In this document: piece by piece, positions 1-40,819 of the stretch
Numbering within the stretch: position 1 is the first letter of the stretch
Layout of the letters: each line of letters opens with the position of its first letter
Origin: an uncultured Chlorobiaceae bacterium
Lineage (GTDB): Bacteria; Bacteroidota; Chlorobiia; Chlorobiales; Chlorobiaceae
DNA length: 40,819 nt
NCBI GenBank assembly: GCA_903843305.1
Contig: CAIMPI010000049.1
Coordinates: 1-40,819 of the forward strand
Direction: 5' to 3'
Position numbers and translations under genes: made by a program
The notes under the pieces: generated by a model
What the model saw: the letters and a program-made list of their open reading frames with translations, nothing else
What the model was told of the DNA's origin: nothing
Database searches by the model: none

Positions 1-23
1 CTATATTAATAATATTTTTTGAT

Positions 24-1421
24 ATGTTTAAATCAATATTTTCATTTGAAGGAAGAATAAGAAGGCTTGAGTATGGTATAAGCACTATTATCTTTTCATT
101 CTCAAATGCGATTCTAAAGTTAACAATTTCTTCAATAGCAGCAAATAATCACACGAATTCATTTTCCGAATATAAACTTCTTTTTTTTATTATTAATTTA
201 CCGTTATTGTTTTTTTTGTGCACACAAGGCGCTAAAAGATGTCATGATATTAATAAAAATGGATGGTGGCAATTAATACCATTTTTTCCATTTTTTTTAA
301 TCTTTAAAAAAGGTGACTTCGGTGATAACAAGTATGGTAAAACCCCAAAAGATCAGGATAAAGATAATTTGAAAAATAAAACAGTCGCCTCTATTACTGA
401 CACAGATATTAAGAAAAAAAATAATGAGTTAAATATATATTCACTACAAAACGATTTCGACACCAAAAAGAATACTTTAGTAAAACTTAAAGAAAAAAAA
501 ATTATATCAGATAACTTATATGAAATTAAATTACTTGATTTAGAAAATCAATTCAAAAAAGATAAGGAAGATTTGCTTCTTAAGCTTAAAAATAAAAAAA
601 CAGATCAAGCAATTTCTGAGAGATTTAATTCTGAGAGAAAAACGTTGGATCAATCTTTAGACTTAAAGTTACTTACCGAAGAAGAGCATCAAGTAATGGT
701 TGCTGCTCTTTATAATAAGATTGAGAAAGACGTACAATATGTTATTGAAAAGGAGGTAAATAAACCAAATACTTCAGTGCATGAGAGTAATTACTCCTCG
801 GTTTTTGATGCTTCTTCTGTTGTTTTTCTTGCGTCTTTAGGGGTGTTAATTGTTATGATTGTAATAGTTGCAGCAGTATCAAGCAAAGCACCTACAGCTC
901 CTGAAGCTCCAGTAGAAGCACCTACATATGCTCCAGCTTATACGACGACTCAAGCACCAACATTACCAGCACACAAAGAAGTAGCGACGCAGGAAAAAAA
1001 GAAATTACTAATTGACGAAACATATTCTCCTGTTCCTGCAATTGATCCGATAATAAAGACTACTAATACTGATGATATTGGTAAAAATATTATTGCGGAC
1101 TATGTGAGTATGGAAGATGCCAGAAACTATACCGGAATTAGTAAATACTTCTCAGATAACGTGCTTAGATATTGGGACATACGAAACCCAACTCTTGATG
1201 AGATATATAGCAAGCATCAGCATCAATGGAACATAACGACATACTCTAAAAATAGCATTATAGATATTGAGAAAACTAATGACTCAACTTATATCCTGTA
1301 CACAAAATTTGAGTATAAAGTCAAGAAAAGCAATAAAATAGTTATTCAAAATAGTCGCGTTAAATATGTATTTGATTCTAATATGAAAATTATTGAAATT
1401 TATGGCTTAAGCCAAATATAA
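24..1421 (+). CDS. DUF805 membrane protein with coiled coil and C-terminal NTF2-like domain
   Basis: The protein has 465 residues and at least four parts. Residues 1 to about 110 look like a DUF805 membrane domain: an N-terminal FEGRIRRLEY segment, hydrophobic helices, then RCHDINKNGWW and a GDFGDNKYG tail. Residues about 125-250 are Lys/Glu-rich and probably coiled coil, with short SHOCT-like units. A single transmembrane helix lies near residues 265-287, followed by an Ala/Pro-rich linker (repeated APT/APE/APV). Residues about 345-465 resemble the NTF2-like domains often fused to bacterial membrane anchors. The function is unknown; an envelope-anchored sensing or scaffold role is only a guess. 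It is very AT-rich, unlike the DNA from 2099 onward, and groups with the next two genes in an apparently imported block. No good ribosome-binding site is visible in the 23 bases before the start, so the window may cut its leader. Confidence 0.8.
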   Translation: MFKSIFSFEGRIRRLEYGISTIIFSFSNAILKLTISSIAANNHTNSFSEYKLLFFIINLPLLFFLCTQGAKRCHDINKNGWWQLIPFFPFFLIFKKGDFGDNKYGKTPKDQDKDNLKNKTVASITDTDIKKKNNELNIYSLQNDFDTKKNTLVKLKEKKIISDNLYEIKLLDLENQFKKDKEDLLLKLKNKKTDQAISERFNSERKTLDQSLDLKLLTEEEHQVMVAALYNKIEKDVQYVIEKEVNKPNTSVHESNYSSVFDASSVVFLASLGVLIVMIVIVAAVSSKAPTAPEAPVEAPTYAPAYTTTQAPTLPAHKEVATQEKKKLLIDETYSPVPAIDPIIKTTNTDDIGKNIIADYVSMEDARNYTGISKYFSDNVLRYWDIRNPTLDEIYSKHQHQWNITTYSKNSIIDIEKTNDSTYILYTKFEYKVKKSNKIVIQNSRVKYVFDSNMKIIEIYGLSQI

Positions 1422-1454
1422 ACCGCCTTATAATGTTCTGTTACGGAGAGTTTG

Positions 1455-1625
1455 GTGCCAATAAGAAGTTATAAGTGTTTAGTTGAATTACCTGATTTTT
1501 CGAATAATTGTTCAAAGAGTTGTCCAAGATGTATTTGTGGTGTTCTGATACGTAAAAATGGACCATTTGGCGATTTTTATGGATGTTCTAATTATCCATT
1601 ATGTAAACATATAAAAAATATATAG
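1455..1625 (+). CDS. Small topoisomerase-type C4 zinc-ribbon protein
   Basis: This is a 56-residue frame with a GTG start, preceded by GGAGAG at 1445-1450; the in-frame stop upstream is at 1431. The product carries a single C4 zinc ribbon of the kind found at the C terminus of DNA topoisomerase I: CPRC, a GxFxGCSNYPxC segment and a basic end. The first Cys pair is in CPRC and CIC, the second in GCSNYPLC. In topoisomerases this module binds single-stranded DNA; stand-alone versions occur next to nucleases and in mobile regions. The stop codon overlaps the ribosome-binding site of the gene at 1638, so the two are probably translated together. A TTG at 1452 is an alternative start. It is too short to be more than one zinc finger, and its partner is unknown. 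Confidence 0.7.
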   Translation: MPIRSYKCLVELPDFSNNCSKSCPRCICGVLIRKNGPFGDFYGCSNYPLCKHIKNI

Positions 1626-1637
1626 GAGAAAATTATT

Positions 1638-2039
1638 ATGATAGTTAACGTCGGTGATGAGTACCAAGGAGGTATCGTGGCTTACATTTTTAATTCAAAT
1701 GATAATGGTTATGTAAAAGATGAAATACATGGTATTATTGTTGCGAAAAATGATATTTCAGGGAAGTATTCATATAGAGAAGCAATAAATATATGTAAAA
1801 ATTATAAGGATAATGAAAAGTATGGTTGGTTTTTGCCTACTCAAAAACAGTTAAATATGATTTATGAAAAAAGAGGTTTAATTGGAAACTTTAACGAGTC
1901 TTCTTATTGGTGTTCTTATGATGATGAGGAGAGAGCACCTAAACATCAAGCGCCTGTAATTTGTTTTGATAAAGCTCAGCTCATAAATAAAACAGACATA
2001 GATAATAGGTGTTGTGTTCGACCTGTTCGTAGGTTTTAA
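1638..2039 (+). CDS. DUF1566-like domain protein
   Basis: The protein has 133 residues and no signal peptide. It shows the fold signature of the DUF1566 / Lcl C-terminal family: an early GDEYQGGIVAYIF strand, the conserved GWFLPTQKQLN motif near residues 82-92, a SSYWCS strand near 108-113 and a CVRPVRRF end. Related domains have a C-type-lectin-like look and are often secreted or phage-associated, but this copy lacks an export signal. AGGAG at 1624-1628 overlaps the stop codon of the preceding zinc-ribbon gene, which suggests one transcript. Base composition matches the two genes upstream and not cobO downstream. No biochemical role can be assigned. Confidence 0.7.
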   Translation: MIVNVGDEYQGGIVAYIFNSNDNGYVKDEIHGIIVAKNDISGKYSYREAINICKNYKDNEKYGWFLPTQKQLNMIYEKRGLIGNFNESSYWCSYDDEERAPKHQAPVICFDKAQLINKTDIDNRCCVRPVRRF

Positions 2040-2098
2040 ATAATTGATTTTCTATTATTAAATAATAAAAAGCCATATAAACTGTTATTCTTTTTCCT

Positions 2099-2626
2099 AT
2101 GACCCCACGACGTATCCTCCTCTTTACCGGAAACGGTAAAGGCAAAAGCACAGCGGCCTTTGGAATGTTGGCAAGAGCACTGGGCCACGGCATGAAAGCC
2201 AGAGTGATCCAGTTTGTAAAATCTGACGATGCTGTTGGCGAACAGCGCTTTTTCAGTCAGCTCGAGGGGGTTGAGTGGGAGCAGTTCGGCAAAGGATTTC
2301 TGCCTCGCGATCGCCAGAGCCCGAAGATGGAGGAACATAGAGCTGCCGCAAGGGCGGGGCTTGATGCGGCGATTGCTGCTCTTGCCTCTCCTGATTATGA
2401 TGTTGTGCTGCTTGATGAACTCTGTTTTGCGCTTGGCCAGAATCTTGTCCCCATTGAACCGCTGCTTGAGGCGCTTCGCTCGGCTGAGGATGGCAAGATT
2501 GTGGTGATGACTGGCCGTAACGCTCCTGAAGCGCTTGTGGCTGTTGCTGATACAGTGACGGAGATGACGATGATCAAGCATGCGTATCAGCAGGGGATTC
2601 CTGCGCAGAAGGGTGTTGAGGATTGA
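2099..2626 (+). CDS. cobO: Cob(I)yrinic acid a,c-diamide adenosyltransferase
   Basis: This enzyme adenosylates the cobalt of cobyrinic acid diamide and related corrinoids using ATP, in the cytoplasm, as part of B12 synthesis or salvage. The 175-residue product is the usual length for CobO/BtuR. It has the family P-loop GNGKGKS at residues 11-17, an IQFVK segment, a Walker-B-like VVLLDEL at 102-108 and a late VTEMTMIKHAYQQG segment. The end overlaps the next gene by one base (TGATG), and the permease and ATPase follow without gaps, so uptake and adenosylation are co-expressed. No Shine-Dalgarno sequence is visible, and the AT-rich block ends only about 60 bases upstream. The substrate-binding protein gene expected with such a transporter is not in the window. 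Confidence 0.93.
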   Translation: MTPRRILLFTGNGKGKSTAAFGMLARALGHGMKARVIQFVKSDDAVGEQRFFSQLEGVEWEQFGKGFLPRDRQSPKMEEHRAAARAGLDAAIAALASPDYDVVLLDELCFALGQNLVPIEPLLEALRSAEDGKIVVMTGRNAPEALVAVADTVTEMTMIKHAYQQGIPAQKGVED

Positions 2627-3672
2627 TGATTATGAAGCGTATCAAGCGTTCAGCGGTTTGTGCCGATAACAGTTTTACCACGCAAAGCCGCAGCAGGGGA
2701 GCGTGGAGGATGCTGCTCTTTTTTGCGGCGCTCATGGTGCTGCTTGCACTCTCAATGCTTCTTGGTCCTTCGGGAATCGGTATTCCTGATATGGAGTCGC
2801 CTTCAGGCAGCGCCATTCTCTCGCTTCGGTTCAGCCGTCTTCTGATGGGGATGATGACCGGCGCGGCGCTCTCGGCGTCCGGAGTAGTTTTTCAGGCGCT
2901 GCTGCGCAACCCTTTGGCAGAACCTTATGTTCTCGGGGTGAGTGGGGGGGCTGGTCTTGGCGCTACCCTGACGATACTTGTCGGGACGGGAGTGCTTGCC
3001 TCGTTCAGCCTGCCGGTTGTGGCCTTTCTTTCGGCGGTGGTGACGTTGATGGTGGTGTATGGCATCGCCAGCCAGGGGTCAAGTGGTCAGCCATCCGTCT
3101 ATAGTCTTATTCTCAGCGGTGTTATTGTCAGCTCAATATGCTCAAGCATTATCATGTTTCTGGTATCCACCGCCAGCGTTGAGGGGATGCACAATGTGAT
3201 CTGGTGGATGCTTGGCAGTCTTCAGCCAGTCTCGGCAGGCCAGCAGCTTCTCTCCGCTGCACTGCTCTTCGGGGCGCTTGCAGGAATCTGGATCCTTTCT
3301 CCACGTCTCAATGCCCTTGCGCTTGGGCGTGAGATGGCCCATTATCAGGGGCTTCATGCTGATCTGGTTATTGTTATCGGTCTGCTGTTTGCGACGCTTC
3401 TCGCCGCCATCGCGGTCTCTCTTTCCGGGATGATCGGCTTTGTCGGGCTGATTGTGCCTCACGTCATGCGTGCCATCTTCGGGCCTGACCACCGAAAGCT
3501 TGTCCCTCTTGCTGCGCTTGGCGGGGGAGTTTTTCTTGTTGTCTGTGATGCCGTGGCCCGAACCCTGCTTGCTCCGGTTGAGATACCGGTCGGTGTGGTG
3601 ACCGCCCTTGCCGGCGGGCCGTTTTTTCTCATTATTCTCCAGCGGAGAATGAAACAGGCATGGATAGCATAA
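2626..3672 (+). CDS. btuC: FecCD/BtuC-type ABC transporter permease, probably for corrinoids
   Basis: This is a polytopic inner-membrane permease of the FecCD family, which moves vitamin B12, haem or ferric siderophores. Signatures are the GALLRNPLAEPYVLG-type stretch after the second helix (GVVFQALLRNPLAEP) and GLIVPHVMRAIFGPDHR near residues 270-290, which contacts the ATPase. About nine to ten hydrophobic helices can be counted, matching the family length of 330-350 residues. I start at ATG 2626, which overlaps the cobO stop by one base and has GAGG five bases upstream; TTG 2623 and ATG 2632 are alternatives. The corrinoid assignment rests on the cobO neighbour; the sequence alone does not exclude an iron chelate. 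Confidence 0.85.
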   Translation: MIMKRIKRSAVCADNSFTTQSRSRGAWRMLLFFAALMVLLALSMLLGPSGIGIPDMESPSGSAILSLRFSRLLMGMMTGAALSASGVVFQALLRNPLAEPYVLGVSGGAGLGATLTILVGTGVLASFSLPVVAFLSAVVTLMVVYGIASQGSSGQPSVYSLILSGVIVSSICSSIIMFLVSTASVEGMHNVIWWMLGSLQPVSAGQQLLSAALLFGALAGIWILSPRLNALALGREMAHYQGLHADLVIVIGLLFATLLAAIAVSLSGMIGFVGLIVPHVMRAIFGPDHRKLVPLAALGGGVFLVVCDAVARTLLAPVEIPVGVVTALAGGPFFLIILQRRMKQAWIA

Positions 3673-4943
3673 TGCAGCAAGATGCAATGACATTCAAGGA
3701 CGTCTCTGCCGGGTACAAGCAGCGAAAAGTGCTCGACAACGTCAGCTTTACCGTCAGGGAAGGGGAGTTCGTCTCCCTTATCGGTCCGAATGGCTGCGGA
3801 AAAAGCACCCTGCTGAAAACTGCCGCTGCTCTTCTCAAGCCACTCTCGGGCAGGGTTGAGCTTTTTGGTCAGGATGTGCAGCATATCAAACCGGCTCTGC
3901 GTGCATCCCTGCTCGGGGTTGTGCCGCAGAAAATAGAGTCGCCGATGGCTTTTACGGTCGATCAGATTGTGATGAACGGCAGAATCAGCTCCATGGGGCG
4001 TTGGGGAACACCCTCTGCGGTTGACCACGATCTTGTCGAGCGCTCCATGATCTACACCGATGTGCTGGATTTGCGGGAGCGATTTTTTACGGAGTTGAGC
4101 GGTGGAGAGCAGCAGCGGGTTGCCCTTGCGATGGTGCTTGCGCAGGATCCAAAAATCATTATGCTCGACGAGTCAATCTCCCATCTTGATATCAACCACC
4201 GCCAAGAGGTGCTTCAGATTCTGATGAACCTCAATCGCGAAAAACAAATGACTATCCTGCTGGTGAGCCACGACCTCACCCTCTCTGCAGGTATCTCCGA
4301 CCGTTTTCTGCTCATGGAGGCAGGCACCCTTGTAAAGGCTGGAACGCCGGTTGAGGTGCTGGAGCCAGAAGTGCTGAGCCGCGTGTACAACTGCGATCTC
4401 CATGTGCAGCAGGATCCCTATACCGGCTATCTGCAGGTGACAGGAGCGATTGACAGCCTGCGACGTCGCCAGAAGCTGAACCGGAGTGTGCATGTTATTG
4501 CCGGAGGAGGGAGTGGCATTGAACTCTATCGCAGACTGCTGATTGAGGGGTACGAAGTGACCACCGGCGTCCTCAACCGTCTCGACTCCGACGCTGAAGC
4601 TGCAAGGGCGCTCAACATTCCGGCGGTGCTGGAACAGCCCTTTTCGCCTGTTGGTTCTGACGTTATTGCACAGGCCCTGAAGATGGTGGCTGATGCCGAT
4701 GCTGTTATTCTCAGTCAGGTCCCGTTTGGCTCAGGCAACCTTGTCAACCTGACGCTTGCCGAAGCAGCGCTCAACAGTGGCAAACCGGTTTTTCTGGCAG
4801 ATGGTATTGCCACTCGTGACTACACCGAAGGCAAAGCAGCCCTTGCATTTACCACCCGCCTGATGCAGAGTGGCGCCAAGGCCTGGCACTCGATTCCCGA
4901 GCTGATGACTCATCTTCAACAACACCAGAACCGATCAATTTGA
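3660..4943 (+). CDS. btuD: BtuD-type ABC ATPase fused to a C-terminal Rossmann-like domain
   Basis: Residues 1 to about 255 form the ATPase that powers the permease. Walker A is GPNGCGKST near residues 42-50, the signature LSGGEQQRV lies near 143-151, Walker B IIMLDES near 166-172 is followed by a D-loop, and the switch histidine sits in SHDLTLS. Residues about 275-427 are an added domain that starts with a glycine-rich HVIAGGGSG loop and alternates strands and helices like a nucleotide- or cofactor-binding fold. It is much longer than the usual 250-residue BtuD. It starts 13 bases inside btuC; ATG 3672, which overlaps the btuC stop, is an alternative, but GGAGA upstream favours 3660. The extra domain may sense substrate or couple to corrinoid processing (inference). 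Confidence 0.85.
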   Translation: MDSIMQQDAMTFKDVSAGYKQRKVLDNVSFTVREGEFVSLIGPNGCGKSTLLKTAAALLKPLSGRVELFGQDVQHIKPALRASLLGVVPQKIESPMAFTVDQIVMNGRISSMGRWGTPSAVDHDLVERSMIYTDVLDLRERFFTELSGGEQQRVALAMVLAQDPKIIMLDESISHLDINHRQEVLQILMNLNREKQMTILLVSHDLTLSAGISDRFLLMEAGTLVKAGTPVEVLEPEVLSRVYNCDLHVQQDPYTGYLQVTGAIDSLRRRQKLNRSVHVIAGGGSGIELYRRLLIEGYEVTTGVLNRLDSDAEAARALNIPAVLEQPFSPVGSDVIAQALKMVADADAVILSQVPFGSGNLVNLTLAEAALNSGKPVFLADGIATRDYTEGKAALAFTTRLMQSGAKAWHSIPELMTHLQQHQNRSI

Positions 4944-4980
4944 AAGGCAAAAGAGGTGATTTTTTTAAACTTTCAGAAAT

Positions 4981-5001
4981 ATTACATTACACCTATGTAA
5001 T
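4981..5001. promoter_or_regulatory. Inverted repeat upstream of the first VapBC pair
   Basis: Seven-base perfect arms, ATTACAT at 4981-4987 and ATGTAAT at 4995-5001, are separated by seven bases and lie about 80 bases before the antitoxin start. Toxin-antitoxin operons are usually autoregulated through such palindromes, so it may be the operator. The short stretch around it (4944-5081) holds no convincing gene. Confidence 0.3.
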
Positions 5002-5081
5002 CAAAGCCGGGTTTATAAAAAGCTCTCTGAAGGTGAAATCCGGGGTGACATGACGTCTGAAATTGAGAAAAATCTTGGAAT

Positions 5082-5318
5082 ATGATTACTGATACACAGC
5101 GAAAAAATCAGATTTTAAGGAGAATAAACCGGATTCCTGCTGATAAACTAAAGGAGTTGGATGAGTTTGTCTCTACCCTCGAGCAAGGTGTTCTTCCTAC
5201 ATCTAAAAAGCTGGCATTTGCTGGAGCATGGCGGGATATTGACGATGTCGTATTTAAAGACTTAACAACTGACTTGATCACTAATCGTCAGAGAAGCAGG
5301 CGGAGAATTGATGAATAG
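5082..5318 (+). CDS. VapB-type antitoxin of a PIN-domain pair
   Basis: This is a 78-residue acidic and basic protein in the usual antitoxin position, overlapping the PIN toxin by eight bases. The N-terminal half is helical (RRINRIPADKLKELDEFVSTLEQ), as in the DUF2281-like antitoxins. The C-terminal part AGAWRDIDDVVFKDL followed by an Arg-rich tail is the toxin-wrapping segment typical of this group. No clear DNA-binding motif is visible. By family knowledge it neutralises the ribonuclease encoded next to it. A degraded copy of the same C-terminal segment lies at 6912-7001, so two related antitoxin genes once stood within 2 kb. Confidence 0.75.
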   Translation: MITDTQRKNQILRRINRIPADKLKELDEFVSTLEQGVLPTSKKLAFAGAWRDIDDVVFKDLTTDLITNRQRSRRRIDE

Positions 5319-5715
5319 GGTTCTTATTGATACTGATATTTTATCGTATTATTTCAGAGGCGATGAAGTCGTTGTTGGACATTTTGAGAAATATTTGAAA
5401 CAATATGATTTACTTGAGATAAGTTTGATAACCTATTATGAAATTATTGGTGGTTTATTAGCAAAAAATGCTTTAAAGCAATTCGCGGTATTTGAGGATT
5501 TCGTGGTTGAAAATATTGTCGTCCCAATGACTGATAAATCCGCAAAGATTTCTGCTGAATTGTATTCTTCTTTGAGACAAAATGTTAATATAGTTGATGA
5601 TATTGATTTGTTGATTGCAGGTATAGCTATTGAAAATGACATGGTTCTGGCAACAAATAATGAACGCCATTTTGGAAAAATTCCAGGTTTACGAATTGAG
5701 AATTGGAAAAAGTAA
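5311..5715 (+). CDS. vapC: VapC-type PIN-domain ribonuclease toxin
   Basis: The 134-residue product is a complete PIN domain. The metal-binding acidic residues can be placed: Asp7 in IDTDIL, Glu44 in YYEIIGG and Asp99 in DDIDLLIAG, with Asn116/117 in TNNERHF where many relatives have Asp. VapC toxins cut tRNA or rRNA and stop growth when the antitoxin is lost. I start at ATG 5311, with GGAG at 5302-5305; TTG 5308 is an alternative. The start lies inside the antitoxin gene, so the two are translationally coupled. The target RNA cannot be read from the sequence. Confidence 0.85.
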   Translation: MNRVLIDTDILSYYFRGDEVVVGHFEKYLKQYDLLEISLITYYEIIGGLLAKNALKQFAVFEDFVVENIVVPMTDKSAKISAELYSSLRQNVNIVDDIDLLIAGIAIENDMVLATNNERHFGKIPGLRIENWKK

Positions 5716-5769
5716 CCGCTATAGAACGATTCCACGCCATTACAGAACAGTCTGATCCGGTGAAAAATT

Positions 5770-6000
5770 ATGGGAATGCAAGTACGCATAGATGATACCA
5801 TATATGGACAATCAAAAACTCATGCCAAGACCGGGCATCGTACTATTGCCGATCAGATTGGGTTTTTGGCTATGATTGTAAGGGCAGCTCTGGATAATCC
5901 TGATTTGCCAATTGATTTTGTTCGGGCACTATTGGTGGCGCGGGAAGAAGGGAGGTCGCAGTCAACCTCATTTGTCCCGGAAGGGCATCAGTTAATCTGA
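5770..6000 (+). CDS. ParD-like antitoxin, apparently orphan
   Basis: The 76-residue protein resembles the ParD-like antitoxin family (DUF3423): a short N-terminal strand QVRIDD, then a helical region with HRTIADQIGFLAMI, which is the ribbon-helix-helix-like dimerisation part, and a polar tail. No ParE or other toxin follows on the same strand; instead a DUF2283 fragment lies on the opposite strand across its stop codon. It may be a remnant that lost its toxin or may control another gene. ATG 5776 (third residue) is a possible alternative start. No strong ribosome-binding site is visible. Confidence 0.6.
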   Translation: MGMQVRIDDTIYGQSKTHAKTGHRTIADQIGFLAMIVRAALDNPDLPIDFVRALLVAREEGRSQSTSFVPEGHQLI

Positions 6001-6060
6001 TTGAAATTTCATAGTTGATAGCTCTTCCTCCATTGCTCTTGATGAGATGTTGAGTATTCC
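5992..6060 (-). pseudogene. C-terminal relic of a DUF2283 antitoxin-like gene
   Basis: The minus strand encodes ILNISSRAMEEELSTMKFQS then Asp and a stop. This matches the last residues of the intact DUF2283 protein at 7300-7500 (LNISSRATEEELSTMQFQS) almost residue for residue. Nothing upstream in this frame resembles the rest of the domain, so only the 3' end of a second copy survives. At the DNA level 6001-6056 and 7310-7365 are near-identical. Confidence 0.75.
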
Positions 6061-6177
6061 TGGCGCTTTCCATTTCGTTTCGGGACAAGTTCGTACGCTA
6101 TCCATCTTCCTGTGCTTGCTATTACTGCAATTCTGAAAGGAAGAGACGAATTTCTATATCACTCTCTTTTCATGACA

Positions 6178-6200
6178 AAGGAATTTTTCTATATTTCCTT
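6178..6200. promoter_or_regulatory. Inverted repeat upstream of the AbrB/PIN pair
   Basis: AAGGAA at 6178-6183 and TTCCTT at 6195-6200 are inverted and 11 bases apart, about 40 bases before the antitoxin start. This is the expected place for an AbrB-type autoregulatory operator. Apart from it and the DUF2283 relic, nothing is recognisable in 6001-6241. Confidence 0.3.
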
Positions 6201-6241
6201 ACTTATGGTAAGATTTAAGAAATAATGAAAGGAGAAGAAAT

Positions 6242-6490
6242 ATGCCTATTGCAACCATGACCAGCAAGGGACAAGTCACCATTCCGAAAGGGATTCGGGA
6301 TCTCCTTGAACTGCATTCTGGCGACAGGCTTGAGTTTGCTTTTGAAAAAGGGGGACGACTTGTTGTTACGCCAGTGAAAAAAAACGTTGACGATCTTTAT
6401 GGCAGACTGTTTAACCCAGACAGGGCAGCGCTTTCAATCGAAGCAATGAATGATGCCCTTCGTCAAAAATTCCAACATGACGAGCAGTGA
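6242..6490 (+). CDS. vapB: AbrB/MazE-type (SpoVT-AbrB fold) antitoxin
   Basis: The 82-residue protein opens with the swapped-hairpin AbrB fold: [20 protein letters not shown] then GDRLEF and a GRLVVTPV strand (residues about 5-45). This part dimerises and binds the operator. The C-terminal half is helical and is expected to fill the toxin groove. AAAGGAG stands directly before the ATG. The stop overlaps the GTG start of the PIN toxin by four bases, the usual antitoxin-toxin coupling. Confidence 0.88.
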
Positions 6491-6888
6491 AAGCGCTTGA
6501 TACCAATATTCTTGTTCGGTTCCTTGTTCGTGACGATCAGGAACAGGCCGAGCGCGTTTTTCGTCTTTTTAAAGCAGCCGAAGCTGATAAAACTCTCTTT
6601 TTTATCTCAATTCCTGTTATTCTTGAACTGATCTGGGTACTCGATTCTGTGTATGGAATTGCACGGCACGACATCCTCAATGCCATTGAAGAGCTTTTGC
6701 TGTTGCCAATATTAAGCTTTGATGGCCAGCCCGCCGTAAGGAGGTTTATTGCGGAGGCTCGAAATAATAACCTTAATCTTTCGGATCTTTTGATCGCTTG
6801 TGATGCAGTCTTGTCAGGGTGTGACAAGGTTTTGACCTTTGACAAGAAAGCAGCAAAGTCATCATTATTTATCCTGCTTGAGAAGTAG
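6487..6888 (+). CDS. vapC: VapC-type PIN-domain ribonuclease toxin
   Basis: This is a 133-residue PIN domain starting with GTG inside the antitoxin stop (GTGA). The four acidic positions are present: Asp5 in ALDTNIL, Glu47 in [10 protein letters not shown], Asp100 in LSDLLIA and Asp119 in TFDKKA. It belongs to a different PIN subgroup from the toxin at 5311 and has an AbrB partner instead of the DUF2281-like one. By family knowledge it is an RNA-cleaving toxin held in check by the upstream protein. Confidence 0.88.
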
Positions 6889-6911
6889 ACCTTTCCGTCC
6901 GTGCTTTTTTT

Positions 6912-7001
6912 ACCTGGCGAGATATCGATGACGCCGTATTTAACGACTTTACTAATGACTTGATAAGCAATCGTAAGAGAATCCTTATCCGCCTTGATTA
7001 G
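6912..7001 (+). pseudogene. Relic of a VapB antitoxin C terminus
   Basis: The frame 6912-7001 reads TWRDIDDAVFNDF, then TNDLISNRKR and a stop. It aligns with AWRDIDDVVFKDL and the following Arg-rich tail of the antitoxin at 5082. There is no start codon or N-terminal half. It lies just after the second PIN toxin and overlaps, on the other strand, the 3' end of the gene at 6985-7209. It is most simply the 3' stub of a lost second VapB gene. Confidence 0.7.
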
Positions 7002-7209
7002 GACTTTTCTTCACAAGCCTTGCAGCAACAGGCAGAAGCGAACGCAGGGCATCATTGACAGATTTGTGATCGGGAAAATACTTGGCCACATCAGGATCAA
7101 GAGTAACGACGTTTGTTCCCTCCGAGTATCTGCTTGTGTACTTTCCTCTTACGCCCTTGCTGAAATCATATTCCTCTAACAGGTCATGATCATTCTGCAT
7201 TACTTTCAT
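6985..7209 (-). CDS. Small antitoxin-like protein
   Basis: The 74-residue protein has a conserved pattern seen in many small bacterial orphans: LLEEYDFSKGVRGKY near the N terminus, then GTNVVTLDPDVAKYFPD and SVNDALRSLLPVA. Such proteins usually stand next to small toxins and are thought to be antitoxins, though I cannot name a Pfam family with confidence. GAGAGG lies seven bases before the ATG. No toxin gene sits directly next to it; the nearest candidate is the DUF4258 protein further upstream on the same strand. Confidence 0.6.
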   Translation of the reverse strand: MKVMQNDHDLLEEYDFSKGVRGKYTSRYSEGTNVVTLDPDVAKYFPDHKSVNDALRSLLPVAARLVKKSPNQGG

Positions 7210-7299
7210 ACTATGACCTCTCGTTTTTCGTTGCTTATCTGGCGCTGATTATTCGAAGAGTATCGCCTCATTCTGTATGTGTAACGGAATCCGCTGTTG

Positions 7300-7500
7300 T
7301 CATGCCGATTGAAATTGCATTGTTGATAGTTCTTCCTCCGTTGCTCTTGATGAGATGTTGAGGAACTCTACTCCAACAACACGGTCATCTTCATCAAAAT
7401 CAAGAATCACACCGGGCCGCACCTCTTCAGATTCAACTATTTTGGTCTCATCAAGCCGGAAATAGAGGGTATCACTCTCTTTATCAACGGTTATTTTCAT
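7300..7500 (-). CDS. DUF2283 protein, probable antitoxin
   Basis: The 66-residue product matches DUF2283: KITVDKESDTLYFRLDE, a PGVILDFDEDDRVVGVE core and an LNISSRA end. Its ATG overlaps the stop of the DUF4258 gene by four bases (ATGA). DUF4258 and DUF2283 genes are a recurrent pair that behaves like a toxin-antitoxin module in other genomes; the toxin role of DUF4258 and the antitoxin role of DUF2283 are inferred. A second 3' fragment of the same family lies at 5992-6060. Confidence 0.8.
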   Translation of the reverse strand: MKITVDKESDTLYFRLDETKIVESEEVRPGVILDFDEDDRVVGVEFLNISSRATEEELSTMQFQSA

Positions 7501-7742
7501 GTTTGCCTCCTTAATCTACGGTCAAAAAATGCGGTCACAGCTTTATGGGGTATCTCATCAACGTTAACAACAATTCTTAACCATCTGTTGTTTCTTTCCA
7601 CAATCTTTTTCAAATAATGCAGGGTGGCACCTTCATCGTGACGGTCAACACGGTCGGGCTGGTCAACTGTTCGATGCACCCAACTTTCATCAATATTCCG
7701 TTGTATAAGCATTTCGTTGAAGTGCCTTGAAAAGATAAGCAT
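7497..7742 (-). CDS. DUF4258 protein, probable toxin of a pair
   Basis: The 81-residue product fits DUF4258, a RelE-like small fold: an N-terminal FSRHFNEMLIQRNID segment with His/Arg, a helix leading into VDQPDRVDRHDEGATLHYLKK, and a strand WLRIVVNVDE followed by a basic tail. It precedes and overlaps DUF2283 by four bases. The toxin-first order is seen in several RelE-like pairs. RNA cleavage is suggested only by fold resemblance. Confidence 0.75.
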   Translation of the reverse strand: MLIFSRHFNEMLIQRNIDESWVHRTVDQPDRVDRHDEGATLHYLKKIVERNNRWLRIVVNVDEIPHKAVTAFFDRRLRRQT

Positions 7743-7775
7743 CTCTCAATCATTTTCGATTATTGACGGAACTAA

Positions 7776-7949
7776 AAAAATAAACCGCCAGAAATTACGT
7801 TAATTTTAACGCAAAAGAAAGGGCTGTTTGCTGACGAGACAAAACGCTACCGAAAAATTCTTATTACTTCATCAAGTGATGTGGAAGATAGTGGCGGATG
7901 TGAAAATACAAATTGGATAAATGCAAAAAAGAAACTGGATGACCTATGA
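7776..7949 (+). other. Short open frame without a normal start, coupled to the FGE gene
   Basis: A frame of 57 codons runs from the stop at 7773-7775 to a TGA at 7947-7949 that overlaps the ATG of the next gene (ATGA). It reads plausibly (KKGLFADETKRYRKILITSS, then an acidic stretch and KKKLDDL) but has no ATG, and its only GTG is late. It may be the 3' end of a lost upstream gene of the FGE operon. Confidence 0.3.
7798..7811. promoter_or_regulatory. Perfect 14-base palindrome between divergent genes
   Basis: CGTTAA-TT-TTAACG lies between the minus-strand DUF4258 gene (start 7742) and the plus-strand FGE gene (7946). Its position about 55 bases before the DUF4258 start suits an operator for that pair. 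Confidence 0.35.
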
Positions 7950-9769
7950 GCAATTATGTATGGGGTACAAGCCTGTCGCATGCTGATTATTTACAGGCAA
8001 AGAGTTTTGTCACTGATGTGAAATCAGCAACGCGTGATGCTGCCAGAAAGGTTTCAATGGACATCTCGCGTCAGACTCGCGATGTTATTGCCTCAAATGA
8101 GTCGCTGCAACGCGATCAGATGGAGTTGCTCACAGCTTCCACTGACCGAACAGTCGGAGCCCTTAATGATGGGTTTGAACGGATTTCCTATAGCATGGAC
8201 GCTGGCTTCGACCGGCTGTCCGATGGCATTTCCGAGCTCAACGCCACTTTTCACTGGGGTTTTGGCGCAGTTCTGGCCTCGATTGACCATATGAATGACA
8301 CGTTGTCAGAACTGGTTAAAATTGCCAAAACTCCAGTACAGACGGTTGCGTTTAACCATTTCGAAATTGCACGCAACGCATTTCGCCAAGGTCTGTACCG
8401 CGAAAGTCTTGAAGAGCTCGACAGGGCGATTTCGGGTGATCATACTTCCGCTGGGTACAAGCTCGAATGGCGCTTTCATCAGATGAAGGGCACCCTTCAG
8501 CTTGGCTTTGCTGACTCCGATATCTCGCTCCACGACCTTGCAAAAGCTGAAGAATCATTTTTGGCCGCAGCACGTTATGGCAAGACCGATTATCCGCATG
8601 ATGCAGGTCGTGCTTTTCTCTCTGCTGGCTGGGCCGCCTATTGTCAGGGCAAGATGAAAGAAGCTCTTGCGCATACCGAGCAGGCAATAGATCTGCATCC
8701 TGAAATGGGTGAAGTATTCTTTCAGGCATCCAAAGTACAGATGGCACTTGGTGAGGTGGAAAGTGCGCTTCCCATGCTTGCCAAAGCGATAGAAATCGAC
8801 CGCTTCTATGCGCTCAAAGCTGCTGGAGACGGTGATTTTCAGCAGCACGATGCACAGTTGAGAGGCTTTCTTGAAGAATTGCGCAAAGAAAAATACAGCC
8901 ATTCAGTGCAGAAAGTCAAGGCTTTTTTCGATAAAATCAAGGTCATTGAATTTGCTTCCGGTGTAGCGGATAATGATGAGCTGAAACAGTTGCACTCTTT
9001 TTTGACGAAAGGTGCCAACTGGCCGCTCATGGATATGTTGAACGTTGTACAGAATCTCGATACGCTCAAAAAACTTCAGATTGTTGTGAGAGTCAAGGCA
9101 CTTGGTCAGCCAGTCACTTCAAAGCAAACTTATACAGAGCAAGAGACTTATTACGAAGATGTGGTGATCAAGCCGGGTGGTTTCTTTAAAAAGGCGGTGA
9201 CCGAGAAGCAACAGAAAACGCGCATGGTCACGAAAACAAGGACGGTTACAAAAGGCTCACCTGATCAAGAGATAGTTTTTGAGTTTTGCCTGATTTCTGT
9301 GGGCTCTTTCAGGATGGGAGCGAATGATGTCAAGATTGATAAAGATTTTTATCTGGGCAAGTATCTGGTTACCCAGAAGCAGTGGGAGGCCGTTATGGGA
9401 AACAACCCAAGCTATTTCAAGGGTGGTAGTTTGCCGGTAGAAACCGTTTCTTGGGATGATGCCCAGACCTTTATACAAAAACTCAACACGCTCACCGGCA
9501 AAAAGCTTTACCGCCTGCCAACTGAGTCGGAATGGGAATATGCCTGCCGGGCAGATTCCACTTCGGCATACTACTTTGGCGATGATGAAAGCCAATTGGA
9601 AGAGTATGCTTGGTATTATTTCAATTCTGGCAGCAAGACACATTCTGTAGGGCAGAAAAAGCCGAATGAGTGGGGGTTGTACGATATGGCGGGAAACGTA
9701 TGGGAGTGGACTGATGGTTGGTGGGATAACAAAACCCTTTCGAACCGTGTGTTCCGTGGTGGGGGCTAG
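7946..9769 (+). CDS. TPR protein with C-terminal FGE-sulfatase domain, cut short by a TAG
   Basis: The protein has 607 residues. Residues 1-140 are helical and rich in paired Ser/Asp/Gln and may form a coiled coil (SMDISRQTRDV, then GFERISYSMDAGFDRLSDGI). Residues about 145-300 contain TPR-like repeats (CQGKMKEALAHTEQAIDLHP). Residues about 380-440 are a charged linker. Residues about 445-607 are a formylglycine-generating-enzyme-type (C-type-lectin-like) domain with FRMGANDVKIDKDFYLGKY, VTQKQWEAVMG, PVETVSWDDA, YRLPTESEWEYACR and WGLYDMAGNVWEWT. The frame ends at TAG 9767-9769 where family members have Trp in RGGxW; the same frame then stays open to 9866-9868 and encodes the missing tail ending GFRLVFVP. 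The protein is therefore about 33 residues short of the expected 640. The tail looks like a retroelement-diversified variable region. Confidence 0.85.
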   Translation: MSNYVWGTSLSHADYLQAKSFVTDVKSATRDAARKVSMDISRQTRDVIASNESLQRDQMELLTASTDRTVGALNDGFERISYSMDAGFDRLSDGISELNATFHWGFGAVLASIDHMNDTLSELVKIAKTPVQTVAFNHFEIARNAFRQGLYRESLEELDRAISGDHTSAGYKLEWRFHQMKGTLQLGFADSDISLHDLAKAEESFLAAARYGKTDYPHDAGRAFLSAGWAAYCQGKMKEALAHTEQAIDLHPEMGEVFFQASKVQMALGEVESALPMLAKAIEIDRFYALKAAGDGDFQQHDAQLRGFLEELRKEKYSHSVQKVKAFFDKIKVIEFASGVADNDELKQLHSFLTKGANWPLMDMLNVVQNLDTLKKLQIVVRVKALGQPVTSKQTYTEQETYYEDVVIKPGGFFKKAVTEKQQKTRMVTKTRTVTKGSPDQEIVFEFCLISVGSFRMGANDVKIDKDFYLGKYLVTQKQWEAVMGNNPSYFKGGSLPVETVSWDDAQTFIQKLNTLTGKKLYRLPTESEWEYACRADSTSAYYFGDDESQLEEYAWYYFNSGSKTHSVGQKKPNEWGLYDMAGNVWEWTDGWWDNKTLSNRVFRGGG

Positions 9770-9868
9770 AACGCCTATGCTGAGCACTGTCGGTCGTCTG
9801 ATCGTGACGGTCTTCCTCCTGGCAAATGTAGCAGCCGCACCGGCTTCCGTCTGGTGTTTGTCCCGTAG
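9746..9868 (+). other. Possible diversity-generating-retroelement variable region containing a stop
   Basis: The region runs from RVFRGGG through the TAG at 9767 to GFRLVFVP and a second TAG at 9866. In retroelement target proteins the diversified segment is this last part of the lectin-like domain and ends in GFRLV. Of the 24 codons between the TAG and GFRLV, 20 end in C or T, as expected if AAC/AAT codons in a template were changed at their first two bases. No reverse transcriptase, accessory gene or template repeat lies in the window. Confidence 0.45.
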
Positions 9869-9934
9869 TCAGTTCGCAGCTCATTTCGACTTTGCTTTTG
9901 AGCGAGAGGGCAGTTACAAAATCGTGGTATGAGC

Positions 9935-9967
9935 GCGCTTCGATACGGCCTTCGGCCTACTCAGCGC
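9935..9967. other. Cruciform-capable hairpin downstream of the FGE gene
   Basis: Nested inverted repeats: GCGCT at 9935-9939 pairs with AGCGC at 9963-9967, and inside them GGCC-TTC-GGCC spans 9947-9957. It lies about 67 bases after the second stop. It could be a terminator without a T run, or the hairpin that follows retroelement variable regions. The rest of 9869-10102 shows nothing recognisable. Confidence 0.4.
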
Positions 9968-10102
9968 CCTTTGCCGACGAGTTGCACGCCAAAATGTTCT
10001 GGTAACCACCGACAACAGCAAGAGTCATTGTGGGAGAACGTAATTTGATGTCTGCTATTTGATTATTTCAGCCAACACAGTTTTCAGTAATTTATATGAG
10101 TA

Positions 10103-10945
10103 ATGCTTACATTCGGGAGCGTTGATAACCATAAACCGATGACCACCATGACCCTCAAGCAGCGCTTTCCTTTTCGCTTCGGGACAAGCTCCTACATCAT
10201 CCCTGCCGACATCATTCCCAATGTGGAGTATCTCAAGGATAAGGTAGATGATATTGAGCTGGTGCTGTTCGAGTCCGACGAATTCAGCAACTTGCCCTCA
10301 CAAGCGGATATTCAGAGGCTGAAGGAGTTGGCCAATGAGTGGTCGCTTACCTATTCCGTTCACCTGCCGCTTGATGTCTATCTCGGCCATCCTGACCGTG
10401 CAGAGCGGGAGCGTTCCGTCGGTAAATGCCTGCGGATAATTGAGCTGACCCGTGACCTGCCGAAATCCGCCTACGTGATGCACTTTGAGGCGGGGACGGG
10501 CGTCGATATTAACGGATTTTCTATGGATGAGCAACAGCGTTTTACCGATGCCCTCCGCGATTCTCTGGCGATGCTGCTGAATGGTACCGATGAACCAGCG
10601 TCATCCTTCTGTGCTGAAAATCTCAACTACCCCTTCGAACTTGTCTGGCCGGTAGTCGAGGAGTTCGGCCTCTCCGTAACGCTCGATGTTGGCCATCTTG
10701 AATACTATGGATTTCCTACAGCCGACTATCTCAAACGTTATCTGCCAAAAGCGAAAGTGCTTCATGTCCATGGCACTGTTGACGGGAAGGATCACAACTC
10801 TCTGAGCCATCTGAAACCTGAGGCGCTTGAGCTGTTGATGAGTGAACTTGCGCATCAGCCATTGGCCAGTCGTGTCTTTACCATGGAGATCTTTTCTGAA
10901 GCCGATTTTGAGTCGTCGTGCGGGGTGATGGAAAGGTTTGTTTAA
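10103..10945 (+). CDS. cbiR: Cobamide-remodelling phosphodiesterase CbiR-like TIM-barrel protein
   Basis: The 280-residue protein belongs to the xylose isomerase / AP endonuclease 2 TIM-barrel superfamily. It matches CbiR, which cuts the nucleotide loop of imported cobamides so that the lower ligand can be exchanged. Motifs include [17 protein letters not shown] near the start, HLPLDVYLG, the metal-site candidates [17 protein letters not shown] and [10 protein letters not shown], and [14 protein letters not shown]. The genomic setting with CobU, CobO and BtuCD supports the assignment. ATG 10103 is followed in frame by ATG 10139, which gives a start closer to the conserved part and may be the true one; neither has a clear ribosome-binding site. 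The reaction is inferred from family and context. Confidence 0.75.
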
Positions 10946-11190
10946 TGACGGAACTGCAAATCTGTTGGCTGCGCTTTTTGGTACAACTGATAGCAGCGAG
11001 AGTGAGATCAATGAACATCGTACCCGCCTCAAAATCACATCTGTTTGATAAAAGCAAAATAACCGCAAAGAATACAGGCCACACAGAAATAACTGAATGA
11101 AACTCTCCGCTGCTGGCCGGGAACTTTATTTATGGTGAACTCGTTTGTGGTATTTTCGTTTGAACAATTACAAAAGAAGGAGGTCGAGTC

Positions 11191-13056
11191 ATGAGCAAAA
11201 AACTGTCAGTAGTCATGTGTTCGGTTCTAACCGCCTTTGTTGTGGGATTTGGCACACCATCACAACAATCCGCATCGGCGGCAGCAAAACCCGCTGCGTC
11301 GCAGGTTGGGAAGACGGACAAAATCCAGTCAGCTAAAGAACCACAAGAACAATTGGTCACGCAACCGCCTATTCGTATCACTGTTGAAATCCCTCGGCTG
11401 CCCGCCGCCATGCCGTTGTACAAGCTTACAGCGACGCGCGCTCCGGTCGATTTTCTCAACGAGAAGCTCGATAAGGTCAAGCTTCCGCAACTGAGGCTCG
11501 ACAAGGAGAGCTACGTCGTGCGCAGCGGCGAGAGCAACGAGCAGGGGCTGCGCGCCTTCATCGACCTCAAGAGTGGGGACACCGAGTTCATCCCGAACCT
11601 GGATGAGGTAGTGAAGACCTCGGGACAGGAGAAGGCCTTAGACAAGGAGCGTGCGGCGGGAGTGGCACGTGCGGCCTTTATGGATGAACGCTTCATCCCT
11701 AAGGACGCTACGGAGCTGCGGCTGGCCGAACCTATTGCTATTTTTGGAGGTGCCAACACGCATTCCGAAGCTACCGCCAAGTCCGGTGAAACACGCAGAG
11801 AACCGGCCCAGATGATGACCATCGTACCAGCGGTGCGCTATGCGGGCGGGTTCAAGGTCTACGGCCTCGGCTCGCACGGGGTTGTAACGCTTGACAACGA
11901 CGGTGCGATAATCGGTGCGGTGCGGCGCTGGCGCATGGCGAGTGTCACCGAGCGCGTCAGGCCTTCTATCAAGGCTGATATGGTGCGCAGAGAGATTTTG
12001 CGCCAGTTGCAACCCATGGTGAGATCGAAGGGTACCAATGCTGTCGTGGACAAAGTCGAGATCTCTTATTACGACAATAATAAGGAGCTTCTTCAGCCCG
12101 TCTATCACTTCGAGGCGACAGTGCAGCCTCCCAACAAGCGGATTTCTCCAATGCGTGTCTCAGGATTTGTCCCCATCAGCACGCCGCGAGAGCCGATTCC
12201 TGATCTGACTAAGAAAACGGAGGGACCAACTCCAGACAAGCTGACACCTCCCAATCCGGAACTGCTTCGCGGCGGCATCGGCACCGCGCCGACTCCGAAC
12301 GATATAACGCTGGGGGAATACGCCAATCGCGACTGGCCGAACGATAATGGCTACATCAGCATGTCGTATTCGTTCCTCAACGGGCTTACCTTTCTGAACT
12401 CGATCTTTCCGGGCTGGACGCCACCAACGACGCGTACCCAGTGGTACGAAGCCTGGCCATCGGAAGTCGTGGGACCCTCGTCGAAGTACTACATGAATGC
12501 AGTGAACGTGGCTTATACTGTGCCGCACGGCGACTGGCTCCTCAATACGACGTTTAGCAACTACGCCGACCTCTGGTATGTGCCCGACATCGGTACCGGT
12601 GGCAATCCTGGGTTTGGCGCGGCGACCGGCGGTAAGCTTGCTACTTGGGTGATCATGTCATGCGAGGTTATCCCATCGTTCTACGACCGCGCCAATGAGA
12701 AAGGCGGAAGTGGCAATGGCTTCGACGCGTTCAACGCTTGGTGGGGAGTATTCCAGGGTTTACATAACGCGATTGGCTTCCGTACCATTATGTTCTATCC
12801 AGACAACAATACGAACTGGGCCTTCGGCTATGCCGCCTCGCTGGGTGGCGATGTCAATGCGGCGTGGTTCCAGGAAGTCGCGGCGTATCACGGTGGTGAT
12901 GGCACCTATGCCAGCCAGCACCTCAAAGGCAATATTCAGGTACACTACGACCGCGCATCAACGATAGTCGACGGACGCAATCTCGGCCAGTCGATATACG
13001 CTGTTGGCGCGCAGAGTGCTTCTGGGACGCTTTGGAACTTCTGGATGAACAACTAA
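11191..13056 (+). CDS. Secreted protein with a DUF6345-like C-terminal domain
   Basis: This is a 621-residue exported protein. Residues 1-30 are a signal peptide (basic start, SVVMCSVLTAFVVGFG core, Ala-rich cleavage zone). Residues about 60-310 look like a mixed alpha/beta pro-region. A Pro/Thr-rich linker follows near 330-370. Residues about 375-621 resemble DUF6345: ANRDWPNDNGYISMSYSFL, PHGDW, WVIMSCEVIP, FNAWWGVFQGLHNAIGF and AAWFQEV. The conserved Cys, His and Trp residues hint at a hydrolytic or binding site, but no reaction is known to me. AAGGAGG stands before the ATG and gives a very strong start. It sits between corrinoid genes without an obvious link; its GC is higher than its neighbours', which suggests separate acquisition. 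Confidence 0.75.
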   Translation: MSKKLSVVMCSVLTAFVVGFGTPSQQSASAAAKPAASQVGKTDKIQSAKEPQEQLVTQPPIRITVEIPRLPAAMPLYKLTATRAPVDFLNEKLDKVKLPQLRLDKESYVVRSGESNEQGLRAFIDLKSGDTEFIPNLDEVVKTSGQEKALDKERAAGVARAAFMDERFIPKDATELRLAEPIAIFGGANTHSEATAKSGETRREPAQMMTIVPAVRYAGGFKVYGLGSHGVVTLDNDGAIIGAVRRWRMASVTERVRPSIKADMVRREILRQLQPMVRSKGTNAVVDKVEISYYDNNKELLQPVYHFEATVQPPNKRISPMRVSGFVPISTPREPIPDLTKKTEGPTPDKLTPPNPELLRGGIGTAPTPNDITLGEYANRDWPNDNGYISMSYSFLNGLTFLNSIFPGWTPPTTRTQWYEAWPSEVVGPSSKYYMNAVNVAYTVPHGDWLLNTTFSNYADLWYVPDIGTGGNPGFGAATGGKLATWVIMSCEVIPSFYDRANEKGGSGNGFDAFNAWWGVFQGLHNAIGFRTIMFYPDNNTNWAFGYAASLGGDVNAAWFQEVAAYHGGDGTYASQHLKGNIQVHYDRASTIVDGRNLGQSIYAVGAQSASGTLWNFWMNN

Positions 13057-13494
13057 AAGGAAAAATGGGCGGGTTCTTTATTTATTTTATTGATAATTCG
13101 AACAGGGCATAAGACCTTACAATAAGGTAAATAAGCGCCCAACCAGCGCATAGGGAGGGACGGGGAATAGCTGTAGGACTTTATATTTCCCGCCCCTCAT
13201 CCTTGTTGAACGCTCGCCCTGCGGGCGAACTCCAGTTTTACTTCATTCCGCCAAGGTCTGCCGCACTGCTTTTTGCCATCCATTCAATAACTTCTCCTTT
13301 TCGTTTATCTCCATTGCCGTAAAAAAGGAGCTATCCATCGGGTTCAGTTCCATGAACGATGCTGACCGTGAGAAGAAAGAAACTCTATATTGTTTTTTGA
13401 GATATTACAATGCAACTAACGTTAACTTTTCTATTTTTAAGGTAGTTAACCTGAAACCCATCAAGGGTGAGCTGGACGGAAAAATTATGTGTTA
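13057..13494. other. Intergenic region with a GC-rich hairpin
   Basis: There is no gene in these 438 bases. TCGCCC-TGC-GGGCGA at 13214-13228 is a perfect six-base stem and may end transcription of the upstream gene, although no T run follows. I looked for a cobalamin riboswitch before cobU and did not find its B12 box. Confidence 0.5.
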
Positions 13495-14016
13495 ATGAGA
13501 AAAGTTATCTATGTGACCGGTGGCGCACGGAGTGGTAAAAGCTCGTTTGCCTTGCAGCTTGCGGCTCGCTATGCAAACAGGGTGTTTTTAGCAACGGCAG
13601 AGCCTTTTGATGACGAAATGCAGTGGCGTATCGGCAAGCATCAGGAGGAGCGGGGGAAACAGTTTACAACGGTCGAAGAGCCGCTTTATCTTGATCAGGC
13701 ACTTTGTAAACTCCCATCGGGGACTGAGGTTGTGCTGCTCGACTGTCTGACTGTCTGGGCAGGAAATCTTATGCATTATTTTGAGGAGAAGGGCGAGGGG
13801 GAGATCGACAGGCAGATTGAACGTTTTCTTGAAGTGCTTCGTCATCCTCCGTGTGATATTATCCTTGTTTCCAATGAGGTGGGAATGGGAATTGTGCCTG
13901 AAAATGCCATGGCCAGAAGGTTTCGCGACAGGGCTGGCATCATCAACCAGAAGGTTGCCTCAGTTGCCACGGAGGCCTGGATGCTCTGCAGTGGCTTGCC
14001 ACTGAAGTTAAAGTAG
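13495..14016 (+). CDS. cobU: Adenosylcobinamide kinase / adenosylcobinamide-phosphate guanylyltransferase
   Basis: CobU phosphorylates adenosylcobinamide and then activates it with GTP, preparing it for lower-ligand attachment in the cytoplasm. The 173-residue product has the P-loop GGARSGKS at residues 9-16, the family His49 in IGKHQEER (guanylylation site in characterised CobU), LLDCLTVW and the VSNEVGMGIVPENAMARRFRDRAG block. I start at ATG 13495; GTG 13489, two codons earlier, lies better spaced from GGA at 13478-13480 and cannot be excluded. Together with CbiR it completes a salvage route: CbiR frees the lower ligand side, CobU re-activates the product. Confidence 0.95.
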   Translation: MRKVIYVTGGARSGKSSFALQLAARYANRVFLATAEPFDDEMQWRIGKHQEERGKQFTTVEEPLYLDQALCKLPSGTEVVLLDCLTVWAGNLMHYFEEKGEGEIDRQIERFLEVLRHPPCDIILVSNEVGMGIVPENAMARRFRDRAGIINQKVASVATEAWMLCSGLPLKLK

Positions 14017-14040
14017 CTCACTGCCATGAAGAGGATTCTC

Positions 14041-14244
14041 TCAAACCGCTGGTGACTCTAAAGAATTTCGTACTTCAATAGCCTGCAACTCTATCTCATG
14101 CTGGCGTTTAATGCTTCCCAATTGTGCATCTTGCTGCTTCATGATATTGCTTAGCTGCAATTTATGCTGCATATACATTGCATCCAGTTGAGCTGCGTGG
14201 CGTTTAAGAACGGATTCTCTGTATAATTGATCTGATTCTGTCAT
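14041..14244 (-). CDS. Small coiled-coil protein
   Basis: The 67-residue product is almost wholly helical, with regular Leu/Ile/Met spacing and many Gln/His residues (KRHAAQLDAMYMQHKLQLSNI, shortened here). No domain is recognised. It lies 76 bases downstream of the 835-residue repeat protein on the same strand, beyond a terminator-like hairpin, and could be its small partner. There is no clear ribosome-binding site, so expression is uncertain. Confidence 0.4.
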   Translation of the reverse strand: MTESDQLYRESVLKRHAAQLDAMYMQHKLQLSNIMKQQDAQLGSIKRQHEIELQAIEVRNSLESPAV

Positions 14245-14278
14245 AAAAGGTCGTCGAAAAAAAGTATTAAAGTTTACT

Positions 14279-14310
14279 CTTGGCGGGGTTTTCCATTACA
14301 TCCCGCCAAG
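14279..14310 (-). terminator. Strong hairpin after the repeat-protein gene
   Basis: Nine-base perfect stem, CTTGGCGGG at 14279-14287 with CCCGCCAAG at 14302-14310, and a 14-base loop. It lies 10 bases beyond the stop of the minus-strand repeat protein. A T-rich tract follows about 20 bases later on the minus strand. Confidence 0.6.
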
Positions 14311-14320
14311 AGGTTTCAAG

Positions 14321-16828
14321 TCAAACGACTTGGTCATGCGCCGCGGCTGTTACTCCAATGAGCAATAATGCCTCGTGGTGAACCGCCTCGGGGTGACCAG
14401 CGTCAAGAATTACTTTAAGTTGCTTGCCATCTTGGTCCCACGCCGTCGTATTCAGACCGTCGTCCAGCCACTTGCCATCATAGCCGCCTTTAGCGTCTAA
14501 AATGATATCCCAATAGCTTGTGCTGCCGCTGTTGTGGCTAATCTCCTCGAAGCCAGTGATCGTCGTGTGATCACTGGCATAATTAATTTCCTTGCTTGTC
14601 GTGTTGTAGGTTATGGGGTCAACCTTCGTCTCGGTTATTACGCTGTAACCAGTCAGCAGACTGTTTGAGTCACTGTGTATTGTCGTGTTGCCGTCAATCT
14701 TCTGGTATTCTACAACATGATCATTACTGTCTTTGATCGCAGTCATCTGGGTGATGTCTGCATTTCGGCTGACGACACTATCGTGACTATCGAATGTTGT
14801 CGTAATTATACCGTCGATTATTTTATAACTCACGAGTACCCACTTGGCGTCGTAAAGGGAATCCCGTGTGATTGTCCCGTTATGTACAATCTTCTCGTGA
14901 CCGGTTATCTCGTTATTAGTGTAATGAGTGTCTTGGCTGACGGTGGATTTGTCGGTATTCGTCCATTGTATGTTATCAAGTACAAGCTTCCAGTCGGCAT
15001 TGTATGTTCTCGTACCTGCCGTAACGATACCAATTTCAGTTCCATCCGTAATGGTATTTCCAATTTCAGTTGCGGCATAGGGTTGGCTATAGCCAGTCGC
15101 ATGGAAAGCCTCCAGATCATAGAAGGTTGTTGTATGCTGCGTATCCGCGGCATTTGTCCACTTGTAGCCTGTAACAAGATCAGGATGGGCGGTATCATTC
15201 TTGAGTGGAGTCATCTCGGTCCAGTCTGGGGCAAACGCCTTCATTGTATTTGTTACACCATTGTAAATCGTCCCGCCAAGGAAGTGCCAGTCCGCATCAA
15301 AATGGTACACCCAGTTTGTCGTGCCTGTGCTGTCGGCTTTATGGCCGGTTTCGGTGGTGACGAGGACGTTGCCCTTGCTGTCAGTGGTAACATCAGTAAT
15401 GCCAGAGGTTCCGTCGCTCCTTGTCCATGACGACCCAAGCATTTTCCAGTTGGCATCGAAATTCGTCATGGTTGTCGAAAGAATACCTTTGGAGTCAACG
15501 GTTGTCGAAAAAGTGCGATGTCCGGTTGGCGCTCCCTTCGCATCAAAGAAAGACATTGTGGAGGCATTATCCATCATCTCATAGCCCGTTATCACTCCAA
15601 GATTGTCTGTGACAGGCGTTAACTTGCTCGTGTCTGCAATAGGTGTGGGGTTTGTAAAATTCACGTCGTATGTTGTCTTAATTAACCCATCGCTTGACCA
15701 ACCGTTAATTAAAATCCATTTGGCGTCGAAATGGTACTCCCATGTGTTTGTGCCTGTGCTGTTATGGCCTTTCTGCACGTGAGTGACAATCCCGTTAGTA
15801 TCAGTAATATTGTCTTCGCTGACAGTGGTGCCGTCACTGTTCGTCCATGTTTTGTTCAGTATAGTTTTCCATGTGGAATCGAAAGTGATTGTGCCAGGGA
15901 AAAACTTTCCACCTATTGTTTTATCATCATTGATACGGAAACCGGTCAATAATCCTCCATGAGTATAGATGGTCTCTATCTGTTTGCCGGTAGCAGCATC
16001 AATCGCAATGGTTTCGTAGAAGGAAACTCCGTTGATCAAGACCTCCGTCATCTTGGAGATGTCACCAGTCTGGCTGATGATGGAAAAATCTTTGCCGAAT
16101 GTTGTTGTCAATATCCCATCGACCGCCTTCCCGTCTATTAAATTCCAATGGGCGTCAAAATGATACTCCCACGTGCTTGTGCCAGCGCTGTTATGGCCTT
16201 TCTGCAGGTAAGTGACAATCCCCTGGCTGTCAGTAAGAGTTTTCTGGCTGATAATCGATCCGTCTTTGCTGTTCGTCCAGGTATCGTCCACAAGGTGCCA
16301 GTCGGTATCGTATGTTCTGGCGCCAGTCTTAGTGTTAGTAGCACTCTCAACGTCACTATATGCGATGCGATAAGAAGTCAAAAGCCCGGTCGAATCATAA
16401 TGACTCGTTGTGCCATTTGCGGTTGCCTCATAGCCGGTCTCTCCATTGATTACAACCTTCGTCATCTTCGTGATGTCAGCAATCTCCGACAATTTTTTCG
16501 ATGTTAGCTGCCAGCCAGCGTCGAAATTGTACTCCCAGTTGCGCGTAACCGTGCCGTCGTTTAAATATCCCGTCTCCCGGTGAGTGACAATGCCCAGTGT
16601 AGTAATCGTTTCCCAGGTGCTGCTGGTGATGGTGGAACCTTTACTTGTCGTCAATGTCGAGCTAACCACTTGCCAATTGGCATCGTATAGGGTTGAAGCG
16701 TTGTGATTGCCGTCAACGTCAGTGTAGTCGTTGGTATAAGAATAACCAGTGGTAACACCGTTTTTCTTAAGAGTTGTTATAATACCCGCCATAATGCCAT
16801 TTTGTATTGGATTAGTAAAGTAAGGCAC
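14321..16828 (-). CDS. Large tandem-repeat protein, probable surface or secreted protein
   Basis: This is an 835-residue Thr/Asp/Asn-rich, Cys-free protein built from about five diverged units of roughly 150-170 residues. Each unit contains the same order of motifs: WEYHFDAxWxLI, a DGxxTTTF strand, a DISKMTxVxxNG segment, GLLTGYRI, TYDxDWxLV, WTNSDGTxxS and GIVTHxQKGHNSxGT. There is no signal peptide. The C terminus ends in a hydrophobic LLLIGVTAAAHDQ-type stretch, as in some type I-secreted proteins; that route is a guess. The start is GTG 16828; ATG 16792 is an alternative. Adhesin or cell-cell contact factor is the likely role but cannot be shown here. The repeats are diverged in DNA as well, which argues against very recent expansion. 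Confidence 0.75.
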   Translation of the reverse strand: MPYFTNPIQNGIMAGIITTLKKNGVTTGYSYTNDYTDVDGNHNASTLYDANWQVVSSTLTTSKGSTITSSTWETITTLGIVTHRETGYLNDGTVTRNWEYNFDAGWQLTSKKLSEIADITKMTKVVINGETGYEATANGTTSHYDSTGLLTSYRIAYSDVESATNTKTGARTYDTDWHLVDDTWTNSKDGSIISQKTLTDSQGIVTYLQKGHNSAGTSTWEYHFDAHWNLIDGKAVDGILTTTFGKDFSIISQTGDISKMTEVLINGVSFYETIAIDAATGKQIETIYTHGGLLTGFRINDDKTIGGKFFPGTITFDSTWKTILNKTWTNSDGTTVSEDNITDTNGIVTHVQKGHNSTGTNTWEYHFDAKWILINGWSSDGLIKTTYDVNFTNPTPIADTSKLTPVTDNLGVITGYEMMDNASTMSFFDAKGAPTGHRTFSTTVDSKGILSTTMTNFDANWKMLGSSWTRSDGTSGITDVTTDSKGNVLVTTETGHKADSTGTTNWVYHFDADWHFLGGTIYNGVTNTMKAFAPDWTEMTPLKNDTAHPDLVTGYKWTNAADTQHTTTFYDLEAFHATGYSQPYAATEIGNTITDGTEIGIVTAGTRTYNADWKLVLDNIQWTNTDKSTVSQDTHYTNNEITGHEKIVHNGTITRDSLYDAKWVLVSYKIIDGIITTTFDSHDSVVSRNADITQMTAIKDSNDHVVEYQKIDGNTTIHSDSNSLLTGYSVITETKVDPITYNTTSKEINYASDHTTITGFEEISHNSGSTSYWDIILDAKGGYDGKWLDDGLNTTAWDQDGKQLKVILDAGHPEAVHHEALLLIGVTAAAHDQVV

Positions 16829-16967
16829 AGGAGATAATGATGTCTACGTCCTGTGTGATTCATAAAACTTGAACGACTCTACAATAACGGTTTTAATTTA
16901 GTAGTTAAATTATTATATCCAAGTGTTTAAAAGGAAATACTTTTCGGAAAGAGAAAAGCTGCTCTAT

Positions 16968-17423
16968 TTACTGCCGGGTTGACCACCATTGATCCCCGTA
17001 ACTATAGAAGAGCTCTTCGCCCTTCTTTATATTCCGCAATGCATAAAGGACCAGTTCCGGCCCGAGCCCGGTTTCTTCGCGATAGTAAGCGACATTAGGT
17101 GTTGAAGAGTGGTTAAAGAGCATGCCGTTGCCCATTACTACGAGACGGGCGGTTTCAGTACTGCCATAAAAAACGTAGTTCAGAAGCTCACCGCCAATGT
17201 CCTGGTCAGTAACTTCAAGTGCAGGGCAGCGTTCGATAATATCACCATCCCTGACTTTTTTCAAGGCAAAAGCTCCCCGTCCGCTGACGGTTGAAGCACC
17301 GATCGCGACACACTCTTTCTTGCCTGATGAAGTTTTTTTTGCCAAGAAAATACCGCTTGTAATACCAATTGCTATGCCAGTAGCAAAAACGATCGGAATG
17401 ATTAAGAAAAGGTTGAATTCCAT
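16968..17423 (-). CDS. Membrane-anchored SET-domain protein, putative lysine methyltransferase
   Basis: The 151-residue protein has one N-terminal membrane helix (residues about 5-30) followed by a compact SET domain. The SET signatures are present: GRGAFALKKVRDGDIIE (first motif), the NHSSTPN segment equivalent to the catalytic NHxCxPN, and EELFYSYGDQWW, equivalent to the GExxxxDY motif. SET enzymes transfer methyl from S-adenosylmethionine to protein lysines; bacterial substrates are poorly known. The membrane anchor and small size are unusual. The gene lies 33 bases downstream of the amidotransferase on the same strand and may share its transcript. Confidence 0.75.
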   Translation of the reverse strand: MEFNLFLIIPIVFATGIAIGITSGIFLAKKTSSGKKECVAIGASTVSGRGAFALKKVRDGDIIERCPALEVTDQDIGGELLNYVFYGSTETARLVVMGNGMLFNHSSTPNVAYYREETGLGPELVLYALRNIKKGEELFYSYGDQWWSTRQ

Positions 17424-17456
17424 AGTTTATTTTCGTTTGACAAGAAGCAATGCTGC

Positions 17457-18173
17457 TCAGACAAGGCTGGCAATCCTCAGAAAATTATCAATGAGTCTTT
17501 TACCGCTTGCCGTGTATTCCTTCTGGAGAGCGTCAAATTGTTCGATGAGGTTGTGGCGATCCATACCTTTCAGGTCAGCATCAATATTACACCATTCAGA
17601 AAACATCCTTCGGGTCATTTCAAAATGACATTGCAGGCCATAGGCGTTCTTTCCGACCTTTACAGCCTGTATCAGGCAGTTTTTTCCTGTTGCAAGCAGT
17701 TCCATTCCAGTGGCTGCAAGTTCCACAGTTTCTCCGTGAAGCTGAAAGACCGGAAAAATATTTCCAAGTTCTGCAAACAGAGGGTCCATCTTTCCGGCAG
17801 AGGTAAGTTCGATTCGGTATGGATTGCCTTCGGAGTCAATAAATCCGGTCTCTTTCATCCGGCATTTTATAACGGTTCCTCCAGCAGCTTTTACAAGGGT
17901 CTGCATACCGAGGCAGATGCCGAGATAGGGTATACTTTCATGCAATGCCCGCTCAATCTGCCGGAGCTGAAGCTGCATGGATGACGTTTTATCATTGGCG
18001 CTTTGAGGGCCGCCAAGCACGACTACCGCTCGGTAGTCACATGGATCAGGGCATGTTCCACCCATTGAAAGATCCTCACAGTGCGATGCAATACCGTATT
18101 CGGAAAGCAAGGTCTCAAGAAGTCCGGGGCCTTCGTGGGTAATATTCTTAACAATCAGCAGTGGTTCAGACAT
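17457..18173 (-). CDS. Class I glutamine amidotransferase (GMP-synthase-like)
   Basis: The 238-residue product is a stand-alone GATase1 domain. The catalytic triad can be placed: Cys87 in LGICLGMQ and His183 with Glu185 in LQCHFE; the oxyanion segment is VVVLGGPQSAN. The domain hydrolyses glutamine or a gamma-glutamyl compound. No synthetase partner lies next to it, so it may act on a free gamma-glutamyl substrate as some GuaA-like amidotransferases do. The acceptor is unknown. Confidence 0.85.
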   Translation of the reverse strand: MSEPLLIVKNITHEGPGLLETLLSEYGIASHCEDLSMGGTCPDPCDYRAVVVLGGPQSANDKTSSMQLQLRQIERALHESIPYLGICLGMQTLVKAAGGTVIKCRMKETGFIDSEGNPYRIELTSAGKMDPLFAELGNIFPVFQLHGETVELAATGMELLATGKNCLIQAVKVGKNAYGLQCHFEMTRRMFSEWCNIDADLKGMDRHNLIEQFDALQKEYTASGKRLIDNFLRIASLV

Positions 18174-18362
18174 GGGTCGGAAGTAATGAAATTATTTCGA
18201 AAATAGCCAAAAAAGGGCCGTATAAATACCACAAATCATTATATGACTGGTAATTAAGGTCATTTAATATGACGTGCTATTTATGCAGCCCCTTGCAGAG
18301 AATATAGTCACATCACTGGAACGAATTTCAGCCTGCTTCACAACTTGACAGTACCTCTGCGA

Positions 18363-20639
<2,277 letters not shown>

Positions 20640-20674
20640 TCAAGAAGCCTTGTTCACGGTTGTTGATGATTTTG

Positions 20675-21418
20675 TCACAGCATCAGCATCCCTCCCGAAA
20701 CAGGGATATAGCATCCCGTCACGAATCGGCAGTGGTCGGAAGCAATTGCAAACACCGCACCGGCTACGTCTTCCGGGAGGGCAACCCGTTTCAGGGGGGT
20801 CATATCCGCCATCATCGCCTTCTGTTCCTCGGACACCCAGGATGTAGCGTCGGTCAATGTAAGGCCGGGGGCAACCACGTTGACGCGTATGCCGAAGGGA
20901 CCAACCTCTTCCGCAAGAGAGCGGACGAAAGCGTCAAGGCCCGATTTCGCAGTGCAGTGGGCGATGAAACCCGGCGATGAGTGACGCGAAAGGGTGCTTG
21001 AAATGGCGATGATGCTTCCCGACTTCCTCTCGATCATGCCTGGCAACACAGCCTGGCAACTGAAAAATATCGACTTGAGCTCTCCGCAAAGCTTCGCTTC
21101 GAATTCATTCCAGGAGAATTGTGTGAAAGGTTTTACCGGAAACCCGATCGAAGCGTTGCTTACCAGGAGGTCGACCGGACCGAGGCTTTTTTCCACCTCA
21201 CTGACCATTAAACGAACCTGCTCCTCGTCGCGGACATCCGCCCTGACGGGATATGCCCTGCCGCCTGCTTTCATGATTTCCTCAACAACAGCGATCGCCG
21301 CGCTTTCACTCTGGAAATAGTTCACCGCGACAGCAGCACCTTCAGCGGCGAGAAGTTTGGCCGTAGCCCGACCTATGCCGCGGCTTGCGCCCGTGACCAA
21401 TGCAACTTTGTCTTTCAT
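20675..21418 (-). CDS. SDR-family oxidoreductase with His in place of the catalytic Tyr
   Basis: The protein is a classical short-chain dehydrogenase/reductase of about 247 residues, close to FabG-type enzymes. The cofactor motif TGASRGIG, the acidic ADVRD segment, the NAS motif (VSNASIG, normally NNAG) and the catalytic Ser region AISSTLS are present. In the usual YxxxK motif the sequence reads HCTAK, so the catalytic Tyr is His; the codon is CAC. The start at 21418 is chosen because GGAGGGG stands nine bases upstream; the open frame extends 28 codons further. The substrate is unknown, and activity is doubtful or altered. A fragment of a second similar gene lies at 28407-28450. Confidence 0.85.
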   Translation of the reverse strand: MKDKVALVTGASRGIGRATAKLLAAEGAAVAVNYFQSESAAIAVVEEIMKAGGRAYPVRADVRDEEQVRLMVSEVEKSLGPVDLLVSNASIGFPVKPFTQFSWNEFEAKLCGELKSIFFSCQAVLPGMIERKSGSIIAISSTLSRHSSPGFIAHCTAKSGLDAFVRSLAEEVGPFGIRVNVVAPGLTLTDATSWVSEEQKAMMADMTPLKRVALPEDVAGAVFAIASDHCRFVTGCYIPVSGGMLML

Positions 21419-21748
21419 ATCCAGTAACCCCTCCATTTGTTTAGGACATCGTTGAAACATGGAAATATCTATCAAACATAACGAAAAGGGATAAATGCCC
21501 AAAATTTGGTACTGTCAAAAGTACTGGCAAGTTATCGAAACCCTAATCGATCAATTCAGGTTCACGAAAGCCGATTCCGGATTCTGATTGACTTATTTTA
21601 CGCCTAAGAATTATTCCGGGAAATGTTTTGAGCAACGAACTTTTTGTTATGTGGCTTTGTTTATTAAAGTGCTGTTAAGAAAGCGAGTAAATGAAATAAA
21701 AAAGTTTGGTGCAGCAAAAAACTCTTTTCAATTAAACGGAGATGCGAC
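21419..21748. other. Divergent intergenic region
   Basis: These 330 bases between the minus-strand SDR and the plus-strand lmo0937-type gene hold no recognisable gene. A weak promoter-like pair, TTGACT at 21588-21593 and TTATTC at 21611-21616 (17-base spacing), could serve the plus-strand genes. Confidence 0.35.
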
Positions 21749-21895
21749 ATGCTCGAAACCATTGCAATCATTCTTATTGTCCTCTGGCTTCTTGGTCTTG
21801 TTACTTCATACACGATGGGAGGGCTTATTCATGGCCTATTGGTCATAGCTATCGTGATCATTCTGATTCGCGTCATTCAAGGTCGTAGCATCTGA
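21749..21895 (+). CDS. lmo0937-family small membrane protein
   Basis: The 48-residue peptide consists of two hydrophobic helices around a Gly-rich turn (LVTSYTMGGLIHGLLV) with a short basic end RVIQGRS. This is the pattern of the lmo0937 family, small stress-linked membrane proteins of unknown function. GGAG lies seven bases before the ATG. It stands 77 bases before the bacterioferritin gene, and the two may be co-transcribed in an oxidative or envelope stress response. Confidence 0.8.
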   Translation: MLETIAIILIVLWLLGLVTSYTMGGLIHGLLVIAIVIILIRVIQGRSI

Positions 21896-21972
21896 AGAAA
21901 AAAATCAATCCGATGTCGAGTTGTTGTCCTTTTACAAAGTCAATGCATTCATAAAACTTCAAGGAGATCATG

Positions 21973-22440
21973 ATGAAGGGAAATTCAAAAGTCATTGAAA
22001 ACCTCAACGCCTTACTTGCGGATGAGCTGACAGCTATTAACCAATACATCGTGCATTCTGAAATGTGCAGCAATTGGGGATACGAAAAACTGCACAAAGC
22101 CGATGAAAAGCGTGCAATCGACGAAATGAAGCATGCTGAAAAGCTTATTACGAGGATTCTCTTTCTCGAAGGAATTCCAGTCGTTAGCCACCTTAAAAAA
22201 ATTGCAATCGGTTCAGATGTTGCTGTACAGCACAAAAACGACATGAATTCAGAAATCGAAGCTATAGCCATGTACAATAATGGCATAAAGCTTACGACAG
22301 AGGTCGGTGATGGCGGTACCCGGGAACTGTTGGAATCAATTCTCAAAGATGAAGAGGGGCACCTTGATTGGCTTGAAGCACAGATTAACCAGATCAGCCA
22401 AATGGGTATCCAGAACTATCTCGCTGATCAACTCGGATAA
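21973..22440 (+). CDS. bfr: Bacterioferritin
   Basis: This is a 24-mer iron storage and detoxification protein that oxidises Fe(II) and holds it in a cage. Starting at the second ATG (21973) gives canonical numbering: Glu18, Glu51 and His54 in the ferroxidase centre, the haem ligand Met52 in IDEMKH, and the DEEGHLDWLE motif carrying Glu127/His130. AAGGAG lies six bases upstream, which supports this start over 21970. The product is 155 residues, the usual length. It is followed by an NAD(P)-binding protein gene only three bases later, which might supply reductant for iron release (inference). Confidence 0.95.
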   Translation: MKGNSKVIENLNALLADELTAINQYIVHSEMCSNWGYEKLHKADEKRAIDEMKHAEKLITRILFLEGIPVVSHLKKIAIGSDVAVQHKNDMNSEIEAIAMYNNGIKLTTEVGDGGTRELLESILKDEEGHLDWLEAQINQISQMGIQNYLADQLG

Positions 22441-22443
22441 GCA

Positions 22444-23331
22444 ATGACCATTATGAAAAAAGTGCTGGTTGCCGGTGCATCGGGATATCTCGGCAGATAT
22501 GCAGTGAATGAGTTCAAGGAACGAGGATATTATGTCCGGGCCCTGGTAAGAAATTCCGAAAAGATCAAAACGCCAGGCCCCAATATGGAGCCTGCTATTT
22601 ACAATATCGCTGACGAGATTGTAACGGGGGATGTAACATCCCCGGAAAGCCTCAATGGCTTATGTACAGGGATTGATATTGTTTTTTCTTCGCTTGGTCT
22701 GACATCGCCCGACTGGAAACACAATAACTACGATGTTGATCATCTTGGTAATAAGCGAATTCTTGATCAGGCTGTGGCAGAAAAAGTTTCAAGATTTATC
22801 TATGTCTCTGTTTTCAATGAAGATAAAATGCCTGATCTTCCTCTGATCAAGGCACATGAACTGTTCGTTGCCGATCTGAAAGCCTCTGGACTTTCATGGG
22901 CCGTCATACGTCCTAATGGTTACTTTTCAGATATGGGTCGTTTTTTCTCAATGGCTCGAACCGGACACATGTTTATGGTGGGCGAAGGGGAGAAAAAAAT
23001 GAATCCCATTCACGGAGCAGACATTGCAATGGTTTGTGCCGATGCGGTCAATGGCGATTCCCGGGAAATAGCAGCAGGCGGACCCGATATCTATACCTTC
23101 AGGGAAATCATGGAGATGGCGTTTCTTGCCTGTCGCAAATCAACCTGGATTACACCAATCCCCTTATGGCTGGCCGAAGGAGCTCTCACGGGAATCGGAC
23201 TCTTTAACAGAAATCTTGCCGACTTGATGTCATTTGCCGTGGAAGCTGTCAAATTCGATCATGTGGCACCTGCTTACGGGAGCAGGCATCTGAAGAGCTT
23301 TTTTGAGGAACTTGCCATTGCCCTTAAATAA
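22444..23331 (+). CDS. NAD(P)-binding NmrA-like epimerase/reductase-family protein
   Basis: The 295-residue protein is an atypical SDR. The dinucleotide motif is VAGASGYLG near residues 9-17, followed by RALVRN and a VTGDVTSPESL segment typical of NmrA/YwnB-like proteins; IYVSVFNEDK stands at the active-site strand and RPNGYFSDM follows. No YxxxK motif is visible, as in many NmrA-like proteins that bind but may not reduce. The gene starts three bases after bfr and is followed by the channel gene within seven bases, so the three form an operon. An in-frame ATG at 22453 may be the true start. Substrate unknown. Confidence 0.8.
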   Translation: MTIMKKVLVAGASGYLGRYAVNEFKERGYYVRALVRNSEKIKTPGPNMEPAIYNIADEIVTGDVTSPESLNGLCTGIDIVFSSLGLTSPDWKHNNYDVDHLGNKRILDQAVAEKVSRFIYVSVFNEDKMPDLPLIKAHELFVADLKASGLSWAVIRPNGYFSDMGRFFSMARTGHMFMVGEGEKKMNPIHGADIAMVCADAVNGDSREIAAGGPDIYTFREIMEMAFLACRKSTWITPIPLWLAEGALTGIGLFNRNLADLMSFAVEAVKFDHVAPAYGSRHLKSFFEELAIALK

Positions 23332-23337
23332 CCTCCT

Positions 23338-23958
23338 ATGCTCCGGAATAATGAAACAGTCCGTCTTGAATCATTTAGCGATGGTGTATTTGCCATCGCC
23401 ATGACCCTGCTTGTCATACAAATCAAGGTACCTCGCCATGAGGTAGTCGCCATCAAAGGGCTTGCGCAATCTATTGCAGCACTTTGGCCAAGTTATTTAG
23501 CCTTCTCGACCAGTTTTATCACCATACTTGTTATCTGGATACACCATCACTGGATCTTCAAGTTGATCAACAGGGATGGTCATGCCTTATTTTACTGGAA
23601 TGGTTTCTTATTGTTTTGTGTCTCGTTTATTCCATTTCCGACGGCGTTGCTGTCAGAGTACCTGATCCACCCCGAAGCAAGGGTGGCATCAACCCTGTAT
23701 TCAGAAACATTTCTGGCTACGTCAATCGCCTTGTTTGCTCTCTGGAGGCACGCTTCACTCCATCTGCTTTCTCCAATAGCATCCGAGGAGAAAATAGAAG
23801 AAGCTGTTCAGCTCACCAATCAATACCGGTATGCTCCTCCGCTCTATTTATTGGTATTCATTCTATCGTTTATGTCGGAATCGTGGAGTGCGGGACTGTG
23901 TTTAATGCTCGCATTATTATTTGCGTTTGGGGGATGGCCAGACAAAGGGAATCATTGA
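23338..23958 (+). CDS. TMEM175-like (DUF1211) potassium channel
   Basis: The 206-residue integral membrane protein has about six transmembrane segments. The family signature RLESFSDGVFAIAMTLLVIQI opens the first helix (residues 8-28); in bacterial TMEM175 the FSD motif stabilises a tetrameric K+ channel. A second helix group ILVIWIHHHWIF follows. Its place in the bfr operon suggests a link to ionic or acid stress; this is inference only. The gene ends about 70 bases before the radical SAM gene, without an obvious terminator. Confidence 0.85.
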   Translation: MLRNNETVRLESFSDGVFAIAMTLLVIQIKVPRHEVVAIKGLAQSIAALWPSYLAFSTSFITILVIWIHHHWIFKLINRDGHALFYWNGFLLFCVSFIPFPTALLSEYLIHPEARVASTLYSETFLATSIALFALWRHASLHLLSPIASEEKIEEAVQLTNQYRYAPPLYLLVFILSFMSESWSAGLCLMLALLFAFGGWPDKGNH

Positions 23959-24026
23959 CCAAATTGCTGATGGCGTAGAGTTTTAATAACGTTTATCGGG
24001 TTTTAAAATCCTTTTCCTGTAGTTCC

Positions 24027-25535
24027 ATGAAAATCCTGTTCATTTATCCAGAATTCCCTGACACATTTTGGAGCTTCAAACATGCCCTGAAATTTGTAAG
24101 AAAAAAAGCTGCATTTCCTCCCTTGGGCTTGCTGACTGTAGCGTCAATGTTGCCGGAAAAATGGGAACGCCACCTTATTGACCTTAACGTCAGCTCACTT
24201 GAAACAGAAAAACTTGCATGGGCTGATATGGTATTTATCAGTGCCATGGCTGTTCAGCAGGAATCTACCCGAAAAGTTATTAGTCTTTGCAAAAATGCAG
24301 GAGTTACAGTAGTCGCTGGCGGTCCTCTTTTTACCACATCCTATGACCAGTTTCCGAATGTAGATCATTTTGTTCTGAATGAAGCAGAACTTACACTACC
24401 CCGGTTTCTTGAGGATCTTAAAAACGGTTGCCCCCAAAGACTCTATACAACTGATGAGTTTCCTGATATTACCCGGACTCCTTCCCCTCAGTGGGAAATA
24501 CTTGAAACCCGGAAATATGCATCCATGGCAATACAGTTTTCACGAGGATGTCCCTACCAGTGTGATTTTTGCAATATCACTACGCTGTTAGGTCATAAAG
24601 TACGTACCAAAACCAGTACACAGATTATCGCTGAGCTTGAAGGGCTTCAAAAACTGGGCTGGAAAGAGACGATCTTTTTTGTTGACGATAATTTTATTGT
24701 CCATAAATCATATTTAAAAAATGAGCTGCTTCCTGCACTGATTGAATGGCGCCGATTGAACTCGGTGACAAACCAGTATTTAACCGAGTGTTCAATTAAC
24801 CTTGCAGATGACCAGACATTGATGGATCTCATGGTGCAGGCAGGTTTTATCCAGGTCTTTATCGGCATTGAAACTCCTGATGATGCCACGCTTCATGCGT
24901 GTGGCAAGCCTCACAATACCTCACGGAATCTCCTTGATAACATCAAGCGGATTCAGCAAGCCGGTTTAGAAGTGCAAGGTGGTTTTATCGTCGGTTTTGA
25001 CAATGATACCCCCGCTATTTTCCAAAAACAGATTGAGTTTATTCAGAACAGCGGCATTGTGACGGCAATGGTTGGAATTCTTCAGGCTCTGCCCGGCACA
25101 AAGTTATACGAACGGATGAAAAGTGAGCATCGCCTTCTGAATAGTTCAAGTGGAGACAATGCTGATGGCAATACCAATATTATCACAACAATGGACTCTG
25201 CAACCCTTCGAAAAGGTTATGCGGACATGATGAACCATTTGTACGCTCCCAAGTATTATTACCAAAGAATAAGAACGCTTTTACAGGAATACAAAGCTCC
25301 GGAATTCAATACAAGGATCAGGATAACCCAGTTTATGGCTCTGGTCCGCTCAACGGTATTACTTGGTATTATAGGAAGGGAGCGATTTCAGTACTGGAAA
25401 ATGCTGCTATGGACATTTTTCAAACGCAGGAACGCACTGTTTCTTGCCGTAACGCTTTCTATTTATGGGCATCATTTTCGCAAGGTATGCCAATTGCATC
25501 TAAACAAGGAAAAGGGGCTGACAGAAGTTGCCTGA
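24027..25535 (+). CDS. Cobalamin-binding radical SAM protein (DUF4070 type)
   Basis: The 502-residue protein has an N-terminal B12-binding region (residues about 1-150, FPPLGLLTVASMLP, VVAGGPLFTTS), a radical SAM core with the 4Fe-4S motif CPYQCDFC (Cys175, Cys179, Cys182) and a DUF4070 C-terminal part (after residue about 370). This is the class B methylase arrangement shared by hopanoid methylase HpnP and by bacteriochlorophyll ring methylases such as BchQ/BchR. It transfers a methyl group from methylcobalamin to an unactivated carbon. Which substrate is used cannot be read here. It gives the cell a use for the corrinoids handled by the other genes. The protein ends before oleate hydratase on the opposite strand. 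Confidence 0.85.
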   Translation: MKILFIYPEFPDTFWSFKHALKFVRKKAAFPPLGLLTVASMLPEKWERHLIDLNVSSLETEKLAWADMVFISAMAVQQESTRKVISLCKNAGVTVVAGGPLFTTSYDQFPNVDHFVLNEAELTLPRFLEDLKNGCPQRLYTTDEFPDITRTPSPQWEILETRKYASMAIQFSRGCPYQCDFCNITTLLGHKVRTKTSTQIIAELEGLQKLGWKETIFFVDDNFIVHKSYLKNELLPALIEWRRLNSVTNQYLTECSINLADDQTLMDLMVQAGFIQVFIGIETPDDATLHACGKPHNTSRNLLDNIKRIQQAGLEVQGGFIVGFDNDTPAIFQKQIEFIQNSGIVTAMVGILQALPGTKLYERMKSEHRLLNSSSGDNADGNTNIITTMDSATLRKGYADMMNHLYAPKYYYQRIRTLLQEYKAPEFNTRIRITQFMALVRSTVLLGIIGRERFQYWKMLLWTFFKRRNALFLAVTLSIYGHHFRKVCQLHLNKEKGLTEVA

Positions 25536-25611
25536 CGTTTTTTCTACCTGATAGTCAACGATACAGGCATTCGAGAAAGAGATGAAAGGCAATCTTCACA
25601 AGCAATGGAAG

Positions 25612-27219
25612 TTAACTGCTGATTGACTTCATGGCCTGTATCAACACCAATGGATTATGCGCTGAATCATAAACCGGAATGACCGACTTACCGGTATCAA
25701 ACAACCCATAAACAGCAGTTTGCGCTGTTCTTACAGAATACTCAACCGTAAACACGCAATCCTCTGCCACCTCTGTAAACTGACCAAGGAATGCAAAGTT
25801 GGTAGCTCCTTCAGGTATGACATCAGGTCGGTCTCCTTTCGCGCGAGGCATAAACAGGCTGTCAATAAAAGGCATAGCTACAGGTATACAGTTGACTTTC
25901 CCTGCTTCGACAACGGGTTTCATCAAATCCTGTACTTTCAGGTGATACCAGAGCTCTTCAAGCATCTCCTTACCGTTGCAATCCGACATTCGCTTTTGAA
26001 CATGGTTCCCTTCTCTGTCAGGGTATAAGCCATAGCCCCAGAATATCTTTACATCCTTAGGCTGATTCGGAAAATGGGGTTGACGGGCGATGACAATCGA
26101 CATCAGCCAGTTCGAGTCAAGCAGGGTAACCAATCCTCCCGTTCCATCGAGATTGCCTGAAAAGTTCTCCATATAGTCATGGAAAGTGCTGTCCTTCAAC
26201 GTGGCGGTAAAGGAGTACCATTTCTGCAAGTCTATGTTGTCGCTGAATACCCCGGGATTACCGAATAACTTGTCTTTTGCTGCGATTTTCTCCCACAGCA
26301 TCCAGGAACCCGAGGATGCCTTGTCTTTCAGAACCGCAGGCTGTGTCCATGTTCCATTATTCGTACTCTCGGTAATGGAGCCATTGGTTATAAACACAAA
26401 ATCATCGGGACCTAAAGCCACCTCTCTTTCGGTGCCGTTCGCATCTATCAGATGGATGACTGTTGCGGTCTTTTTGTCAGCGGAGAGTTCGAAATCAATA
26501 TCAATGACTCTGGTTTTTGTTTGAAAATTGACGCCTCTCTTTTCCAGGTATCTCGTCAGGGGTACAATATCGGAGTGATACTGGTTGTATTTCGTCCTCA
26601 TAACACCGCCAAGCCGGTAGAGTCCCGCCACCAGATGCATGAAGCGCTTCATGTATCTGCGCATTTCGGCAAGGCTGCTCCATTTCTGGAAAGCGAACAT
26701 GGTTGTCCAGATGAACCAGAAATTGGAGTGAAAAAATTCATCTGAAAACCAGTCCTCAATCCGCTTTTTCTCGAGGGAATTCTCTGAAACAAACGTCAGC
26801 CGTACCAGATCGAACTGATCTTTTATTGACAGGCCGTAAGTTGATACATCCACTTTTTTCCCATTCCTTAACAGGCGGGCCTGAGCATTGGAAACAAATC
26901 GTTCGTTAAATTCAAAGGTTTCATCCCTGACTGAAATTGCAGGATCATCATACGACGGTATGTATGAAAGAAGATCCCAGTAACACTCATAATGCAGCTC
27001 GTGCATTCTCCCTCCACGCACTAAAAACCCTGTCTCAGTGTCTCCCGAGCCATCGCATGCACCGCCAAGTATTGCATCCTGTTCCAGAACAAAAATATTT
27101 TCTCCCGCTACACCTGCATCCTTGACCAGATAAACCGCACTTGCAAGTGATGCGATGCCGGAACCTACCAGGTAGACTTTTGAATTTTTCGGGTTGCTGT
27201 TTTTAACGCGTTCCGTCAT
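25612..27219 (-). CDS. ohyA: Oleate hydratase
   Basis: Oleate hydratase adds water across the cis-9 double bond of oleate and related acids, using FAD as a structural cofactor. The 535-residue product has the FAD motif VYLVGSGIASLASAVYL (residues about 14-30), EQDAILGGACDGSG, the RGGRMHELHYECYWDLL region, and the late GQFTEVAEDCVFTVEYSVR segment. The start at 27219 follows AAGGAG six bases upstream; the frame extends 37 codons further upstream without family similarity. The enzyme often serves detoxification of unsaturated fatty acids. It is diverged from the cyclase-like gene at 27448 and could share its control region. Confidence 0.92.
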   Translation of the reverse strand: MTERVKNSNPKNSKVYLVGSGIASLASAVYLVKDAGVAGENIFVLEQDAILGGACDGSGDTETGFLVRGGRMHELHYECYWDLLSYIPSYDDPAISVRDETFEFNERFVSNAQARLLRNGKKVDVSTYGLSIKDQFDLVRLTFVSENSLEKKRIEDWFSDEFFHSNFWFIWTTMFAFQKWSSLAEMRRYMKRFMHLVAGLYRLGGVMRTKYNQYHSDIVPLTRYLEKRGVNFQTKTRVIDIDFELSADKKTATVIHLIDANGTEREVALGPDDFVFITNGSITESTNNGTWTQPAVLKDKASSGSWMLWEKIAAKDKLFGNPGVFSDNIDLQKWYSFTATLKDSTFHDYMENFSGNLDGTGGLVTLLDSNWLMSIVIARQPHFPNQPKDVKIFWGYGLYPDREGNHVQKRMSDCNGKEMLEELWYHLKVQDLMKPVVEAGKVNCIPVAMPFIDSLFMPRAKGDRPDVIPEGATNFAFLGQFTEVAEDCVFTVEYSVRTAQTAVYGLFDTGKSVIPVYDSAHNPLVLIQAMKSISS

Positions 27220-27426
27220 GACTGACTCCTTGTTTGAATCCATTGCTTGATCGCCTGCCACCTTGCTGTTGTTCTCATCATAAAAGCTCTGGATTTTAGA
27301 ACAAAGTATGTCTTCTGAAGATTCCTTCAACCAACCTACCCGACAAAAAGAACGGCAGATACGATACTTTTCTTTCCATATTTTCGATAACTTAACAATA
27401 CCATATTATGATAGAGCTATTTGCAA

Positions 27427-27441
27427 TGGTTGTTATAACCA
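27427..27441. promoter_or_regulatory. Small palindrome in the divergent ohyA/cyclase-like region
   Basis: TGGTT-GTTAT-AACCA forms five-base arms a few bases before the TTG start at 27448. It lies between divergent genes and could be an operator, or a hairpin that blocks the start; no regulator gene is next to it. Confidence 0.25.
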
Positions 27442-27447
27442 CACGGG

Positions 27448-28284
27448 TTGCCGAAGTTGTCAACTGACTATAACCTCAGTATTGTGAAAAAACCATTCAG
27501 CTATAATACTATAACAGAATTTCTTATCTCACAGCCCTTGACCATCGATGTTGAAATTGATGATCAATATTCCGGGTGTTTTTCCGTAAAGGGCATTGAA
27601 TTTGAGGCAACAGTGCTCTATGTTGGTCTAACGGACTTTGCGCGACTGTCCATTGAGCTCTCTCCTGCAGAAATGCACATCTATCTGAATATGTTTCTTG
27701 TCTGGATTCGGGAATCCTTACTCACGGAGCGGTTCTGTGTTCTTGAGAGATTTCTTGATAATGGGGTTGTGCTGCTTTTTTCTACGCGCTTTGGTTCTGA
27801 AGATCCCTTTGTCGATGCCCTGCAGGTAGCCCGATGGATAGGGGATCATGATGCGATGAAGTTCTGTCCTGCTCTCGGTATAGCAAGTGGCAAGGTTATG
27901 GCCGGTTTCACGGGAACTCCCAAGGAGTATTCAGCAACGGTTTTTGGTAGTCCATTGATTTTTGCCGCCGGATGTGCAAGGCATAATCCTCAAGGCGATG
28001 TCAGTTCAATGATTACGTTTCCAGCAGATGAGTGGAAAGAACGATCTTTTGATAAGGTGTTTCAGCCGATTGAGTATGATGATCCTGAAAAAGGAAAAGT
28101 CAAACAACCGCAGACATGGAAGCTTGGTGAAGCCAGAGAAATTGATTTTTCCGGCATGGGCAGGTTAGCGTTAAGGGATATAGCAAATGTTGTTCACTCG
28201 ATGCCTTCAGTATCTGCAGAAATAAAGGCGAGGGAGTGGGCCCAGCTTATCAGGGATAAAGGGTTTTATAAAAAAAACGTTTGA
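27448..28284 (+). CDS. Degenerate class III nucleotidyl-cyclase-like protein
   Basis: The 278-residue protein has the fold order of the adenylate/guanylate cyclase catalytic domain: FEATVLYVGLTDFARLS, a dimerisation helix, RFLDNGVVLLFST, then PALGIASGKVMAGFTG and YSATVFGSPLIFAAGC. Both metal-binding aspartates look lost: the motif FxDIxGF reads YVGLTDF, and the GDG motif reads DNG. It is therefore probably a non-catalytic relative that may bind a nucleotide or partner. The start is TTG 27448, with an in-frame stop just before; GTG 27484 is possible. No transmembrane or sensor domain is attached. Confidence 0.6.
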   Translation: MPKLSTDYNLSIVKKPFSYNTITEFLISQPLTIDVEIDDQYSGCFSVKGIEFEATVLYVGLTDFARLSIELSPAEMHIYLNMFLVWIRESLLTERFCVLERFLDNGVVLLFSTRFGSEDPFVDALQVARWIGDHDAMKFCPALGIASGKVMAGFTGTPKEYSATVFGSPLIFAAGCARHNPQGDVSSMITFPADEWKERSFDKVFQPIEYDDPEKGKVKQPQTWKLGEAREIDFSGMGRLALRDIANVVHSMPSVSAEIKAREWAQLIRDKGFYKKNV

Positions 28285-28293
28285 CTCCGTTAC

Positions 28294-28368
28294 TACCAAA
28301 ATGCCGCCCCTCCGGGGCTTGAAAACAATGAGCCTTTTCTTCAATGTCGTAGACATGGCATATTGGTA
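28294..28368. repeat. Imperfect inverted repeat with internal hairpin
   Basis: TACCAAAATGCC at 28294-28305 is inverted at 28357-28368 with one mismatch. Inside, GCCCC-TCC-GGGGC at 28306-28318 forms a second stem. It lies 10 bases after the cyclase-like gene. A terminator or a small non-autonomous element are both possible. The rest of 28285-28756 holds only the SDR fragment below. Confidence 0.4.
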
Positions 28369-28406
28369 GAAAAAAGCATAACCCTGCCCCCTCTTTTCTT
28401 TCTATA

Positions 28407-28450
28407 GATGCTTCCCGACTTCCTTTTGATCATGTCTGGCATCACAGCTT
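28407..28450 (-). pseudogene. Fragment of an SDR oxidoreductase gene
   Basis: The minus strand encodes AVMPDMIKRKSGSI, matching AVLPGMIERKSGSI of the intact SDR at 20675. At the DNA level it is close to 21010-21053 with a few substitutions. No more of the gene is visible on either side, so this is a short relic of a paralogue. Confidence 0.6.
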
Positions 28451-28756
28451 TACATAAGGGTGTCTTAAAGACCGAATTGCGATTTAAACCCTATACGCTG
28501 AGAGAGGAAAAATCTTAGGAAATACTTTTTTGCGGGTACCGTTTTTTGGGAAGGGGAGCACACGGCAGCAAAGGAGCAGGCCTCGACGTTCAAGTGCAAT
28601 GGTTGACAGCAGAAGACAACCTGTTTTTTTATTGTCTGTAGTTGAGGATACAACTGTTATATTGAGCATCAACAAGTATTGCGCACGGTTTTAATGTTTG
28701 GTCTGGTTTTGTGGCGCAATCTCAGGACCAGGTCTTTTTCTATTTAGAGGTGAAAT

Positions 28757-28978
28757 ATGGGAAAGCAGAAGGTAACTGCTCGGTATGAAAAATATGGCAA
28801 TAATGAAGGCTGGTACATTAAGATCGTTAACCCTGAGGGAGACATCATTGATGATTCTCGGAAGATTGGGTTCCCAATTGATGTAGAATCGTTTGGTGAA
28901 GATGATCCCGAAGATATTTACGATGCGCTTCGAGAAGAATATCCTGATGCAATAATCAGTATAAACGGATTCGCCTGA
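28757..28978 (+). CDS. Small hypothetical protein
   Basis: The 73-residue product is acidic (PEGDIIDDSRKIG, then a Glu/Asp-rich C-terminal half), soluble and without membrane helices. I do not recognise the family. GAGGTG precedes the ATG by five bases, which supports translation. No conserved neighbour gives a hint. Confidence 0.5.
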   Translation: MGKQKVTARYEKYGNNEGWYIKIVNPEGDIIDDSRKIGFPIDVESFGEDDPEDIYDALREEYPDAIISINGFA

Positions 28979-29139
28979 AGGATCGCAAGTGCAGGAATTG
29001 TCAGTGATGGCAGCGATGGGATGGATAAATTGATTATCTTCTGACAGTGGAACTGTCGGCACATTGCAAACCCTGAGATACAAAGAGGTATCGCTGCTCA
29101 CCTCGAAGATATTGGCTTATCGCTGCCATTCATTTGACC

Positions 29140-29595
29140 ATGGACGCTATCGGCACCATTCGTACTCCATACAAGACAAAACAGGATTGCCCGATCCAGC
29201 CGTTTTACACGTCCGGTTCTTCGGGACGTGTAGAAGTGTTGGAACAGTACGCCGATGGATTGAAGGACATCGAAACCTTTTCCCACATCTATTTGCTGTA
29301 TCAGTTTGACCGAGCCGATGCGATCAGCTTGGTTCGCTCAACCTTTTTGGACGATTCCCCTCACGGCATCTATGCCTCAAGGCATCCGTGCAGACCAAAC
29401 GGAATCGGGATGTCAATCGTCAAGCTCATCCGTAGAGATGGCAATGTTCTCATCGTTGAAGGAGCCGACATGCTGGACGAAACGCCACTTTTGGACATCA
29501 AACCATATATTCCGAAATATGACTCCATCCCCGCTGCAAGCGAAGGATGGACAGCCAACAAGCAGTGGCGTCAAAAACCGAAAGGCCGAGAATGA
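29140..29595 (+). CDS. trmO: tRNA (N6-threonylcarbamoyladenosine-37) N6-methyltransferase, TrmO type
   Basis: The 151-residue protein belongs to the TsaA/TrmO family (UPF0066). It has the opening AIGTIRTPYKTKQDCPIQP, the VEVLEQYADGLKDIETFSHIYLLYQF strand-helix unit, the RHPCRPNGIGMSIVKL SAM-binding segment and LLDIKPYIPKYD. TrmO methylates the t6A base next to the anticodon of tRNA-Thr(GGU). This is the short version without the extra C-terminal domain of the enterobacterial enzyme. The start at ATG 29140 is chosen over TTG 29134; no ribosome-binding site is visible. Confidence 0.88.
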   Translation: MDAIGTIRTPYKTKQDCPIQPFYTSGSSGRVEVLEQYADGLKDIETFSHIYLLYQFDRADAISLVRSTFLDDSPHGIYASRHPCRPNGIGMSIVKLIRRDGNVLIVEGADMLDETPLLDIKPYIPKYDSIPAASEGWTANKQWRQKPKGRE

Positions 29596-29691
29596 CCGCG
29601 GCTTGGGCTAACCTTCAGTCAAGTGCTACTGCGCGAGAGCGCGCAGACCCTTGCTTTTACGTTATTAAAACATAAACAAATGAGAGGCACA

Positions 29692-30199
29692 ATGTTGCCG
29701 GAAGTACTGCCAGAACTGATGTGAGACGGATGGCATAGTATCCTGCAGGCCACCCTCGCCCGATACAACAACAATAATTTCTGCCGTTGGCTCTGCAGAA
29801 TATTCGGCGAACAAAAAGCCTTCGAGTTAACGGCCACCTATCGTATCGGAACCTCAAAACACTGGCCCGGCGCAACCGTCTTCTGGCAAATACACCAGCA
29901 CAACAACATCAGAAGCGAAAAAAACGCCATCATCGCCAGTGGATTTATCTCAGACTACCTCTGGTCTGCAACAGCAGGGAAGGGGAACTTCAACCAACAA
30001 AAACTCAAAACCACTCCATCACCGACAGATAAAACTCTACCCTGATCTCGGAGCCTGCGAAAAATGGCAAACTATAGCCGCCAGCCTACCAAACGTAACC
30101 GTATCCACCATACTTGAAAAACGAGCCACCCCAGCCGACCGAACCTAGAGCCTCGACCTCGCCGACTACCTCCTTGACGTACACAATCCGGCATTATGA
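29692..30199 (+). pseudogene. Decayed DUF6371-like gene
   Basis: Fragments in two frames join into one DUF6371-like protein. One frame (about 29725-30045) holds IGTSKHWPGATVFWQIHQ and GKGNFNQQKLK. The other takes over near 30030 with IKLYPDLGACEKWQTIAASL, a TAG at about 30147-30149, then LDLADYLLDVH. At least one frameshift and one internal stop are present, plus a stop at 29722. The intact family occurs in Bacteroidetes and Chlorobi, often near mobile DNA. It lies directly before the DISARM-like cassette. Confidence 0.7.
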
Positions 30200-30681
30200 G
30201 CACAAAAACCGGTAATTCTTTCGGTGATCCTTTCTTATTGTCCTGTTTCAGCAATATCTTGCATGAAGATAACAATGCAAACAGGAGCTACTGGCCCGAC
30301 TTGGTGAAGAATGAACCAGAACAGTAAACAGGAGTTATCTACGTTCTGGTACAGAGAGGAAGTATCTGTTTTTTCAGAATTAGGCAGATCATTTTAAACA
30401 ATATTAGGCGTATATCAGCCAAGTACAGCAATTTTTTGCAAAAATATATCTGACGACAGTCAGGCCTATACGGCAGGATTGGCTCTGTAAAGATGATTTT
30501 GTCAGGGGGATATACAAGTTACCGCCAAGTGTAAAAGGACAGAAACGACAGACATAAATTGAAAACCATTGTGAAAGGACAGAAAAACGACATATTGACA
30601 AGACAAGAAAGCCAACACTCAAGCATCAATGTTTTTTATTTTTTGCCCACAGCACATTTTTTAAAATAATTGCCGACCCAC
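30200..30681. other. Non-coding stretch before the DISARM-like cassette
   Basis: I see no gene. A 17-19 base direct repeat, AAAGGACAGAAACGACA at 30534-30550 and the same with two extra A at 30574-30592, is spaced 40 bases apart. It may be part of the junction between old chromosome and imported DNA. Confidence 0.5.
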
Positions 30682-30747
30682 ATTGCACAACATTGCCAAA
30701 GCCCCACAAGCCTACGCTGAAACCAAAGATTTGTCAAAGAGTGCAAT
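30682..30747. repeat. Left copy of the structured repeat flanking the drm cassette
   Basis: The arms ATTGCAC (30682-30688) and GTGCAAT (30741-30747) are perfect inverted repeats around a core at 30691-30740. The core matches the right copy (38889-38938) at 44 of 50 positions in the same orientation. The arms differ in sequence between the copies but remain self-complementary in each. Confidence 0.8.
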
Positions 30748-30787
30748 TTTTCTGACACACAAAAGATACTAATTTAATCAAATTTTT

Positions 30788-33160
30788 ATGCTTCAAGCAC
30801 CAGTAAAATATCTTGATTTATTAATAACCAATGCTGGTATTGAGAAAAATATTTCTTTGCTTATAAATCATTATATTCAGATCTGTGCTAAGAGTTTACA
30901 TTTTATTATTGATGAAAAGGAATTAAATTTTGCTTCAATATTTGGTAATCTGTGCCACGAATTAAGTTTGATAAACAGCTATTTCAATTTTGAAATTGGC
31001 AATAAAGTTATTTCACTTCAACATCAAAAATATATTTATTATATTATTTCATTAGGAAAGGAGATTACGCTAAAAGATAGCAATTTAACAGTAACAACAA
31101 GGTCATTAAATGAATATATTCCGCTTTCAAATTCCACTATTACACAAATAGGAACAATTAATAATAGAATAGCCGATTATAAGGAATATTTCAGAGCAAA
31201 AAACCAATGTGATTTTATTAACAATGAAAAACTATTGGTAGTAGGGAACAGAAATTTATTCATTTCTATTCCTAAAGAATATCCTGCTTGTTTCGTTTCA
31301 AGAAACGAAAATGAAATTACAGAGATTGAATACAACTCCCCTTTGTTGCCAAAGATTACTGTTCTGAAAAACATCAATCTGCTTGACGATTATCTGCAAC
31401 AAGAAATAAACGGCAATCAAATAACATTCAACACTTGCATTTTTGTTGGAAGTTCAAAATTTGAACACTCAATAAATGTTATCCGCAATTATTATAACCA
31501 AAAAATATTTGCTAAAGCAGTTTTCATTGGAGAGAAAGACATAAAAATTGAATTGGGAAACAATCAAGTGCCGCTTAGATGGAAGTGGACAATCCCTGAA
31601 ATAAATTTTTTCAAAAGCGAAAGAAACATTCAGCACAAACCAATCATTATTCAGAACAACGAACTTGAAAAGGCAATTGCGGACTTTTATCAGGTAGTCC
31701 GAGAAATTGAAAGCAGACACACGATTGGCTTGAAATCAATCTACCGTTTTATCAGAAGACTTTACTATGACTGGAATCTAAAACAGGAAACAACTTTCAC
31801 AAAACATCACCAAATACAAGAGGAGTTTAACATTGAGTTGAAGAAACTTCTGATTGAAACCCTTGGGAATATTTTTCAGGACTTTAATTTTGATGAGTAT
31901 CAAATACCGCTTTCAGCAAAGTTTGCGGAAATCATAAAGGCAGTAAAAAACAACAACAAAAATGAAAAATTAAAATCCTATCAAACCAAAATTCATCAGC
32001 TTATTTTGCCTTCTTTTTTATGCAATGCTAACAAAGCAGAGCTGAATGAAATTGCTAAACAATCAGAGCATCATGTTGGAGTAAAATCACTTCAAGGCAT
32101 TACACATTTGCAAAAAGCAGAAACACAACATTCAAACAACGCGAATAGGAATTTTTATTCACTCACAGCAAACGGAACGAAAACTGAAATTCTTTCTTAC
32201 TCCAAAAGTGATGATTCAAATTATGAATACCACAAAGTGATTTCTTCAATTTACGGAAGCGGAAAAGTTAAAAAGTTGATTGAACGATTAGGCAGAGCCA
32301 AATCCGAATACAAACTTTTGCTTTACAGTATTGAGGAAAAAGCATTGAAGCATCACATTGAAGTCTACATTTCAGATTTAAACAAAGAATACATTTCGCA
32401 AGACCGTTTTCAGATTAGCGGAGTTGAATTCAGCGACAACTATTATCAGTTTTCAAGCTACGATGAATTGATAGAAGCACTTGCTTCAACCAAGCACGAC
32501 CATAGGGAAACCGATAATTACAAAATAACTTTTACTGACAAGAGTAAATTGAAACTTCCGTCAACCAAAACAGTTTTGAAATTTTCAGGCAATGAAAAAT
32601 ATCTTGTGTTGGTTGAGGATTTGAATGTTGGTGATAAAGTTTTGATTTACATAAACCCAGATAAGAAACTTTTGCGAGACATAATGGAATTGAAAAATCC
32701 CGAGCTAATGAAAAAGGCAGAGGAATATTCAAAACTTTGGAGAAGGTGTTTGTATGATGCTTATCAAGCCAACATAATGGCTGAACCGCTTTATCAGCAG
32801 TTAGTGAGAAATCACTTTTCGGTTAGTGAATTTACTTTCAGAAAATATCTTGATGGAGAAGTAATGTTTCCAAGAAGTTTTTCTGACTTAATCATTATTG
32901 CAAAAATTATAAATGATTCCCGACTTTCGTTTGACTTTTTGAAAAACACAATGAAACCAAAAATTGAAGAATACAGGGGAATGGAAATTGAATATGGTTT
33001 CAAATTTAGCAACAGCATTAACCATTTCATTATTTCAGGAGAGGAAGACGATTTTATTTCCCAGTGGTTGACGAAAAATGAAATTGAAAATATCGTTTCA
33101 CAAATCCAAGTCAAAACCATTAAAGACATTGAACAAATAACGCAAAACAACGATGACTAA
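30788..33160 (+). CDS. drmE: DrmE-like protein of a DISARM-type system
   Basis: The protein has 790 residues and is encoded by AT-rich DNA. No enzymatic motif is visible: no Walker A, no methyltransferase glycine-rich motif, no nuclease signature. The position directly before drmA, the length and the absence of an SNF2 helicase domain match DrmE, the class 2 DISARM component of unknown function, and not DrmD. A central helical part (about 300-430) is followed by a mixed region and, near residues 650-740, a conserved-looking C-terminal module (KVLIYINPDKKLLRDI, then KLWRRCLYDAY and FTFRKYLDGE). The stop overlaps the drmA start by eight bases (ATGACTAA). No Shine-Dalgarno sequence precedes the ATG, as is usual in Bacteroidetes. 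The name is inferred from context and remains the least certain of the three. Confidence 0.6.
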   Translation: MLQAPVKYLDLLITNAGIEKNISLLINHYIQICAKSLHFIIDEKELNFASIFGNLCHELSLINSYFNFEIGNKVISLQHQKYIYYIISLGKEITLKDSNLTVTTRSLNEYIPLSNSTITQIGTINNRIADYKEYFRAKNQCDFINNEKLLVVGNRNLFISIPKEYPACFVSRNENEITEIEYNSPLLPKITVLKNINLLDDYLQQEINGNQITFNTCIFVGSSKFEHSINVIRNYYNQKIFAKAVFIGEKDIKIELGNNQVPLRWKWTIPEINFFKSERNIQHKPIIIQNNELEKAIADFYQVVREIESRHTIGLKSIYRFIRRLYYDWNLKQETTFTKHHQIQEEFNIELKKLLIETLGNIFQDFNFDEYQIPLSAKFAEIIKAVKNNNKNEKLKSYQTKIHQLILPSFLCNANKAELNEIAKQSEHHVGVKSLQGITHLQKAETQHSNNANRNFYSLTANGTKTEILSYSKSDDSNYEYHKVISSIYGSGKVKKLIERLGRAKSEYKLLLYSIEEKALKHHIEVYISDLNKEYISQDRFQISGVEFSDNYYQFSSYDELIEALASTKHDHRETDNYKITFTDKSKLKLPSTKTVLKFSGNEKYLVLVEDLNVGDKVLIYINPDKKLLRDIMELKNPELMKKAEEYSKLWRRCLYDAYQANIMAEPLYQQLVRNHFSVSEFTFRKYLDGEVMFPRSFSDLIIIAKIINDSRLSFDFLKNTMKPKIEEYRGMEIEYGFKFSNSINHFIISGEEDDFISQWLTKNEIENIVSQIQVKTIKDIEQITQNNDD

Positions 33161-36100
33161 TTACAGAGATTCATTTTATAACGAAGTTCAAAAAGGATTA
33201 GTTGGAACAGGTTCTGACATTTTCGGAGTTTCCGACACTGAAGAACTTATTTCAGATTATCCTTTGAACAGATACTATTCAGGAATTCTATTTCCGAATA
33301 AAGATTTTCCAACAGGTAATCCAAAAACGGAAGAAGAAATAGAAAGCAATAGCAACCTAGCAGAGACAGACGAAAACGATTATGATAACGCAGAGGAGAA
33401 AAAACCAACAGGAGATTCAGAGGAGAAAGTAGAATCAAACGAAGAAGATAATGCTCAAACATCAGACACACAAGATTACCAGTTAATTCAAAATGCATTT
33501 TTTCCAACACACATTGGATTTACATTTTGCATTGAGCCGGAAAAATTTATTGGAGTAAATTTTTTATTCGGAATTTACGATTATTTAGAACAACCACAGC
33601 CCGAAATAAAAATTGCAATTTCAAAAGAAGGTTTTGAAAGTTTCTTTGACACAGAAATTGAAACACTACTTTCGTTTAAAGACATTCTTACTTACAACGA
33701 TGGCTTTATGCAACTTTCAAGAAAGTTAAACGGAAGCAGAGGCGGTAGAGAAAAGAGAAGTGGAGAGTATCTGGACTTTGACAAATTCAAAAACTATAAG
33801 AACATAGGCAAGAAAGAAGTTTATAAGTATATCCACTTGCTTGAAAAACTTTTAGGCAGAATTTGGAAGAGAGAGGAACACAAAATCACCGAAGAAGTTG
33901 AGATAAAAAATACAAAGGAGCCAAAGGAAATATTTCGAAAAGAATACGGCAGCCAGATTCTTTCAGTTGGATACATGGTAAAGACCTATGAATACAAAGG
34001 CAACAACTATGTGAAAATATTATTGCTCAACAACTCAAATCACCCTTCAAACAAATACAGCAACTCAAATGAAAATTTGAATCGGAAATGTTTGTTCCAA
34101 ACAAATATTACAGTTGAAAACATTTCTCTCAAACCCTACAAGTCACAATCTGAACTACATCCGTTTGACGAGGAGCAAAACGAAATCAATTTCATTTACC
34201 GAGACATCAAGAGCTATGGAGTTGGACACAATTGTTCAGTGCAGTGGAATGATTCACCCAAACCGAATTTCATTCAAACAGCTTTCATGCCTGAAAGAAT
34301 TGTTTACGGAATGAAGAATGATTTTTCCAAAGAAGATTTTCAAAATGATTTTGATGCTTTGAATAAATGTTTGGAAGTAAAACAAATTTCTCATTTCAAT
34401 GACGACAAGAAGGGAATCATCAAAAGTTTAAAGCTGTTTATTTCTCTTTATGAAAAATGGATTTCAGCACAACAAACAACTGCAAACAGTTTTAACTGTG
34501 AGGAAAAGATAATCGCAAACAAACTTGTAGGCAGACAAGTAGAAAATCACAAACGGTTAATCCGAGGGATTGATATTTTAGAAAAAGACAAAAGCGGAAA
34601 TACTTTTCGTTGTTTTCAGTTAGCGAACACTGCGATGTTTATTCAAATGATAATAAGCAATGACGGGCGATTTGGAAATAAGGAAAGAAACTTCATTGAT
34701 GAAGTTGAGAAGGCAGATTACAATTCACTAAAGTTTTTTGAAGATTACAATGACTGGATATTTATCAATCCTGATAAGGCAGAGCCACCACGATACAGAC
34801 CTTTTCAGTTAGCATTTCTTCTTTTAAGCATTGAAGGAATCATTGATGAAAATTCAGACGACAGAAATAAAATTGTTGACTTGATTTGGTTCCCAACTGG
34901 AGGAGGAAAAACAGAAGCATATTTGGCAGTTGGAGCATTTACAATTCTTTGGAGACGATTTAGCAACGATTCAGAAACTTCAAAGGGAACAAGTATTCTC
35001 ATGCGTTACACTTTGCGTTTGCTGACTTCACAGCAATTTGAAAGAGCATCACGGTTGATTTTAGCATTAGAATTTTTGCGGAGAAACTTTGAAGATGTAT
35101 TACACAAAGAAAAAATTTCAATAGGACTTTGGGTTGGAGAAGGTGCATCACCAAACAATATCAAAGATGCTGATGAAATTGTTCAGAGAGCATTTGGGGG
35201 AAATTGGGAAAATGCACATCAGCATACAAGTAGATTATTACTGACCGCTTGTCCTTGGTGCGGAATTAAGTTAGCACCAAAGACAGGTGAGGCAGAATGG
35301 GCAAAGGGGCATGGCTACGAATGTCAATCAGGCACACATGGATATTTTTATTTCAAGTGTGTAAATAACGAGTGTGCGTTTCATGCAAGCAAGTTGCCTA
35401 TACAGGTAGTTGATGAAATGCTTTACAAGCAACCGCCAACACTTCTTTTTGCTACAGTAGACAAGTTCGCAATTCTTGCTTCACAGAAAGAAGGCGAGAC
35501 ACATAAATTTTTCAATTCGTTTTCTGATGCTCTCCCTCCCGACTTGATAATTCAAGACGAGTTGCACTTGATTAGTGGACCATTAGGTTCAATTGTCGGC
35601 ATCTTTGAAAGTGTGGTAGATTATTTGTGCACTAAAGGAAACCGCCGTCCAAAAATTATTTCATCCACAGCAACAACACGAAACACTTCACATCAAATCA
35701 GTGAACTGTATGCAGGGAAGCAAGTTAATATTTTTCCACCATCAGGAATTTCATACAACGACAGTTTCTTTGCTAAAGAAACTGTCAGCAAGAGAAAGTA
35801 TGTTGGTTTTTTGCCAACAGGAAAAACAGGAATCAACACCCAACTTTGGATTCTACCTTACTTGCTTTATACACGAATCAAACTTTACAACGAAAATGAA
35901 TTGTCAACTTTGGATTTGTATTGGACAATTGTTTCTTACTATAACTCACTGAAAGATGTAGGAAAAATTTACAACAAGACGAATGATGAAATTCAAATCA
36001 ACACTAATGTTTTGTTTTACCGAAACTTTGGCAACAACTCTTTTCTTCGTTATCTGATTAGAGATATTGACAGCCGTTCACTTGAACTCACAAGCCGAAT

Positions 36101-36812
36101 TGAAAGCAACAATATCAAGGCAACTTTGAAAAGATTGGAAGATGTATTTGCAACTGAAACTTCAGAAAAAGGAAACGAATATGTGAAAGATGGTTTGGAT
36201 TTAGTGTTGGCATCCAACATGATTTCAGTTGGTATTGATGTAAGCAGATTGAATGTGATGTTGGTAAATGGAATGCCAAGAAACATTGCCGAATACATAC
36301 AAGCGAGCAGTCGTGTAGGCAGACGACATGACGGAATTGTTTTCACTTTGTTCAATCCCAATCAGGCAAGAGACAAATCTTACTTTGAAAACTTCAATTC
36401 ATTTCATCAAGCGTATTACAAATTTGTTGAGCCGTTGAGTGTAACTCCATTTACTGAAAACACAATTCACAAAATGCTAACAACAATTTTAATTGCGTTC
36501 ATGCGAAACAGTGTTTCGGGTTTGACAAAAAATTCAGATGCAAAACATTTTACGCCTGAAATGGCTGCTGGTTTCAAAGAATACATTACACAAAGATATG
36601 GTAACAGCGATTACTTGAACACTTTACTTGATGATTTGATTAAGAGTTGGACAACAAAGAAAACCAGAATCAACAATTTGACTTACTCAACTCTTTTGAA
36701 AAAGACATCATCCGATGTTAATCCGTTTGAGGAAATTTGGTTAACGATGAATTCACTTCGTGATATTGACACGGAAACTTATTACAGAATAAACGACTTG
36801 GCAACAAATTAA
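33153..36812 (+). CDS. drmA: DrmA helicase of a DISARM-type anti-phage system
   Basis: This is a 1219-residue superfamily 2 helicase. Residues about 57-110 are an acidic low-complexity stretch. The Walker A motif WFPTGGGKTEAY covers about 579-590, the DEAH-like box reads IIQDELHLISGPLGS (Asp802), STATTRN serves as motif III, SVGIDVSRLNVMLVNGMPRN as motif V and QASSRVGRR (1050-1058) as motif VI. Between motifs lies a Cys-rich zinc-binding insert (about 700-750) with CPWCG and CxxxxC. In DISARM, DrmA with DrmB forms a core complex that recognises and blocks incoming phage DNA. The gene overlaps drmE and ends two bases before drmB. Intact, AT-rich, no Shine-Dalgarno. Confidence 0.88.
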   Translation: MTNYRDSFYNEVQKGLVGTGSDIFGVSDTEELISDYPLNRYYSGILFPNKDFPTGNPKTEEEIESNSNLAETDENDYDNAEEKKPTGDSEEKVESNEEDNAQTSDTQDYQLIQNAFFPTHIGFTFCIEPEKFIGVNFLFGIYDYLEQPQPEIKIAISKEGFESFFDTEIETLLSFKDILTYNDGFMQLSRKLNGSRGGREKRSGEYLDFDKFKNYKNIGKKEVYKYIHLLEKLLGRIWKREEHKITEEVEIKNTKEPKEIFRKEYGSQILSVGYMVKTYEYKGNNYVKILLLNNSNHPSNKYSNSNENLNRKCLFQTNITVENISLKPYKSQSELHPFDEEQNEINFIYRDIKSYGVGHNCSVQWNDSPKPNFIQTAFMPERIVYGMKNDFSKEDFQNDFDALNKCLEVKQISHFNDDKKGIIKSLKLFISLYEKWISAQQTTANSFNCEEKIIANKLVGRQVENHKRLIRGIDILEKDKSGNTFRCFQLANTAMFIQMIISNDGRFGNKERNFIDEVEKADYNSLKFFEDYNDWIFINPDKAEPPRYRPFQLAFLLLSIEGIIDENSDDRNKIVDLIWFPTGGGKTEAYLAVGAFTILWRRFSNDSETSKGTSILMRYTLRLLTSQQFERASRLILALEFLRRNFEDVLHKEKISIGLWVGEGASPNNIKDADEIVQRAFGGNWENAHQHTSRLLLTACPWCGIKLAPKTGEAEWAKGHGYECQSGTHGYFYFKCVNNECAFHASKLPIQVVDEMLYKQPPTLLFATVDKFAILASQKEGETHKFFNSFSDALPPDLIIQDELHLISGPLGSIVGIFESVVDYLCTKGNRRPKIISSTATTRNTSHQISELYAGKQVNIFPPSGISYNDSFFAKETVSKRKYVGFLPTGKTGINTQLWILPYLLYTRIKLYNENELSTLDLYWTIVSYYNSLKDVGKIYNKTNDEIQINTNVLFYRNFGNNSFLRYLIRDIDSRSLELTSRIESNNIKATLKRLEDVFATETSEKGNEYVKDGLDLVLASNMISVGIDVSRLNVMLVNGMPRNIAEYIQASSRVGRRHDGIVFTLFNPNQARDKSYFENFNSFHQAYYKFVEPLSVTPFTENTIHKMLTTILIAFMRNSVSGLTKNSDAKHFTPEMAAGFKEYITQRYGNSDYLNTLLDDLIKSWTTKKTRINNLTYSTLLKKTSSDVNPFEEIWLTMNSLRDIDTETYYRINDLATN

Positions 36813-36814
36813 CT

Positions 36815-38863
36815 ATGGCAAAATATTTTAAAAAAGGAAACACTCAGCGAACAGTGAAACGCTTTATACATACACAGACACGAAAAGCAGTTACAGCAAC
36901 ATCGGGGGTTCAGGCAATTATTGAAAGTCCAGTTGGTGCTTTCAAAGTGATGGACATAAATCACTGGTGGTTTTTCAATTCAAACAATCCGAGCAACTAT
37001 TTACTTACAGATGATGATGGCAACTACATTTTTGAAATCAAAGAACCCCGTTTGCTGAATCGTTTAAGAGGCACAGGGATTTTTCAGAATCTTCAAAGGT
37101 TGATTCAAGTTCCGCCAAATGCACAGAACGAGGACAACAGGTTAATGCCAGCAAAAGAAAATCAAGTTGGCAGAGTAGAATATTTTCCAAACTGGTTTTT
37201 TTGTGAAACATGCGAAAGATTTAAACCGATTGCTGAATGGTGGAATGGTTGGCAAGATGTATTGAGAAATGACGAAGGAATAAATGACCAAGATAGAATA
37301 AAAGAACGATTTATTTATGACACGAAACTTTCAGGCCGACCAAATTGCTTTTGCTGTTACAAGGAAAATTTGCTGAAAGGAAAACCGAGAAGAAAGTTTC
37401 ACAAGTTGGAGCAAGTTCGTTTTGTTTTTGTTTCACCTGATGGTGATATAAGAGATATTGATTGGACAAAATGGATTACAGCAGAACGATTAGGAGCCAA
37501 CAACACAGATGAAGAAACAGAAGGGCTTGAAAGCGGAAGATATGTTTTAGGACAAGACCCTTGTTGCGATAATGTTTCTCTTACTTATCAGCGTTCCACA
37601 AAACTTTCTGACTTAGCAGGTATCACCATTCAATGCGAAAGTTGCAACCGCAGAAAAACATTGGCAGGTTTCTTTAATCTTAGAAGGAAAAAGGGAAACA
37701 TCACTGACAGCCAACACAAAACTTATCCAGTATACTTCAAGCCGCTAATCAGAACAAGCAACAGCATTTACTATCCGATTGTGATGAATAGTTTGTTCAT
37801 TCCGCAACCTGAAATAAAACTATCACACGACCAAAAAGCCACTATCAGATTATTAAGCACGACAGGTAATTCAGCAGAGCAGATTGCGGCAGTTACAAAA
37901 ATTGCTTTGAAAGTTGTTCAGCAAGTTTTAGGCGAAGGAGTTTATTTAAGTGAGAATGATTTTCGCAAAAATGAATATCACTATTTACTCAACGAGTATC
38001 AATACTTGCTTAACACAGGAAACTTTGAATCAGTGGAAAAGGATTTAATCCTTGAAGATATTCCGCTAAATGATGAATTGAAAAATTTTGGCTTTGACAA
38101 AATCATAAAAATCAAACGGCTGAAACTTACTTCTGTTCAAACTGGCTATACAAGATTAAGCCCAATGGATAGAGATACATTTTCAAATAGCAGAGATAAG
38201 TTTATTCGCTTTGATAACAAAGACATTCCATTAAAAGCAAAGTTCACCATTGCTAAGCCAAACGAGACAGAGTATTTGATGGGAGTTGAAAATTTTGGTG
38301 AGGGAATTTTTATAAAATGGAATGATGAGAGAATGAAATCTTTCATTGACACTTTTATGAAAAATGAAAAGTCAAAAACGGAAATCATTTCGCTTTATCA
38401 AATAGTTCAGCAGAACGAAATGATAAACAAAGACAAGTTCGAAAACACAATTCATTTAGCAAAGACAGTTTTGATTCACAGTTTCTCTCACTTAATCATT
38501 AAGGAGTTAGAATTTCTTTGTGGCTATCCTTCTTCTTCTGTTTCGGAAAGAATTTATTGCGACAGTGACACAATGAACGGACTTTTGATATACACTATTG
38601 CAGGAAGTGAAGGAAGTTTTGGTGGATTGATTAAGCAAGCAGACAGCGAAAACTTTTCAAAGATTTTATCTTCTGCATTATTGAGAGCCAGAGATTGCAG
38701 TAGCGACCCGATTTGTTATGAAAGCGATGGGCAAGGAGTTGGAGGACTTAATTTCGCAGCTTGTTATTCGTGTTTACTGATTAGTGAAACATCTTGTGAA
38801 GAATACAATTCATTTCTTGATAGAAAAATAATAATAGACAAAAATTATGGTTTCTTTAGATAA
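36815..38863 (+). CDS. drmB: DrmB, DUF1998-domain partner of DrmA
   Basis: The 682-residue product carries the DUF1998 domain in its last 150 residues: HSFSHLIIKELEFLCGYPSSS from His555, SERIYCDSDTMNGLLIYT, GSEGSFGGL, CSSDPICYE and CYSCLLISETSCEE. Four further Cys pairs (CETCERF, CFCCYKE, PCCDN, CESCNRRK) lie between residues 128 and 290 and probably bind zinc. DUF1998 proteins form complexes with helicases; DrmB is the DrmA partner in DISARM. The gene follows drmA by two bases. No DrmC (phospholipase-D-like nuclease) or methyltransferase gene follows; the next feature is the right repeat. Confidence 0.88.
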   Translation: MAKYFKKGNTQRTVKRFIHTQTRKAVTATSGVQAIIESPVGAFKVMDINHWWFFNSNNPSNYLLTDDDGNYIFEIKEPRLLNRLRGTGIFQNLQRLIQVPPNAQNEDNRLMPAKENQVGRVEYFPNWFFCETCERFKPIAEWWNGWQDVLRNDEGINDQDRIKERFIYDTKLSGRPNCFCCYKENLLKGKPRRKFHKLEQVRFVFVSPDGDIRDIDWTKWITAERLGANNTDEETEGLESGRYVLGQDPCCDNVSLTYQRSTKLSDLAGITIQCESCNRRKTLAGFFNLRRKKGNITDSQHKTYPVYFKPLIRTSNSIYYPIVMNSLFIPQPEIKLSHDQKATIRLLSTTGNSAEQIAAVTKIALKVVQQVLGEGVYLSENDFRKNEYHYLLNEYQYLLNTGNFESVEKDLILEDIPLNDELKNFGFDKIIKIKRLKLTSVQTGYTRLSPMDRDTFSNSRDKFIRFDNKDIPLKAKFTIAKPNETEYLMGVENFGEGIFIKWNDERMKSFIDTFMKNEKSKTEIISLYQIVQQNEMINKDKFENTIHLAKTVLIHSFSHLIIKELEFLCGYPSSSVSERIYCDSDTMNGLLIYTIAGSEGSFGGLIKQADSENFSKILSSALLRARDCSSDPICYESDGQGVGGLNFAACYSCLLISETSCEEYNSFLDRKIIIDKNYGFFR

Positions 38864-38875
38864 AATAATGCCAAC

Positions 38876-38949
38876 GCATTTGCAAGCACATTACCAAAGC
38901 CCCACGAGCCATCGCTAAAACCAAAGCTTTGTCAAAGAGCTTGCAATGC
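38876..38949. repeat. Right copy of the structured repeat flanking the drm cassette
   Basis: The arms GCATTTGCAAGC (38876-38887) and GCTTGCAATGC (38939-38949) are inverted repeats, with one unpaired base, around a core at 38889-38938. The orientation is the same as the left copy. The arms differ in sequence from the left copy's but pair equally well. It begins 13 bases after drmB. Confidence 0.8.
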
Positions 38950-38962
38950 TAACGCACCGAGG

Positions 38963-38981
38963 AAATTGTTTTAAACAATTT
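38963..38981. terminator. Perfect hairpin after the drm operon
   Basis: AAATTGTTT-T-AAACAATTT pairs over nine bases with a one-base centre. It is AT-only apart from one G/C pair and has no T run, so termination is possible but weak. A TGACACACAA motif at about 39009-39018 also occurs after the left repeat (30753-30762). Confidence 0.35.
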
Positions 38982-39287
38982 GCCAACACTTAAAAAATAA
39001 AAAACGCTGACACACAAGCCGAAAGAAAAGAAAGAAAGTAAAATGACAATGATACGGAAACTGAATAATGACAATGGTTTACAAGACTGGAAGAATGAAC
39101 ATCAGGCGGTAACAAAGTGTAGCAGCAATAAGGGTTTCAGTAGTAATTCAAGCATTCTACCCCGCATATAATTTAGTGTCGGTGGACAGTTTATTAGCCC
39201 GCAGTCCCTTACTGCTTCTACTCTCAACCGTTAAATCATCATTGCCGCCGCGGCTTCTCTTTTCCCCGCCCACCCAAAAAGCAACCC
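38982..39287. other. Non-coding junction right of the cassette
   Basis: The composition turns from AT-rich to GC-rich here, near 39180-39240. A 43-codon ATG frame (39042 to about 39173) has no ribosome-binding site or recognisable product. Nothing else is seen. Confidence 0.4.
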
Positions 39288-40054
39288 TCATCCGCCGCAT
39301 CTATAACTAACGGGATTCCCCAATTCCCCCTCAACCACCTCCAGCACATCATCCCGCTCAAGCACCACCCGCGCCAACTGCCGGTCAATCTCACGCCGCA
39401 ACGTCGGCGACCCAATTTTCTCCGTCACCTCCTTCGCCCGCACCAAAAAATCCAGATCAGCCCGCCGATCCCTCAGCTCAAACCGCTGCGGATAGGTCAC
39501 CACCACATTCGCTGCATCATAATCCACCCCCTCCCAGCGGCAAAAAATCCTGAACAACTGATTTTCCGTCAACGCAAGCTGCGCCGCCTTCTCCGCCAGG
39601 AGCGTATTCAAAATCTGAAACTCCGTCTCAATTGCCACCCCCGACGCCGCCATCGACCGGTACGTCCGCACCGGCGTCAAATGCGCCATCCGGTTAATCA
39701 TCTCCACCTTCATCTCCATTGCCTGCAACAACCCCAAAAGCGCCTCCGCATCAGCCTGCAGCAGATAAGGCTTTTTCTCCGGCAGCGTATCCTCATGCAT
39801 CACAATCACCCCGCCTGCCCCCGTCTAAGCATCATCACCCTTATTCTTCACCAGCGTCTTATGATTCGACCCCCGCACCGCAGGCTTATCCATCACTACC
39901 CAGGTCGTCCCAAACACCGACGCCCGAAGCTGCACCCCTTCATAAACTCATTCAACGAAGCACCCTCCTTGTCAGCATTCATATTCAATGCCAACGCCGC
40001 CCGATTTCCCTCAAACCCCACAAAACTCTGCTTCGGAGACAAGGGGTAGAGCAT
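39288..40054 (-). pseudogene. Broken phage-portal-like gene
   Basis: Reading the minus strand from 40054, one frame gives YPLSPKQSFVGFEGNRAAL and NMNADKEGASLNEFMK. A shifted frame continues with LRASVFGTTWVVMDKPAVRG, ends at a TAG and then resumes with MHEDTLPEKKPYLLQADAEA and 150 further residues. The order fits a phage portal-like protein with a conserved FGTTWVVxDKP strand and a C-terminal helical part (ATEAR-like region replaced by ASGVAIETEF). At least one frameshift and one stop break it. The 3' part (39288-39809) is still open and is 173 residues if started at GTG 39809. No other phage gene is near, so this is a prophage relic. Confidence 0.5.
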
Positions 40055-40384
40055 GAAAAAAAGCTCTGTAAAATCAGGGCAGGGTTGGATTGTTATTTTG
40101 TTCTCAATTTATTATATGAAAATAAATTAATGCTTTTCAATTTGAAGGATACCACCAAATTACCATCAAAAAATGACAGGTATAACATGGTATTGATTCA
40201 AGCTTAACATCTTGATGAGCCTGATGGATGATGTAACATGGTCTGATGATCTGGACAGACTTAATGCAGGCGCTATGCAGAGACAGTTTACTCAGTGATG
40301 TAGTTTGAAAAATCTTTGCAAATGCTGGTACTCGTTCGATGCTTAATGAGATGAGAAATGGAGCTCGGTAGGTTGTACTGAAAT
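40055..40384. other. Non-coding stretch between the portal relic and the HicA-like gene
   Basis: These 330 AT-rich bases hold no convincing gene. A short plus-strand frame near 40215-40300 is open, but I recognise no family in it. Confidence 0.4.
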
Positions 40385-40678
40385 TCACCCATTATCTGCG
40401 AATCCTTTTTCTATAAGAATACTTTCATATTCGCTTCTGCTTAACGGGCATTTAATGAGGTCACTAAATTGCTTATTGTTGAGCTTACATTGCGTTGCCA
40501 TATATGAGAGAAGCCCATCGGGTATATCTTTTCCACCTTTGCCGTGTGAGGTTTTTGTTCTTACCCTGCTTTTTTTATTGGTTTGAGTAAAATAGATGAA
40601 ATATGAGTGGTCTGTTTCAATTCTTTTGAAACCTTTTAGCTCTAAAGCGGAATCTACATCTCTTTTTTTAAATGGCAT
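40385..40678 (-). CDS. HicA-like (YcfA-like) toxin or orphan
   Basis: Starting at ATG 40678 the product has 97 residues. The first half fits the HicA double-stranded-RNA-binding-like fold: KRDVDSALELKGFKR, the catalytic-type His in DHSYFIYF and KTSHGKGGKDIP. The second half (LLSYMATQCKLNNKQFSDLIKCPLSRSEYE) is longer than in classical HicA and typical of a widespread uncharacterised subgroup. No HicB partner is visible on either side. The frame continues ten codons upstream (to 40708), but that part is likely insertion-sequence end DNA rather than gene. Confidence 0.6.
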   Translation of the reverse strand: MPFKKRDVDSALELKGFKRIETDHSYFIYFTQTNKKSRVRTKTSHGKGGKDIPDGLLSYMATQCKLNNKQFSDLIKCPLSRSEYESILIEKGFADNG

Positions 40679-40754
40679 TAGTGTCATGTCAAGAAAATAA
40701 TGTCGCATAAAATGCTTATATTTTCTTCATACTCAACCCAAACCCGGATTGATC

Positions 40755-40819
40755 ATGAAGAAATACAAAGTAACCCTGACCCAAGAAGAGCGCGAAGAAC
40801 TGGAGGCAATCAGCAGCAA
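40755..40819 (+). CDS. IS630-family transposase, N-terminal part (runs off the window)
   Basis: The frame starts MKKYKVTLTQEEREELEAI and continues past the end. This opening, before a winged-helix DNA-binding domain, is typical of IS630-type transposases. The 5' end of the element probably lies within the 65 bases before the ATG and touches the upstream part of the HicA-like gene. Whether the element is intact cannot be seen. Confidence 0.7.
   Translation, partial: MKKYKVTLTQEEREELEAISS

Follow-up and report, generated by a model that had tools for sequence, protein, structure and literature searches.

The locus described here raises the question of whether a DISARM operon reduced to drmE, drmA and drmB, with no methyltransferase gene of its own, can constitute a distinct defence system. 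The operon lies on contig C49, the whole of which (40,819 bp) was analysed and is referred to as the window; the host genome of 2.59 Mb is assembled in 55 contigs and is 99.94% complete. Three tightly packed open reading frames, all free of interruptions, follow one another on the forward strand, to which all coordinates below refer unless stated otherwise: drmE (30788..33160; 790 residues), drmA (33153..36812; 1219 residues) and drmB (36815..38863; 682 residues). The first two overlap by 8 nt and drmB starts 2 nt past the end of drmA. These frames lie where the original prediction of a methyltransferase-free DISARM variant had placed them, and the helicase motifs quoted there are present.

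The operon is AT-rich, with a G+C fraction of 0.31–0.38 against 0.42–0.55 in most of the flanks, and on both sides the flanking DNA matches genomes of the same genus at up to 89–95% identity. Because both flanks match the host genus, we regard the operon as an insertion in host DNA rather than part of a contaminant contig, and a misassembled boundary is unlikely. As had been claimed, the DNA immediately beyond it contains no drmC or drmMII: neither drmC nor any drmM gene was found beside it in the contig, where the next frame of at least 100 residues is 424 nt away on the opposite strand. No gene for a PLD protein, our test for DrmC at the locus, adjoins the operon; PLDc_2 genes are present elsewhere in the host genome and were not identified as DrmC. 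Neither DrmD nor DrmMI is encoded next to the operon. Close to the right end of the contig there is a frame for a HicA-like toxin, scoring under the Pfam cut-off (40385–40708, reverse strand).

The assignment of the helicase to DrmA and of the DUF1998 protein to DrmB is upheld by matches to curated DISARM families and to the solved Serratia DrmA. Against the window DrmA, a YprA/DrmA-family SF2 helicase, the PADLOC DrmA model scores 617 bits, with DISARM models far above DruE or DpdJ; the NCBIfam model DISARM_DrmAS gives 779 bits, under its cut-off of 950; and the Serratia protein (PDB 7s9v) is matched with E=3e-118. The catalytic motifs are in place, namely the Walker A sequence PTGGGKTE at residues 581–588 (34893..34916), DELH at residues 802–805 (35556..35567) and motif VI, QASSRVGRR, at residues 1050–1058 (36300..36326). 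The DrmB chain, a DUF1998/MZB protein, scores 308 bits with NCBIfam DrmB_fam (cut-off 240) and contains a Pfam MZB domain at 33 bits (cut-off 24). Its cysteines 628, 634, 650 and 653 have the spacing C-x5-C-x15-C-x2-C found for C559/565/581/584 of Serratia DrmB, a comparison made from the sequence and the residue numbering of PMC9142583.

Identification of the 790-residue protein was less direct. The PADLOC DrmE models match neither this protein nor the clade relatives tried, and its score with Pfam DrmE_C (PF24957) is sub-threshold at 25 bits (cut-off 27); relatives in the same operon position pass that cut-off, at 42 and 32 bits. Alignment with DrmE, on which the original assignment hinged, was obtained when a profile of 50 window-type proteins was compared by hhalign with the class 2 DrmE profile (682 columns, probability 99.8%, E 2.5e-29). 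From the DrmE_C match, the relatives above the cut-off and the profile–profile match taken together, we conclude that the protein is, on sequence comparison, a divergent DrmE with a DrmE_C-like C-terminus. A search of PDB sequences with the DrmE profile gave no significant match. An AlphaFold model of the window DrmE (mean pLDDT 81) resembles MDA5, Hef, Chd1 and DEAD/DEAH helicases, with Foldseek E-values down to 1e-7 and, in VIA, a Z of ~12 over residues 12–529, and a separate model of a class 2 DrmE (pLDDT 82) matches RIG-I and XPB. Whole-chain TM-scores are low, 0.2–0.4, so that the match is one of two-lobe arrangement and not of close superposition. DrmE shows no conserved GKT or DExH motif, and its residues Y8, P166, E271, K391 and R540 are invariant. 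We infer from the predicted models that DrmE is a non-catalytic subunit of the RIG-I type, with an SF2-helicase-like fold. We found nothing in the literature on the fold of DrmE, and this is the first hypothesis for it that we have encountered. In one sub-branch (L061, L063, L065 and L070) DrmE is split into two adjacent genes of ~150–330 and 500 residues, the second beginning within the end of the first.

To place the operon among its relatives, 84,980 species genomes were scanned with a DrmA alignment and the best 80 DrmA relatives were retained as loci; these, the window and two plasmid loci make up the locus gene table. In a quick IQ-TREE tree of 87 DrmA rows, the window protein belongs to a clade of 58 with an SH-aLRT of 100, and in 53 of 59 loci drmE, drmA and drmB are adjacent on one strand in intact order. 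A survey for the three-gene set ending at drmB, proposed with the original prediction, found it in about 50 other loci among the best 80 DrmA relatives, mostly in Bacteroidota. The closest of the copies listed is in a Bacteroidetes MAG (DrmA 93%, DNA 90% over 8.2 kb), and the next among the best 80 are in a Nitrospirae MAG (DrmA 75%) and an Omnitrophota MAG (70%); since the nearest copies sit in these three groups, we conclude that the operon crosses phyla. A search for DrmE in 296 genomes of the host phylum found it in the window alone, and viral contigs yielded no relatives.

A linked C5 methyltransferase occurs in none of the 58 members of the clade, as against 24 of the 29 other rows of the tree. 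For those loci from the window, the plasmids and the genome scan that have 5 kb or more of flank on each side, the count is 0/26 in the clade and 17/18 for the nearest other DrmAs (Fisher p ~3e-11, ignoring relatedness), a contrast that covers the near neighbourhood of this DrmA and not all DISARM because the scan retained the best 80 only. An independent C5 profile run over the clade flanks gave no match. An unlinked drmM had been suggested as a possibility, and the host genome, at its 99.94% completeness, contains no match to the C5 methyltransferase family PF00145; among the other clade host genomes PF00145 is present above the cut-off in 24 of 49 and absent from 25. Other species of the host genus have five DISARM loci with different DrmAs: a C5 methyltransferase is encoded close to four of these, and none was seen for the fifth, on a 10.9-kb contig. 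The DrmEAB set without a C5 methyltransferase is a recurring lineage and not a local loss.

Among methyltransferase motif candidates scanned near clade loci, an MmeI-type enzyme directly downstream of the operon in L037 is the only real one; those in L043, L044 and L066 proved to be metabolic enzymes and that in L069 a Schlafen-type helicase. Cluster c4 was considered as DrmC in class 2-like loci and rejected: it is a NERD/UvrD-type helicase-nuclease, found within or beside the operon in many class 2-like DISARM loci (L075, L077, L079, L080, L081, L083, L085, L089, L091, L095, L097 and L116–L119).

In the Serratia system, the trigger loop of DrmA selects 5'-overhang DNA, and Val1296 is the sole base-contacting residue and the proposed methylation sensor, valine being reported at this position in >98% of the top 250 homologues (PMC9142583). 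In the same study methylated DNA still supports ATPase activity, and DrmC is dispensable (PMC9142583). An acidic segment of the window DrmA (residues 49–117, 33297..33503; 21 D/E and 5 K/R) occupies the place of the trigger loop and aligns weakly to Serratia residues 157–247; its position and acidity suggest that it is the equivalent of that loop. It is kept in the window and in both DrmA groups, clade and outside, with a run of unknown bases at this point in L064 and a truncation in L076. The Val1296 position maps by alignment to the V of SMR-x-V-D/E, close to the C-terminus of DrmA, and is Ile1205 in the window (codon 36765..36767). In the aligned proteins, isoleucine is found in 43/57 and valine in 14/57 of the clade, whereas outside it all 29 have valine and 0/29 isoleucine (Fisher p 2e-12, ignoring relatedness). 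The frequent isoleucine suggests relaxed selection on methylation sensing, although the link is correlative and the change from valine to isoleucine is a conservative one.

The operon is bracketed by structured repeats. One, noted in the original prediction, follows drmB (38881..38945); a second, unmentioned there, precedes drmE (30682..30747). Members of the family are hairpins made up of an outer stem of 7 bp, an ACA/AGA internal loop, an inner stem and a conserved inner loop, and the downstream copy differs from the upstream one in stem sequence. Stem pairs covary: with the structure set by hand and then counted, on a set that includes copies chosen for their pairing, 93% of stem positions are paired, with 61 double changes against 17 in shuffles, and slid controls reach at most 51%. 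In an initial alignment of the repeats the stems were out of register, for which reason RNAalifold gave no pairs. Rfam has no family matching the upstream hairpin and gave one insignificant match to the downstream one. With a covariance model, the hairpin is detected on both sides of drmEAB in the window, L024, L025, L028, L030, L058, L070 and L088, and on one side in L021, L031, L032, L039 and L057.

Beyond the hairpins, the left outer end GTTACCGCC (30518..30526), which is integron R-box-like, is the exact inverse of the start of the right outer end (39105..39236). The latter consists of GGCGGTAAC (39105–39113) and an imperfect palindrome ending GTTAAAT, which is putatively attC-like (z -2.1 only). 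For the 9-mer pair GTTACCGCC/GGCGGTAAC, 0.04 GTT pairs are expected per cassette, and outer inverted matches of at least 9 bases that start with GTT and are not T-rich runs occur in 14 of 19 hairpin-bracketed cassettes, with <0.1 expected in each. The GTT...AAC inverted ends and the putatively attC-like palindrome recall integron gene cassettes, from which the element differs in its 8.6-kb multi-gene cargo and in the additional covarying hairpins just outside the genes. A further difference is that no intact integron integrase scores above the cut-off in the host genome, where the best match is a fragment with stops, and the integron-like mobility of the cassette is for this reason offered as a proposal. 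In another genome, G059, a XerA/IntI-like recombinase, likewise under the cut-offs, adjoins a cassette array.

The same hairpins surround other cargo. A second cassette in the host genome (L131, G000:C9:5365-9682) carries a type II restriction-modification system of two methyltransferases and one restriction enzyme. In G059 (L132, G059:C24:1-12500, with L133 and L134), the array contains a large helicase-type defence candidate (Hhe/PDC-S37) and an apparent heavy-metal cassette, and other parts of that genome encode a type IIG enzyme as well as an efflux operon of the CusA/CzcA kind. Two further cassettes, L136 and L137 (G053 and G049), encode MkoA/MkoB-like proteins and an AbiU-like protein, with some genes common to both and two additional middle genes in one. 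On a Persicobacter plasmid (CP012852; L017, 8007–14078), the hairpin pair encloses a different operon, encoding a BrxD-like ATPase and a DEXH helicase.

Comparison with known systems places the operon closest to DISARM. With class 2 (DrmE, DrmA, DrmB, DrmC, DrmMII) it shares the core order drmE-drmA-drmB, a DrmE homologous over most of its length, and DrmA and DrmB of DISARM families. It differs in that the window operon has no DrmC, the clade has no linked DrmMII and the host genome has none at all; its DrmE is too divergent for the PADLOC models, and most clade members have isoleucine at the Val1296 position. Since DrmMII and DrmC were sought and are absent from the locus, we class it as a new DISARM variant and not as class 2. 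Class 1 (DrmD, DrmMI, DrmA, DrmB, DrmC), which includes the Serratia system with its solved DrmAB, resembles it in possessing DrmA and DrmB, in the acidic loop at the trigger-loop position and in the DrmB cysteine spacing; unlike class 1, the window has no DrmD, DrmMI or DrmC, and DrmE, with a predicted helicase-like fold that has no motifs, stands in place of the SNF2 helicase DrmD. ARMADA, Druantia, Dpd, BRIGADE and TALON, the YprA-family defence systems treated in the available passages of PMC12458937, also combine a YprA-family helicase with a DUF1998 module, but in the window the two are separate genes, with no fused nuclease recognised. In those passages, separate genes for the two parts are a hallmark of DISARM, and many uncharacterised DISARM-like classes are noted in this 2025 preprint; a DrmEAB-only variant is not described in them (PMC12458937). 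We found no literature on methyltransferase-free DISARM.

We propose, with a probability of about 0.6, that the operon is a DISARM variant of DrmE, DrmA and DrmB only, which has no methyltransferase and relies on DNA structure, its function being putative. By analogy with the Serratia structure, DrmA and DrmB would form an autoinhibited helicase complex in which the acidic loop near the N-terminus of DrmA closes off the DNA channel. A single-stranded 5' overhang, as on incoming or replicating phage DNA, would open it by displacing the loop, so that the host's own DNA would escape attack because of its structure and not because it is methylated. Judging from the models, DrmE most likely serves the complex as a subunit without catalysis, binding DNA or selecting the substrate. 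There is no linked nuclease in the operon, and the effector step is probably an arrest of phage replication by translocating DrmAB, to which a host nuclease may or may not contribute. Bracketed by the structured repeats, the operon would move as one cassette. A broader proposal joins these elements into a third kind of DISARM: methyltransferase-independent, with self spared only by DNA structure and DrmE as a non-catalytic RIG-I-like SF2 subunit, spreading between phyla as a complete operon in a kind of integron-like cassette that also carries other defence systems. As a whole it is tentative, and we hold it rather less firmly than an even chance.

The operon might instead retain self-marking, provided in trans by host enzymes unrelated to it, chiefly the N6-adenine methyltransferases of type I systems. 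Such marking is conceivable because these enzymes are common in the host, which has ~9 strong N6_Mtase matches of type I-like character, and lie beside some clade loci: an HsdM-like cluster (c6) is close to five of them, including the closest relative, L018, HsdR-like genes are close to Hymenobacteraceae loci, and the MmeI-type enzyme of L037 is immediately downstream. The description of the system as methylation-free thus applies to operon content and to cytosine methylation of the DrmMII type, and does not extend to DNA methylation in general. The neighbouring genes are, however, not conserved, and the base-contacting residue of DrmA appears relaxed rather than conserved. Moreover, type I target sequences differ between strains, so that a mobile cassette could not rely on any one of them. 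We consider marking in trans unlikely. That DrmE possesses an unrecognised effector activity, for instance as a nuclease replacing DrmC, is a quite improbable reading; it would account for the retention of DrmE in a clade without DrmC and DrmM and for the five invariant residues, but both DrmE models match SF2 helicases, and their top matches, which barely cover the C-terminal part, include no nuclease fold.

Kinship of DrmA and DrmB with the YprA/MrfA superfamily, and the Pfam name of the DrmB domain, MrfA Zn-binding, would suit a complex that, like MrfA/YprA, repairs DNA or maintains the genome. The best matches are nevertheless to DISARM DrmA and DrmB, and the helicase and DUF1998 parts are in separate genes, as is typical of DISARM in the available passages of PMC12458937. 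The distribution is also patchy and the cassette mobile, restriction genes lie beside several copies, and sister cassettes hold defence genes; we regard a role outside defence as very doubtful. A decaying, non-working DISARM that has lost drmC and drmMII would explain the lack of two genes that belong to class 2 as described, but the three frames are open, the catalytic motifs are undamaged, and many lineages in several phyla retain this gene set, so that this account is extremely improbable and already strongly disfavoured. Overall, the sequence evidence supports the original interpretation of the locus as a methyltransferase-free DISARM variant.

DrmEAB-only loci are probably under-reported, because DISARM as strictly defined in the PADLOC paper requires a methyltransferase and DrmC (PMC9252829) and the PADLOC DrmE models miss the window protein and the clade relatives tried. 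Two ways in which DISARM could avoid attacking its own host have been proposed, sensing of methylation and sensing of DNA structure (PMC9142583). A lineage that has the DrmAB core and the acidic loop but no cytosine methyltransferase separates these two ideas, and the clade provides natural material with which to test whether DISARM needs DNA methylation to distinguish self from non-self.
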